Source: Forficula auricularia (Eukaryota > Arthropoda > Insecta > Dermaptera > Forficulidae). From it: a DNA stretch of 64,000 nt. The notes beneath the pieces were generated by a model. It had not been told where the DNA came from. It did not search any database and saw nothing but the letters and a program-made list of their open reading frames with translations. The first letter of the stretch is position 1, and every line of letters starts with the position of its first letter. Positions 1-64,000 of this stretch are shown here, in pieces. The position numbers and the translations under genes are program-made. The stretch is from NCBI GenBank assembly GCA_024734495.1, contig JALMQS010000264.1, forward strand, positions 1,081,640 through 1,145,639, written 5' to 3'.

Positions 1-103
1 ATATCGTTTTATTTTAAGATATTTTTCAATTTCGCCGTAACCATGTGTGGAAATAGCTTGAAATTTGGTATGAAAGTTAGTTTTAACATATTTGAGGAAA
101 TGT

Positions 104-182
104 TCTCTTTGGAGAGAGGCGGACTGGTAGAATTTTCAGCTGAAAGTAATGGAAGGCAGCTCCAAGGGTTGTGAAAAAGAAA
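104..182 (+). repeat. Fragment of the GGCGGACTGGTA repeat
   Basis: Resembles the left edge of the palindromic element at 46068-46140: both run from a CTCTTT(A/G)GGAGA word through CGGACTGGTA, a TGAA-rich stretch, then GCAG(C/T)CCA and GGTTGTGAAAAA or GGTTGTAAAAAA. Similarity is partial. The hammerhead-like motif at 830-872 matches the type found in the 46 kb element, so 104-182 and 830-872 may be two parts of one older copy split by the repeat at 361-770. Confidence 0.4.
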
Positions 183-360
183 AAATTATCACATATCCAA
201 ATAAGTTGCCTTTATTGAACTGTCATTCTTTTATTTTTACTTTCACATTTATATTCTATAGAATATATAAATGTGAAGTAGTGCGATCGCCTGCCGGGGT
301 CCTGACTTTTTAAGACCTTGTATCTGAGAAATTAAAAAAGTTAATTTCATTTTGTAACTT

Positions 361-770
361 CTAGATGGAAGGAATCGGGGCCCTTAATAGTTGGAAACCG
401 GATTTAGGAAAGAAAATCGGAGATGGTTGTCCCCAGAGGCCAAAAAGGGGCCAAAATCCATTGGTCACTGCGTATCTACATATATGTAGGTATGTACCCT
501 CCCCCTGCGTTTCGCAACCATAAGTCTTAGAGCTACGAAATTTGAAACTTAAGCTCAATATAGGCTAGAAGGAGTACAGCAAGCTTTTGGTTGAAAACTG
601 GAAGAGGACATTTACATGAACTTTTTTTCGTTTTTTTTTATTTTTTCAAAATCGACACGAACGATTTTTTTACTTATCAAGTGTCATGAGTTATTAGTCG
701 TGTATAAATTTTAATCTGATTGAAATAAAGGAAGGGGTGTAAATTAGGAATTAGCGATGATTTCAAAATA
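361..770 (+). repeat. Fragment of dispersed repeat family W
   Basis: Shares long stretches with 18716-20105: CGCAACCATAA, GAGCTACGAAATT, ACTTAAGCTC, a TTTTTCG stretch, then the AGTGTCATGAGTTATTAG word and GAAATAAAGGAAGGGG. Other pieces lie at 26693-26935 and 57770-57960. The 65-codon reverse ORF inside has no recognisable product. The class is unknown; the full family often follows a TA microsatellite and ends at an ACCGAGC/GCTCGGT palindrome. Confidence 0.6.
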
Positions 771-829
771 GTGAGAATGTGAAAGTCGTGTGGTGACAAC
801 ACCAGTTGATTTTTCTCTCCTTTCCTTTC

Positions 830-872
830 AAACCGAGGTTTCGGAGGGTTCTTCCCTCCTTCTTCATGGTTT
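830..872 (-). ncRNA. Hammerhead-like motif, C3-mutated
   Basis: Read on the minus strand: AAACC, then AUGAAGA (CUGANGA with its first C changed to A), one extra A, a perfect 6-bp hairpin GGAGGG/CCCUCC with a 5-nt loop, GAAA, CCUC, then GGUUU. The last pairs with the opening AAACC, giving a 5-bp stem I. The order of parts is that of a type I hammerhead. The altered C3 and the extra A before stem II suggest a dead relic. Confidence 0.4.
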
Positions 873-2260
873 TAAATGGTTAATGAAGGAATCAAACAAG
901 ATGCTTCTTTCTTCTCTCCTCCAGCAGTGTTTAAAATTGTTTCCTTCTTTAACAGAAGCATTAAAATACAATTTTTTTTCCTTAATAATAAAGACACCTT
1001 ATTTGGATATGTAATATTTTTTTCTTTCATTACTACCCTTGGAATGCCTTCAATTACTTTCAGCTGTTAGTTTTAAGACCTAAAGAAATTTAAAACTTCT
1101 AAAATCAATTTTTCGTTCTATCACAATTTCTTTGTACCTAGTCTAAAATTTGAAATTTTGTTTAATCGATTCTCTCTAGATCATTTAAATTCACTAAATC
1201 ACAAAATATGATTCTTTAATGGTATTTTTTTTTAGTAATCAATAATGAGAGCACGTTTTAAAATTAAAATATCATATTTATTTTCTAGCTTTAAATAAGT
1301 TTCGATACCCATGCCCGCCCCTGCCCCTCTCGCTTCGTCACTGCCAAAATACAGCACCTTATTGGAATCTAATAAGAATTCATATTGAGGCTAGATTTAA
1401 ATCGTTAATGATATAATTCAAGTAGAAAAAGAAACAAATAAACATTTTTGATTAGATAATATAGTATATATGGGTTTCCATGGCTTGTGCGATCATACAA
1501 GAAAAAGAAAGTGTGATTTGATCAGATTAGATAAGATTAAATTAAATTTTATTAAGGTTCTTTCTTTTTCTGAAAGAATGGAAGGCCGAAGGAGTGAAAT
1601 TGAGAGAAGGAGAGTCTCAAACTCACATCGAGAAAAGAGACAGAATTATATTTGAATTTAAATTTATTTTTTCATCGGTCCTGAGTTTAAGAGAAAAGAT
1701 GGGACACAAAAAGGAAAGGAACAACGAAAGAAGAGAAGAAGAACTAAAATAAAAGGATAAATTATACCCGGAGGGGAATATAGGGGAATATATACATACC
1801 ATACATATATATGTATATATATATGTATGTGTACATATTCATTTGTCTCTCTCTGGGTTTTCTATCTGTCCTATTCAAAAATTTTAAGTACAGAGAAAAA
1901 GGTTTTGCAATCATCTTGAAGTAAACTCGTGTAGTACTATCCAAAGTACCAAATAAAATACTCGAGGAATATCGAGTAATTAATTTTGAAATTGGAGGAA
2001 AAGTTAAATTTTTCTTCAGATTAGGTACATTCTCCGTAGATTTTGGAGACCATCTGCATAGGGGTGAGCAGCTAACAAGCCTTAGAAATCTATCAAGTCC
2101 TAATATGAGTGATTTTGCTTGAGAATCTATTAAATCATCATTCAAAAAAATAAATTTTCTTAATTTTTGAACGAGAAGTTCTGAAACTAGAGAGCGCACC
2201 AGAACAAGTTTTCTACGCCTTTCTGTTCTTGAGTTCTCATGGGTATCCAGCCACACATTA
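873..2260. other. AT-rich DNA, no gene recognised
   Basis: No supported gene. About 1303-1348 is a short GC-rich patch ending in CGTCACTG, like hAT-type transposon ends seen elsewhere in the window. 1795-1830 is an ATATGT-type microsatellite. A 164-codon reverse ORF (2256 to 1762) runs into that microsatellite, has no recognisable domain and is probably chance. Confidence 0.5.
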
Positions 2261-2281
2261 ACTTATAAATTTCAATTTTAT

Positions 2282-2356
2282 ATTATATAGACAGACAAAC
2301 AGTCATTGAAGCGGCACTAACAAGTTCCCGTTTTGCTTTTTAACGGAACCCTAAAA
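2282..2356 (+). repeat. GTTCCGTTTT / ACGGAACCCTAA repeat end
   Basis: A GACAGACAAACAG stretch leads to CCCGTTTTGC and then ACGGAACCCTAAAAA. Related ends lie near 28140-28175 and 51895-51935. The ACGGAACCCTAA word next to GACAGAC-type sequence is common in insect genomes, especially Lepidoptera. Class not assigned. Confidence 0.45.
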
Positions 2357-2359
2357 ATA

Positions 2360-5300
2360 AAATGTCCTTTAAAATTTGTAAAAACTCAGATCGAAGCTTC
2401 TGGCTTTATCTATTAAATCATCATTTCATTTGCCTTGTGCCTTGTGTTACTTGTTAGTTCAGGTCGGTTAGTTCAAGTTCAAGTCACTTTAGCTCTTCAC
2501 AAAATCATTATTGGGTAGACTACCCATGGAGAAATTAAAAAATCGTTAAGAAATTTCTAGTTTATTCGGGATGTTTGCAAATTCAATTCCATTTTAGAAG
2601 GTATAGTTTAAACAATAGGAGAGTTTCTATGTCTTGCTTAAGGTCAGGCCATTTACCAAACGTTAAATTTAAATAAATTTTTGAAATTCATTATTAGCGA
2701 TCCAGCCAAAAAAATTCTCCATTTCATCTACCTGACATTAACATTCGCATTAGATATTATATTACAAAATGTAATTAAATTAAAAAAAACACATACCTCC
2801 TATCTCATTTTGTTTTCGAATTTAGTTAGCTAGAAGAAAATATTTTGAAATTAAATAATTCGCTTGCAGGTGAGAGCAAGTGGGTTTTCGATTTCTTCTA
2901 TTAGTAGCCTACTAGGTAGTTTGTTTAAACATTTTTACCGAAGTTCATTATTTGATTGTTGATTTCTAATTCGATTTCTATTTGTCACTGTCGTGTTCTC
3001 TTCCATTATCATAAAAATATTATTTCAAACCAATATTCATTGCTATAATCAACCACCCCTGAGAATACAACAAAAATGATTTTCTGATGTTATCAAACCC
3101 TTCTTTAAATTAAAACATTGATCACAAAGTTTTTGCATTAGTATTCAAATGATTCTATTTCAGATAAGAGTACATTAGGCAGCGAGCATTTCGAAATTCC
3201 CATATAAAACCGTAAAATCAAAAGAGAGAGAGAGAGAGATAAAGAAGAATTTCATTTACCATATTTTATCCAGAGTCAAAAGAAACAATGTACTTGCTCC
3301 TATACAATTTGATACTAAAATAATCTCCATTATTAATGAATAAGCTTATTTATATTGATTTGAAAATAATTGATCTGAACTAAAAGGCAATATTTAACAA
3401 GAGTTGAAAATTATCGCCAGCCCAATTTCAAATATCCTGCAATTATGGACATATGTTGCGTGTTATTTATTATTATAGTATATCCGCCCGATTACTACGT
3501 ATTTAAAACACTAGTAGATATTTTATCACTGTGTCGTTGAAAATCAAATCTGTAGAGATAGATAATAGATTAATATTTAAAATTGTCCATTTACAAATGA
3601 AATTCTTGACAAATTCTGATCTTGTCCAGAAAAATCTTTTTATTTTTTTGTAAGGAATAGTTTTAATTTTTTCATAAAATAAACTCATGAGAGATTATGA
3701 AGTTTCTTTCTAATCCTGGCCGATATTTTCAAGGGTCATTTTTGATAAGTTCTCCCAGACTTGGGAAAAATTGAAACTAATCTGAGGGCAAACTTTTTCT
3801 ATTTCCAGTCAAAGATATACTTCACATATTTTATAGTTCTCTATATCGTATTTACTACAATAAAATATATCGCAAGAATAACGTCACAACTCAAAAAATG
3901 CACGAATTTGAGTTAATTCTCCATTCAAAATAACAATTTGTATCTCTACAAGTCTGGTATTGTGACACTTCTGCAGCTGCAAAACTTACGTCTACGAAGA
4001 GTTGCTCGTAAGATTATGACAATTCATTGTGTTTTTTTTTTGCTTAAATACTGACACTTTTCGAGTTGTGACAGTCATCATAATTGAAGGTAATTTATTA
4101 ACATCTACATTTCTAACTATTGACACAAAGGCATAACTAACAAAATTTTGATGTTTATTCAGGGTGAATAGCTTACCATACATCTCTTTTTGACTGTCCT
4201 GGCCAGTTTGTCCAGGTTATTTGCAAACAATGATAAAGTGAAGCCTTAATTAATTTTACTAAATTTTTCGATGGAATTAAAAATATCAAAGAAATAGAAG
4301 AAAAAACAAAAACTTTTTCAATACTCAAAACGCTCCCCAGCTAGAGCAGCAGTAAATAATTCCTTTTTACTTTCACATTAATTTACATTTTTGTCTGAAT
4401 TTTAGTGAAGGTCAATTGAATGAATATTCTCTCCTCTCTATTACGAGTAACGTTTTGGTCCAAGTACAAAAGGCAAAAGGCCGTTTCTAGAATAATAGAA
4501 ATTAAAAAATGAATCTTTACTAATGTGAAACAGGAATTGACTTGTATTTAGGATCCATGAAATGCTAGGTCTGAAGAGCGATAATTCTATTCGTGCCCTT
4601 TTTAGTAATTTCCCTCGATTAGATTCCATTGAAAGAATCGCTCACCCACATATTTATTAAATAATAAATAAAAAGAAAACTTTTTAAAAACTCAGTTTTA
4701 TGAGCCCGAAAAGCTAGAGAGACCGAAATCTATTTACGTTAAATTTAAATGCTACCTTAGTTTAGGTTCTGATGGTCAAATCAGGTGTTAGAATTTTAGT
4801 AATCAGAGATATACAATTTCAAGTTCTCGAATGGAACCAGATAGGCTTATATTGTAAGTTCAATGTAGAGATTATATTTACTATTTTTCGATAGCCTCAA
4901 AAAGGGATTGTTTCAAAACAGACGGATACAAAAAGCACCCCTTTCAAAGAAAATGAAGAAAATGACTCTCTCTATTAACAAATTGCACAATGATCACTCT
5001 AAAGATAAAGAATATAATTAATGGAAACTTTTAAAAAAGATAAAAAAATTCGCTTTGGGGTGTAATTAAGCTTATAACAAATAATGAATGAAGGGAATAT
5101 CTTGAGAAGCAAAGCAATTAATTGTTTCTTTTAGAAAAAATCGACTTTTCAATAATAAATAAAAAAGAGTGAGTGCACTACTCCACTTTTACTTATCTTC
5201 TTTTCTTTAGACTAACATCAACATTTTGTTAAATTTTTACATTTCAAATGAGAAATAATTAATTCAATATTGAGTATGTCATTAGGTCATTAAACACAAT

Positions 5301-5380
5301 ATGGAAAATTTTGGAAATAATTTTGAAAAAAAACATGTTCTATTCTCCGGATTCAAATAAATAAAAAGTCCACAAATCTC
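2360..5380. other. AT-rich intergenic DNA, nothing recognised
   Basis: I see no gene, RNA gene or clear element. 3218-3240 is a GA microsatellite. The ORFs here (all under 66 codons) have no features. Confidence 0.5.
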
Positions 5381-5385
5381 TAAAG

Positions 5386-5470
5386 CAGGCGTTCCAAGCT
5401 ATGACCCGCGGGTCGCCAAGTGACCCATTTGATAATTTCAAGACGACCCACTTGAGTTCCGTAAAAAAAT
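5386..5470 (+). mobile_element. hAT-type transposon end (fragment)
   Basis: Begins CAGGCGTTCCAAGC and contains the internal palindrome GACCCGCGGGTC, a pattern typical of hAT ends (CAGGGGTxxCCAA followed by a GCGGCC-like palindrome). No matching opposite end was found nearby, so this is probably a relic. Confidence 0.4.
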
Positions 5471-6065
5471 CACCTATAATTTTCCAGTAGGTACTTTGCG
5501 ATAATTGATGTTATCATTTATACATACATAAAATACCATATTTTTATACTGGAAAACAAATTTTTTTACACTATAAATTTTTGAAAAACGCATTCATAAA
5601 TTGTCCCAAATATTTATTTAATGACTTCGCAAATAAAAAACAAATATTTGAGACGATTAAAGAAGTGTCACTAATAACCAGAACAGTTCATCATTGCATT
5701 GAAGATATGTCCAAAATTATTGACGCCCAGGTTAGAGTCTCATCTTCGGGTAACTTTAATTTGATTGTTTTTTCTTAATTAAAGTAATTATTTACAACCG
5801 GGTGGGACAATAAAAAATTTTAATTACGATTTTTTAAATTCCTTTTATTTATTCATTGTTTTTTTTTTAATTTTAAACCCCACTAATGGTTGATTACAAA
5901 TTTTATTATTTATATATTAAAATTAAGAAATTTAATTAACTTATATAGCTGGCTCATTGTTAATTAATTAAAAGAAACATTATTAATTAGAATTATTGAA
6001 GAAAAAATGTCTTCTTAGTACAACTTAAAATCGTAGAAATAATAATATACACTTCCAATTTTATC

Positions 6066-6843
6066 TTCTAGGTCAGGGCTGTCCAACCAGTGGCCCTCGG
6101 GCCGCATGCGGCCCAGCACTGCAATGAGTGTGGCCCATCATAAAATCATAAACTTCCTAAAAACATTGAGATTTATTTGTAGATATATATTTATTCCCCT
6201 TTTCGAAATATGAATGTACATTTGTAAAATACGAGAAGCTTTTTCAAGAATAAATTTCACTAAAAGCAAAATTATAAGGTCAACAATATAAGACAAAAAA
6301 ATAATGAAGTTTCGAATATTTAAAAATTCTTCTTCTTCTCATATTTTCATTTTCTAAAATATTTATTATTTCAGTAATTTATATGCTACGACACTAACCA
6401 AGTCTATAGTTATATCATTCTAGTACAAGGAGACAAGGAATTGCCGTTTTCTAGAACAATCACAATTAATTGATAATTTATCTCCTGGACTAAAACTTGT
6501 CAGGACTTGTCTTTTAGATATTTGCACGTTCTTACATGTCAATAGATAATGGATAATCAGGTATTATTATATCCGTGGCCCTTTAAAACAATATCCTTCT
6601 TTAATGCCAATATTTACATATACGAGAAGCTATTTTCAAGTATAAAATTTACGAAAAGTAAAAATAGAAGCTCACTATGAGCTAAAAAAATAATAAAGTT
6701 CATATTTCTACATTTATTAACTATCTTTTTTGAATAACAAATATCAATAGAATTATAATATGTATTTTATCCGCGGTCCGAGACAAGTTTTTTCTTCAAA
6801 TGTGGCCCGTGTAAGCCAAAAGGTTGGCACCCCTGTTCTAGGT
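6066..6843. mobile_element. Non-autonomous hAT element with 8-bp TSD
   Basis: The element body is 6074-6835 (762 bp). It starts CAGGGCTGTCCAACC and ends GGTTGGCACCCCTG, imperfect terminal inverted repeats of hAT type. It is flanked by the perfect 8-bp direct repeat TTCTAGGT at 6066-6073 and 6836-6843, the duplication length hAT transposases make. Inside are GGCCC/GGGCC words, internal near-repeats (TACGAGAAGCT at 6229 and 6622) and no transposase ORF. Truncated relatives lie at 35947-36284 (reverse) and about 27281-27372 (reverse). Confidence 0.9.
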
Positions 6844-7139
6844 CTATCGGCTTGGGATGTGCATGCTATATAAGTTAATTAAATTTTTTAATTTTAATAT
6901 ATAATAATATTTATATTGAAAAATTAGTATGTGAATATTCACCTTCTATTTTGATATATATATAGAGTTAGAGATATTAATATATATATATATTGTATAT
7001 ATTCGATACCTAGATAAAATAAGTTAACAAAAATAAAAAGTAGATTTTAATAAATAAATTTTCTAATACTAATATGTATAATCAAATACATTTTTGCGAA
7101 TAAAATTATTATTTTGGCTTGGATTATATATATTTGTTT

Positions 7140-7205
7140 AACTTGAGGTCCCTAGACGTTTTTCCCCCGGGCCCCGGATGTTTTCTCCGCGGCCCTGGTC
7201 TTGAG
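7140..7205 (+). repeat. GC-rich hAT-like terminal fragment
   Basis: A short GC-rich patch in AT-rich DNA with CCCCCGGGCCCC and CCGCGGCCCTGGTC, like the subterminal palindromes of the hAT ends in this window. No partner end seen. Confidence 0.25.
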
Positions 7206-7774
7206 TGAAGTGTAAAGAACATACTTGCATGCTAGGGGTTATTTTTTCCCATTCTAAGCACTTTGACCCAAGGATAATGTCGATCAAATAAATCCTATTC
7301 ACTGAAATTATTAACATTTTTCTCTACATTGTCATTTTTTGGGGAACAGATGAAAGCAAACTGCATGACCTTTAAACCTATAAACACAGCAAAAAACATT
7401 ACTTTTATTTTGAGGAGAAAATTCCATGATGACGAAGTTAATTTATTTTTATTTTATTCATAAGTTGATTAAATTATGTTAATTTTTATATCATTAATTA
7501 ATACATTTTTTTAATTTTATCTCTGAGATCACAGCTGTTTAATGGATATTTAACCTACAGTCACTAGTTTCAATTTAGACCAACAGATTGCATATCGAAA
7601 TTTTCATTTTCCCAATTGGAAAGCATGAAGCATGTGCAGAAGCAGTGAAAAAGTCTAAGGTTTATTAATAGATTTAGTTAAATAAAGCACACTTGTTGGG
7701 TATAGATTCGTGAATATTTCTTTAATGATAGAATCGCAAATACCAAATTAAATTTTCACCATCTTATCATAGTC

Positions 7775-8347
7775 CAAGAGCTGGTGACACATTTTTGAGT
7801 ACGGATTTGACCCAACTAGAAATAATGCGTAATAGTACCGTCTATGATAGTTGTACAAGGAATGGCCAGTCTGGCTGGTCTAAGCAGGTGGACCAGGTAC
7901 TGCGCATGGTGTGAGTGCGGTAAAAAATACATATGTGTTAAAAAATATTTTTGACTCACAATGAAATTATAAAAATTATAATTTATAGTCAATTATAAAC
8001 ATAATATATTCACCTCAGACCATTTGAGTGGTGGGGCGTGGAACCAGACTTCCCCAAAGTGTATTAGAACATGAAAAAATAGCATGATGCTATTCACTCA
8101 AATGGTCTGAGGTGAATATATTATGTTTATAATTGACTATAAATTATAATTTTTATAATTTCATTGTGGGTCAAAAATATTTTTTAACACATATGTATTT
8201 TTACGCACTCACACTCATGCGCAGTACCTGGTCCCGCTTAGACCAGCCAGACTGGCTATTCACTTGTGCAATTATCATAGACGGAACTATTACGCATTAT
8301 TTCTAGTTGGGTCAAATCCGTACTCAAAAATGTGTCACCAGCTCTTG
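7775..8347. mobile_element. Foldback element with ~255-bp arms
   Basis: Left arm 7775-8030 and right arm 8095-8347 are near-perfect inverted copies, starting CAAGAGCTGGTGACAC and ending in its complement. The 64-nt spacer is 8031-8094. I found no target duplication and no hammerhead-like motif, so this is a different type from the small palindromic retroelements below. A transcript would fold into a very long hairpin. Confidence 0.85.
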
Positions 8348-10429
8348 AATATAAGGCACAATTAGCGTTCTCTTCCAGTGCCCTTGAAACGGGACATCCC
8401 GGCTAGCGCAGAACGGTTGGCAATTCTAGTAAGGATTTAACTACTGAATTATCTAAATCCCTAAAGGTTGTCCAATCCGAAAGATTTTCTAATTCATCAA
8501 CCTCTCTACTAGAGCTTCAACAAGCAGATCATAATTCATGAAGTATTTTCTACTTATTATTTCTAAGCTATTGGAAAAAAATAAATAGCAATTATGAAAA
8601 TCCCCAAACCATTTCAAGGAAAGCTTCTAAAGGCTCAGGTCACTGTTCTAAAGAAGAAAATGAAGTGTCACGAAAGGGTGTTAGAGAGCAAGAGCAAGCA
8701 AGGGGTGTGCGCCTTGCTTTGACCTAAGGGCTCTCTCTAATGGCCAGGCACAATCCCGCAATGTTGAACTTGCGAATTATAACTCTAGAAGGCCTCGGAG
8801 GGAAGGCTCCAGCTAAAGGTCCAAATTAGTTTAAAACTGGTGTTGTCTAATTGGAGCTCGCTTAATATATTCATGATGGAACCCTAAGAATGAGGACGAC
8901 AACAGCCACAAGGGGCAAAATTCTTGCATTACTCCACATAAACAATTAGACTGGTAATTATTTTTCTTACGATTCTATCGAGCTCAATTTGGGTCATCTT
9001 TCTTTAATTTAATTTCCTCATTCTATTTATTTAGTACCATATTTAATACAATTTAAAAGTAAAAAAAAATATTTTTATTTTTCAAAAGAAAATTAAATTC
9101 CAATCAAATAAAAATATTCCATTTTTATTCAAATATCGATTCATTAAATTCAGTAATCCAGAAGTAAAAATGTTAATCAAAAGCGCGATTAATTAAAATA
9201 ATGACATATATGAAATAACATTTCCAAGTCCAATTGATAAAGATTTTGTTTTGCCGAGAGTAGCAGGGTTGTTGATTCATAAAGGGAAATGAATATGTTT
9301 ATTTTCATCAAACAGGAAACAGCCTCATTATTGATTTGTCTTCATTTCCAAGTTCGATTATAATATTATTTTAAGAAATCTTTAAGAGAGCAGGCAGGGG
9401 CAGATTAGTTGTATTATCTAGTCAAATTGGTTCTAATGGGTTTCAAATGTTCAAACAACTTTTCCTGCGAAATAATACCTAATCCAGAAATCATACATAT
9501 TCTTTTGGATTATTTCCCATTGGCCCGCTTTAAAAACTCCTGCGTCGTTTCAATTTAAAAAATATCAGTTAAGGCCACCATGGACTTGGATTTGTATATT
9601 AATAATTTGTAGTCAGTATGATGTTATTTTTGAAACAATACAGTATTCTCCAAATCATCAATTAAATTAATTTTAATTATAAATCAAGAGAGAATATTTT
9701 AAATTCTAATAAATATAAATTAATGTCTAATATACATAGCAGTTTGCTATGTTTCAACTGAAAAGTAAACTTTTAGTAAAATTAGAATCCCCTCACACAC
9801 TTATTGAATTCCTTTTGATAATATTAATGAAATTCTTTTGCATTTTTGTTATTTATGTACATCCAAATGTTTTAATGAATTAAAGGGCTCTCAAAACGGT
9901 AGAATCATTCGAATATGATAAAATAAATGTCTAAAAGTTATTGATTCCTTGAATTAACATGTAAAACAAATACATTAATTAGAGTTTATGGAATGGTTTT
10001 TCAAGAGATTAAGAACATTAAGGAATGGTGTTTCCGAGGGATTAAGAACATTAAGAAATTGTTTCCACTGGAGTCTTCGAAAACAGAAGAATTTGTCGCT
10101 CCGAGAGAGCGGTTCTCCAACTTCCAACACCGCCTTCTTAAGAGTTACTAATAAAAAATAAACGCATCCTCTTAGACCAAAAGCCGTTTTTTATACTATT
10201 ATAGGTAACTTGTGGTAAAAGAACGTTGGCTAGTAGGTACATCCATTAGTAGTGGTAGGAGATCGGGGACGGGCCATTCGCTTGGGGACCATTTCGGTTA
10301 CATTGCAACAGTGGATGACGAAGCACCGCTCCCGTACGATATCTTTTGTTTCAAATGGTAAGTCTATAATCACAATACAGCGGAACTTTTCAATATGGGT
10401 CTAATATATTTATTTCCAACAGAATGATT
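8348..10429. other. No gene recognised; moderate-GC stretch
   Basis: 8390-8960 and 10040-10380 are less AT-rich than their surroundings and could be old element bodies. No reading frame, tRNA or terminal repeat can be supported. Confidence 0.4.
9225..9297 (-). repeat. Repeat family K core
   Basis: Carries the core CGAGAGTAGCAG..TTGTTGATTCATAAA. Copies or near-copies occur at 32470-32560, 59640-59720 and 59765-59850, with partial copies near 15530-15580, 26565-26620, 58000-58060 and 58485-58558. Several sit beside a TA microsatellite and a CATCAAGCAGAGGACAA word. Class unknown. Confidence 0.55.
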
Positions 10430-10690
10430 CTACAAGGCACACTGCCAACGCATCCATGGAAATTGAGAGAACATGTTCCCTGAATGTTTCATTTTACGTT
10501 TCGGTGACGTGCTTGTACTCCTGTGAATTTTTCCTATAAAACAACATGTATATTTTCCCAAACACTGTACTTTAGTGAATTTAAGAGATGCCATTATAGA
10601 AGAGGTGCATTTGATTGACCGAGAGATGTTGGCCCTAGTTTTGCATGGCTTCATGACCGAGTGCCATACCTACAGCTATCGAGGCCTGTG
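10430..10690 (+). pseudogene. Possible Tc1/mariner-like transposase C-terminal relic
   Basis: The + strand can be read, with stops and frameshifts, as a distant match to the end of Tc1/mariner-superfamily transposases. The segment ending NLRDAIIEEVHLIDREML resembles the usual VDLRERIxxxxxxIDxxML pattern that follows the last catalytic residue. No catalytic residues, inverted repeats or TA duplication can be fixed. This could be coincidental. Confidence 0.25.
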
Positions 10691-11027
10691 GCGGAAATCT
10701 CCCTGGGCCCTCCTTATTGGAATGATCACTATACAAAATCTCAACACAAATATATATTATAATTAAAATTTATTTAATTAAAAATTGAAATAGTTAAAAT
10801 GATTTCTAAAACGAAAAATCTTAAAACTAAAGAAAAAACAACTTACAGCAGACAAACATATTTAAAGCTTATTAATCTGACATTTTTGATGTTTTATAAA
10901 AAGGTTTTTAGCTTTTCTGTCAATAAAAAATGCTAACAAATGAGCTTTGAATTCGGAATTTTTTTTTATATCTTCATCAAAATTAATGTTTTTAGCTACT
11001 GCATTTTCAATGTTAAAGGATTGCCAA

Positions 11028-11093
11028 AGGTTTTTCGGAGACCCCCCTGATCAGAGGCCCAGAGCGGTCCCTCCTGGGTACGCCACTGCTACT
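11028..11093 (-). mobile_element. hAT-type end (fragment)
   Basis: Read on the minus strand it begins CAGTGGCGTACCCAGGAGGG and continues GC-rich, the form of many hAT ends (CAGTGGCGTA). The partner end was not found. Confidence 0.35.
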
Positions 11094-13380
11094 GGCAAAC
11101 AGATACTTGAATTCTCCATTTAAGAGGATAGCCGCCACATGATTGCATAATTTTTTATGCCTAACCATGTCAAATCAAATGGTAGATTTTTACGTTTCAT
11201 TTTCTAAAATTAAAATAAATTTCTCTTGAAAATTAACTGTGTACTATTTATTTTTAAAACGTCCGTTGCTCTCAAGTCTCTCTATATTATATATCTTGAG
11301 TTAAATAAAGCATATTTAAATATACGAGATTCATTTGCTAACGTGTCCTATGGCCAGCCAGTTATATCTCCGTGAAAGGCTTGATCAAGGTTTTATTGTT
11401 GGCTGCACGCTTTTGAATCAATTTCTAAGTTACATTAAATCAAGTACTTATTGCCATTATCTTGCATTATTGAGTCAATCTAGGATGAAAGTGGATAACA
11501 TTTTACCTTGTGGACTAAAATGTTCTAAGGATAACAAATTAATTTTTTTTTTTATTGTGTATGAACCTAATATCAACTTATCATCTGGCGCTTTTACCGT
11601 ACCCAACCGTTTAGAGTCAACATAAAAAGCAACGATAATTAATGAGCTATAATTACTTCCAACTGTCATGTCTCGTTCTGAAAGATTATGAGTTAGTATT
11701 CTATGATTTATAATCCAGCCAAAAAACAAGATTAGTTTGTTCTATGTTTAGCAAATCAACTGCTTCTAATAGAATAAAAATTAGAAAAGGTTCGTAGTGA
11801 GTTCAGTAATGCGAGTTTAACTGATTTTAAAGTGAGGTACTAGAGGTGGCACTTCTGTTGCAGTACAATGGATGAATCTTTACTACATAAAATATATATT
11901 CTTATCATTATTTCTAAATAAAATAGAGGTCTTTTTCCTTCGATTAAAACGCTTAAACTACTATACAGAAATGAATTAAATTTAACATATTAACCTACCA
12001 TATAAATAAGATAAGTCAGGGGAGAGGAGAGCGAGATTGAATTACCGCCGCTCCCCCCAACCTAACCTTATAACTTTATAATTAATTAAATATAATGAAT
12101 TAAAGTCCATAAATTTTGTCAGAGTAAAAGTATAAGATATAAGACAAAGTCACACAGTCAAAGATCTATTTTGCTTTTTGTGGTAAAAATTAAAACTTTG
12201 GCATTTTGAAAATTATATTCAGAAAATATTTGTAATTATATTTTGAATTTGAAACTTTGACAATAATGTAGCAGTAATATTAACTGGATTAACAACTTTA
12301 TAATTTTATAAATTATGTACCATTTTATATATATGTATAGGTGTATGTTATTTGCATCAGACGAAGACATCCTCTAATCATTTTTGTTGCTTAAAAATAA
12401 TTTGTTTTATAATTGCAAGTCAAAAGTGGATTCAGTTTAACCTCCTCAGGGATGTGAGACAGATACTCACCAGAAAGTTTTCATCTTATTTCTCTGCTTA
12501 TCAAATTCATATCTGTAAATAAAAAATTCAGTTTTCCCGGTTGGTAGAACTACGAACTGGCTAATTTCTCCTATACTGTTTGAGACGACTCGCGGTAAAA
12601 GATGACGCTAAAGTTTCATCGAACTAGGAAACTCCGAAGATGTTGGACTCAGAGCTCAATTATTACTTTCGCTAATCACTAATTATTAACGGAAATTATC
12701 TATTAAATTATCAAATTCCTTTTTAGCCGGGGCTTGTTTGTGCAGTGGCTTTTGGCAAATCTGCACTGCTGCGAATTTGGGAGAAGAATGAGCGAGCGTT
12801 GAGAGAAACAGCTACAGGCCTAGGTGGACCTTCTGAGCGTGACTCTGACAGGAGTGAAAATCGAGCCAAAAATCAGCCACGTCAGCTCCAATAAGAGATC
12901 CCAAGAAACATTTTCGCTTCGTTGCGTCCCAAGAATTATTTCCACATTTGAATAGAAAATTCGCATTTGAGATTCATCAATAAGACACAATCGATATTCA
13001 ATGAGCGCTCTCTTAATTCCGAGATTCATTGATTTTATATTAAATATTATACGTAAAATATTGCCCCAACAACAATGCTGAGAAATCTGAATTATTTATT
13101 ATTTTATGTATAAAAAATGAGTTATGAAAAACGTCCTAAAAACAAAAAAGTTTAACATCCGTTAACACTCAAAATCGATAATAGCTTCTGTTTGTGAAGA
13201 ATACCAATACTTATTACTTGATACTATGGTTCAGAATGGGATTTCAAGAATTCTCGCATCTTCCTATTTGACATTCATTTTAGGAAAAAACTTTTCAGCT
13301 TTAAAGAAAGTTTGAAATTTGAATTACTTAAATTGTGGATCTGAATTTAAAGCTCAAGATGTTAATTCCAATGTGAAAAC
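11094..13380. other. AT-rich, nothing recognised
   Basis: Two overlapping ORFs of 84-96 codons near 11.3-11.7 kb lie on opposite strands and show no domain. 12720-13030 is slightly GC-richer but lacks splice sites or coding features I can support. Confidence 0.4.
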
Positions 13381-13389
13381 TTCCAAAAA

Positions 13390-13640
13390 AGTAATTATTA
13401 TTATTATTATTATTATTATTTTATTTTTTTAATTTCTTAAAAAAACGTCAATCAATGCTTAGGTCGTATGTCCCACTGCCACAGACAGCATAGGAATTTC
13501 TTCCCCAGGGCTATTTTCCTATTTTCCACTGATTAACATCTGAACTGCGTCACCTGGTTTCCGATTAGCATCTTGCGTTCAAACCTTTTTTAACATTTTT
13601 AAATTGATTGCTATTTTATGACTTGTTCAGGTATAAAAAA
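13390..13640 (-). repeat. Possible retroposon 3' end with ATT-repeat tail
   Basis: An (ATT)n run at about 13396-13422 adjoins a GC-richer stretch (13446-13590). Read on the minus strand this is unique sequence followed by a (TAA)n-type tail, as in RTE-type LINEs and their SINEs; compare 62518-62534. No coding part is preserved. Confidence 0.3.
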
Positions 13641-16170
13641 AGGTGGAAAAGTGCGGAAAGTGAGAAGTTCTTATAAAGTACAACAAAAGCAAATGAATAA
13701 TGTAAATGAAAGATCTGTTGAATGAAGAATTAAATGCACCAGGCTGTTGTTCTTTAATGCTAACCTAATAAGGGGGCCTGCTTTGTAGAGGGTGATCGCC
13801 ATTCTTTCCACCTCACACCACTCAAAAAGTTGCAATATTTTAAATAAACACAAATTTAATTGATACTTGCAAACTTTTTTTCCTTAGAATTTGTATATCT
13901 CACACTAATATTATCCTTTCCAAGTGAAAGTTATGCTCTCAAATAATCTATAAAAGAATATTAATTTGTATTTTAATTCCAAGACAACAAGCTTTATTTA
14001 TAAACAAATCGAACGCCAATTCGTTTAACCCCATGAATTGTAGAGCGTATAACTCCATTCCTGGTTTCATCTTTTCCAACCTTCGCCAATCTCCAATTTT
14101 TAAGGATCTACCTTCAGAGGTAACTTCAATTTCGAATTAACCATAATTGTGAGAGCTATCTCTGAGTGATAGGCATGGCGGACGAGAGCCTATGCGTGCC
14201 CCGGGATTGGACATTACCGCGGGCCACCTTTTATTGAATACTAGCTGACGACCGGTCCATCGGCCCGGCGTCACCTTAACCCCTGACTAGGGCGTCTCTT
14301 TGCGGTCCTTCGTCCGGGCCCGTGTTATATATATCCATTCTGAAAAATTAAAATTACAACATTTCAAAAACTCAAAATATATTATAACACTCTTGTTATC
14401 TTTTTTTTTTTTTTTTTTACATTTATAAAAAAATATTTTCAAATAAACTCGATTTTATTTTTAAATTTCAAATAATATTATTTAAATAATATTTAATTAT
14501 TTAAATTTATGTATCTTCAATAATATTTGAAGTATGTTAGAATTTTATGTAATAATGGGTGAGAATATGATATAAAGACATGACTGTCTCTACTTTTTTA
14601 ATCACAGATTCTATTTATTTTTTAAGAAAAGTTGTAAGTTTGAATGATAAGATTTGTTTTATAAATTAACAAAAGATAATTTTGAAATGATTTAAAAATT
14701 CGCTATAAACCTATAATTTAAAAAAATGTATCCATCTTATCTGAGCAAAATGATTGTCTATATCTTTCTGCAATCTATTTGCAAATGATTCAAGCTTGAC
14801 GTACGACCCTACGAAAAACTCAATTATATTCATATACCTTAATTTGTTAGCATTTTACTTTGGCGAGCCCCTTGAAGACAGAGCTCTGATGCTGCTGGAC
14901 CCCCCCCTCCCGCCCTTCTCGGCTCCGCTACTGATAGGTGTTGGACCATTTTGTTACTCCTTTTTGAACTTTTATCATAAAAATATACTCAGAGTATTCA
15001 ATTATTTGATAAACTGAGTGAATTCAACGTTAACAAGAAAACGAATAATATAGAATTAAAGAGAGTTATTTGATCTCAAGGCATAATTATTGTGCCTGTA
15101 TACTTTTTTTTAACATTGTATATACATTTGTTGTACATTTTTTTATTGACACTAATTATAAATGTCGAGTAGAGGTGTTCCAGGGACAAAGGTCAATGTA
15201 ACAGGTCATTTAAAAAATAAAGCTAATTTCAAGAAAGGCAGACAAAAAAATGATAAAAGTCAAAAAACCATTACAGCTTCGTTAATATTTTTGTTATTTA
15301 GTTTATTTCTTGTTAATAATCATACATTTATTTATTGTTAGTTTTTTAGATAAAATTTATTTCAATTATTTATTTTAGTTATTTTTCATATTTCGTTTAT
15401 GGTTTAGTTGCTATGACAACAAAACTAATTTTTTATATCCCTTGAGAAATAACAGATAAAATATTTCTAATTAAAAAGAATAATTATAAAGGTCAAACCA
15501 GCGAAACTATAGTCTCAAACAAATAAATTATACATATTAAGCAGAGGAACCTCATTGATTTCTCTTTATTTCTCTTTATGTTTTCTTGTAAGTTCTTCTT
15601 CTTTATTTCGATCTTTCCGGTGACAATCTTTTTCCTTTGTCAAGCCCAAGAGTAATTTGTTCTTTTGCAATCCTTAGACAACGGTTTACTGGTTGTTCTT
15701 TCGAGAGATCACAGAGGGATCGGTCTGGGATGCTTTGCATGTCCTACTGTGCCCCTGAGGCTTCGAGTCTTAGCGCTAGGAGCTTGGTGAGTAATCTTAT
15801 GGATTGTATCAACAAAGAATTAAGCACTATAATAATATATAAGAATAGGTTTAAACAAGAAAAAGGAATATAAATATAAAATAAATATAATATATATATA
15901 TAAAATGAAATAGTATGTATATATGTTTGTGATGTCCAAACGATCCTGATTGGCAGTGATAGCCAAATAACGTTAAATTATTAGAACGATTCTGATTGGT
16001 CAGATAGTGATCGAGCTTAGCCAATGTCGTTAAATAAATCTTTCCTTGTTGTTGAATCAATTTCATTCAGCACATTCTTTCAATACGTACAGTATCATTT
16101 CAAATTTCCAATTAATGAATGAGATGCTGAGCTGCCAGGCTAGTGACACGATCGTGATAATGTATGTATA
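13640..16170. other. Repeat fragments, no gene recognised
   Basis: 14190-14330 is a GC-rich patch with TACTAGCTGAC and CGGGCCCG words. 14880-14936, read in reverse, begins CAGTAGCGGAGCC and looks like a hAT end. 15490-15530 carries the GAAACTATAGTCTCAAACAAA segment of a hammerhead-like family also seen at 27770-27815 and 58170-58210. 15640-15800 shares GAGGGATCGGT.TGGGATGCT and TGTGCCCC words with 62060-62345 (opposite strand). Confidence 0.4.
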
Positions 16171-16174
16171 ATGT

Positions 16175-16372
16175 ATTGAAGGAGACAATAAAAGTTAATG
16201 TCTTCTAGCTGGAATTATAAATTTTATTTATTTATAACGAGACTATAGTTTCGAGGGCTTTCTATGAATCCTTGTAATAGACTGATGAAGAGGCAAAACA
16301 TATCAACTATAGTCTCGTTATAAATGCATAAAATTTATAATTCCAGCAGAAGACACACCTATTGTCTCAATG
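16175..16372. mobile_element. 198-bp palindromic element with hammerhead-like centre
   Basis: Arms 16175-16252 and about 16303-16372 are imperfect inverted copies, sharing TGTCTTCT.GCTGGAATT and CGAGACTATAGTT. The centre holds pieces of the hammerhead-like pattern: a CTGATGA word at about 16282-16288 and, on the opposite strand, CUCGAAACUAUAG. The GAAACUAUAGUCUC segment is shared with 15490-15530. The motif is incomplete here. Confidence 0.6.
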
Positions 16373-16463
16373 TCTATAAGTATTCTCTGCCTCTGCAAAA
16401 ACTTTAAGTTAATGAATACGTATATTAGCTAATATTGAAAAAGTAATCTTTAGAAAAAATGAA

Positions 16464-17176
16464 AGCGACTTCAGAAATTAAATGCAACAAATAAAATACA
16501 CTAAAAGGTATAAAATAATTATTATCTTATTTAGTTACAACTAAACGACGAAATATTAACATGAAATTACTTTTTGAAGTCGGTGCCAAACTAACTATAC
16601 CTATAAGCGAGCATACCCTCCAAACGTACTAAGTAAGATCCGTCGAGTGCGATTCATAAAAAGGTATATGTTTGGCACCAACTTCAAAAAGTAATTTCAT
16701 GTTAATATTTCGTCGTTTAGTTGTAACTAAATAAGATAATAATTATTTTATACCTTTTAGTGTATTTTTATTTGTTGCATTTAATTTTTTGAAGTCGGTT
16801 TTTATTTTTTTCTTAAAAATTATTTTTATTTTTCTCTTTTAGTGATGTTATTAATAGTGATTCATATCATCAGAACTTGACCAAATTAATATGACACCAT
16901 CCCTAAGACACCCCCTTTCGGATAAAAAAAGAACCATCGAAATCGGTTCATAAACAAAGAGGTTAGGTCTAAACAAACCTAATAAAAAAGGTCTAATACC
17001 TATGAAAAAAATACGAAAAAAATGGGACCAATCGGAAGCTAGACTGGACCCAATGCAAAAAAATTTTCAAAATCGGTTGAGAATTGGCGGAGATATGAGG
17101 TAACATAGGCACAAAAAAAAAAAAAAAAAAATCAGTCGAATAGAGAACCTCCTCCTTTTTTGAAGTCGGTTAAAAA
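16464..17176 (-). mobile_element. AACCGACTTC composite element, copy 1
   Basis: Two joined modules. 16464-16801 is a foldback with about 120-bp arms (TTAAATGCAACAAATAAAATA and ACAACTAAACGACGAAAT in the arms). 16801-17176 is a unique module ending in a poly(A) run (17113-17131), CCTCCTCCTTTTTTTGAAG and TCGGTTA. Both ends carry GAAGTCGGTT or its complement. A second full arrangement lies reversed at 63286-64000; partial copies lie at 17299-17367 and 32160-32315. AACCGACTTCAAAAAAGGAGG is a common word in insect repeat families. Confidence 0.8.
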
Positions 17177-17298
17177 TATGGATGTTTTACAAATTCAGAG
17201 CGTTAATGACTTTAGCAGTGGAAAGATAAATTATATCTCCAAAATTAATATTTATTTCCATATATTTAGGTTATGTCAAAACCAACAGGATCTCTTTT

Positions 17299-17367
17299 TA
17301 ACCGACTTCAAAAAAGGAGGAGGTTCTCTATTCGACTGAATTTTTTTTTTTTTGCTTGCTGTATAAC
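17299..17367 (+). mobile_element. AACCGACTTC element, copy 2, cut by the gap
   Basis: Begins TTTTAACCGACTTCAAAAAA, continues through the purine-rich GGAGGAGG tract, CTCTATTCGACTG and a poly(T) run, and stops at the N run. It faces copy 1 (16464-17176) in inverted orientation only about 120 bp away. That arrangement could itself have caused the assembly break. Confidence 0.75.
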
Positions 17368-17384
17368 NNNNNNNNNNNNNNNNN
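17368..17384. other. Assembly gap (17 N)
   Basis: A run of 17 N. Linkage between the sequence to the left and the GC-rich block to the right depends on the assembly. Confidence 0.99.
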
Positions 17385-18610
17385 TGAAAAATTGTTTGAA
17401 CCTCGATCACAAAGATTAGTGGAGATTTTTCAGTCGCGACTTCCGCCCGACCTGAAAGGGTCTTAATAGGGCAATGCTCGTATGTACAATAAATTTGTGA
17501 TTAAAACAATGGTCTGTTTTGTTCATGGTAGATCAATTAGTACTGGAATATATGGAAACCAATTCGATATGAAAGTTACAATTGAGTATTACGGCTTATT
17601 AATATGCTGAGTAAAGATAGTAGTTTGAACAACAGCCAGAGACTATGGGTTGTTAGACCTCGGTAGGCCTAGACAGTTATGGTTCAGGCAACCATACTCT
17701 GAAGTATTTTCTGATCGAGACCTGTCGATATTGACCGGCCAGCCTGCTCGTCTCTGGTCGCGATCTCTGGTCACTGTCCGCGGCTCCTGCCCTGCTCACC
17801 CCAGCGGCTCGCATCGCCGGGGCGCCTCGGCGTGTCGCCGTTCTCGAGCTGGACCGTGGCGGTTTCGACTTCCCCGGTGACTGGAGCTGATCGCATCGGC
17901 ATGCGCCGCGCTCGCAGGGCGCCTCGACCGCTGGCCGCCGATCTCTGGCGGGACCGGCGTGACCCTCGATCTCGCAGGTCGTCCACGCCTGCCTCGCCCG
18001 CCCGGCATCACGGGGCTCGGCTGTCCGTCAGCCTGCTCCGAGACACGGGCCCTCGCGATGCGTCGCTGATCCGACCAATTAGAGCTCCGCCCGTTGGGAT
18101 CACACGGCGCCGCGCGTCGCTCTTCTTGGCACCGCGGGCTCCCGGCCACCCAGGCTGGCCGTGTTGCCACCGCTCAGGGCATCGCCGAACACGCGCGATG
18201 CGCCCGCACGGTTCGGCCTGCACTCGCGTTAGCCTTATTAACTCGCATGGCGCGGCGCGCGCGCGCCTGCGGCCGCAAGCTGCCCGCCCGGGGTGGCTCT
18301 CGCGCACCGCCCCCGCTCTGGCCGGCTGTAGTCTGTCGTGCCCGGCTATGGGACTCTCCGTGTTGATGACCTCAAGTTAAAGTCCTCACTCTCCGCCGTT
18401 TTCATCTTTTGTGTGGAAATTCCGACTGGCGACTCTCTTTTTGCACGCATGTCTATCCGTTGGTCACTTCGCACCGACAGGCTCGTCTCTCTCCTCTCGC
18501 CCGGGAGCCCGCTCCCTTCTTCGGAGCCAATATTCACTATACTGGATCCAGGCATGGCGCCAGCCTGGCTGCTAGCTCGGCGGTTTACTAGTACTGTTCC
18601 AACAAATTAG
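17385..18610. other. Sequence after the gap with GC-rich, CpG-dense island
   Basis: 17385-17640 is ordinary AT-rich sequence. About 17740-18360 is strongly GC-rich and dense in CpG, including a GCGCGGCGCGCGCGCG run near 18250. GC content falls through 18360-18610. Overlapping ORFs of 60-182 codons open in several frames on both strands, as expected in GC-rich DNA. They give Arg/Ala/Pro/Ser-rich proteins with no domain, so I call no gene. Options are a CpG-island promoter or first exon, an unrecognised GC-rich element, foreign DNA, or misjoined sequence next to the gap. Confidence 0.6.
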
Positions 18611-18675
18611 ACTTTCGCAACTTAACATAATGATTACAGGCTAAATGTCGCTAAGGGCCGCAACCCCCTCCTATG

Positions 18676-18712
18676 TATATATATATATATATATATATAT
18701 AGATATATAGAT
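18676..18712. repeat. TA microsatellite
   Basis: (TA)n followed by two ATAGATATA units, immediately 5' of repeat family W. The same order (TA run, then W) occurs at 26671-26693, so the microsatellite may belong to the family's 5' edge. Confidence 0.9.
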
Positions 18713-18715
18713 ATA

Positions 18716-20105
18716 AGAATCTGGTTCTCGAAAACGGCTCTAATGATTTCGCTAAAAACTCGTGTACCTATCAAGTCTCATGAGTTATTAGTCGTTAGTA
18801 TACATTTTAATGGGGATTGAAATCAAAGGAAAGGGTGTATATTAGTCATGTGGCAAAATAAATATTTTAACCGTTCATATCTCGTCTTCGGTAAGTCGCA
18901 GAGCCTTGACCGTTTGAAACTTAAGCTATCCTAGAGGCTACAATACGTACCAGAAGATTTTGGCTAAATTTGAGTTGCCGGAAGTTGATGTTTACTTACG
19001 TAATAATGTGCCTCCCCCTCCCGCTGTGTGTCCGCAACCATAAATCTAGAGCCTCGAGTGAAACTTAAGCTCGATATAGGCTAAAAGAAGTACAGGAAAT
19101 TTTGCTTGAAATCGGAACTACACGTAAGTTGACATTTACATGAAAGATTTTTCGTTTTTTTTTATTTTCTTAAAAACGGCACAAACAATTTTTTTTAAAT
19201 GGAGTATACTTATCCCAAAGTGTCTTTGAGTTATTAGTCGTGTATATGCTTTTAATCCGATTGAAATAAAGGAAGGGGGTCTAAATTAGGAGTGTAGTAA
19301 AATAAATATTTCAATCATTCATATCTCGTCTTCTGTAAGTCGCAGAGCCTTGAAATTTGAAACTTAAACTATTTAGAGGCAAGAAGTTACCGAGCATCGC
19401 TCAGTGATCAAAGCACTTTAATTTAATTACGCAATTTAATTTACAAGTTACAGTTATTAGTCGTGTATACATTTTAATGGGATTGAAATAAAGGAAGGGG
19501 TGTAAATTAGTCATGTGGCAAAATAAATATTTTAACCGTTCATATCTCGTCTTCGGTAAGTCGCAGAGCCTTGAAATTTGAAACTTAAGCTATCTAGAGG
19601 CTACAATAAGTACCAGAAGATTTTGGCTAAAATTGGAGTACCGGAAGTTGATGTTTACTTACGTAATAATGTACTCCCCACTCCCGCTGTGTATCGCAAC
19701 CATAAATCTAGAGCTACGAAATTCGAAACTTAAGCTCGATATAGGCTAGAAGGAGTACAGGAAATTTTGCTTGAAATCGGAACTACGTAAGTTGACATTT
19801 ACATGAAAGATTTTTCGTTTTTTTTTTTATTTTCTTAAAAACGGCACAAACAATTTTTTTAAATAGGTATACTTATCAAGTGTCATGAGTTATTAGTCGT
19901 GTATATCTTTTAATCCAATTGAAATAAAGGAAGGGGGTCTAAATTAGGAGTGTCGTAAAATAAATATTTCAATCATTCATATCTCGTCTTCTGTAAGTCG
20001 CAGAGCCTTGAAATTTGAAACTTAAACTATTTAGAGGCAAGAAGTTACCGAGCATCCCTCGGTGATCCAAGCAGTTTAATTTAATTACGCAATTTAATTT
20101 ACTTG
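18716..20105 (+). repeat. Repeat family W, tandem dimer of 658 bp
   Basis: Two head-to-tail units with the same landmarks: GTTATTAGTCG, GAAATAAAGGAAGGG, CATATCTCGTCTTC, CGCAACCATAAATCTAGAG, TACAGGAAATTTTGC, and a terminal TTACCGAGCAT palindrome followed by TTTAATTTAATTACGC. The palindromes sit at 19389 and 20047, giving a period of 658. No ORF of note. A terminal short hairpin is reminiscent of Helitron or SINE ends, but CTRR or poly(A) ends are not clear. Confidence 0.8.
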
Positions 20106-20620
20106 AAATTACCCAAGCCTCTTCCAATTTCACTTTTTGCATTCTTCAACATTTTTCGGTCTCTTGTTTCTTTTTTTCTTTCTCTAATTTTCCTATTTTG
20201 TTGCCTTCTCCCCATTGTATTTTCTCCCGCTCATATTGGGGTGTAATATTTTTACTAGGTCAATTTGGAGGAAGTTTATACGCTCAAATTATATTTTATT
20301 TTTTAATAAAAAACGGCTTGACCGGCTTAATAACATCATGAAAAAGTAAAATAAGTTATAAAGCCATTACTTGATTTTTTTGTTTTTAATAGTAACCAGA
20401 CCTATTTTATATCTTGTAATATAGCAGTAGAGAGATTTTGATGAGCGAATGCTGAAATGAAATTTTTTTATAATATTTCTATAAATAAAAAAAGGTGTTA
20501 TACTGACTTGAGTAAAAAAGTGAAGTATAGCCAGCCATCTTCGTTTGTAATAAACTTGTCAAGCCTATTTGTATTTTTAATTGACTCTTTCAATGTGAAA
20601 ATTTTGAAAATAATTACTTA

Positions 20621-21344
20621 CGAGGATAAGTAAAAAATTACCTACACTTTTCGTTCTACAACTTTATTTAAACTAAGATAGGAGGCGGCCGCATTCGCAT
20701 GCGTTGAGTTGGCGCGTCTGTCGTCACGTGTGCGGAAATTAATCACGATCGCGTCAGTTGTCGTCTAACTACAACAGTATAAGCATGTCAGCTCCGCTAT
20801 CAGATTGCACCAAAGAGGAGCAATGAGGAGTGGTCAGATTTTTGTGGTCAGAGGGTGTGGAAAGGTTCTGAAATTCACCGGAGACTTTTGTCACAATACG
20901 GGGAAAGTGTTTTATCTCGTAAAAGCATTTTTTATGGATCGAAATGTTTAAAAGTGGCCGAACGAGCGTAACACAAAAAAGAGGAGGCTGGGTGACCGTC
21001 AATTTCGACCACTGACGACAACATTCAGCAAGCTCAAGAGATGATTACAGCAGATAGGCGAGTTACCATAGATAAGGTAGTATCTTCTATAAGCACTAGT
21101 CACGGTTCTGCCTATCAAATTATCCACGAGGAACTCAATGGACGTTCGGGATGCGGTGCAAAAGTGGCTTCATGACCAACCGAAAACCTTCTACCAGGAA
21201 GGTATCCGGAAGCTTGTGGCTCGCTGGACCAAGTGCATTGCTAAAGGTGGAGACTATATCGAAAAATAATATATCTGTTGTACACATATCTTAGTTTAAT
21301 AAAGTTGTGAATGAAAAGTGTAAATAATTTTTGACTTACCCTCG
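20621..21344 (+). mobile_element. Internally deleted mariner element
   Basis: Terminal inverted repeats CGAGGATAAGTAAAAAATTA and, at the other end in complement, CGAGGGTAAGTCAAAAATTA; the similarity extends over about 50 bp. It is flanked by TA at 20619-20620 and 21345-21346, the mariner target. At 724 bp it is about half the usual 1.3 kb, so it is non-autonomous. Confidence 0.93.
20785..21269 (+). pseudogene. Mariner transposase, broken
   Basis: Begins with an ATG and reads MSAPLSDCTKEEQ, then an in-frame stop. After it come VVRFLWSEGVE and, after a frameshift, HRRLLSQYGESVLSRKSIF, the N-terminal DNA-binding half of a mariner transposase. Near 21146 it jumps to a segment reading DVRDAVQKWLHDQ, FYQEGIRKLVARWTKCI and GGDYIEK, then a stop, which is the C-terminal tail. 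The DDE catalytic core between them is gone. With stops, a frameshift and no catalytic domain it cannot encode active transposase, though its TIRs could once have been used in trans. Confidence 0.9.
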
Positions 21345-21585
21345 TATATCTGAGGATCTCAAACAAGAAAATATAGACTATTTTCATATATATTTTTAGC
21401 TTTTAATGAAATCATCTGGTGTGGTCACCACGAGACTTTCACATTCACCCTTATTTGAAATCATCTCATTGAGAGTATAATTCTTTTTCTTGTTTTTATT
21501 TTTGCAATTTTTTAACATATTTCAACTCTATATAATAGACTTTGAATGCAATTTTATTATTAGTATTAAAATAGTTAGGAGGAAT

Positions 21586-22647
21586 AATTATCAATATAAT
21601 AAAGTAATGGAGAGGGATTCAGCCAATGGGTAGCCTCTGCTGAATAAAAACTCCCAATTATGGAAAACGTTTCGGCTTTAATTAAATAATGCCATCATCA
21701 GTTCCTAAGAGCTGAAAAAAGCGATAGAGCACACATGTAAAATTACAATAAAATTTTTTACAAAAAATCCAAACTTGTTAATTACAAAATTATATCTTAC
21801 AGTATTAGCGACACAATTAATTTTATAAATAAATTGTCCGCAGGCAGAGTTGTTGTGGATTTTATCATAATATACAAAATTATATGAATTACAAAATGGT
21901 ACATAAATCTTGGTGTGCTCTCACTTGATATACGCAACGTCTCAAGTACAAATATAGCAAATTTCAATTTCATTCAATTAATAATAATAATAATTATGAG
22001 GACATTGATCTAATTAGGATCACTGACCCTCACAAACATCTCTTAATTAAAAGATTTCTCAAAATAATTAACAAACATTAAGAATAACAAAAATTCGAAT
22101 TTAAAATGACAATATATAAAAAATAAAAATAAAAAATAAATTTTTTTCTTCTTTACCTTTTACAATTCTTTCCCCCTTTCTCAATGTTTATTCTACCTGG
22201 GCATCAGTATTTGTCAATATTGACAAGTAAGCATTGCTAAGCCCAATGCAATCAGTTTGAAAAATTAAAAGCCCTTTGCCCATTTGTCTTAATAAAGCAT
22301 TTTTCGGCTAGCAGACGCTTATAATTGTTCCCCAATCTCATCAAGATGACAGCATCATCAACTCTGCCTGCGGACAATTTATTTATAAAATTAATTGTGT
22401 CGCTAATACTGTAAGATATAATTTTGTAATTAACAAGTTTGGATTTTTTGTAAAAATTTTTATTGTAATTTTACATGTGTGCTCTATCGCTTTTTTCAGC
22501 TCTTAGGATCTGATGATGGCATTATTTAATTAAAGCCGAAACGTTTTCCATAATTGGGAGTTTTTATTCATCAGAGGCTACCCATTGGCTGAATCCCTCT
22601 CCATTACTTTATTATATACATATACAGCCATCAAAATTATCAATATA
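21586..22647. mobile_element. Foldback retroelement with 13-bp TSD
   Basis: Element 21599-22634. Its ~250-bp arms (21599-21850, 22369-22616) are inverted copies beginning AAAGTAATGGAGAGGGATTC. A short tail (22617-22634) follows the right arm. It is flanked by the perfect 13-bp direct repeat AATTATCAATATA (21586-21598, 22635-22647), present once in the empty site at 59449-59461. Each arm carries a hammerhead-like motif: 21662-21712 on the minus strand and 22500-22551 on the plus strand (CTGATGA, T, GGC hairpin GCC, GAAACG). The interior has no ORF of note. Confidence 0.85.
22500..22551 (+). ncRNA. Hammerhead-like motif in right foldback arm
   Basis: CUGAUGA at 22510-22516, an extra U, stem II GGC/GCC (3 bp, with a further TTTAATTAAA self-complementary stretch in its loop), then GAAACG. 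Pairing of the flanks (stem I) is weak. The mirror copy is at 21662-21712 on the minus strand. Confidence 0.35.
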
Positions 22648-23040
22648 TTTATTGTTTCTTAAAATCAATTGGAGTCTTTCATTCCAAAATTCGAGTTTCA
22701 ATTACAATTATATTTCAAATTTGCCGCAAAGACGGCATCAGCTCTCCCTGACGGCAGCATTACGTGAGCGTTGCTACAAATTAATCTGGACTATTATATA
22801 TATAAAATGAATTGATTTTCATTAGGTAGATTTTTTAATCAAATAAATAAGAGTTAACAGATATTTATTATAGGATGTTCATCTGTTCATTTTAGAAAAT
22901 CAATTCATACGATATTTGTTTTTAATAAAATTAATAATTTATGTAAAGAAATGAGTATCTATTTGAGAAAGAAAGATTGAATTTTTTATCAAAATCAGCT
23001 TTTGATATATAATTAATTAATTTTAAATTTATATCTTGCA

Positions 23041-23131
23041 TGTTTGGAGGTGATGGTCTCAAGGGCCTGACTAGTTGCCCAGAAAGCTTACTAGTGCTTG
23101 GGTTCGACTCCCGAGGGGACAAGGCCCTCCT
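23041..23131 (+). repeat. tRNA-like sequence (SINE head or tRNA pseudogene)
   Basis: Contains a perfect B-box-like GGTTCGACTCC (23101-23111) inside a T-arm CTTGGG/CCCGAG. The ends GGAGG (23047) and CCTCC (23127) pair like an acceptor stem, extended by TTGCATGT / ACATGCAA. An A-box is not clear and the anticodon arm does not fold convincingly, so a functional tRNA is unlikely. Confidence 0.35.
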
Positions 23132-23216
23132 ACATGCAATATAAACATATCTATTAAAATCTTTATACGACCTAAATTCATGTTCGTAAAATTAATAATT
23201 TATTTTTTGGTATTGG

Positions 23217-23612
23217 TTGAGTTTGGTCTCACCAATATCCGGAAGACTAGAAATCCAAAAACTAACCAAATTTTGAATACATGGTTTGGTCAAAAGGGCT
23301 AGAATTTTCATTTTTGACTCTCCCCCCCCTTCATTTTGGGTGGTTAGTTTTTACATTTTTAGCCTTCTGAGGGTCAACAGAATATGTATACAAAATTTGG
23401 TTGAGTTTGTTAGAAAGGGCTAGAATTTTCATTTTCGACCTCCCCCTTTTTCGTCTGATATAATGTTTAAAACACATTTAAAAAAAATAATTATTTTTAG
23501 TTCTTTTCAAAAATATATTCAGTTTTTTTCTAGTTAAATTTTTTTCATTTTTTTATACCTCTTCAAAATGTGGTAGATCTTTATGCCCCACCCTGTATAA
23601 CCAAATTTTTGA
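23217..23612 (+). repeat. Repeat family X, partial copy
   Basis: Repeated units of about 115-130 bp with GGTTAGTTTTT.CATTTTTAG, TATGTATACAAAATTTGGTTG and GGGCTAGAATTTTCATTTT, ending CACCCTGTATAACC. The same units occur at 31420-31790 and 53260-53420. Confidence 0.7.
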
Positions 23613-24057
23613 ATGATTAATTTTTTGCCTATTATTGTTATCTCTTGTATATTTTTTAAATAATTTCGTGTCTAAATATTTTATCCTGCTTTTATTTGAT
23701 TACATAGTATGGTTTGCCCAATTTAGTTTTGAAGGAAAATAGTCCATTTTCACAATTATAAATTGAAAAACTGTCTATATGGGGTGTTATTTATGATCAA
23801 CTACGTTAACATGTTAGTGTTTTAATAAAAACATTTCGATGATGTTTATCATGTCAAAATTGACTTATTTGGGACCAAAATTAGAACAAAGCGAAGGGGA
23901 GACTTCATTGATGAACACGATTAGATTAGGAAGATAAATCGGGATCGATGATCATCGATTCGAATTGGTATATCGATTGGAGAGTATATTATTATTATTT
24001 TTTTTTTAGAAATTCTCAGTGAGAAAGTCTTTATTTGGTTTAGAAATGTGAAAAAAA

Positions 24058-24502
24058 TAATTTTCTAGTTAATAATTAGTAGAGATTGTGGTGTTGGTGC
24101 AAGGTGAAACATCTTTAATAAAGATAAGAGTAAATAAATATTATATTTAATATTCATTTACTATGAGTTAAGATTCTTGGTCACTTGTTTCACATTAAAA
24201 TTAAAAAATTAAAAGATGTACAATTTTTTTCAATATATATATTCTGGCTATCAACCCATCTTCAGTAAGTACAGAAAATAACTCATTTTATTTATCTCAT
24301 TTATTCTTTTTTGTATTTCCTGAAGATGGGTTGATATCCGAAATATATATATATATATATATATATATATTGAAAATTATTTTATATCTTTTAATTTTTT
24401 AATTTTAATGTGAAACAAGTGACCAAGAATCCTTAACTCATTGTATTATAAATGAATATTAAATATAATATTTATTTACTCTTATCTTTAATTTTCTAGT
24501 TA
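24058..24502 (-). mobile_element. Palindromic retroelement with 14-bp TSD
   Basis: Body 24072-24488 is an inverted repeat (arms from about 24119 and up to 24491) around an ATATAT-rich centre. Direct repeats TAATTTTCTAGTTA flank it at 24058-24071 and 24489-24502. The left edge in complement reads ATGTTTCACCTTGCACCAACACC, shared with the elements at 38111-38325, 55548-55761 and 61505-61556. Hammerhead-like motifs lie in both arms: plus strand 24320-24343 (CTGAAGA, T, GG..CC, GAAATA) and minus strand 24242-24265. Confidence 0.8.
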
Positions 24503-25267
24503 TTTCTGGATTATGATACCCATGATAACTAGAAAATATGTGGTCGTAAATAGTTCTGCCCAAATGTTTGCATTTGAAAACGAATATTGTATTATTTATT
24601 ACTGCATTTAAACCATCCTATTAACTTATATAGGTAATAAAAATTAACTGTTATAATATTTATTTATCATATATTTATTGAGGCCCTATTTATTTACCGT
24701 TTAAATAATTACATATCAATACAAATTTCGAGGCTCCTATGACCTTAGTTGTTGAAGCGCCCTTAAACCCTAATATAATAATAATAATAATATTTTGAAA
24801 CAAACCACTTATTAGGTTTCGGACTTGTTAGTCTCACAACTTTCGGCTACAAAAAGTAAAAATAAATATAATACGCATATATTTATTTAAAAAAATTTAA
24901 AAAACAAAAATGGATGAAAACATTTTTAAAACCCAAAATAGAGAAACCTTTATTTCTACTCGTTTATCAGTTTTCAAATCCCCAAAAATTAAAAAATTAA
25001 GATGCATCAATAAATATTAAAGATCAAAAAAATAAATAAATAAAAAAAAAACGACATAGAATTATTTTTACGGACCGAAATAGAGAGAGCTACTTTTATC
25101 ATTCTTCAAACCTCTATACTTAACAAAAATTAATATTTTAGTAATTAATTATTTAATTATTTTACTCCTCATTGCTCCGATAAGTAGATATGTTATTATA
25201 TAATAAAATCTATACAAACAGCATATGGAAATGTTTTTACAGATCAAATAAATAGGGTGACCTACAT
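24503..25267. other. AT-rich, nothing recognised
   Basis: Only simple AT/ATA repeats (for example 24776-24795). No gene or element edge can be supported. Confidence 0.5.
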
Positions 25268-25686
25268 AATATATGTTGCAGTAAAAGCCCGTTTTTAGTA
25301 AGACCGCGTTCTTACTAGTTAAAACGCTTTTCGCTGAATACCTTTATGGCAACAAGAGTTTACTGATGTTGGTTGAGTTTCGTTCAAAGGTCTAGAATCT
25401 TCAATTTTGACTTTCCGCCTTATTTCGTGTATTTATTAAAAAAATAATTTAAACAAAATTGGTAAAAATTTGAAGAAAAGTTGTAAAGGATGTAATATTT
25501 GACATTTTCGTTTAAAAAAATTTGAAAATAAATACACGAAATGAGGAGATACAAGGTCAAAAATGAATATTCAAGACATTTGAACCAGTAAACTCTAGTT
25601 GCCATAAAGGTATTCAGCGAAACGAGTTTTAACTAGCAAGAACGCATTCTTACTAAAAACTGTTTTTTTTCTGTAACATATATATA
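25268..25686. mobile_element. Foldback element with ~170-bp imperfect arms
   Basis: Left ATATATGTTGCAG and right CTGTAACATATATAT are complementary, and the arms continue with TTTTTAGTAAG, GCGTTCTTACTAGTTAAAAC and CGCTGAATACCTTTATGGCAA. The inner parts of the arms carry family-X-like sequence (GGTTGAGTTTCG..). The centre is about 25441-25528. No target duplication was fixed. Confidence 0.75.
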
Positions 25687-26619
25687 CCTTAGTCATTAAT
25701 TCTTTCTTTGTGAAAAAATATAATGTGATAATCAAAAAACAAATTTGTTTTCGGATTCAGCAGCCGAAAATATATAAAAAAAACACATAAAATTATTCGA
25801 ACAACTTTTTCTTCGCAGGCCTGTTTAATAAATAAAAATATATATATATTTTTAATATTATTTATTTTTTCAAAAATCTCGGAATCCCGATTAAAATTCA
25901 TTCTTTTTAACATTAACTCCCAGAACATGGAAAACAACATTAAATACCCCCCTACGAACACCTTCAGTTTTATCGCTGTCGAGTTTGTAATTGTACATTT
26001 ATTGTAACGATAAAATAAAAAATGCTTATGAAATGATTTCACTTGCAAATTTTTTACTGCTCAGCCAAATTTTCTACATAGGGTTGACCTGTTTAAAAGA
26101 CCCCAGTAGAATAACCGCTCGTTTCATGGTCAAATAATCTCTAGTCCGAAAAGACCAAAGTGTGTCCATTGAGCCTAGAAAGTCATATAAGAAAAGTACA
26201 TTGGAAACATATGTGGTTTGATGAAACAGATCGAGAAAATGACACCAGGTGCAACATCTATAAAAATTGGCTCAAATTTTACAAAGTAGTAACAGTAAAA
26301 GATTGGCCTAAAGGACAAATCCATTGACTCGCCAAAAGGTGAATTCTCCTGCTTTTCTCTCTGTATGAGAAAAGCATGGAACATAAAAGAAAAAGGTTCA
26401 ATAAAAACAACACAAATAAGAATCAACACACCACTCAACACACACAAACAAATCAACAGAGACAAAAAATACTATTGAAAATATTCAAATAACTTTTTGA
26501 AGATTAAGAAAATATTATTTCAGGCTTTTTTTTAAGGTTCCTTCTAAATGCAAAACATAATCTTATCATAAAGAGAAATCAATGATGCTGTCCTCTGCTT
26601 GTAGCATAAAAACATACAA
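25687..26619. other. No gene recognised
   Basis: Two reverse ORFs of 96 and 119 codons (26465-26175, 26048-25689) show AT-driven Phe/Ile/Tyr/Lys-rich composition and no domain. Probably chance. Confidence 0.4.
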
Positions 26620-26692
26620 AAATCTTATCTTATCTTATCTTATCTTATTATATTAAACGAGCAATTCTTATATATATATATATATATATATA
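26620..26692. repeat. TTATC pentamer run and TA microsatellite
   Basis: About five TTATC units (26622-26648), then AT-rich sequence and (TA)n at 26671-26692, directly 5' of a family W fragment. Confidence 0.9.
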
Positions 26693-26935
26693 GAATCGGT
26701 CTTAACGATTTCGCTAAAAATTGGTGAACTTATCAAGTCTCATGAGTTATTTATCGGTATAAATTTTAATCCGATTGAAATAAAGGAAGGGTTTGTAAAT
26801 TAGTCATGTCGCAAAATAAATATTTTAATCGTTCATATCTAGTCTTCGGTAAGTCGCAGAGACTTGAAATTTGAAACTTAAGCTATTTAGAGGTAAAAAG
26901 TTACCGAGCATCGCTCGGTGCTCCAGGCACTATAT
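26693..26935 (+). repeat. Repeat family W, short copy
   Basis: Starts AGAATCGGTCTTAACGATTTC, continues through AAGTCTCATGAGTTATT and AGTCTTCGGTAAGTCGCAGA, and ends TTACCGAGCATCGCTCGGTG, a perfect 7-bp stem palindrome. Internally deleted relative to the units at 18.7-20.1 kb, it keeps the 5' edge and the 3' hairpin, so both are probably true element ends. Confidence 0.75.
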
Positions 26936-27280
26936 ACACTTGGGAGCAAAAAAATCGGCCCACCTCTAAATTTTCACCTTTATAAGGAATAACTTCAAAA
27001 AATGCATTTATTTCTAAAAATGAAATTGTGAAAAGAATGAACTCTTGGCTTGAAAAAAATATACACTTCAGATTCTAAAGACATTACATTTTACTTTTTA
27101 AGGAGTTGATAAAAAAGTTGATAAAATCACTAAATAAAGATTCGGGATTTTAGAGTGGTATAAAACGAAAAAACATATAAAATAAAAAAAGAATTTGTAT
27201 TTTAATAATTGATATTAGCACCCCTTTTAGAAAAAAAAATATCAGATCAAATTGTATCAGATAATTAAGTTTTCCAGTTA
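26936..27280. other. Possible Tc1-like end, otherwise unannotated
   Basis: CACTTGGGAGCAAAAAAATCG at 26938, directly after family W, resembles the terminal sequence of some Tc1-like transposons. No opposite end found. The rest is AT-rich and unrecognised. Confidence 0.2.
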
Positions 27281-27372
27281 ATACATAAAAATCTAAATGT
27301 TTTAAGGAAATTTAGAATTTTATGTTAGGCCTCATTCATTGCAGGAGGCGTGTTGGACTCCCCTGCTTTAAA
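27281..27372 (-). mobile_element. hAT terminal fragment
   Basis: Shares AAATCTAAATGTTTTAAGGAA, TTTTATGTT and CATTCATTGCAG with the end of the hAT element at 6074-6835 (reverse orientation) and with 35947-36284. Ends GTGTTGGACTCCCCTG. Confidence 0.6.
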
Positions 27373-27469
27373 GAAATGATTAAAAATTGCTCTAATCAAA
27401 GCCTGAGAATGCAACTTGCAACTTATTCTCCAGTTCGGTTGTCTAAATACAGGCGTTGCCATAAAGTGC

Positions 27470-27725
27470 TGCCCTCTTCTGGATATTTATTTTTTTAATA
27501 AAATGGCTATGGTGTCAGTATCATAAGAAAAGGTAAAAATAAAAATGTAATTTTTTATTTAATCTATTATTTTAGGAAATAGTGTGTCAATTTATAAACG
27601 TTTCGAGCGCATTTACCGCTCTTCATCAGTACACACTCGCTGGAAAATCAACAGACCATGTCTTAATATGTTATTTTTACCTTTTCCTAATGATCCTGGC
27701 TCTTTAGTAATTTTACTAAAATAAA
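27470..27725 (-). mobile_element. Small repeat carrying a hammerhead-like motif
   Basis: Homologous to 36296-36440 (opposite orientation) and partly to 52170-52270: shared CTCGAAAC, TTTTTTATTTAATCTATTA and a TTTACCTTTTCCTA / TTTTTCCTACGATACT segment. Target duplications not fixed. Confidence 0.5.
27581..27637 (-). ncRNA. Hammerhead-like motif with 7-bp stem I
   Basis: Read on the minus strand: AGUGUGU, A, CUGAUGA, extra A, stem II GAGCG/CGCUC (5 bp, 7-nt loop), GAAA, a 13-nt segment CGUUUAUAAAUUG, then ACACACU. Stem I AGUGUGU/ACACACU is perfect over 7 bp. The base before stem I is G rather than the expected H, so cleavage is doubtful even if the fold forms. Confidence 0.45.
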
Positions 27726-27767
27726 TATTAAGCCCACTAATCACGATTTTCTTTAAATAAAATTATT

Positions 27768-27900
27768 TGTTTGAGACTATTGTTTTGAAATTTTGACCTT
27801 CATCATCGGTTTTTTATAATTATAAATATTTTATATGTTAGGATTTTTTTTGATCTCGGGAACAAAGTCCATTTAATCACCTCCTCTGTGATAATATATA
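27768..27900 (-). repeat. Hammerhead-like relic and SINE tail fragment
   Basis: 27770-27815 in reverse reads GATGATGAAGGTC..TTCAAAAC..ATAGTCTCAAACAAATAA, a decayed member of the family at 58170-58210. 27848-27890 in reverse reads TGGACTTTGTTCCCGAGAT plus an A run, the 3' tail of the SINEs at 50886-51093 and 56240-56450. Confidence 0.5.
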
Positions 27901-28305
27901 TTTTTATGTATATGTATATGTGTAAATTTATCAAAATTCAGCCAAATTCTACTTAATGAGATCTTAACAGAAATATCCCACAAACCAAAATAATAAAAAA
28001 AAAATTTACAGACAGGAAAATTAGACTCTTTCAAAAATAATTAATAGAATTTTCGATTTTAGAGAAAATATTTACATGTAACTTATATAGCCTCTGACGG
28101 ATGAACAGAGATATATTATATCGACACTACTAGTCATAAGGTTCCGTTTTGCTTTTGTTTGGAGCCTTAATTAATAAATTGCAGTTGAAATTTTGATGGA
28201 TAGATTATTTTCAAACAGTGAAGTAATTAGAAAATTAGGTAATTATCTTTATAACACTCGTATCCATATTAAAATTCATAGAAACATTACTTGTTTTGTC
28301 ATTCC

Positions 28306-28347
28306 AGCCACTGAGGAAGTCAAAATAAATTGACGAAAAGTCTGGCT
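28306..28347 (+). ncRNA. Hammerhead-like motif, best-formed example
   Basis: AGCCA (28306-28310), CUGAGGA (28311-28317), extra A, stem II GUCAA/UUGAC (28319-28323 with 28330-28334), GAAA (28335-28338), AGUC, then UGGCU (28343-28347). Stem I AGCCA/UGGCU is perfect and directly abuts both CUGAGGA and the GUC triplet, as in a type I hammerhead with a vestigial stem III. Related loci: 42816-42859 and 52678-52716. The extra A before stem II is the one departure from the canonical core. Confidence 0.5.
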
Positions 28348-28419
28348 TATTTAATTAAAGCTCTGTGTTTATAATTTAAAATCTTTATCCAGTTCTCTAC
28401 GATTCCTTCTATTAGGCAA

Positions 28420-29690
28420 TTAAAATTTCATACTTAAATATTAGAACTATTATCTTTTAAAGACGGAATGTCAGAATTCAATCAAGAATTGGGAATTTAA
28501 CTCAAGGATAATGAAAAAATAAAATTCCGAGTAAAATAAACTTGTAATAGGAAACAAAAATATCTACATATACTCGACAAATACAAGTATTTTGTGTAGA
28601 GCTGAAGCGTTTTTTGCAAATTAAATTTAGATATATATGTGTGTGTGTGATTGTGTATATATATTTGAATATATATATAGTACATATTTATGGAATCATG
28701 GTGTATACCAACAATAGTGTATTCTACTAACACATGGTATTGGTACTCAAATGTTGAGCAATAGGCGTTAAGAACCATTTGTAGACAAAAAGTACTAATT
28801 TTTGAAAAAAATCGAAAAAAAGTGGTTTTTTGACACGCGCTAGTACCTTTCTACTTAATCTAAATAGATGAAATTGTTATCATTTTACGAATAAAATTCT
28901 CAAAAAAAGAATTTGATTTTTCATTTTCCTTCTATTGACTTTCAATCAATTCTCCTCAATATTTCATATATTTTTAGCCACATATTAATAGCTTGACAGT
29001 AATTTCAAAAAGTAATTTTTCTTTAAATTTATTAGACTTAGAATTAAAGGTACAAAAGGATATATTATAACTATTTTAAACCTCTACTTGCAATTATATA
29101 AAGCTGTCTTAAAAATAATAATTTAATGTGGTCGTTAAAACTTGTTCTAAAAATTTTAATATTTTCATAAGACATACTAATATACTATTATAAAATATTC
29201 TAAGGATGTGCAATTTTCCATGCTATTTAACCCTTTTAAATTCACGGACGTGAATCCAAGACATTTATTTTAAAATTTATTCTTTGTGTTTGATCGCTTG
29301 CCCATTAATTTACTTTCTATTTCAATTACAAATCTACTACTTATTCGTTCTGTTTTTTCGCTCAGTGAAAGTGGAAAGGAATTAGAGAAGCAACTTCAAA
29401 AGAGTATCCAGTAAATATCCATTAAACATAGAGCGTTCATTCAAGGCTAATACATAATGAATAGATAGATACACAGGCGAGTTAATGAAATTAACGGATA
29501 TGCCCTGAAGAGGATTAGCTTGCAATAAACTATAAAACTGTATGGTGGGGATTATTTTACAATTAATTAAATAATTAAAGAAAAGTTTCTTATGTAATTG
29601 TGTGGATCTAATTAATTTATATCAGTCGGTATCAGAATAAACAAAGAAGTTATGCGTGAACACACATAAGAAAAAAACGTGCAATACCAA
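28420..29690. other. AT-rich, no gene recognised
   Basis: Contains TGTGTG and ATATAT microsatellite patches (28635-28680). The 93-codon reverse ORF there is a translated microsatellite. Nothing else supported. Confidence 0.5.
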
Positions 29691-29754
29691 TAAAAAATAA
29701 GCTGACGTGTTCTGATGTGGCCATCCACTTGACTTTACCATACAACCTGGCCTC

Positions 29755-30565
29755 TTTTTTTTTTAATGCAAGAAGGGGTGCACCAGTAAAGATGCAGCCC
29801 CTATGGATCTCGAAAGACCCTTGCATTACCGAAGAGAAGAGAAAGTTGATTAAGTGAGAGGGTGTAGACGTAGGTGTCTATGCACTCCAGTTTTGAAGGT
29901 CTGAAGATTATAGGTGCTGGGAAAGATAGAGGCTGGAAGAGAGTTCCAGTTCCTTGAAGTCATGGGGATATATGTATTCACGAATGAAGTGGTCCGGCAC
30001 TTTTCTAATTTGACCGCGAGAGAGTGTTGGCAGTGAGTCGGCAAAACGCGTGCTACGTGCAAAGCATGCTTTGGTGGGAATTATTGATTTTATCTCATCA
30101 GAGCACCTGCCGTGATAGTATCTATAGAAAAGGGAAAGGGCAGAGACATCTCTTCGATGAGCCAGCGAGTCGAGGGAGTCGGTGAGGGTAGAATCGTCAA
30201 TTAGCCTGACGGCTCGTTTCTGAATTGCATCCAGGGTAGCAAGAGAGTATTTTGAGGCTCCTCACCATAGATGAGAGCCGTATTCGAGACAGGGGCGGAT
30301 TTGGGCCTTGTAGATGGTGAGAAGTTGTGGGGGTTTGTAAAATCGCTTGGACCTGAATAAGAAGCCAATCTTCCTTGCTGCAGATTTCGCCACAGAGGAG
30401 ATGTGTTCATTCCAAGACAGGTCAGATGCGACAGAGACGCCCAACATGGATAGGCTGTCACACATTTTTAGGGTATTCGAATCGAAGTGAATATCAGGGA
30501 AATCTTTATTTTCGCGCCTAGAAATTGAGACAACATTGAGTCTTGTTTGAATTGAAGTTAACTAA
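29755..30565 (-). pseudogene. LINE fragment A (Jockey/CR1-type reverse transcriptase, C-terminal part)
   Basis: On the minus strand it encodes the region after the reverse transcriptase catalytic core: SMLGVSVASDLSWNEHISSV, then LLTIYKAQIRPCLEYGSHLW, LDAIQKRA, SLAHRRDVSALSLFYRYYHG and a WNSLPASIFPSTYNLQTFK-type ending. Frameshifts and a stop break it. The 3' UTR and poly(A) tail (T run 29755-29764) are retained. It is 5'-truncated with no catalytic YADD, as usual for dead non-LTR retrotransposons. Fragments B and C and the tail at 43744-43838 are the same family. Confidence 0.88.
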
Positions 30566-30596
<31 letters not shown>

Positions 30597-31388
30597 GATA
30601 TTGATACAAGAAGAAGTTGCACCAAGAAGGTACAACCTCTTGAAGTCCGTGGTGGACCCTTGTAACGTGAAGATAAGGGGAGATTTAGGGATTGGGTAGA
30701 GGTCGAAGGTATCTGTGGATGCTGGTCTTGAAAGTTTGAAGGTTATAAGTAGCTGGAAAGACGGTCGGGGGAAGAGAATTCCAGTCTCTAGATGTCATAG
30801 GGATAAATGAATTGGCGAATGCGTTTGTTCGATTAGTATCTAGTTTAAGCGCGTAGGGGTGTTGAATTTTAGAAAATCGTGTATTTCGGGCAAATGAAGC
30901 CTTTGGTGGGATTATCGATTTTATTTCGTCAGAACAAAAGCCATGGTAATATCTATAAAAAAGGGATAGGGCGGAGACAGATCTACGATGGGCTAGGGAG
31001 TCGAGTGTAGGATCGCCTATCAGTCTGATAGCTCGCCTCTGAATTGCATCTAAGGTATTAAGAGAATTTTGTGAGCCCCATTTATTCAGTTTGTCTAGGT
31101 CGAGAGTAATTGACGAGGTAACATTGATTCGATTATTCGGGAGTGAGGGTTTGCCGTGTAGAGTGCTATCGTCGGCGTAACAATGAGTGGGGTTTGCAGT
31201 TTGATCGAAAAGGTCGTTTATATAAATTAGGAAGAGTGTGGAGGAGATTACGGAGCCTTGGGGAACACCATAGTTTGTGGAGAACGATTCAGATGATGTT
31301 CCATCCACCACAACTTTTATACTTCGGTTTGTCAGAAAGCTTTCTATCCATTTGCGAAGAGTTGGTGTGAATCCGAAGGCTGGCTCTC
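30566..31388 (-). pseudogene. LINE fragment B, with catalytic motif but internal deletion
   Basis: One open frame from 31388 to 30685 on the minus strand. From residue numbering at the Met codon at 31311: GVPQGS at 15-20 and the reverse transcriptase YADD at 45-48, then DKLNKWGSQN (73-82) runs straight into SLNTLDAIQRRA. In fragment A about 100 residues separate the corresponding parts, so B has an in-frame deletion. The ending WNSLPPTVFPATYNLQTFK, 3' UTR and poly(A) tail (T run 30566-30590) are intact. No endonuclease domain. Its tail abuts the 5' end of fragment A, giving a head-to-tail pair. Confidence 0.9.
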
Positions 31389-32159
31389 ACTTATATTTAA
31401 TATTTAATAAAATTATTTATAATCATGTAGGGGGGGGTTAGTTTTTGCATTTTTAGATTACTGAGTGCCCACTGATTATGTATACAAAATTTGGTTGAGT
31501 TTGGAACAAGAGCCTATATTTTCATTTTTTGCCCCACCCATTTTTGGCGGTTAGTTTTTCCATTTATAGACTTCTGGGGTCGCACTGATTCTGTATACAA
31601 AATTTGGTTGAGTTTGTTACAAGATCCTATATTTTCATTTTTTGACCCTACACCCCACTTCCCCCCACCAATTTTGGGGGATTAGTTTTTGCATTTTTAG
31701 ACTTCTGGGGTCGCATTGATTATGTATACAAAATTTGGTTGAGTTTGCTAAAATAGCCTAGATTTTTAATTTTTAACCCCCCTCCACCCCCTTTAATTTT
31801 GGGTTGATATGCACCAAAATCTAATCAGCTCTTAATCTCAATGAACCAAAACTACGTGTGAAATTTGGTTTCGATATTCACACTAGTTTTTGAGCTAGCT
31901 CGTCCACAAAAATTTGGTAACGCACAGACTAACGGACAGATTAACTAACAGATATTTTGACAAAACAATTATTATCTCGAAAAATATAATTTTTTCGATG
32001 TTCACTTATTAAAGATTTTTTGTAGAGAACAATGCCATGGTTTCGCTCAATTTTTTTTAATCAAAATTGTTTCAGCCGTTTTTGAGATATTTTGAAAAAA
32101 GAAGGAAAAAACCACTTTTTTCATGCACGATTACAATACTTGACCATACCCTGTATGGT

Positions 32160-32315
32160 AAAGTAAAAAACGGAACCAATTGGCAACTAGACTGAACCCA
32201 ATGCAAAAAAATCATCTAAATCTATCTACGTGGTAAAGAGAAATAAATGTTCCAACACAAAAAACAGACATTCCGTTGAATTAATAACCTCCTCCTTTTT
32301 TCAAAGTCGGTTTAA
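32160..32315 (-). repeat. Remnant of the AACCGACTTC element
   Basis: Shares ACCAATTGGCAACTAGACTG, AACCCAATGCAAAAAAAT and CCTCCTCCTTTTTTC..AAGTCGGTTT with 16801-17176. Decayed and incomplete. Confidence 0.65.
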
Positions 32316-32469
32316 AAATAGAGTATTGTTTTAATAAAGAATTTCCATTTTTTTTCTCTAATAGATATTTTTAAAAAATATTTATTTAAATCTCCGAATT
32401 TATTACATTCACATAACTTATTATTACACAAGGTTATTTATAAGGATTAATCATGTATATTCACAAGAT

Positions 32470-32560
32470 TTTTAATTGAAAAGATTTTGTTTCACCGGGA
32501 GTTGCAGAGTTGTTGATTCATAAAGAGAAACCAATGATGTTATCCTATGTTTATATACTT
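32470..32560 (-). repeat. Repeat family K copy
   Basis: AAGATTTTGTTTCACCGGGA, GTTGCAGAGTTGTTGATTCA and TAAAGAGAAACCAATGATG match 9225-9297 and, in complement, 59640-59850. Confidence 0.6.
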
Positions 32561-33100
32561 TATTACATCAAGATTTTTTTGTAGGCTTTAATGCCTTGTA
32601 TTCACTGATTTTTTAAATCAAAATTGAAAGAACACTTTTTTTGAACCCCCCCCCCCCCACACACACAAACAAACAAATCAGGCAAAACTTCATTCTTTTA
32701 TCCGCTATTAATTATCGATATATTATCAATAAAAAATCGATTTTTTTACAATCCTTTTAAAACTTTGAATACATATATTTATAAGTGTCCTTTATACGTA
32801 GAAATTTTTTCACTAGTCTTTGAAGCACTAAATTTGTAAATATTGACCATTGAAATTTGCATATTTAACACGATTGATGTTAAAGCAACTGTTTCATTAA
32901 ATAACAACCTTAATTTTCTTACAATTATTTTGAAAAAATGAGAATCATTAAGTGACGATATAATAAATATTTTTCTCTTAAAATAATTGTAACAAGTGAT
33001 ATTCGTTTGTATGAAAAATGTTAAAAGTTATGTAGTTTTGATGGTTTTCATTTTTTCTCTCATGACATGACAAGTGAGAGATGGCGACTTGACAACGTCC
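32560..33100. other. AT-rich, nothing recognised
   Basis: Contains a C run followed by CA repeats (about 32647-32675). No gene or element can be supported. Confidence 0.4.
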
Positions 33101-33104
33101 TACT

Positions 33105-33330
33105 ACTTTTTTTTTTTTTTTTTATTTTATTGAACCAATTATTTTACATGAATTAATGTATACATTGTATTTGAGCTTCGACTTCGGAGATTACTTCTCC
33201 ACCATCGACTGTCCTTGATCATATTTTTAGTCCTTGTTTTTAATAAGAGGAAAAAACTAATTAAATAAAAAAACCTCTTTTCCGATAATATTTATTTCCC
33301 ATTCACCTCTATTCCCCAGACAATTATAAT
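33105..33330 (-). repeat. Retroposon-like repeat family V, copy 1
   Basis: On the minus strand it runs through AAAGAGGTTTTTTTATTTAA, CAAGGACAGTCGATGGTGGA, GAAGTAATCTCCGAAGTCGA and AATACAATGTATACATTAAT, and ends in an A-rich tail (T run 33108-33122). Copy 3 at 56870-57062 is in plus orientation and copy 2 at 51515-51665 is shorter. The A-tail suggests a LINE 3' end or a SINE; no tRNA head is visible. Confidence 0.65.
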
Positions 33331-34122
33331 GTATGCCAATAATTAAACACACTCTTACTTTAGAGTCATTAATCCAGTTTTTATATAACTGGGTGGATTT
33401 ATCCAATTAATATAGACCGGTATCGGAGAATAGAGTATTGTATTTATTGAAGAATTTCCATTTTCCCCCAATTAAAAGATATTTTCAAAAAAAAAAAAAA
33501 AAATTTGACTTAGTTTATTACGTAAAACTTTTTTATAAAATTTAATTATGTGTATATTCACATACCTACATTGATTAATATAAAAACTTTTTGAGAATTT
33601 TTCAAAAAATCAGTAAAACTCTCATCTTTTATTCACGATTAAAATACATACCCTGGCTGTTGTCCTGAAAAAAATATTTCTTATTTCAAAACACCTAGCA
33701 AATATAGTTGAAATTTTTTTCTAAATGTATACCTTTAAATTCACTTCTAGTTGTACATTTGTACACACTTTGTATTTTGGTGTAATTTAAAATATAGTTT
33801 TTTTTGTTCTACCTCTCGAATGTCTTTTATTTCTCCACCCAATCTAGCAAGAAGGATGCTGAACATTGAATAGACTGTTCTCTTACTTTAATCAGCAAAT
33901 TAAGGTCTTCCATTTGGGATTAGATAATCCCCAGATGTTCCAAGTAACTGATCAGGGTCTCAGATCAAAACACATGGCTTAGCAATTTATCTTTTCTTTT
34001 ATTTATCACTTCCCATTTTCTTTCTCAATAACGGCTTAGGATTTGGCTCAATCACATTGAGAGAATCTTTTTTTTCTACCTTAACGACATTATCAATTAC
34101 TAATCAAAAATTTTTAAGCTAC
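33331..34122. other. AT-rich, nothing recognised
   Basis: Includes an A run (33487-33503). No gene can be supported. Confidence 0.4.
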
Positions 34123-34599
34123 TTAAGGAGGTTCGGGACTGTTTATCATTTTTAAAAGAAAATTCTCAAATTTTTACCTTCGAATCTAAGATGTATCACC
34201 AAAATTTGAAGTTGATCGTCTGTCTCAATAATTTAACTTTTATGAATCGAATGATACATTTTTCAATAGATTTAACAGTCTAGTAAATTAGTTTCATAAA
34301 TGTAAAATAAAAAGTTATTTGCCAGCCAACAGAATATGACAAAAACACTAGTGTAGAATTCCAACTCTATTTCTTGAAATCGTTTTTGTCTTAAATAAAT
34401 GTTTTTATAATGAGAAAAAATTTATCTCAATATTCTTTTTATTTATATTATCAAAACAAAGATTTTTATTCGAAATTAATCTCATTATTAACAATTTTTT
34501 TATTAGAAGATTTGTTATGCAGACGTTGTCACTCTGCAAAAATACAAAAGATTTTTTCGAAGATCAACCAGATAGATAAGCAGTCTCAAACTCGCTTAA
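34123..34599. mobile_element. TTAA-flanked MITE, copy 1
   Basis: Flanked by TTAA at 34123-34126 and 34596-34599. It starts GGAGGTTCGGGACTG and ends CAGTCTCAAACTCGC, imperfect inverted repeats. It is homologous, reversed, to 54891-55404 and partly to 35431-35583. The 103-codon ORF inside lies in noncoding element sequence. TTAA targets are typical of piggyBac-type elements, but the termini do not match the usual CCC start. Confidence 0.75.
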
Positions 34600-34719
34600 A
34601 TATATATAATAATAATGAACTCTATTTATTTAAGTTGATTTTTATTTTTAGTTTACTCAGTATAGAAAAGTTTTTTCCTAAGTTTTTCAGAAATATCTAT
34701 CATTTTAAGCTTTTCCTCT

Positions 34720-35430
34720 AGAAATGGGGTTCTAGATCTGGGTAGAATTTTTCTAAGATGTTGCGTGAACTTAAAAATGTATATTATTGATCGGAATTTA
34801 ATTTATCTAGGTTATTTAAACCATAAAATAAGCAAAAAAACTAGCGTGTTTATTTTAAATATTTTAACTAATTTAAAAAAATTACAAAAATATCGTGATT
34901 TTTGAAATTTTTCATAAGTTTAAAGTTCGATGCGCGAGCAGAAGATGTTAACCGATTTTAATTCTGTTTTTCTTCTTATTACAATAGGAAAATTTTCCGC
35001 ACTGATTTAGAAAAAAAATCAGTTTTTTCGACCCACCCTTTGTTCAGTTCAAGATCTCGGTTCGATAAAATAAAAAATGTGTTCCCAAACAAGTACTATA
35101 AGGTGGTATTTTAAGTGATTAGTGTTTCAAAGTGACGTCACGGACTTTATTTGTCACTTTTACCCATAATTGCATTATAGCATTAATTCCATATTAATAT
35201 TTCCGATTTCATCTGAGTGAATTATTTACTTTCGGGCCGATACTCATGATTTCTTTTTCGAATTTTGAAAACGTTTGTAACATTTGCTGATTGTTACAGA
35301 TTTCTCTGTGGTCCTCATCTCCATAACAGCCGCTTGATCTGGGGAGATCGGAGCAATCTCATCTCTTTTTTAACATTCTTAATTTTATTTCATAACACAA
35401 ATTTGTCCTGACTTACTAACCTTTTATTTT
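34720..35430. other. No gene recognised
   Basis: AT-rich. Nothing can be assigned. Confidence 0.4.
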
Positions 35431-35583
35431 AAGGAGGTTCGGGACAGCTTATCTATTTGGATGATCTAGGAAAAATCTTTTGTATTTCTGCAGAGTGACA
35501 ACTTCTGCCTACTAAATCTTTTAATAAAAAAAATGTTAATAATGAGGTTAATTTCTTGTACTAGAATGATATAATTAGAGACT
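35431..35583 (-). mobile_element. TTAA MITE, truncated copy
   Basis: Begins TTTAAGGAGGTTCGGGACAG and continues with GCTTATCTATTTGGATGATC, CAGAGTGACAACTTCTGCCT and TAATAATGAGGTTAATTTC, matching the right half of 34123-34599 in reverse. It is truncated where the SINE at 35584 begins. Confidence 0.65.
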
Positions 35584-35946
35584 CATCCGCCTCGGTTGTG
35601 TAATGGTCAGAACAACTGACTGGCAACCCGGAGGTCTCGGGTTCGATTCCCGGCTATACCCAGACATTTTTTCTGTAAGTATAGGGTCTGGTAATAAAAA
35701 TTAAGTGGGAGATAAATTTAACCGAATTTATCGCGCGGAGAATTTACCACTGCTCGAAGCCCCTAAAACCTTGGTAAATTGGATATTGAATTGTATCTAA
35801 GTTTCTGAGATTGGCTCGTGATCCCGGCTTCTTTTCCTTCTGCTCTGTTCTTTTCACGATTGAGGGGCCAGCCCATACAGGCCTTTAGGGGATACACCTT
35901 CTGGTGTATCTCCTTCTCTCATCAATATCATTAAAAAAAAAAAAAA
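35584..35946 (+). mobile_element. tRNA-derived SINE 1
   Basis: The tRNA-like head GCCTCGGTTGTGTAATGGTC (A-box region) leads to a perfect B-box GGTTCGATTCC at 35640-35650 within a T-arm CTCGGGTTCGATTCCCGG. A tRNA-unrelated body follows, then CTTCTCTCATCAATATCATT and an A run (35932-35946). The last bases resemble the 3' end of LINE fragments B and 43744-43838, so that LINE family may have mobilised it. Confidence 0.85.
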
Positions 35947-36284
35947 GACTTGGTTAGTGTCATAACATATACATCACTGAAACAATAAAAATTTTAGAAA
36001 ATGAAAATATGAGAAGAAGAACAATTTTTAAATATGTATTCTAAACTTCATTATTTTTTATCTTATATAGTTGAAGTTATAATTTTGCTTTTAGTGAATT
36101 TTATTCTTGAAACAAGCCTCATGTATTGTACAAATGTACATTCATTTTTCGAAAAAGGGAATAAATATATTTCTACCTATAAATCTTAATGTTTTAAGGA
36201 AGTTTATGATTTTATGTTGGGCCACACTCATTGCAGTGTTGGACTGCATGCAGCCCGAGGGTTGGTCAGCCCTGTATTAAGGCA
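35947..36284 (-). mobile_element. Truncated hAT element, same family as 6074-6835
   Basis: In reverse it starts CAGGGCTGACCAACCCTCGG with GGCCC-like subterminal sequence, then shares CACTGCAATGAGTGTGG, TAAAATCATAAACTTCC and TTCGAAA..ATGAATGTACATTTGTA with the intact copy. The other end was lost beside the SINE poly(A). Confidence 0.8.
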
Positions 36285-36295
36285 TGATCTTACAA

Positions 36296-36440
36296 TTTTC
36301 CAGTGGGCGTGCACTGATGAAGAACTTCGCTAAATGCTCTCGAAACTTACTTCTGACTAATATAATAGATTAAATAAAAAAGACAATTTTTTCCTTTTTC
36401 CTACGATACTCGCCCCTTAGCCATTTTGTTAAAATAAACT
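36296..36440 (+). mobile_element. Hammerhead-like repeat, relative of 27470-27725
   Basis: CTGATGA at 36314-36320, extra A, a decayed stem II, then GAAAC at 36342-36346 and TATAATAGATTAAATAAAAAA downstream. Stem II pairs over only about 2 bp, so this copy is a relic. Confidence 0.45.
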
Positions 36441-38110
36441 TTTGATTGTTTTTTTAGAGCCGAAAGGACTGTAATCTCTGAAAAATTCAATTACTTCAGT
36501 ATTTCTTTCCAGTTGTTTATATCTGAAAATATTCCTCAAGAAATAAAAAACTTATTCAATTAAATTAATATAAATTTATCCTAGTTTCGTATTTCCAAAG
36601 TCGGATTTATTTTCCCTCGGCTCAGCTTGCCAAGACATTCCTCCCCTCGGGGACATCCTCTTCTTCCCTTTCTGGGTCGCTTGGTTGCCTATTAACAGGC
36701 GTCTCCAACAAGACAAACCGTTTACCTCCTTGGCTTCAGAGACAAAAGCAGAGTCACAATTACTTTTTCCTTTGCTGCTCACTATTAGCAAAAGTAATGT
36801 ATCTTTATTTAAAGTAGTTGTTTCACCATCTTAGGATTTTTTTAAAATTTAGACAGATTATTATGTAAATACTTCTGCATCGATTGGCGGCAAAACGAAA
36901 TTTATAAACAATATAGTTCCGGAGATATTAAATTTCAAAGATAGAGTTTTTCAGACTCTTATACATTGCACTATACGGGATATCGGAAAGTTTACATACA
37001 TATTTAATTATAATTAAGAAACTCTTCTTACCATTCCCTAGTAGCACAATGTTTCAAAATATATATAGTTTGAAACATTGTGCTACTAGGGTTGTTATAA
37101 AAAACTAAACCAACATTAAACAATAACTAATACATTTTGTAAGAAAATTTTAATTCATAGTTACAACAGAGTTTCTGAGAAAATAATGAATAAATAATTA
37201 AATATCTGTAATGAAAAATTTACACTAAAAACAAGCTGTCAACAACGCATTTATTTAACCTAAAAAGTGGCTTAACTTTAGTAAATTTTTTGACGTTTTT
37301 TCGCTTCAGCCATTATCGCAACAGCTTTCAATTGCTTATTAAGAACTTTTTGTTTTATAAATCTCCCTTTATAATGTACTTAATCTGAAATTTCTATGAT
37401 AAAATATATACAAGCTTCCAGTGGTGCCAGATTTGTCAAACGAGCACGGGATTGGCTAGTAGTGGTACATTAACAGCAAAAAGTTTTGGTCTTATGAATT
37501 ATGAATCCTTATTGTATGTTCTATATACTCTAGCATTAACTTTTTGCTAGTATTGTCGCGAACCAACTACCTTAAGCAAAATATGTTTTATATTTAGGAG
37601 TTCTACGGTAACCGTGGCTCCGCGATCTGAAGATGGATTCTTATAGTACTCACCAAAATAAGACGAAAATAAAGAATACTATTTTTCGAGATTTCGCTTA
37701 GTTTTCGAAATATCAAGTTTAAAAAATAGAGTGTTTTTTTATTTTTCAATTGATTTTTATAGAAACAACGGATACCGTAGAATCACGGGTTCCATGTGCC
37801 GCCGTTATCTAACGACGGATTCTTTTAGAACTAGTAAAAATATAATTTTAAACTACAAATTTAAACTGAAATTGAATTTATAGACCGTGATGTCTCAAAC
37901 TGTCTCAAGTGAGCGTTAGTGGGCGTTAGCAATTTTCACTTTTAGAACTTTTCATAGGTTCGGTTCTATTCAACAACTCGGTTAGATTAGATAAATAAAT
38001 GGGTTCCCCAACACACTTTGAAAGGATCGGTCAATATATATTCAGTTCGGCACACTAAAAATATCTGCACTTGGTTTTTTTAGTATCCATTGAGTAGTAA
38101 AATCACATAC
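36441..38110. other. No gene recognised
   Basis: 36580-36790 is GC-richer with a 71-codon reverse ORF of no known domain. About 37595-37860 contains two similar CCGTGG.TCCGCGATCT / CCGTAGAATCACGGGTTCC stretches, each followed by GATGGATTC/GACGGATTC, possibly one decayed repeat. A perfect hairpin at 37036-37091 is listed separately. Confidence 0.4.
37036..37091. repeat. Perfect 23-bp inverted repeat hairpin
   Basis: CCCTAGTAGCACAATGTTTC plus AAA (37036-37058) is exactly complementary to 37069-37091, with a 10-nt AT loop. Its perfection suggests recent origin or constraint. The short stem and tiny loop are unlike a typical animal pre-miRNA, so a mini-foldback is more likely. Confidence 0.8.
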
Positions 38111-38325
38111 AAATTATATTAGGTTGGAGTTGGTGGTGTTTCACAAAGAGATAAAATAAAATAATTACATATTTTTTTAAATTTCTCAATATATTTCGGG
38201 TTGTTAGCCCATCGTCAGGAGTACATACATCAACTAAAAGATAAGTGAGAAATTAAAAAAAAATATATATAATTATTTCATTTTTTCTCTTTGTGAAACA
38301 CTACCAACTCCAACCTAATATAATT
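38111..38325. mobile_element. Palindromic element with GTTTCAC ends and hammerhead-like motif
   Basis: AATTATATTAGGTTGGAGTT at the left is exactly complementary to the right end; both arms continue with GTGTTTCACAAAGAG. The minus strand at 38194-38218 reads CTGACGA, T, GGGC..GCCC-like stem (GGG/CCC), GAAATA. The ends relate to 24058-24502 and 55533-55776. The palindromic ends prevent a clear call on target duplication. Confidence 0.7.
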
Positions 38326-38411
38326 ACTATTTCAAATTTACAAAACCAATGTAATTTTAATTATTTGTCAAAACCTTCACGGTACATTTGAAAATATCTC
38401 GGGGAAAACTG

Positions 38412-38446
38412 GTGTTCCGCGGCACACAGGCTGAGAAACACTGCCT
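38412..38446 (-). mobile_element. hAT-type end (fragment)
   Basis: In reverse it starts CAGTGTTTCTCAGCCTGTG and continues GCCGCGGAACACC, a classic hAT end form (CAGxGxTTCTCAA.C and a CGCGG palindrome). No partner found. Confidence 0.5.
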
Positions 38447-38699
38447 TAAAGGATAACTGGGCAAAATTATGTCCAACTCGGACAAAGAGTTCAAATTTTT
38501 AAAAACCATATCCATAATTTTTGTTCTGATTACAACCAGCAACTAGTCAGCTTTTAATCTCATTATAAAATATCTAAATATTTTTTTTATTAGTCTTCAA
38601 AAGCAAACTGCCCTGGGCAATAAGCTTCTTTACAGGTTTAATGAAAAATGACATGATTTACAATGATTTTAATGATATTTCCATTGAATTATCATTAAG

Positions 38700-39270
38700 G
38701 TGTGATTTATTGGTTTCAAGAAGGTTTGGCATGGTCACGTGAAGCTTTGTGGTAGGTTGATTGGTCTGTGTCTTTTTAATCTTGTTGGTGGTAATGTATT
38801 TATCATGCCTTGAGCGTACTCATTTGTGTGGTGAGTTAATCTGTTTAGGTACTTGTGGCTGTGTTGTCTTATTTCGTCTTTGAGGGAAGTTATTTCTATC
38901 TCTTTTAGTATAGTCGAGTTTGGTACCCCTCTGGGGACATCAACGATTGCTCTCAGCGCTTTGTTTTGGAATCTTTGGATAATTTCTATGTTGGATTCAG
39001 CTGCCGAACCCCAGAGTTGTATGCCATATGTCCATATTAGTTTTATTATTGTTTTGTAGATGAGTATTTTGTTGGTTTTAGTCATTTGTGAGCGTTTACC
39101 AATTAGCCAGTATGATTTTTGAAGTTTAAGACCCAGTTGTTTGCGTTTCGTCTTGATGCGCTTTTGCCAGGTCAGTCAGTCTTCTGTCTAGATCTCTAGG
39201 TGCATCCCAAGGTACTTTGCGTGGCTAGTTTAAGGAATAGGTTTATTGAAGATTTTGATCGTGAGAGAAG
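38700..39270 (-). pseudogene. Jockey-clade LINE fragment
   Basis: Minus strand. A 116-codon open part (39085-38735) reads KILIYKTIIKLIWTYGIQLW, SNIEIIQRFQNKALRAIVDV and NRLTHHTN, ending in RLKRHRPINL, the conserved C-terminal region of Jockey-type reverse transcriptases. Upstream in the same strand, with a stop or shift, are YLGMHLE and LGLKLQKSYWLIGKRS, which precede it in intact elements. The catalytic core and endonuclease are missing. This is a different family from LINE fragments A-C. Confidence 0.88.
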
Positions 39271-39624
39271 AGACTTTTTTTAGGGTGAAGGTATCTAAAT
39301 ATAAAATTTCGTTTTGATATCTTCATTGATTTCTAGTTAGGGCAGGGCATACATAAAATTTGGTATCACTCACTAACAGTAATTTTGACAATATAATTAA
39401 GATCTGCGAATTCTCTTTGTTTCCATCCAATGTTGTTTTTGTATGGAGAAGAGAAATATCTAATGTATTTAGAGCCTTTTTTATATGCTATGTACCACTG
39501 TCCAGATGCCATATATAATTGCTTGCAAATGAATTGAGGTACGTGTGTCATTTTTCTTTTTATATACTGTCTTGATTTTATCACGTGCCTAGAAATTCCT
39601 CTTAATATTGTAAGTCCACTTGTC

Positions 39625-39668
39625 GTTGCAGACTGACGATGACGGATAGGTGATATCGAAACTAGTCT
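39625..39668 (+). ncRNA. Hammerhead-like motif, weak
   Basis: CTGACGA at 39633-39639, extra T, a stem II of about 2-3 bp (GA/UC), then GAAAC at 39658-39662 and UAGUCUCC. Three bases of stem I pairing (AGA/UCU). The reverse 102-codon ORF around it has no recognised domain. Confidence 0.3.
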
Positions 39669-39679
39669 CCACATTCATA

Positions 39680-40160
39680 AGTAATAATAAAGAGTTTTTT
39701 CCCCAAAAAAATATAATATTTTACTCCAGAGCCAAACAACCGCTCATTGGGCGTTCCAGAACTTCAATACACAATCAATCTTCTTCTTTAATCAAGAATT
39801 GACATTCATAGCATTTAAGTTTTAAAATAATTAATATCTTTTAAAATATAATTTTTTCGATGTTCAGTATACGAGACTTAATTGAAGACTTTAACGCCAC
39901 AAATGCGCTCAATTTTTTATCAAGATAGTTTTTAGTCGTTTTTGTCTATTGCAATAGTTTGCTTTATCCCGTATGATAATGTATAAATATTCGAATCACA
40001 AATCCTATGAAAAGTAGAGATGAAATTACAAAATAAAAAAATAAATAAATATTTATTCTTTGCGAATAAAAAAAAACTAGATTATAAATATATGAATATC
40101 TTATTCTATGTTTTATTAAATAATTTAAAATAATTACCTAAGGTCTTATAATTTTCTTAT
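39680..40160. other. AT-rich, nothing recognised
   Basis: No gene or element edge that I can support. Confidence 0.4.
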
Positions 40161-40170
40161 AGCGCTACAG

Positions 40171-40318
40171 AGTTCTCTGCCGGCAATTAAGGGAAAGGCT
40201 GGTCTGATATCAAGGAGGTCCCTCTCCCCCCTCTCTAAGCCCTCATGGTCAAACGGCGCCAGTTTAGGAGGACGCCACGGGCTGGAGACATCGGTCCTTG
40301 TTCTAATTCATTTCAAAG
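40171..40318 (+). other. Candidate spliced exon E1
   Basis: A GC-richer 148-nt block between a TAATTTTCTTATAGCGCTACAG acceptor-like stretch and the donor CAAAG/GTGAGAT. Frame 1 is open throughout (SSLPAIKGKAGLISRRSLSP, then KPSWSNGASLGGRHGLETSV and LVLIHFK); the other two have stops. Joined to E2 in phase, the frame stays open through E2 but stops 8 codons into E3. No domain. It may be noncoding, untranslated, or part of an unrecognised gene. An alternative acceptor would start it at 40163. Confidence 0.4.
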
Positions 40319-40392
40319 GTGAGATATTTACAATTCTTTTTTATTTTTAACTATTTATTTTTGTTAATTAATCAAATTATTACACTGTGTAC

Positions 40393-40770
40393 TAGGCTGG
40401 TCCTTATTTTGGGTATTTTCCAAATTTTACGCTGACAAGATCTCATATGGTAAAAAATAAATAACCTCAAGTTTCAAGTCTCTATCTCATTTATAACCTG
40501 TGCCCCCAGCCTGATGTAAGTTTTCTCTCTAAACAACATGGGGTTTTTGGCATTAAAATATCAATTTTTTATTCCGGCCAAAGTGGGGGTTCAAAAAATT
40601 TGAAACTCTGTAGACATTATCCTTAAAATACTAGCTATCCATCAGAATTATTACAGATTTTTAGCTATTATAATTTTGGAGTTACAGCTAGATAAAATAC
40701 TGATATATTTTAGTGTTACTAAGTTATAGACTCCAAAATTATAATAGCTAAAAATCGGGCCCTGATGATA
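40393..40770 (+). mobile_element. TAGG-TGG-CCTTATTTTGGG foldback, truncated copy
   Basis: Matches the left arm and centre of 44293-44950: GGTCCTTATTTTGGGTATTT, TATTCCGGCCAAAG, TTTGAAACTCTGTAGAC, TTTTTAGCTATTATAATTTT. The right arm stops after the central palindrome. Confidence 0.75.
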
Positions 40771-41221
40771 TGTAAATTATCCCCTATTTTACTTTGTTCT
40801 ATGATATAGTTTGTACTTATTTCACATTTTAAGCAAATTATCCATAAAAACTCACTAATTCCCATGAAAGCTTGCTTTGAGTGTAGCACGCGATCCATCG
40901 GCTCCTAAAACCTCTTCACGATTAAAATGAAAAAGAAACCTTTTATTCGTCATATTGTTTATCATCATGATTACAGTGAACTATAACTTTAACCTGGCTT
41001 CCCGAAACTTATAATCTTCGAATCTTTAAGACCCTTTTTCCTTGATTACTAAAAAAAACCATCTTAAACCTATTATAAGTAATATCAATCTATCGCGTAA
41101 GAAAATCCTTTAGATAAAATGTTTTTGATGTAAGAATAAATAAATCTATTTAGTTTTAAATCGGCCCAAATTTGTATACTATTCAATTGTTAGCAACCTT
41201 AACAAAATCTAATTTTTACAG

Positions 41222-41281
41222 AGCTATCTCCAGTCCAGATTCCCCCAGTTCTCGGAGATTCGAGCCTCCAGAGCTTCCAAG
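41222..41281 (+). other. Candidate spliced exon E2
   Basis: 60 nt between TTTTTACAG and AAG/GTAGGC. GC-rich against its surroundings. All three forward frames are open, with Ser/Pro-rich translations. The phase left by E1 gives ELSPVQIPPVLGDSSLQSFQ. No known domain. Confidence 0.35.
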
Positions 41282-41289
41282 GTAGGCAC

Positions 41290-42240
41290 ATTATTTTGAA
41301 AATATTTAATTTTATCTCATAACATAAAATCATGCTGATTTACTAACTAATTTAAGTAAATAAATGCATATATATGCATGTTTTATAGTTAATTGAATAT
41401 AGATGTTATTAGAAATAGTATTAGTTGACTTTAATTTTGAATTTTCTAAAGCCAGTTTTTATACATTAAGTTTGAATAAAATTTTTTCTTATTTATTTTA
41501 CCTAGCTTTTTCTAGTAAGCTGAGAAAGCACTAGTAATATTGAGATTTCTTACTAAAAGCTACTTTTATAGAATTTCCTTTCATTAGAATCTGATATAGG
41601 AAAATAAATGAAAAAGGACGCATATAGTATAATTCTCTTTCTGACCCAAATTCAAGTCTAGACCTGTTTCAGTCTATAAAGGATAAATTACTTAATAATT
41701 TCTGTTATAGTAGAAATTTCCATTTGCAATGTACTCCAAAACTATACTGGTAATATATGGAGACAGTGGTATTTATTTTTTCACATCAGTTTTTACTAAT
41801 ATATATTTTATAAAAGCTTGTTCTCTAATAAGCAAAGAAAATGATCGTAATAAAAAATATCTTGAAATAACATTTTTTTTTTTTTAATATTTTCTATTCG
41901 AAAATTTATTTTAAGTTCAATTCCAACACTCTCTTATATAATTATTGCCTTTCGCCGCTTGAAGTAATTTTCTTAGAAAATTGAAGAAATTATTTTTCCT
42001 TATAAATTGATAAAAAATATTTATTTTACTGATATAATCACAATTGTTTTCTTATTTTTAATTTTTTTTGGATTTGGTGAATTATTTGTATTTTATAGAA
42101 ATATTTTTTGATTTTGCTTAGAAATCATTTTCCTTTAAATATTTTCCCTGAAACCTATTTATGATAAAAATACCTACTTAATTTTTAAAATTTCGAAAAT
42201 ATTTTTTTTTCTTTTTTTATCATGTGTTTGCCTTAATTAG
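41290..42240. other. AT-rich, nothing recognised
   Basis: Would be intronic if E2 and E3 belong to one transcript. No element edges seen. Confidence 0.4.
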
Positions 42241-42256
42241 ACTATTATAATTTCAG

Positions 42257-42366
42257 TAGACTCCCGTATAACGTGCTCTCGTAGAACGCGAATTCGTATA
42301 ACGTAATGAAAAAAATTTCCACTATAGTACTCATATAGCGGGATAAACAGTCCCGTATAACGGGTA
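42257..42366 (+). mobile_element. pogo/Tigger-like transposon end (fragment)
   Basis: CAGTAGACTCCCGTATAACG, GTAGAACGCG, TTCGTATAACGTAATG and CCCGTATAACGGGTA repeat a CGTATAACG word, the pattern of pogo/Tigger-type terminal repeats (ATAACG reiterations). No transposase or opposite end seen. Confidence 0.45.
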
Positions 42367-42815
42367 AGATAAATTTAACATTTTCACATAGCTTCTGATT
42401 TTTGAAGCTGACGAAGCAGCGGCTTATAAAAAAATAGTAATAAATACACATTTAAAGATATAAGAGAAAAATAATTTTATTCAACTTTTAATAAAAATAA
42501 AAAATATATGTATTCACCTCAGTATTTAACATTCATTCACTATCAGAAAAATCAATAATATATGTACAATGTACATGTATATGGTTCCAGATGTGAATGA
42601 AAAAATTTTAATTAAGCCATCACCCTCATCAAAATCAAAATTCAATTTTAATTTACACTTGCTATCTCTGTATAAAAACAACAAAGAAATTTTTTTAATT
42701 GTTAGAGAAAAGTCCAAGATGGTTGATTAATTTGAGTCAGGAATATGTTATAAAAAAAAGATTAATGATGTTTTGTCGTATAGTGAAATTGTTTTTTGAC
42801 AAAGAGCGATAAAAT

Positions 42816-42859
42816 GGGCCACTTAGGAAATCAAAATAAATTGACGAAACGTCTGACCC
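42816..42859 (+). ncRNA. Hammerhead-like motif, relative of 28306-28347
   Basis: GGGCCA, CUUAGGA (CUGAGGA with G5 changed to U), A, a UCAA/UUGA stem (42831-42834 with 42841-42844) then C, GAAA (42846-42849), CGUC, UGACCC. Stem I GGGCCA/UGACCC has one mismatch. The changed G5 would be expected to inactivate a hammerhead. Confidence 0.4.
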
Positions 42860-42899
42860 ATTTAATAAAAATTCAGTGTTTTTAATTTTTGTCCAATTC

Positions 42900-43740
42900 C
42901 ATGCTATTTCTGTAATTTCTCACAACTTTTTAAATCAAATTAACTGAATTTTTCATTAATAATCCTTAAGGCTGCTTTGGCAATCTTCAAGAGAATCTGA
43001 CGAAATTTTAAAATTAGTTTTCATACACCGTTTTAATTCAAATTATGCGAATTTTTTAATTAAAAATCTTTAAGACCATTTTGACAATCTTTAACTAAAT
43101 TTAGGAAAATTTAAAAATTAGCTTTCTTACAATACTTTAGAATAAATTAAGTAACTTTTTCATTACTTTATTTATTCTAAATAAGCTGAAAACAAAATTA
43201 CAAGCTCGAATTGGGTTGTCCTATATATTGGGGAGAATGATAATCTGATTTATCCACTTAGGCCGTCAAGTTAATTTTCCCAACCATGGCGTATTTTTTA
43301 TTATTCAGTAAGTAAACCGCTTCAAACGATCTCTAAATTGACTCAATAATATTACCATTTTCGCCAGTTCGCCGTTTTATTGATACAGCACTCAGCTGCT
43401 ACAGGGGGTTATATGAAGAGAAAAGAAAGCAAAAGTGATTGCAAACTAGCATAGAAAATGTTGTTATTCAAAATTAAGCGTGTAAGATCTTCATAATAAT
43501 TTTTTTTTAATGCCACAAAAGCAGAATATAGAATAATATTTTCATCAAAACAATTACACATGGGTGAATTATAATATTTTAAATTTATTTTTCTTCTCGA
43601 TTAACACGGCACTTCATTGGGATTAATTAATCATCTTAACTGAGAGATTCCTGTAGCTTATAAGTAGAGTCCGCAGACATTTTCCCATAAATTAAAATTT
43701 AGAGAATAAAGTTCTAATTATATACATATCGTCTTAAAAC
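42900..43740. other. AT-rich, nothing recognised
   Basis: 43010-43150 repeats a TTTTAATTAAAAATCTTTAA-like segment of 42935-43000 weakly. No gene. Confidence 0.35.
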
Positions 43741-43743
43741 TTC

Positions 43744-43838
43744 TTCTTGTCTTCACGATACAAGGGTCCACCCCGGACTACAGTGGTTGTACCTTCTTGG
43801 TGCAACTTTTTCTTCTATCAATATAATTAAAAAAAAAC
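43744..43838 (+). mobile_element. LINE 3'-end fragment (family of fragments A-C)
   Basis: CACGATACAAGGGTCCACC, GGTTGTACCTTCTTGGTGCA and TCAATATAATTAAAAAAAAA match, on the plus strand, the 3' UTR and tail of fragment B (30566-30680, minus strand). About 95 bp long, it is a severely 5'-truncated insertion. Confidence 0.8.
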
Positions 43839-44292
43839 TTTCATGCCAAATTTAAAATTATTAGCTCCAACAGTTCAGTAGAAATCGTGATATCTTAAAA
43901 TCATATTTGTTTTAAATTTAGTTTTTACCTATTTTTCAATTTTTAGTTATTAATAGGAACGAATCAACAAATTTCATATATAGTCGTTTTAACTTGGAAA
44001 ATCTTTTGTGTTTACACTTTTGTTTTAAAATTTTTAGGGAAAAATTAAAGCCATTTAATCACCGATTCTTATTAGATACATCAATAATAAACATTCGTGT
44101 AATATTTTTTTCATTTTTTTTAAGAGAATAGTTTTAAAAAAATTTAACCATCTTATTAAACGAATCTTTTGATTATTAACACTTATTTAAAGAATTAATT
44201 TATTTAAATTTAATGCCAAAAATGTTATGATTCATACATAGTATGATAGGTATTACTTTCTTGTATACTCATTCAATTATATATATGCATAT

Positions 44293-44950
44293 AATAGGGT
44301 GGCCTTTATTTTGGGTATTTCCGAATTTGTATGCTGCCCGAGACTCATAAGGTTCAAAATAAATTTAAAAAAAAAATATCCCGCAAGTTTTCAGGTCACT
44401 ATCTCATATTTAACCTATGCCCCACAGCGATGCAAGTTTCCCATCTAAATAACATGGAGATTATGACATTGAACTATCAATTTTTTTATTCCGGCCAAAG
44501 TTATGGTTCCAAAAATTTGAAACTCTGTAGACTCTATCCTTATATTAGTAGCTATCCTTGAGAATCTTTACAGATTTTTAACTATTATTATTTTGGAGAC
44601 TATAACTTAGTAACTCTAAGATATAGCAGTAATTTATCTAGTTGTAACTCCAAAATTATAATAGATAACAATCTGTAAAAATTCTGAATCATAGTTACTA
44701 TTATAAGAATAAGGTCTACAGAGTTTCAAATTTTTGAACGATTACTTTGGCCGGAATAAAAAATTAATAATTTAATGTCAAAAACTCCATGTTATTTTGA
44801 TGGGAAACTTGCATCGCTGTGGGGCACATGGATTAAATTTGAGATAGTGACCTGAAGCTTACGGAAAATTTATATTTTATTTATTTTGAATCATATGAGC
44901 CTAGGGCATCATACAAATTCGGAAATACCCAAAATTAGGACCTCCTAGTA
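44293..44950. mobile_element. Foldback element, complete, ~320-bp arms
   Basis: The ends AGGGTGGCCTTTATTTTGGG and, in complement, AGGAGGTCCTAATTTTGGG extend into imperfect inverted arms meeting near 44622. Shared internal words: GGAAATACCC, CAGCGATGCAAG, TTCCGGCCAAAG, CTCTGTAGAC. TA-rich flanks suggest a TA target but this is not certain. Truncated copy at 40393-40770. Confidence 0.85.
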
Positions 44951-46067
44951 TATATAATATATATATATTTACTTTTATATGTAGTATTAATCGAAATGTC
45001 AATGGATCTTTGATAGATAATTAAGAAAAATCTAATTAAAAGTTATTTTCAGCTTTTTAAAAATTGCCGTTTCAACAGATATTTTCACTTTTTCAGGGTT
45101 TAAAAGGGTCAAAGGTCAGATAAATTTCTAAATTGGATTGTCTTTTTAAACCCAGGGAATATTTTCTTAAACGTCGAATTTAAAAAAGTTGAAAACGACA
45201 TTTAAATATAGTTTTATTTTTTTATTTTAAAATTCGTTCTTTTTACTATTCTTGTCTGCTACTTTATCCAAATTCCATATCTATACCAACCCGCTCCAAA
45301 AGAATACTTAGAAATATTTTTTTGTTGAAATTTAAACAGATATAACTTTTCAAAGTTTCAACATTAGTTAACATAATTTAATATTGTATTGGTATTATAC
45401 TAGATAAAATAAGTATTATTAAGGTTAGCCAGGTTCGCCGCGTTTCTATTCAGACCCCTGACAATGTAAAATTTTACCCCTTAGAGAAATTTACACTGCT
45501 TTTATATACACATATAAAATCATATTAAAAAAAGTACTACATTCATTTGGATTTTTTTTCTTAAAAAGAGAAATAAAACATTTGACCATTCCCGTATAAT
45601 TATTTCAATATGATTTTAACTTTTAAATTTTTTTGTTATTTTGTAGATTCTTCTTATCGATGATTCGTCTCTAGTGATGTCTTGAATCTATTTTTCGGCG
45701 ACGTTTCGAGCAATATCTGAGGTATACAAGACACGAGTAGTCAAGGAATATCGCGTGACTACAACCCACCGAGTTAATCAGTATCAAAGAAAGGTTTGTA
45801 TATATCAATGCGGGGTGCAGAATTATTCAATTAAATTAGTTCGATCGATTTTCTAGACATATTTAATTTAAAAAAATATAATCTAGATAATTAGCTAGCT
45901 ATATGGTTTATTTTTGGATTCAGCATTGATTAACTGAATGCCTTCGTTAGATTGTAGGGTATTTTTTTCAGCTCATCTTCTGGATCATTGAGCTTTACAT
46001 CATTAGGGAATAATAATAATAATAAGAGTAAAAATTTTCAAACATTAATTATTAATTGATAGAGTTT
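44951..46067. other. No gene recognised
   Basis: 45680-45720 in reverse contains CUCGAAACGUCGCC, a possible decayed hammerhead-like half. Otherwise AT-rich and unassigned. Confidence 0.35.
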
Positions 46068-46174
46068 TTCTTTAGGAGACGGACTGGTATAAATATGCAA
46101 TTGGATGTTGATGAAAGCAGTCCACGGTGGTTGTAAAAAATAAGACTATAGAGGTTTTATTATTTTACATTTAT

Positions 46175-46225
46175 TTGTTAAACCGACGTTTCGGAGATTT
46201 ATTCTCTCCTTCTTCAGGGTAACAA
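46175..46225 (-). ncRNA. Hammerhead-like motif, left arm
   Basis: Mirror of 46444-46494: UUGUUACC, CUGAAGA, extra A, GGAGA/UCUCC hairpin, GAAA, CGUC, GGUUUAACAA. Confidence 0.5.
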
Positions 46226-46443
46226 AAGTCAATGAAAGTAGTTCAAATCATAATTACTTTCTGTCTCCTTTGACAATGCCAAAAAAACATTATAAAAATT
46301 TTTCATCTCGAATAGAAATAAAGTAAAAAGCAATTTCCTTTTTACTTTATTTCTATTCGAGATGAAAATTTTTTATAATGTTTTTTTGGCATTGTCAAAG
46401 GAGACAGAAAGTAATTATGATTTGAACTACTTTCATTGACTTT

Positions 46444-46494
46444 TTGTTACCCTGAAGAAGGAGAGAATAAATCTCCGAAACGTCGGTTTAACAA
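46444..46494 (+). ncRNA. Hammerhead-like motif, right arm
   Basis: UUGUUACC, CUGAAGA (46452-46458), extra A, stem II GGAGA/UCUCC (5 bp, 7-nt loop), GAAA (46477-46480), CGUC, GGUUUAACAA. Stem I pairs CC with GG, then UUGUUA with UAACAA across a small internal loop. The ACGU around the expected cleavage triplet is self-complementary, so a second copy could complete stem III, as in dimeric hammerheads with very short stem III. Confidence 0.5.
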
Positions 46495-46808
46495 ATAAAT
46501 GTAAAATAATAAAACCTCTATAGTCTTATTTTTTTACAACCACCGTGGACTGCTTTCATCAACATCCAATTGCACCAATTATTAAATTCACTTAAAATAA
46601 AGTTCACTCTTGAAATCCTGGGAAAAAATATCATGAGATTATCTTTGTACTGATTCTGGGGTGCTATTGAGGATTTTATTACATTTCCATGTGAATATTT
46701 CTCTTCTGAAATGTAATAAAATAGATCGGATTCAGTAATATATAATCTCTTGATTTTTATTCAAATTAGTTTTTATATTAAGATTAAAATTGCATTTACT
46801 CGTATACG

Positions 46809-47010
46809 TTAGTTTTTATTATTAAAGTTGTTATAGGGAAATAAAGACTATATCTTTTATGCAAATAACTTATATTTTATTGCCAACGTTTCGTCAACTT
46901 TGTTGACTTCTTCAGGGCTAAATAGTTTAACTTCCCTGCATATTTGTCATTTTTATAATTATTCTTTCTTAGTAAACATATCAAGGCAAGTCATCAACAT
47001 TAGTTTTTAT
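46809..47010 (-). mobile_element. 180-bp element with 11-bp TSD and hammerhead-like motif
   Basis: The direct repeat TTAGTTTTTAT lies at 46809-46819 and 47000-47010 and bounds 46820-46999. Inside, on the minus strand, is the motif at 46882-46918. The target repeat is T-rich and short, so this boundary is less certain than the 13-16 bp cases. Confidence 0.6.
46882..46918 (-). ncRNA. Hammerhead-like motif with perfect 6-bp stem II
   Basis: GCC, CUGAAGA, extra A, GUCAAC/GUUGAC (6 bp, AAA loop), GAAA, CGUU, GGC on the minus strand. Stem I pairs GCC with GGC (3 bp). The GUU triplet fits the NUH rule. Confidence 0.5.
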
Positions 47011-47533
47011 GTAAAAGTTCAATTTGCCGAGAGATATAGATAGATTCAATCATCCTGCAAAAAAATCATGAGATTATCTTGTACTGATTCCGAGGTGATA
47101 TTGATGATTTTATTAGATTTCCAGGTGAATATATCTCTTCTAACATGTAATAAAATCAGGCATAACAGCTCTGATTCAGTAATATATAATCTCTTGATTT
47201 TTATTCAAATTAGTGTTTATATTAAGATTAAAATTTCAATTACTCGTATACATTTTGCAAAGCTTGATTAGAATAAGTAGACAAAGCAATCGTATATAAA
47301 AAATATCTCAATAAAGAATTTATTTTAATAAATGTATTTAGTTAGAGTTTATAATATAGGAATTAGAATAGATTTATTTGTATATAGAGATATTCGAATA
47401 CAAGCTACGACTTGTTCGTAAACAAGCTCAGACCTGTTTGCTCGAATTGGAAGAAATCAATCAATTCATCACTTCGAGGATTTCCCTTTTATCTATTAGG
47501 TTCTTTTATAATAACTAGTACTCTCTCTTTTAG

Positions 47534-47672
47534 GGTCCAAAGTTCACTCCCCACCATGACCTCATACGACTTGAATTGTGAACCCAGCCAGGCCAAAATC
47601 AACGATTTCCAGCAAGGACTCGCGCCGTTGTGGACTCTCCAGTAATTCTACACGCACCCACGCGTCTTCCAG
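47534..47672 (+). other. Candidate spliced exon E3 with short ORF
   Basis: 139 nt between CTCTCTCTTTTAG and CCAG/GTGAGATTT, both strong splice consensus. Every forward frame has a stop. One holds an ATG in good initiation context (CCACCATGA, 47556) giving 29 codons, MTSYDLNCEPSQAKINDFQQ then GLAPLWTLQ and TAA (47643). That fits an upstream ORF in a 5' UTR or a spliced noncoding RNA better than a coding exon. Confidence 0.45.
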
Positions 47673-47679
47673 GTGAGAT

Positions 47680-49140
47680 TTTTTTCCCCATTCTTTTTTG
47701 AATTTTCTTTATTTATATATTTATTTCACAGTTAAAAAATAAATTACCTCAATATTAATATTTCGATTTCTACTTTTTAAAATACTTAACTAGAATTAAG
47801 ATTTAATAATTCGTATTCTAAACCAGTCTTAACCTTTTGTGACCCAAATTTGAGAAATGTGTTTATGTCGGGATCCAAAAAAGTCAAATTTTTTCATTGA
47901 CTTTTTTTAGATCATACTTGTCTTTGATTTTACAATGATTAAATAAATTTTTAACGATTAAGACAAAACAAATGAACTTTTCGATCCAAGAAAAATAATA
48001 AAAAAGTACCTAAAATATATGTTTGAACATGATGTAAAATATTTATGGTGGACGACTCTGCGCGACCTATAGGTTAAGAACCAATGTTGTAAATGACCTA
48101 TTGTGAATGAATTATAATATTTTTCATTTTTATTTTCAGCTTCTTTCAAGTCAAAAACAGCGGATTCGTGATCAGTAGCAGATTCAGTATTCAGATGATC
48201 TACAATAATAAGGGTCAGTTTTGGTTAATTTAATTTCACCCACTTTCTCTCTAAATACTACAAATGTTATTATTCGGTACGCTCCTCAGCATTATTTTCA
48301 CTTCACTTAACTTTTATTATTATTAGAATAGGTTTAGAAATTTCTGAAACGTGGGAAAAAATCATTTTCAAAGATTATTATTTTCTGTCTGTCTTATAAC
48401 TCATAACAATCACAAAAATTTGTTTCGAAACCGATATTTCTAAAACGAATAGCTGATTAAAAAAAATTTTAGCTTCAAGATTTCAGTATGCAAATTCACG
48501 AAATAACTGTTCTAAAACGAAATGGTTGTATTCCTAAAACGAATAGCTGATTAGATTTTTAACTTTTTAGCTTCAGAACATCGGGTTGAATGTTCGTAAA
48601 TTGTCAGTTTTGAAACAGATATGTTTTTATTTCTATATTACATATTGCTGATTAGATTTAGGGCATTCTAGCTCTAGGACTTTCTTTTAAAATATGCGAA
48701 AAAATCAGAAAAAATGAAGAATTTTTATATAGGAAGGAACGTTTTAAACAGGAGCTAAAATTCGGAATATATATCTTTTTTAATAAACTTCAATTCTATG
48801 CCAAGTTTTAACTTTCTATCTTGAACGGAAAAATTTCCAAATTATTAAAATTTGCTCAAAGCGTACCGAGTCTTGAAAAAGCTTTTCATTTTTCGTATAA
48901 TTTTATACAACTACTAAAAATAATTATTTTCTCCATTATATTAAGTTAAAATAAATGCATTTTTTTAATTGAAATATTTGATTTTTCTCTATTAATTTTA
49001 GAACATAAAGATAAATTTAAAACATCGTATTCTAATTTAAATCTTCTTCATATTTTTAGATTCTTTCCTTTTGGAATATTATGAAACGTGCTTTTCCCGT
49101 TTGTTCCGTTTTTCCGTGTTACACTGCTCTATAATTTCTG
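47680..49140. other. No confident gene; one weak exon candidate and a decayed repeat
   Basis: 48140-48213 follows a strong acceptor (CATTTTTATTTTCAG) and ends AAGG/GTCAGT, a weaker donor; it is a possible exon only. 48430-48690 contains degenerate units of about 110 bp with TTCTAAAACGAATAGCTGAT and TTAGCTTCA words; 56575-56670 looks related. Confidence 0.3.
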
Positions 49141-49143
49141 TCC

Positions 49144-49862
49144 GTTACGCGACGGTTTTAGATCCGCGATTTATCCATTTTGATTAGGCCATACGGAGCC
49201 TAGCCGTGTATCGATATTCGTGATCGCGCTCATGACCGTCTCAAGACAGAATACTAGCTTCTTGAAGAAAGAAGAATTCAATAGAATCAATCTGTGCTAT
49301 ATATTTAAATGGGAATTAGGTCTAATTTAGTTTAGAACATGAAGTCACCAAATCGCAAACAAGTGGAATCTTCGGTTACGCGACGGTTTTAGATCCGCGA
49401 TTTATCCATTTCGATTAGGGGGGTTCTTAGGCCATACTGAGCCTAGCCGTGTGTTGATATTTGTGACCGAGCACGCGACTGTCTCAACACAGAAGACCAG
49501 CTTCTTGAAGAAAGAAGAATTCAATAGAATCAATCTGTGCTATTTTTTTTAAATGGGAATTAGGTATAATTTAGTTTAGAACATGAAGTCACCAAAGCGC
49601 AAACAAGTGGAATCTTCGGTTACGCGACGGTTTTAGTTCCGCGATTTATCCATTTCGATTAGGGGGGTTCTTAGGCCATACTGAGCCTAGCCGTGTCGAT
49701 ATTCGTGATCGCGCTCGCGACCGCCTCAACACAGAAAACCAGCTTCTTGAAGAAAGAAGAATTCAATAGAATCAATTTGTGCCATATTTTTAAATGGGAA
49801 TTAGGTCTAATTTAGTTTTGAACATGAAGTCACCAAAGCGCAAACAAGTGGAATCTTCGGTT
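49144..49862 (+). repeat. Three tandem ~240-bp units
   Basis: Units start GTTACGCGACGGTTTTAG at 49144, 49375 and 49619 (periods 231 and 244) and end AAACAAGTGGAATCTTCG. Units 2 and 3 are nearly identical; unit 1 lacks AGGGGGGTTCTT. Each contains CTTCTTGAAGAAAGAAGAA, a short hairpin. The element at 49897-50519 inserted just after the last unit. Confidence 0.9.
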
Positions 49863-49880
49863 AGTAAAAATTTATTTCTC

Positions 49881-50535
49881 AATTATTTTATTAACTAATT
49901 ATTTGATCTTAAATGAGACAATTAAAACCGTGAGAACAGTTATACGTTCTCGTAAGGAGAAAAAAGACTCTTAAGAAAACAAAATCTTCTATGTCCTTAT
50001 CAATATTTTTATTTTAAACTGGGAGACAGTTTTGGCCGACACTCTCAAGCCATCATCAGTCTAAAAAGTACAAACACATAAAACTTTACAATTGCAATAC
50101 AATCAAGAAACAAAGATCAGTCCACTCACCCTCAGTTTTTCAATAGTACATTGGTAACATTAATTTTACATTTTCTCTGCAATTCAACAAAATTCCAACA
50201 CCTGTTGTTATAGATGAGAGTAACGAACCCTTTGGAAAAAATAATTTTCCTCCTTGCAATTCTATAAAATTGAAAAAATATAAAGACATTTTTTCTTTGT
50301 CATATTATCTAAAAATAGGTTCATTATTTGAAATGCTCTCTCACCTTGATTACCAATAACACACTTATCTCTGTTCTTATTATAGCACAAAATTTTTTTT
50401 AAATACAAATGTAACCTTAAATTATTTACATTCAATGAACGTATAACTGTTCTCACGGTTTTAATTGCCTCATTTAAGATCAAATAATTAATAATAAAAA
50501 CATCATAGTACTGCTATCTAATTATTTTATTAACT
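49881..50535 (-). mobile_element. Retroelement with 16-bp TSD and hammerhead-like motif
   Basis: The direct repeat AATTATTTTATTAACT lies at 49881-49896 and 50520-50535 and bounds 49897-50519. The ends carry inverted arms of about 57 bp (49897-49954, 50434-50490; ATTTGATCTTAAATGAG, AACCGTGAGAACAG). On the minus strand at 50021-50065: AGA, CUGAUGA, U, GGC..GCC stem, then AAAAC in place of GAAAC. A reverse 73-codon ORF inside has no known domain. Confidence 0.75.
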
Positions 50536-50885
50536 TCTATATTTTCAATTTTTAAATCTATTCATTCTATTAATCAATCAAAATAATATCAATATAGTCT
50601 AATAGTAGTGAACATTTTCGAGGATTATTTCAGAATGCAAATAACATATATCCCATACTGTAGTGTGGTCAGCACACATACCGAAAGTAAGAATTCGACT
50701 TTAAATATTTGCAATCAGTTTTAAACAAATAATTTATTTGATTAATTAAAATTCTTTTTCACTTGAACCTTGTATTTGATATAATAATATTGATTTTAAG
50801 AAATTTCAATTTTCAAAATTAAATCTATACATTAGTAATGAAGCTGTTGAAGCTTTTAATTTTGTGATTAATTTGATTAAGGAGA

Positions 50886-51093
50886 GTCGGGTTGGCTCAG
50901 TCAGCTAACGCATTGGCCTCGCTTCGACATCCATCGATTATGACGATGTTGAAGTGGAGGCCGGGGTTCGATCCTAGCTGGCAAATAAAAATTTATACCG
51001 GCTGAAAACTCGGCTCCCTCACTAACCCTACTAACACTTTACTTGTGTGCTCTCGGAAATGGACTTTGTTCCCGGTGACATTAAATTAAAAAA
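50886..51093 (+). mobile_element. tRNA-derived SINE 2 with expanded tRNA arm
   Basis: A-box-like TGGCTCAGTCAGC (50893) and B-box GGTTCGATCCT (50965-50975) lie about 72 nt apart rather than the usual 35-45. The extra length holds an imperfect hairpin CTTCGACATC..GATGTTGAAG. The body has CTCCCTCACTAACCCTACTA, then GGACTTTGTTCCCGGTGACA and an A-rich end. The same structure recurs at 56240-56450 (reverse). Confidence 0.85.
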
Positions 51094-51095
51094 AA

Positions 51096-51273
51096 AAATT
51101 GATTTAAGTTTGAGTATCTATTTAAATCACAGATGATTAATTATAATAATTTATTGAAACAAATAAATACAATATAAATACAGTATTTATATTGTATATA
51201 TTTGTTTCAATAAATAATTATAATTAATCATGTGTGATTTAAAAAAAATCAAAACTTAAATCTATACATTCTA
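51096..51273. repeat. 178-bp palindrome without spacer
   Basis: AATTGATTTAAGTTT at the left pairs with the AAACTTAAAT end. The inner 51125-51241 is almost perfect (GATTAATTATAATAATTTAT, AAATACAATATAAATAC). It lies directly after the SINE 2 tail. Confidence 0.75.
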
Positions 51274-51514
51274 TATATTTATTATTTTTATTCACATAGT
51301 ATAATTTGAAAATTAATTTTAATTTCATATATATAATATATTTTCAAATTTTTTGTATCAAGAAAATAGTGCTTTTCGCATGAACCTACAAAATGATATA
51401 ATAATATTCATAATAATAATAATAGAATTTGAAAAATGAAAAAAATATCAGGGTAGGTAAAAGTTTACCAGCACTAGTGCTGAGTAAGTGTAACAACTCG
51501 GATAATAAATATTA

Positions 51515-51665
51515 TTGAACCATTTATTTTACATTCATTAACGTATACATTTTATTTGAGCTTCGACTTCGGATATTATCCCCACCATCGACTCTTCTTG
51601 ATCTTCTCGGGTTTGCAATAATGTTTTTAGTCGGTGTTTTTAAATAAGAGAAAAAATTAACGAAA
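51515..51665 (-). repeat. Repeat family V, copy 2
   Basis: TATTGAACCATTTATTTTAC, GAGCTTCGACTTCGGA and CCACCATCGACT match copy 1 at 33105-33330, with loss of the flanking A tail and an extra CTTCTCGGGTTTG segment. Confidence 0.65.
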
Positions 51666-52277
51666 TAAAATTTTTTATTTTAAAATAAAAATTCAAGATT
51701 TAATTGAAAAAATTGAACCTACAAAATGATATATTAATAATTTACGTTAAAAGGTTTTATTTCAATTTTATAACAAAAAACCAATGGGGATTAAACTCAG
51801 TAATGTTTTATTTTAAAATAAAAATTCATGATTTAATTGAAAATTTCATCTTCCAAAAAATTTAACCACAAAAATACGTCATTGAAGGGATACTAACATG
51901 GTTCAGTTATACTTTTTAAACGGAACCCTAAATACGCTGAAGAATAATTTTCCTACATATCTCACACACGTAGTTCTAGATAGAATTAAAAAAATAAAAT
52001 AAAAATAATTTTAAAATTTTTGAATGATTTTTAAAACTCCGATCGCCCGGTAAACTTTCGGCCGCCGTGCATACTGGGTAAAAATAAACTTGACTTAAAG
52101 AATATCATGTTTAATGGCCTTAACATATTTATTTTAGCAAATTGGCTAACAGACCAGAATCATAATAAAAAAAGGAAAAATAATATTTTTATTTTTTATT
52201 TAATCTACATACTTATATACTTATTAGGTAGACGTGAGACGACATACACTTTTTGAGCGCATATACCTCGTCAAAAT
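51666..52277. other. Repeat fragments only
   Basis: 51655-51720 and 51800-51850 share a TTTTATTTTAAAATAAAAATTCA segment in direct repeat. 51893-51935 is an ACGGAACCCTAA repeat end (compare 2282-2356). 52170-52270 is a decayed relative of 27470-27725. Confidence 0.4.
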
Positions 52278-52677
52278 AAGAATTCGAATTTATGGTTGTG
52301 TGCTGATCACACTACAGTATGGGATATGTTATTTGCATTCTGAAATAATCATCCAAAATATTCAGCTCTCGGCTTAATAATAATACTTTACGTTCATTAA
52401 AAAAAATATTTTATTTGTGGCCAACATGTTTTGGGTTCTATGTAACCAATCTTCGGTTTTAAAATTTCCTTATGTCTCCTTATGTATATATAATCTTAAA
52501 AAGCTCTCATTTAAAGCACAGCTAAACAATATTATTCCTCATTCAAAAATTTAGAAAACTTAAAAAATATTTTTTCTTTTATTATTTCATTGTTCGCATC
52601 CATAATCAAATATTTAAAAGGATCGTAGGGAGTTGGACCAGAATTTAAATCAAACGCAAAAGTTCTTAATTAAATGG

Positions 52678-52716
52678 GTCAAGCGTTTCGTTACTGATTA
52701 GGACTTCGTCAGTGAC
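52678..52716 (-). ncRNA. Hammerhead-like motif, third member of the 28306 family
   Basis: Minus strand: GUCA, CUGACGA, A, GUCC..AAC (decayed stem II), GAAA, CGCU, UGAC. Stem I GUCA/UGAC is 4 bp and abuts the core. Downstream CCCATTTAATTAA matches the tails at 28348 and 42858. Confidence 0.4.
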
Positions 52717-52719
52717 TGA

Positions 52720-53218
52720 AATAGTAAAAACAAGACAACTAGACACTTTTATTAATCTTTTCATGTTTTTAACAGAATACAACAGTAGAAGGTTTATTTT
52801 GAAAACATCCATCTAGACTCAAAAAATACAGATCCAAAATTACATTTCGTATATAATTTTACAATCTTATTGTTTTTTAATTATTATTTTATCTCATAAA
52901 CGTTGTCATTTTTAATATGTTTTCATTCAAATATTTGAAGTAGGATTCTTGAGATAAACTATATTAAGTAAAATAGAATAAGAATTTAAAATTATATAAT
53001 TTCATGTATGTATCTTGTTGAAGTTTTTTTCTATATAATATAATTTATGTTTTTGAAAGAAGGAAAAATATTTTAAAGTTTTTTTTTTAATTTTTTTAAA
53101 TGTGGAATAAATAACATAGTTTAACTATTCCATAATTGAGAGTTTGAAAAATTATTTTAAGAAAGCAAGGCAAAGGAAGACCGGTTAAATAGAATCCGAA
53201 ACAAATACCTAAAGATAA
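52720..53218. other. AT-rich, nothing recognised
   Basis: No gene or element boundaries that I can support. Confidence 0.4.
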
Positions 53219-53940
53219 AAAAAAATGACACGTTCTGATGAGGACATCCACTTGATTTTACCATACACTTCTGGTTGAGTTTGGTACAAGGGCCTAGATT
53301 TTTTGACCCTACAACCCCTCCTTCCATTTCGGGAGGTTAGTTTTTGAATTTTTAGACTTCTGGTAATATATACAAAATTTAGTTGAGTTTGCTCAAATGG
53401 CCTAGATTTTTTTTACCCCCCCCCCCCCCCTCCATAATTTTGGCACCAGAAAAAAAATATTTTCTTTATTATAGGTTCATTTTATAGTATATTTTATTTT
53501 TCTTGTTTTTATTTAGAAAATATTATAATTTTAAATTTTAACCTCTTCCTCCCCCTTAATTTTGAGTAGATGCACCACAATCTAATCAGCTCTTAATCTC
53601 AATGGACCAAAACTACGTGTGAAATTTGGTTTTGATATTTAGACTAGTTTTTGAGGGAGCTCATCCACAAAAATTTGATAATGCACAGACTAAAAGACAT
53701 TTTGTCAAAACAGTTATTATCTCAAAAAATATAATTTTTTCGATGTTTACATATTTGTGATTTTTTGTAAACCGAAATGCCATGGTTTCATCCAATTTTT
53801 TTAATCAAAATAGTTTCAGCCGTTTTTGAGATATTAAAAAAAAAACACTTTTCATGCACGATACTTTTTGACATTATTATTTACATATTTTTTGCTTTAC
53901 CATACCCTGTATGGTAAAGCAAAAAAATTTTAATGAAAGA
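53219..53940 (+). repeat. Repeat family X, uninterrupted copy
   Basis: Runs from CACGTTCTGATGAGGACATC through CTTGATTTTACCATACA, family X units (TTAGTTTTTGAATTTTTAG, TACAAAATTTAGTTG), CCCCCCCCCCCCCC (about 53417-53430), AATCTAATCAGCTCTTAATC and AACTACGTGTGAAATTTGG to CATACCCTGTATGGTAAAGC. The contiguous version of 29700-32175. Confidence 0.8.
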
Positions 53941-54060
53941 AAACTTTTACGTAATATATTCATTTATTAAGAGAACAAGTAATTTTTAATTAATAAACTA
54001 ATTTAACTAATCTATTTTTTCAATAAGGCCTTATCGATTAATTTCTGTTTTTTTCTTTAG

Positions 54061-54115
54061 CTGAAGATTGGAGGTTGGCAGAGACAGCTCCTTCAAGACT
54101 TCCACGAGACGAGAG
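54061..54115 (+). other. Candidate spliced exon E4
   Basis: 55 nt between TTTTTTTCTTTAG and GAGAG/GTATGTTAA, both good splice consensus. GC-richer than its flanks. Two forward frames are open. No domain. Its place in a transcript with E1-E3 is inferred from orientation and style only. Confidence 0.35.
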
Positions 54116-54119
54116 GTAT

Positions 54120-54890
54120 GTTAATTATAATTTCTGATTTTTTCTAAATATAATTTATGTTTCGTCAACAATATGACGAAAATATGTATATGTTTATTTG
54201 CTTTTAGCAGAGGAGACTTTCAGTAATTTCATCCATCTTATGATAAATTGTGCTATTCTAAAATAATTAAATACTTTCATTTAGTCACTGTTTAATTTTT
54301 TATTCACTATTAAGACCCTTAAAGTTATTTTATAAAAGATTTAATTAAATTACAATAATTAAAGACAACAAGAAAGTTATATTTATAACTTGGGGTGCTT
54401 GAAAGTAGAATAGGAACAATTGTTTCAAAAGGATTGACAATGTTAGGCGGACCTGGCAAGGGTCATTCTGGAGAGAAGATAGTTGAAAATTAATTAAACG
54501 ACAAAGGAAAATTAAATATAAATAATATTATATTAAAGAGAATCAAAACAAAGTACTCCATTTGTCAAATTTGATTAATAATTTATTTAATTTCCTGAAT
54601 ATAAATTTTACATTTCAAAAATCTTACCCTCTTATTATTGTTGCATGATTTAATGGAATTTTTAATTATATTGCGGTGGAAATTTGTATATTTAATTATT
54701 CACTGCAAAGATTTATTCTCAAAAGAGAAAGGGGTTGTTAAAATTGACTAGCTCGCCTGCCCCTTTTTTCTTGGATCAATTTATCTTTCCACATTCATTT
54801 TGCTTTGATTAGTATCCGGAAGGAAAAAATATATAAATATCATTATCATTTAGATATTTTTAAATATTATCTATTTATCTTTAATGGAGT
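54120..54890. other. AT-rich, nothing recognised
   Basis: No gene or element edge seen. Confidence 0.4.
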
Positions 54891-55404
54891 TCGAGACTGC
54901 TTATCTATCTGGTTGAACTTCGAATAAAATATCTTTGTTTTGATAATATTAATAAAAAGAATATTGAGATAAATTTTTTCACATTATAAAAACATTTATT
55001 TAAAACAAAAACGATTTCAAAAATAGATTTGGAATTCTAAACTAGAGCTTTTGTCATATTCTGTTGGCTGCAAATAACTTTTTATTTTTACATTTATGAA
55101 TAACTAATTAACTAGACTGTCAAATCTATTGAAAAATATATCATTCGATTCATAAAAGTTGAATTATTGATCTGTATAAATTTGTTGAAAATGGTATAAT
55201 TTGTATAGAAGTTATAGCTCTTTTAAAAGCTCGGTCCATTTATTTCCATGTTAAAAGGACAATTTTCAATAATTTATTTCTCGGTAATGGGAAAGACGAT
55301 CAACTTCAAATTTCGGTAATAAATATTTAATGCATCAATGATTCGATGGTAAAAATTTGAAAATTTTCTTATAAAAATGATAAACAGTCCCGAACCTCCT
55401 TTAA
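54891..55404 (-). mobile_element. TTAA-flanked MITE, copy 2
   Basis: TTAA at 54891-54894 and 55401-55404. The ends GGAGTTCGAGACTG and CAGTCCCGAACCTCC are inverted repeats. It is reversed relative to 34123-34599, with shared GATAGATAAGCAGTCTC-type, AACAGAATATGACAAAA-type and GACGATCAACTTCAAATTT-type segments in complement, and carries extra internal sequence (about 55170-55270) missing from copy 1. Confidence 0.85.
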
Positions 55405-55532
55405 TTGGAATTATTTTTCAAATTTGGAATTATTAATCAATATCGAATTGGGAAAAATCAACTTTCAAATGGGATTAATCATTTCAAAAATAGAAATAAT
55501 CACAATTACAATAAATAATGACCATATTTCTT

Positions 55533-55776
55533 ATGTGAAATTAATTAAATTAAAAATTAATTGACTATATATATTTTGGGCTACGAGCCCATCTTCAGGA
55601 GTTTACATACGTAGATATCTATGTCCGAAATATATATATAGAGTCTTGCTCATATACAATATTTCTTTTATTTGTAATACCTAGCTAGTAATTTATATTT
55701 TTTGAATTTTAATTTTATTAAATATGTTTCACCAAGAACCTACCTTATTCTATTTGAACAAATGTGAAATTAATTA
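55533..55776 (+). mobile_element. 214-bp retroelement with 15-bp TSD
   Basis: Body 55548-55761 is flanked by the perfect 15-bp direct repeat ATGTGAAATTAATTA (55533-55547, 55762-55776). The 3' part reads AAATATGTTTCACCAAGAAC, the family end shared with 24058-24502 and 61505-61556. The minus strand at 55572-55605 has CTGAAGA, T, GGGCT..AGCCC (5 bp), then AAAAUA instead of GAAAUA. A second half-motif GTCCGAAATATATA lies at 55622. Confidence 0.85.
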
Positions 55777-55790
55777 GCCCTATTTAGAAA

Positions 55791-56018
55791 TTGGGAATCG
55801 GATTAGCCGAGAGCTTAAGACACTAGCCTTCTAAGCAGGAGTCCCGGGTTCGAGTCCGAGTCCCTGCATTGATATTTGACCGGCTATAATCTGATTCCTA
55901 GTCACCAATCCGTCTGGCAAGCGTGGTGACTTAATGCCCACCCCCTTCCATTTGATGGAAGAGGCCTATATTCAGCAGTGGATTGTCGCTATCGACAGGC
56001 TGATGATGATGATGATTT
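55791..56018 (+). mobile_element. tRNA-derived SINE 3 with GATGAT tail
   Basis: The tRNA-like head GGAATCGGATTAGCCGAGAG carries a CTTCTAAGC anticodon-loop-like segment and B-box GGGTTCGAGTCCG (55846). The body includes ATTCAGCAGTGGATTGTC and GACAGGCTGATGATGATGAT. The GATGAT tail is characteristic of SINEs mobilised by RTE-type LINEs, and one such LINE fragment is at 62518-63284. Confidence 0.88.
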
Positions 56019-56239
56019 AGAAATTCATTAATCCCAATTTGATTTTGAAAAGATATACATAATTTCGATTGGATGAGAAATATAAAACAGCTTTAAATTT
56101 ATAATATTCAATTCTAAATTCATATGTTGTCTTTCTCAAGATTTGATTACTTTATTACTCGGTAGTAAGCAGTAGTAGTATAGCCTTATCCTGTCCCATG
56201 AGCGGCCCTAGTTTTGAATTTAATTTTTTTTTCATTCTA

Positions 56240-56450
56240 TTTTTTTTATTTATTTATTGTCACCGGGAGCACAGCCCATTTAGACAGCACATCAGTAGAG
56301 AGTTAGTAGTGTTAGTGAGGAAGACGAGTCGACATTTTATATGCTAGCCAGGCTCGAACCCGGGTCTCCCGCTTGAACATCGTCATCAACAATTCTGAAG
56401 CAGGCCCAGCGCTTTAACCAGCTCGGACATCCCGACTCCCTTCATTGTAT
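56240..56450 (-). mobile_element. tRNA-derived SINE 2, second copy
   Basis: Minus-strand copy of the family at 50886-51093: GGGAGTCGGGATGTCCGAGC head, the expanded arm CTTCAGAATTG..GATGTTCAAG, B-box GGTTCGAGCCT, CTCACTAACACTACTAACTC, GTGCTCCCGGTGACAATAAA and an A-rich tail (T-rich at 56226-56262). Confidence 0.85.
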
Positions 56451-56869
56451 TTAAAAATATCTAAAACTTAAAGAAAAATTATTTTCAACAATGATTTTTT
56501 GTATATGTGTATGTGCGTCTTGCTGGATTCTACTACCCACGAAAACTCAAAAAAAGTCATAGAAAGTTCGTTCTTGAACTCCAAATGTTTTTATTTCTAA
56601 TACAAAAAAATTGAAAGAAATAGATTTTGAGCTTTCTAGCTTTAGAACTTTCTGTTAAAAAATCCAGGAAACGTCATTTTATGAACACTTTTATAAATTT
56701 TAGGGCGATGCCGTAATAGACATTAATAAACATTTTTTTTTTAATTTCAATTAAATTAATAATCATTTTATTTATTTTAATTTTAAAACGTACATATAGT
56801 TTACTACAAACACATATATTCTAATGTTAACTAAAAATTAGATTTTATCTGGGAAATGAGGAGGAATTA

Positions 56870-57062
56870 ATATGGAATTGGAATAATTATCGGAAAAGAG
56901 GTTTTTTTCTTTAATTAGTTTTTTCCTCCTATTAAAAACAAGGACTAAAAAGATGATCAAGGACAGTCGATGGTGGAGAAGTAATCTCCGGAGTCGAAGT
57001 TCAAATATAATGTATACATTAATGTAAAGTAATTGGTTTAATAAATTTATACATTAAAAAAA
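56870..57062 (+). repeat. Repeat family V, copy 3
   Basis: Plus orientation: GAATAATTATCGGAAAAGAG, TTTTTTCTTTAATTAGTTTT, ATGATCAAGGACAGTCGATG, GTGGAGAAGTAATCTCCG, AATGTATACATTAATGTAAA, then an A-rich end. Confidence 0.75.
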
Positions 57063-57769
57063 ATAGATTTTATCTGAAAATAATTAAATTGGAAAATATT
57101 AATCTTTAAAAGTATTATTTGTTCCTCGGTTGACTATAGTACTTGAGCGTGTCTGGCCTTGAAAACGTTTTCAGTTTTTTCTCCAATTTCATTATTAAAT
57201 TTTTAAATACATAGTTAAAAATAAAAGGTGTATAGGTACATTGTGTACTGCACTTTATTAAAATTTAGAATTTATTTTGAAGTTATTTTATAATAAATAT
57301 TTTTCAATTTTTAGGGATTGTCCAATGAAATATTTAATTCTTTATTCTCTTGAAGATTTTTTTTGATTCACTCTTTTGTCATACCCGATATTTATACTTT
57401 TTCCTTCGTAATAAAATACATATGTAATAAATTACCTGTGATCATTTTACCAATCTACTTTTGATATTGATTAAATATTTAAAATTCAAGAGTCTTCGAT
57501 ACTAGTCAAAACCTCTATATCTAAAAGTTCATTAATAATTATTAAACATTCTTGTCAGAAAAATTTTAATACAGTTTTTTAAAAAAACTTCTAATCTGAA
57601 AGAAAATCCGATTTTTACTTTCACTTACATTGCGAACATGTTAGTAAAGTATCGTTCTACATCCACTTTCTGGAGGTTCAATTTTCAAAGTCTTCAATCT
57701 CCAAAACTTAAAAGTTTATTTCAGTCGGACAAGTGGAGGTATTTGATCCCCTCAAGACAAAGAGACAAA
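57063..57769. other. AT-rich, nothing recognised
   Basis: The 82-codon ORF starting at 57638 runs into family W sequence and has no domain. Confidence 0.4.
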
Positions 57770-57960
57770 GTTTTGATATATAAAACGGGTTTTGTGGGCT
57801 TCAGAGCCAAATCTAACCCTAAACCTCATTTGTCTATGTGTATGTGTGCAGCTATATCTCAGTATCACTATATCCCAGAGCTATGAAATTTGAAACTCAA
57901 GTTATGTGTATTGTACAGCGACGGTAAGATAAGTTTTTGGTTAAAACTAAATAGCTCTTA
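57770..57960 (+). repeat. Repeat family W fragment
   Basis: Shares the CAGAGC..ATGAAATTTGAAACTCAAG layout and TAAGTTTTTGGTTAAAAC with family W. Strongly diverged. Confidence 0.4.
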
Positions 57961-57999
57961 TTTTAGGAATAAAATACCTCAATAGTATATTTTTATAAG

Positions 58000-58210
58000 G
58001 AGAAACAAAGGAGTTGTCCTCTGTTTGATGCAAATAAACATACATATATATATATATATCAAATATAAATGTATGTTTGACTGGCTTGTCGGCTGAGTAA
58101 AAACAAAAATTTTCAATATACACGCGATACTGACCCCGTGAAAAATAATATTTACATATAAAAAAAGAGTTATGATGAAGGCCAAGCCTTCGAAACTGTA
58201 ATCTCAAACA
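58000..58210 (+). repeat. Family K fragment plus hammerhead-like relic
   Basis: 58000-58060 has AGAAACAAAGGAGTTGTCCTC, GTTTGATGCAAATAAACAT and a TA run. 58168-58196 has UGAUGAAGGC/GCCUUC, a 6-bp hairpin with CAA loop, then GAAACUGUAAUCUCAAACAAA. That segment also occurs at 15490-15530 and 27770-27815. Confidence 0.45.
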
Positions 58211-58484
58211 AATAAATAATATTTAGACATATATATCATAATGAGTGAGTGTATGGATGAAAGGACTCTTATTCAATTCTACTATACTTTCAGGTAACTA
58301 TCATTTATAACTTATCTTGTATATTATCTATTGCATTTATAAATAAAACTCTACTATACTTTCAGAATCGTCTAACGTTCAATTAACCCAATCCACACTC
58401 TTACACATATATTTGTTTTATTTGTGAAACCCACCTAGAAAAATATATTTTTACTTATTATCTATTAAAATGTTTCACCTAGAA

Positions 58485-58558
58485 GAGAAACAAGAAGGTT
58501 GTCCTCTGCTTGATGCAAATAAACATTCAAACATATATGTATATCAAAATATAAATGT
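58485..58558 (+). repeat. Family K fragment
   Basis: AGAGAAACAAGAAGGTTGTC, CTCTGCTTGATGCAAATAAA and CATTCAAACATATATGT; same order as 58000-58060. Confidence 0.5.
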
Positions 58559-58817
58559 ATATATCGTAGCCTTAAAGTGTAAATCTGCTAAATCCATTTT
58601 TTTATAATATATGACATATTAATACCTTTCGAAAGAAAAAGGAATTCAGCATCGTTCAAGTAAAACAGCTACTTAAAATTTCGATCGTAAGTTGTAGAAA
58701 AAATCTGAAAACTTTCTTTCCTAAACAATAATAATAAATTTTGTTTGTTTTTTCTCTGCCCTGTAAAATTTCCTTGATGTGAGTTAGCAGGTTTACACTC
58801 TAAGGCGACGATATAAA
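58559..58817. mobile_element. ~259-bp MITE with ~37-bp TIRs
   Basis: The left end TATATCGTAGCCTTAAAGTG and its continuation TAAATCTGCTAAATC match in complement the right end at 58781-58817 (GAGTTAGCAGGTTTACACTC, TAAGGCGACGATATA). AT-rich interior, no ORF. TATA-type flanks. Confidence 0.7.
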
Positions 58818-58825
58818 TTATATAT

Positions 58826-58890
58826 ACGAGCTTTCATGCGTGCCTTCGGCACGCCCTCGAAGCTCAGCCCTCCGAGGGCGGCGTCTCGGT
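58826..58890 (+). repeat. GC-rich double hairpin patch
   Basis: GCGTGCCTTCGGCACGC (58840) is a perfect 6-bp hairpin with a CTTCGG-type loop. CCCTCGAAGCTCAGCCCTCC then GAGGGCGGCG gives a second pairing (CCCTC/GAGGG). Sharp GC contrast with AT-rich flanks. Could be an element tip or an RNA structure; function unknown. Confidence 0.4.
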
Positions 58891-59439
58891 CCAAAAATTG
58901 TATTCCTCTTAAAACACCACACTCCAAATGTATACCTGTAAACTCCCGAAAATACATAGTCTCTTAAAAGTTTCGCCTCATTTTCTACAGAAATGAGGCT
59001 CTAGATATGAATCTGGAAGTATTTTTTTCTTTATAATCTACAGCATTGTGATATTTTTTGTGTGGAAATAGATTTATTTAAATAAGTGGGATCGTGTGAG
59101 GAGGACAATTATATTATATCATTTTTTTTAAATTCGATAATGGATATAAGGCTCCAAATGAAATCAGGTGTTGTTTGTATGATATGACAGGCTGCTCCCT
59201 CCAGTATTGCCATGATAAACTCGGGCATGCGTGTCTTAAGTCGTTCAATTTTGTAAAAATCCAAAAATAAGAATAACAAAATTTAGATTTTTAAAAAATT
59301 ATAAAAAAGTGGCAAATTATTAAAAAATAAACAAATAATATATAAAATATAAATCAAATATAGATGTGATTAATTTCTTCTTCTGTGCACAAAGAAAATC
59401 GAATTGAATATTTAATTTTTGAGTGGTGAGGGGGCGGGG
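58891..59439. other. No gene recognised
   Basis: Includes a second TTCGGGCATGCGTGTC-like GC patch near 59215. AT-rich otherwise. Confidence 0.35.
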
Positions 59440-59620
59440 AGGAGGAATAATTATCAATATATTTAATGTTTCTTAATTTAAAATCAATTGGAGTCTTTCA
59501 TTTCAAATTACAATTACAATTATATTTCAAATTTGCCGCAAATATACCGACGGCATCAGCGCTCCCTGTCGTCAGCATTCTCTGAGCGTTGTTACAAATT
59601 AATCTATTCTCTTATATATA
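59440..59620 (+). repeat. Repeat family Y, copy 2 (empty site)
   Basis: Uninterrupted version of 21578-22810 minus the foldback. AATTATCAATATA occurs once, at 59449-59461, exactly where copy 1 has the 13-bp duplication. Confidence 0.85.
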
Positions 59621-59850
59621 TATATATGTGTGTGTGTGTGTTTATTTACATCAAGCAGAGAAAAATCTCTTTGTTTCTCTTTATGATTCAACAACTCTGC
59701 TACTCTCGGAAAAATAAAAACTATTCAATAGATATATATAAAATATATATTTGATATACATGTGTATATGTTTATTTGCATCAAGCATAGGACAACCTCT
59801 TTGTTTCTCTTTATAATTAAACAGCTCTGCTACTCTCGGAAAAATAGAAA
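59612..59850 (+). repeat. TA/TG microsatellite and two family K units
   Basis: (TA)n(TG)n at 59613-59641, then two K units (59645-59720, 59765-59850) with TTTATTTGCATCAAGCA, CTCTTTGTTTCTCTTTAT and CTCTGCTACTCTCGGAAAAA. Confidence 0.75.
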
Positions 59851-60377
59851 CTTTTCCTTTACTTCTATACTAGTATGTAGTTGTGTAGTAATGGAAATAA
59901 AATAATATAAGGGAAGGAAGTTTGTGGTCAAATCACGTAGTGTGCTTAAGTCACGCCAAAATATTTTTTAAAGTTTAAAAAAGTAAAAAATTTCTTAAGC
60001 TTCACGATAAATAAGCATCGATTTATTTTCAACTCTAAAAATACCTATTAGTGAAATTTGTTTAATGATGATGATGATAGCTTAATAAAGAAATGTTGAT
60101 TGTATTTAATAAATCAACGAAAAATATAATTTGTGTTTTTTGTTGCTCATTTTTCAATTCCCCCTAGAAGAGCACTTTGGTAAAAAAATATTTCACGAGT
60201 AATTTATATATAGGTATATATTTTTTTATAAAGTTATTCAAATTTCGGAAAGAGATAAATTAAGAATAATTAACTAAATGACTCTATTTGGGATGAAAGA
60301 TCGTCGTTTAACAAATAATCCCTATAAACGACGAGTCTAAATTGATCCTCTAATTTAGCACTAATTTAAATTTGTTA

Positions 60378-60755
60378 TTGGAACGGCTCGGCAGAGGCAG
60401 CGCGCCACCAGCCGAGTTCTCACCCTGGACAGTCCAGGGGGTTGTGTTTCGAGCCCCCATCATTCATAACAAGAGAATGAAATATCTTTTGATGAAATTT
60501 CAAAATTAATTTATCATCTGCTCAATGAAATATGGCGCAAAACATTAAATCGATTTTCACGAAAGGGACCGAGAGAGAGATTGGGTCAAAATGAGGGTTG
60601 GGATTAGGCCTTCAAGTCAAGAGCAAGCTGGCCTGCCATACTGGCTTATTTCAAGTATTAATTAAAATAAGAAAAAAAAACAGATTTCTTTCTTCTCGGC
60701 TGGTTAAATTGATCCTTAAACCGGAAAGGGAATAAAGCGACATTAAATTAAAAAA
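60378..60755 (+). mobile_element. SINE-like element 4, decayed
   Basis: Near the start, ACGGCTCGGCAGAGGCAGC and a T-arm-like GGGGGTTGTGTTTCGAGCCCCC suggest an altered tRNA head. The end, ACCGGAAAGGGAATAAAGCG then ACATTAAATTAAAAAAAAA, resembles the SINE 2 tail. The middle includes CCGAGAGAGAGATTGGGTC and CAAGCTGGCCTGCCATACTG. Classification is tentative. Confidence 0.5.
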
Positions 60756-60954
60756 AAAGAATTGGAAAATTGGTTAGAAAGAAACATTTCAAAAATGATA
60801 TATTAGAGAATATTTTTTATAAAAAGTCATTTTTTTATGAAACCGAATAAATTCCTATAGCCTTCTTCTTCAAATCTCGATTTCGAGCTTTGGCTATTAC
60901 TATGGAGAGCATCCTCTTCATGTGTAATTTTTCCTTGGGAAATTATTCACAGGC

Positions 60955-61725
60955 TTTTTTTTAAATGATACTGATTCATGAAGTTGCACCGAAAAGGTTC
61001 TGTGCGCGTCTTGAAAGATTGAAAGTTATATTTTGGTGGGAAGACGGTCGGAGGAAGATATTTCCAGTCTCTAGATGTCATAGGGATAAACGAGTTGGCG
61101 AATGCGTTTTTCGGTTAGTATCCAATTAAAGCGTTTAGGGGTGTTGAGTCCTAGAAAATCGTGTATTTCGCGGAAAAGAAGCCTTTGGAGGGATTATTGA
61201 TTTTATCTCTTCAGAACAAAAGACATGGTAGTATTTATAAAAAAGAGAAAGGGCGAAGACAGATCTACGATGGGCCAGGGAGTCGATAGTGTTGGATCTC
61301 CTATCAGTCTGATAGCCCACCTCTGAATTGCACCCAAAGTAGCAAGAGAATGCTTGGAGGCTCCTCTCCACAAAAGCGAGCAATATTCGAGATAGGGTCG
61401 AATATGAGCCTTGTATAAGATAATAAGTTGAGTGGGGGTGAAAAGCGTTTGGTCCTACAGTGATAATATGGTCATTCCAAGAAAGGTCAGAACCCAAGAT
61501 GACATAGTTTTTAAGGAATTTGGTGTTGGTACTTGGTGAAACATTTTTTATCCAATAACCCAAGATGACACCCAACATTGATATTTTGTCACGAAATTCA
61601 AATGAGATGATTTTCCGTTGCCTTACTCTAGATTCGTCAAGTCGCTTTGCATTTTTGATAGAAGCAAACATTATTTTGACTGAAGCGCGATTCAATCTCG
61701 AGTAAACGAGATTAAACGTCAAAAT
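60955..61725 (-). pseudogene. LINE fragment C, carrying a small insertion
   Basis: Minus strand, 195-codon open part (61722-61135). After the 14-bp-flanked insertion comes SDLSWNDHIITV; further on are SLAHRRSVFALSLFYKYYH, SEEIKSIIPPKASFPRNTRF and RTQHP. It retains the poly(A) tail (T run 60955-60962). Between SMLGVILG and SDLSWNDH are 22 extra residues (YWIKNVSPSTNTKFLKNYVI plus LG) that fragment A lacks, encoded by the insertion at 61491-61570. The reading frame survived by chance. A nonhomologous stretch near RSLQAFSCYFG suggests frameshifts. Confidence 0.85.
61491..61570 (-). mobile_element. 52-bp truncated retroelement with 14-bp TSD, inside LINE C
   Basis: The direct repeat AACCCAAGATGACA (61491-61504, 61557-61570) bounds 61505-61556. 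On the minus strand the insert reads AAATGTTTCACCAAGTACCA and ACACCAAATTCC, the 3' end of the family at 24058-24502 and 55533-55776. Fragment A lacks it, so the empty site is known. Confidence 0.88.
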
Positions 61726-62345
61726 CCTTAGCCACTGCTCTACCAGTGCCTAAATTGCGATGTTATAAGCCAGTTGGTCATTGAACCCGAGCAAGTTTGT
61801 TTTCGCCTCTTTGTCCACTTTTTTCAAGTCTTACGATGCACTTACTTTACAGCTTTTTGGGCTAAATAATGCTAAATTTAGTTCAAATAAATATGTATTT
61901 TTACTCTTCCTAATTTTACAAGTCAAAAAGTGAAACATTCCAACAATTTTTTTTACTTTAAGTTGGCTCTCCGTTTCTAGTACCTAAGATTTGACTATCA
62001 GATAATTAATAACTCACTAAATTACTGAGCTTTCTGTTCATAAGTTCAAATTGATCTATTTTAAATTTTTGGTAAGGTAATGAATGCTTTTGTCCCATAT
62101 TTTTCAAGGTAATTTATTGCAACTTTCGCACTCTGATAGACAGGCCTATTTTTTTTCTTTTCTTTCATTGGCCTCGGGAACATAGATGCCCATTTAGCCA
62201 GCCGATCGTATTCGTTCATATTTTCCCAAATTCGCCAGCCCTCAAATGCTGATCCCCAAGGCGGGCCGCTCGGGGGCACATTAGGGCAAACAGAGCATCC
62301 CAAACCGATCCCTCCGCAACCAGCCAAAGGGCATCTCGAATGGCC
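61726..62345 (-). repeat. Unassigned; segment shared with 15640-15800
   Basis: 62060-62345 in reverse contains GGAGGGATCGGTTTGGGATG and TGTGCCCCCGAG, shared with 15706-15770 on the plus strand, so it is repetitive. Its 88-codon reverse ORF (EYDRLAKWASMFPRP and similar) has no domain that I recognise. 61730-61750 in reverse resembles a tRNA A-box (TGGTAGAGCAGTGG), without a B-box. Confidence 0.35.
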
Positions 62346-62517
62346 GACGAATATACAGCAATAAAAGAATGTACTTGTTCATATGTCCCTTCAATGAGGG
62401 ATAAAACAGAAGACTTGTATTAACAAATTACCTAGTCTAACACCTCTAGAAAAATTAATGTATACCAAAAATTGACTATGCGATGTAATATTAAAACAAT
62501 ACATTTTTTATAAGCTA
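62346..62517. other. No gene recognised
   Basis: Short AT-rich stretch at the 3' side of the RTE fragment. Target duplication of the RTE insertion not resolved. Confidence 0.4.
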
Positions 62518-63284
62518 TATTATTATTATTATTAAGCCTTTATTTACAATAAATTGATTGATACAGTGTATTTTTAACACACTTTTTACAAACATTTTTA
62601 TAATATTGTTGAGCCCATTATTGGGCATAGGCCTCTCCAATTTCTTTCCATAGGTTTCTGTCTCTTGTTATTCTACATCACTCGTCCCCTGCAAAATTCT
62701 TGATGTCTTCACTCCATCTTGCGTTTTGTTTTCCTTTCCTTTTCTTGTCTATGGGACACCATTCTGTCACTTTTTTACTCCATCTTCCGTCTTCCTGCCT
62801 ATATACATGACCTGCCCATTTCCACTTGAGAGTTTTTATAGTAGACACTATATTTTTTATTTTTGTTTTATAATAAATAGTTTCATTTCTTACTCTGTCC
62901 TATTTTTTAATTTCTAAAATACTTCTTAGCATTGCTCTTTGTGAAGTCTCCAGCTTGTTGTATAAATTTTTAGTAATGGACCAGGTTTGAGAACCATAAG
63001 TCAGAACTGCAGTCACGCAGGATTTAAAGATATTTATTTTTGATCTTAAGTCTATACTTTTGTTTTTCAATATAAATTTTAGTGACCAAAATTTATTCCA
63101 TCCTAAATTTATTCTTCTTTTAACCCCTTTATTTGATCTTTCCTTGAAACTTATCAATTGTCCCAAGTACAATAACGTCTTCTTGATATTTTATCATTGT
63201 TTTATTTTCTTCTAATATGATGTCAGTCTGTGGGCTAGAGGATATAAACATTGATTTTTTGAAATTTAGTTCCAAACCCATAAT
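62518..63284 (-). pseudogene. RTE-type (BovB-like) LINE fragment
   Basis: Minus strand. 63284-63129 reads GLELNFKKSMFISS and ends VIVLGTI. After a frameshift, 63172-62900 reads MYLGQLISFKERSNKGVKRR, INLGWNKFWSLKFIL, LTYGSQTWSITKNLYNKLET and RAMLRSILEIKK, the C-terminal thumb region of RTE-type reverse transcriptases. Further on, HVYRQEDGRWSKKV-like codons lie near 62810-62760. The 3' end is an ATT-repeat tail (62518-62534) typical of RTE. The 5' part is lost where the AACCGACTTC element begins (63286). Confidence 0.88.
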
Positions 63285-63285
63285 T

Positions 63286-64000
63286 TTTCTTTTTTTAACC
63301 GACTTCAAAAAAGGAGGAGGTTCTCTATTCGACTGATTTTTTTTTTTTTTTTTTTTTTTTGTCATAATGTTACCTCATATCTCCGCCAATTGTGAACCGA
63401 TTTTGAAAAAAAATTTTGCATTGGGTTCAGCCCACCTTCCGATTGGTCCCATTTTTTTCATAGGTATTAGACCTTTTTTATTAGGTTTTTTTAGACCTAA
63501 CTTCATTGTTTATGAACCGATTTCGATGGTTCTTTTTTTATCCGATAGGGGGCGTCTTAGGGATGGTGTCATATTAATTTGGTCAAGTTCTGATGATATC
63601 ATCACTATTAATAACATCACTAAAAAGAGAACAATAAAAATAATTTTTAAGAAAAAAATAAAAACCGACTTCAAAAAATTAAATGCAACAAATAAAATAC
63701 ACTAAAAGGTATAAAATAATTATTATCTTATTTAGTTACAACTAAACGACGAAATATTAACATGAAATTACATTTTGAAGTTGGGGCCAAACATATACCT
63801 TTTATGAATGGCACTCGACGGATCTTACTTAGTACGTTTGGTGGGTACGCTCGCTTATAGGTAAAGTTTGTTTTGCACCGACTACAAAAAGTAATTTCAT
63901 GTTAATATTTCGTCGTTTAGTTGTAACTAAATAAGATAATAATTATTTTATACCTTTTAGTGTATTTTATTTGTTGCATTTAATTTTTTGAAGTCGGTTT
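63286..64000 (+). mobile_element. AACCGACTTC composite element, copy 3
   Basis: Mirror image of 16464-17176. TTTTAACCGACTTCAAAAAA starts at 63294. Then come GGAGGAGG, a poly(T) run (63337-63360) and a unique module (ACCTCATATCTCCGCCAATT, GGTATTAGACC). At 63661 a second AAAACCGACTTCAAAAAA opens the foldback module, which closes with TTTTTTGAAGTCGGTTT at the window edge. The 112-codon ORF 63367-63705 lies in the same unique module and shows no known domain. Confidence 0.85.

Follow-up and report, generated by a model that had tools for sequence, protein, structure and literature searches.

A motif at position 28306 of a 64,000-nucleotide stretch of earwig DNA (the window, C179:1081640-1145639 of the 1.06 Gb host genome, G000) raises the question of why a hammerhead-like core should recur in many small repeats, and whether it belongs to a known kind of ribozyme. 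A sequence-only reading of the window had listed such cores at 17 sites, had drawn attention to an extra base that is not canonical, and had named Penelope-like elements (PLEs) as one possible context. At 28306 the sequence reads exactly as described there, including the one extra A:

28306..28347, + strand: the flagged motif, in the order AGCCA, CTGAGGA, A, GTCAA-aataaa-TTGAC, GAAA, AGTC, TGGCT
28306-28310 and 28343-28347: stem I, AGCCA/TGGCT
28311-28317: CTGAGGA
28318: inserted A
28319-28334: stem II hairpin
28335-28338: GAAA
28338-28341: AAGT, replacing ACGT
28342: C17

As RNA, this motif has a minimum free energy fold made of stems I and II (z -1.88), and 9 of 200 shuffles fold equally well. 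It is not the best example, because its stem III segment is AAGT instead of ACGT; better ones are 46452 (+), 46217 (-) and 46915 (-).

The list of sites stood up in part. There is a recognisable copy at all 17, but many are weak or decayed. Exact CTGANGA with GAAA in its place was found at 12 of the 17 (24242 was judged by eye); the core is mismatched at 830 and 42816, and GAAA is missing from its place at 24242, 50021 and 55572. A strict scan, which demanded exact CTGANGA, zero to two extra bases, a stem II of at least 4 bp and GAA, returned six cores from the window and none from the reversed window. All six are among the listed sites and carry exactly one extra base; the remaining 11 listed sites are weaker or decayed. 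With one core mismatch permitted, the counts were 14 in the window and 3 in the reversed window. The other copies in the window are as follows:

46449..46487, + strand: intact core; CTGAAGA at 46452-46458, inserted A, stem II GGAGA/TCTCC, GAAA, palindrome ACGT, C17, stem I ACC/GGT; folding z -3.33, with some core bases paired in the minimum free energy fold
46182..46220, - strand: mirror copy of that intact core; CTGAAGA starts at 46217
46882..46918, - strand: intact core of the GTCAAC/GTTGAC family; CTGAAGA starts at 46915, stem I GCC/GGC, ACGT, H17 is T; folding z -2.56
27593..27633, - strand: GAGCG/CGCTC family core, with CTGATGA starting at 27629, ACGT, stem I TGTA/TATA
24320..24346, + strand: T-insert family core, CTGAAGA t GGGT..ATCC GAAA TATAT, beside which no stem I was found
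830..872, - strand: decayed core (C3 changed) of the GGAGGG family, stems I and II kept
36314..36345, + strand: weak core, stem II of 2 bp
39633..39667, + strand: weak core with a T insert, stem II of 2 bp
42822..42852, + strand: decayed core (CTTAGGA), a relative of the 28306 family, ACGT kept
50030..50059, - strand: decayed core (AAAA for GAAA)
52678..52716, - strand: weak core, stem I GTCA/TGAC kept, stem II of 2 bp
55574..55598, - strand: decayed core (AAAA for GAAA), stem II GGGCT/AGCCC kept

The hammerhead models of Rfam, which the sequence-only reading had proposed as a check, do not recognise the motif. Scanning the whole window gave no family at threshold and no hammerhead among 29 weak matches, and local searches of three short stretches gave a single sub-threshold hammerhead match, to RAGATH-1 at 28301-28352 (E 8.6). 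A sub-threshold match to a plant microRNA family brought up what appears to be an inverted pair, now decayed, belonging to the GAGGGC PLE family, at 16205-16347 (CTATAGTTTCGAGGGC / CTGATGAAGAGGC...CTATAGTCTCGT), absent from the earlier list. The window also holds a 244 bp tandem repeat (49184-49863, 2.8 copies, 92% matches), dispersed direct repeats at 18798-20102 and 26756-26958 (spacings of 221-444 bp, one copy 6.9 kb off), and ORF fragments at 30685-31311, 38735-39085 and 61135-61722 that by eye resemble parts of a non-LTR reverse transcriptase.

Is the motif more frequent and better paired than chance would allow? With CTGANGA and GAAA as the search criterion and the reversed pattern as the control, CTGANGAAG-N8-24-CGAAACGT gave 19,794 + 19,427 = 39,221 matches genome-wide against 2 + 0, the excess for which the sequence-only reading had suggested looking. 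The pattern itself has no stem II requirement, and a stem II of at least 4 bp was found in 80 of the first 100 genome matches listed. In viral contigs, the same pattern yielded such a stem in four rows among the 120 matches listed, two of them identical, and we regard none of these as convincing. When the arms of the 29 distinct stem II pairs of the genome matches were re-dealt, a mean of 5.1 were fully paired, with a maximum of 12 in 2,000 trials; the observed number is 12.

Pairing was assessed in two alignments. The larger, A1, was picked for CTGANGA, GAAA and a paired stem II, and it omits L055:1795-1847, a PLE coding end with a two-base insert; its invariant core and 100% pairing are circular and were therefore unused as evidence. 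The second alignment, A2, has 19 family representatives: 17 taken from the 29 rows of A1, and two from the window. Of the 12 A1 rows not carried over, 11 lack a stem III of the ACGT type; the twelfth, L016:1491-1539 (-), has ACGT but poor stem I pairing. In stems I and II of A2, where 17 of the 19 rows had been picked for stem II and none for stem I, 93.2% of cells are paired, against 54.8% after shuffling; 51 cells differ on both sides (17.0 after shuffling), and the further pair types number 20 (14.3 after shuffling). Not one of 500 shuffles reached any of these three values, which bears out the earlier suggestion that stem pairing is kept by compensatory changes. The number of pairs with any two-sided change, six, is not above the shuffled 5.5. 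Shifting the pairing partner by 1-3 columns lowers pairing to 24-46%. Stem I (89.5% of cells paired) and stem II (96.1%) are joined at hammerhead spacing, and all three stem I pairs show changes on both sides. Chance matches of a short motif in AT-rich DNA might account for the several listed sites with a weak stem II or altered core bases, but against the genome-wide excess, the six strict window cores against none and the covarying stems, this explanation has next to no probability. For strict sites the counts refute it; single weak sites such as 36314 or 39633 may be chance.

What follows the core differs from a textbook hammerhead. GAA is followed by ACGT in many families and by ACTATAGT in the commonest family of full-length PLEs; others have AT repeats there, and 28306 has AAGT. 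The motif has no helix III inside the molecule, its sequence being a loop-less GAAACGU or GAAACUAUAGU. As ACGT and ACTATAGT are self-complementary and loop-less, helix III is impossible within one molecule and possible between two. The sequence-only reading had been right about the hammerhead-like core but had seen neither the absence of an internal helix III nor the palindromes. The class of ribozyme is one already known, the minimal hammerhead without internal helix III, and the often-palindromic stem III (ACGT, ACTATAGT) suggests that it works as a dimer. When dimers were predicted with ViennaRNA with the core held open, a stem III duplex formed in one case of eight, L063 (-20.8 kcal/mol, where two monomers give -13.0 kcal/mol); the other seven paired otherwise, including L048, which bears the same ACTATAGT as L063. 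Because stem III is used in just one of eight predicted dimers, folding software is neutral on the dimer in general. Among five free monomers, those of 28306 and 46882 are predicted to fold into stems I and II, and the preferred folds of the other three (46444, the L063 PLE motif and 27581) tie up core bases.

The extra A or T before stem II, to which the sequence-only reading had pointed, proved to be nearly constant: it is present in all six strict window cores and in 36 of 37 distinct non-seed cores (22 A and 14 T, with a G-C pair next in every case). The remaining core, at a PLE coding end, has two inserted bases, and none of the 37 has zero. This sample comes from 345 kb near motifs and PLEs, in partly overlapping loci, with many cores of the same families and with the seed motifs L001-L032 left out. 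The canonical form, in which stem II directly follows A9, is therefore not the one seen here. A further pattern, CTGANGAG, gave 998 matches genome-wide against 5 for its control; in the 100 matches listed, taking G as the inserted base was best, or equal (three cases), in 61, the insert-free form was best in 10, and 29 were stemless. With this extra base the core is no longer canonical, and cleavage could be weakened or abolished as a result.

The sequence context of the motif was found elsewhere in the same genome. A genome search for the GIY-YIG endonuclease gave at least eight rows in open frames of 825-864 aa (150 of 3,423 candidates were scored). Copies elsewhere in G000 join a reverse transcriptase and a C-terminal GIY-YIG endonuclease in one ORF, the hallmark of PLEs; both ORFs scanned have RVT_1 and GIY-YIG domains, with values of 1.5e-16 and 7.6e-06 for the P0001 ORF. 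Named homologues of the protein, in the 120 of 245 matches listed, are mostly from arthropods (Euphydryas, Diabrotica, Tribolium and others), with fluke and rotifer also represented. The motif lies on the ORF strand at all 12 PLE loci fetched, which were picked mainly for long frames, and it sits in the terminal repeats of these elements, so that the context named by the sequence-only reading was well chosen. In the best 30 GIY-YIG loci, a downstream scan that permitted one CTGANGA mismatch and required GAAA found an exact core on the same strand in 22 (counted by hand) and a same-strand core with one change in two more (L037 and L038); at L046, one decayed opposite-strand copy lies beside same-strand copies. 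Under a stricter rule, 16 of these 30 loci have the motif on the same strand and none on the opposite strand. At least three motif families occur among them; inserts of A and of T are both represented, as are ACGT and ACTATAGT.

The tandem array L063 (G000:C563:409500-419400) displays the arrangement most clearly. Its period is 2,909 bp, and the motif lies between units, 138 nt upstream of each frame of 858 aa and 197 nt downstream of the frame end. This array contains two open 858-aa frames and four motifs of the same family, of which the one at the far end is inverted relative to the other three; its outer ends carry a 12-bp duplication.

In the window, tblastn with P0001 found no PLE protein match at E 0.01, and in viral contigs no PLE relative of P0001 was found. 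Since the window contains no PLE ORF, its repeats are at most non-autonomous, and since it contains no remnant of a PLE protein, its copies are tied to PLEs through motif and anatomy only. The small repeats, which had been called unrelated, look instead like non-autonomous relatives of PLEs that have long open frames in the same genome.

An inverted same-family partner lies within 1 kb on the 5' side at 23 of 32 seed loci, corresponding to 19 separate elements (four were seeded twice); a partner on the 3' side was seen at one of the 32, as a 24-nt match, and seven are partnerless. The first 100 genome matches listed contain 24 neighbour pairs within 1 kb, of which 16 are -+, five ++, two +- and one --. 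Fifteen of the 16 -+ pairs share a like stem II, both +- pairs differ in stem II or loop, and four of the five ++ pairs come from one array, G000:C4:1022593-1023097. This array is satellite-like, with five motif copies in direct tandem at a period of ~115 bp, unlike the usual inverted pairs. In eight of 12 same-family pairs, the stretch separating the motifs is palindromic for 93-100% of its length; the innermost spacers measure 6-54 nt and the centres lie at differing distances. The other four are not palindromic. The window has the following examples:

46056..46576: palindromic ORF-less element, with a motif on the - strand, a centre near 46334 and a motif on the + strand; the proposed right end, short, is at +125 from its motif and the proposed left end, tail, at +162
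46047..46055 (left) and 46577..46585 (right): candidate target-site duplication of 9 bp, AATTATTAA
21594..22617: element of inverted repeats; its T-insert cores are at 21701 (-) and 22510 (+), its arms (21594-21855 and 22356-22617) are 98% identical and its middle is non-palindromic
38112..38325: palindrome, decayed (80%); one T-insert core, at 38218 (-)
24119..24490: palindrome, decayed (78%); two cores, 24265 (-) and 24320 (+), separated by 54 nt in which no pairing was seen

Head-to-head structures of this kind, which the sequence-only reading had missed, thus surround many copies: besides the 23 seed loci, they hold 7 of the 17 listed window sites. No inverted arms were found around 28306 (scanned over 28100-28600), 42816, 46882, 52678 or 55572. 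For the centre of the palindrome at 46056-46576, the only exact genome match is the centre itself, and three other places match at 1-2 mismatches; a centre so nearly unique suggests that palindromes may be made at insertion and not copied as units.

The ends of the copies tell more. In the commonest PLE family, 12 of 27 copies stop 135-143 nt past the motif and 13 stop at 181-191 nt; two run on. All seven loci of this family with two outward ends have one short and one tail end, and they are flanked by exact duplications of 11-13 bp, against 4-10 shared bases in 42 mismatched left-right comparisons. The duplication test took these seven loci, with other head-to-head copies, such as L045, lying outside it. 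Among small palindromes, four of six have exact duplications of 12-14 bp and short and tail ends 40-53 nt apart, as judged in wider windows with no control of their own. No significant duplication was found at L019 (9 bp), L004 (7 bp) or the 46 kb element of the window (9 bp); the 9 bp of the latter prove nothing, because they fall within the range of the mismatched controls. Short-plus-tail asymmetry holds in all 11 clear cases. What these data show is a conserved RNA structure, a motif that is part of PLE terminal repeats, and PLE anatomy in the small copies sampled; published accounts of PLEs give them an anatomy of this sort (PMC3846280, PMC11167929, PMC6155905, PMC7761336).

These observations lead us to conclude that the motifs are very probably reduced ('minimal') PLE hammerheads in short protein-less copies, for which full-length PLEs of the same genome would supply the machinery in trans. 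We hold this a little less firmly because five window copies, including the flagged one, have no inverted partner and because most dimer predictions skip stem III. Small size and inverted repeat structure would also suit MITEs of a DNA transposon with a hairpin in the terminal inverted repeats, the likeness to PLEs then being secondary. Against this stand the core shared with the coding strand of PLEs, the paired motifs facing outward in 23 loci against one, the asymmetric short and tail ends of full-length PLEs together with 11-14 bp duplications, and the near-unique centre of the 46 kb palindrome (one exact match, to itself, and three places at 1-2 mismatches). We therefore reject this reading, in view of the coding-strand core, the outward motifs and the asymmetric ends, and consider it very improbable. 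We think just as little of an origin as animal non-LTR retrozymes, in which tandem repeats with type I hammerheads move through circular RNA. The copies are indeed small, non-coding and hammerhead-bearing, and one five-copy tandem array exists, but retrozyme hammerheads, in the part of PMC7229834 drawn on here, have a helix III and sit in direct tandem repeats. Helix III is absent from the earwig motifs, 16 of the 24 neighbour pairs are -+, and the single tandem array is exceptional in its arrangement, so this reading too was rejected.

A more serious alternative, although still an unlikely one, accepts the PLE origin and holds that the motif no longer cleaves, being kept as an RNA structure that is bound by the PLE protein or that holds two templates together through the palindromic stem III. 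It would explain the one extra base in nearly every core examined and the loop-less palindromes that form stem III in several families. It also agrees with results on an Anolis PLE, where, according to part of PMC11167929, hammerhead mutants leave insertion unchanged and cleavage does not occur without protein. Against it, CTGANGA is exact in 22 of the 24 motifs downstream of GIY-YIG although one mismatch was permitted, which a mere docking hairpin would not require, and stem I is joined at hammerhead spacing. The same part of that source reports that the Anolis hammerhead does cleave with protein, with partial rescue by C3G/G8C, and its authors report earlier self-cleavage by a PLE hammerhead in 3-25 mM Mg2+. 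Less likely again is a bolder proposal: that the inserted base marks a hammerhead subclass shifted from fast self-cleavage to RNA pairing, in which two PLE templates would be docked via the palindromic stem III and both staggered-cut ends extended in step, giving head-to-head insertions that have a short end and a tail end; cleavage would be secondary and protein-dependent.

How might minimal PLE hammerheads in protein-less copies give rise to what we see? To judge from the literature, tandem PLE transcripts would bring two motifs together, which could pair through stem III (ACGU or ACUAUAGU). The paired motifs would cut after C/U17 and so trim the RNA, probably slowly and with help from the PLE protein. 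A slow, auxiliary role for cutting is likely because the Anolis PLE cut only with protein, because its mutants left insertion unchanged, and in light of the earlier self-cleavage in Mg2+. For head-to-head copies, we suppose that cDNA primed at a cut target would reach its end and then be mirrored, perhaps by fold-back self-priming or perhaps by priming from both sides of the break. That equal arms meet at each copy's own centre favours fold-back of the finished cDNA; that the Anolis enzyme cuts and extends both strands favours two-sided priming. Either route would have to account for the short-plus-tail asymmetry.

Minimal type I PLE hammerheads were reportedly described by Cervera and De la Pena in 2014 and by Lunse, Weinberg and Breaker in 2017. 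Reviews, in the parts used here, state that PLEs carry minimal hammerheads without helix III (PMC6155905), and that thousands of minimal hammerheads are dispersed in animal non-coding DNA, where they may act as dimers, their role in PLEs being a mystery (PMC7761336). Compared through such reviews, these ribozymes resemble those of the earwig in their location in PLE pseudo-LTRs, their dispersed non-coding copies, the loss of helix III and the proposed dimers; they differ in that nearly all earwig cores have the extra A or T between A9 and stem II. Short insertions beside the core are not foreign to hammerheads in general: alignments permit 1-2 inserted bases between CUGAnGA and adjacent stems (PMC10085705, in part). 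In the hammerheads treated in the relevant parts of PMC10085705 and PMC3088659, such insertions of 1-2 bases beside CUGAnGA are occasional, and one on the stem I side impaired cleavage, whereas in earwig cores the insertion is near-constant and on the stem II side. In the literature searched, which covered neither of the primary papers of 2014 and 2017, we found no description of a near-constant extra base in PLE hammerheads.

Three systems come close in other respects. One is the PAc hammerhead of Poseidon from Anolis carolinensis: according to part of PMC11167929, reverse transcription of that PLE begins at two internal positions of the RNA and copies end at both (the 'tail'), which the short and tail ends seen here match; host and family are different, and cleavage was demonstrated there, only with protein. 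The PAc start codon, which would begin at stem II, suggests that the T form may exist outside the earwig genome. The Penelope elements of Adineta vaga likewise have head-to-head inverted pLTRs, an optional tail on one of them and palindromes at the junctions; in the part of PMC3846280 consulted, they are mostly ORF-bearing copies with duplications of 8-10 bp, whereas in the earwig the motif is borne by short ORF-less palindromes, with duplications of 11-14 bp. The type I hammerheads of newt and axolotl, according to the portion of PMC7229834 used, have a weak helix III with a palindromic loop and act as dimers, but they differ from the earwig motifs in retaining a short helix III and in forming direct tandem repeats.

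Overall, the feature is real and abundant and was correctly recognised as hammerhead-like, though it belongs to a known kind; what merits pursuit is the extra base and the insertion footprint. The recurring extra base provides a direct test of whether these ribozymes still cut. The footprint of duplication, short end and tail end bears on how inverted PLE copies form, a matter left open in the part of PMC3846280 seen here. Finally, the earwig sample suggests what the dispersed copies in this genome are, since 23 of 32 loci are head-to-head copies built like insertions of the resident PLEs.
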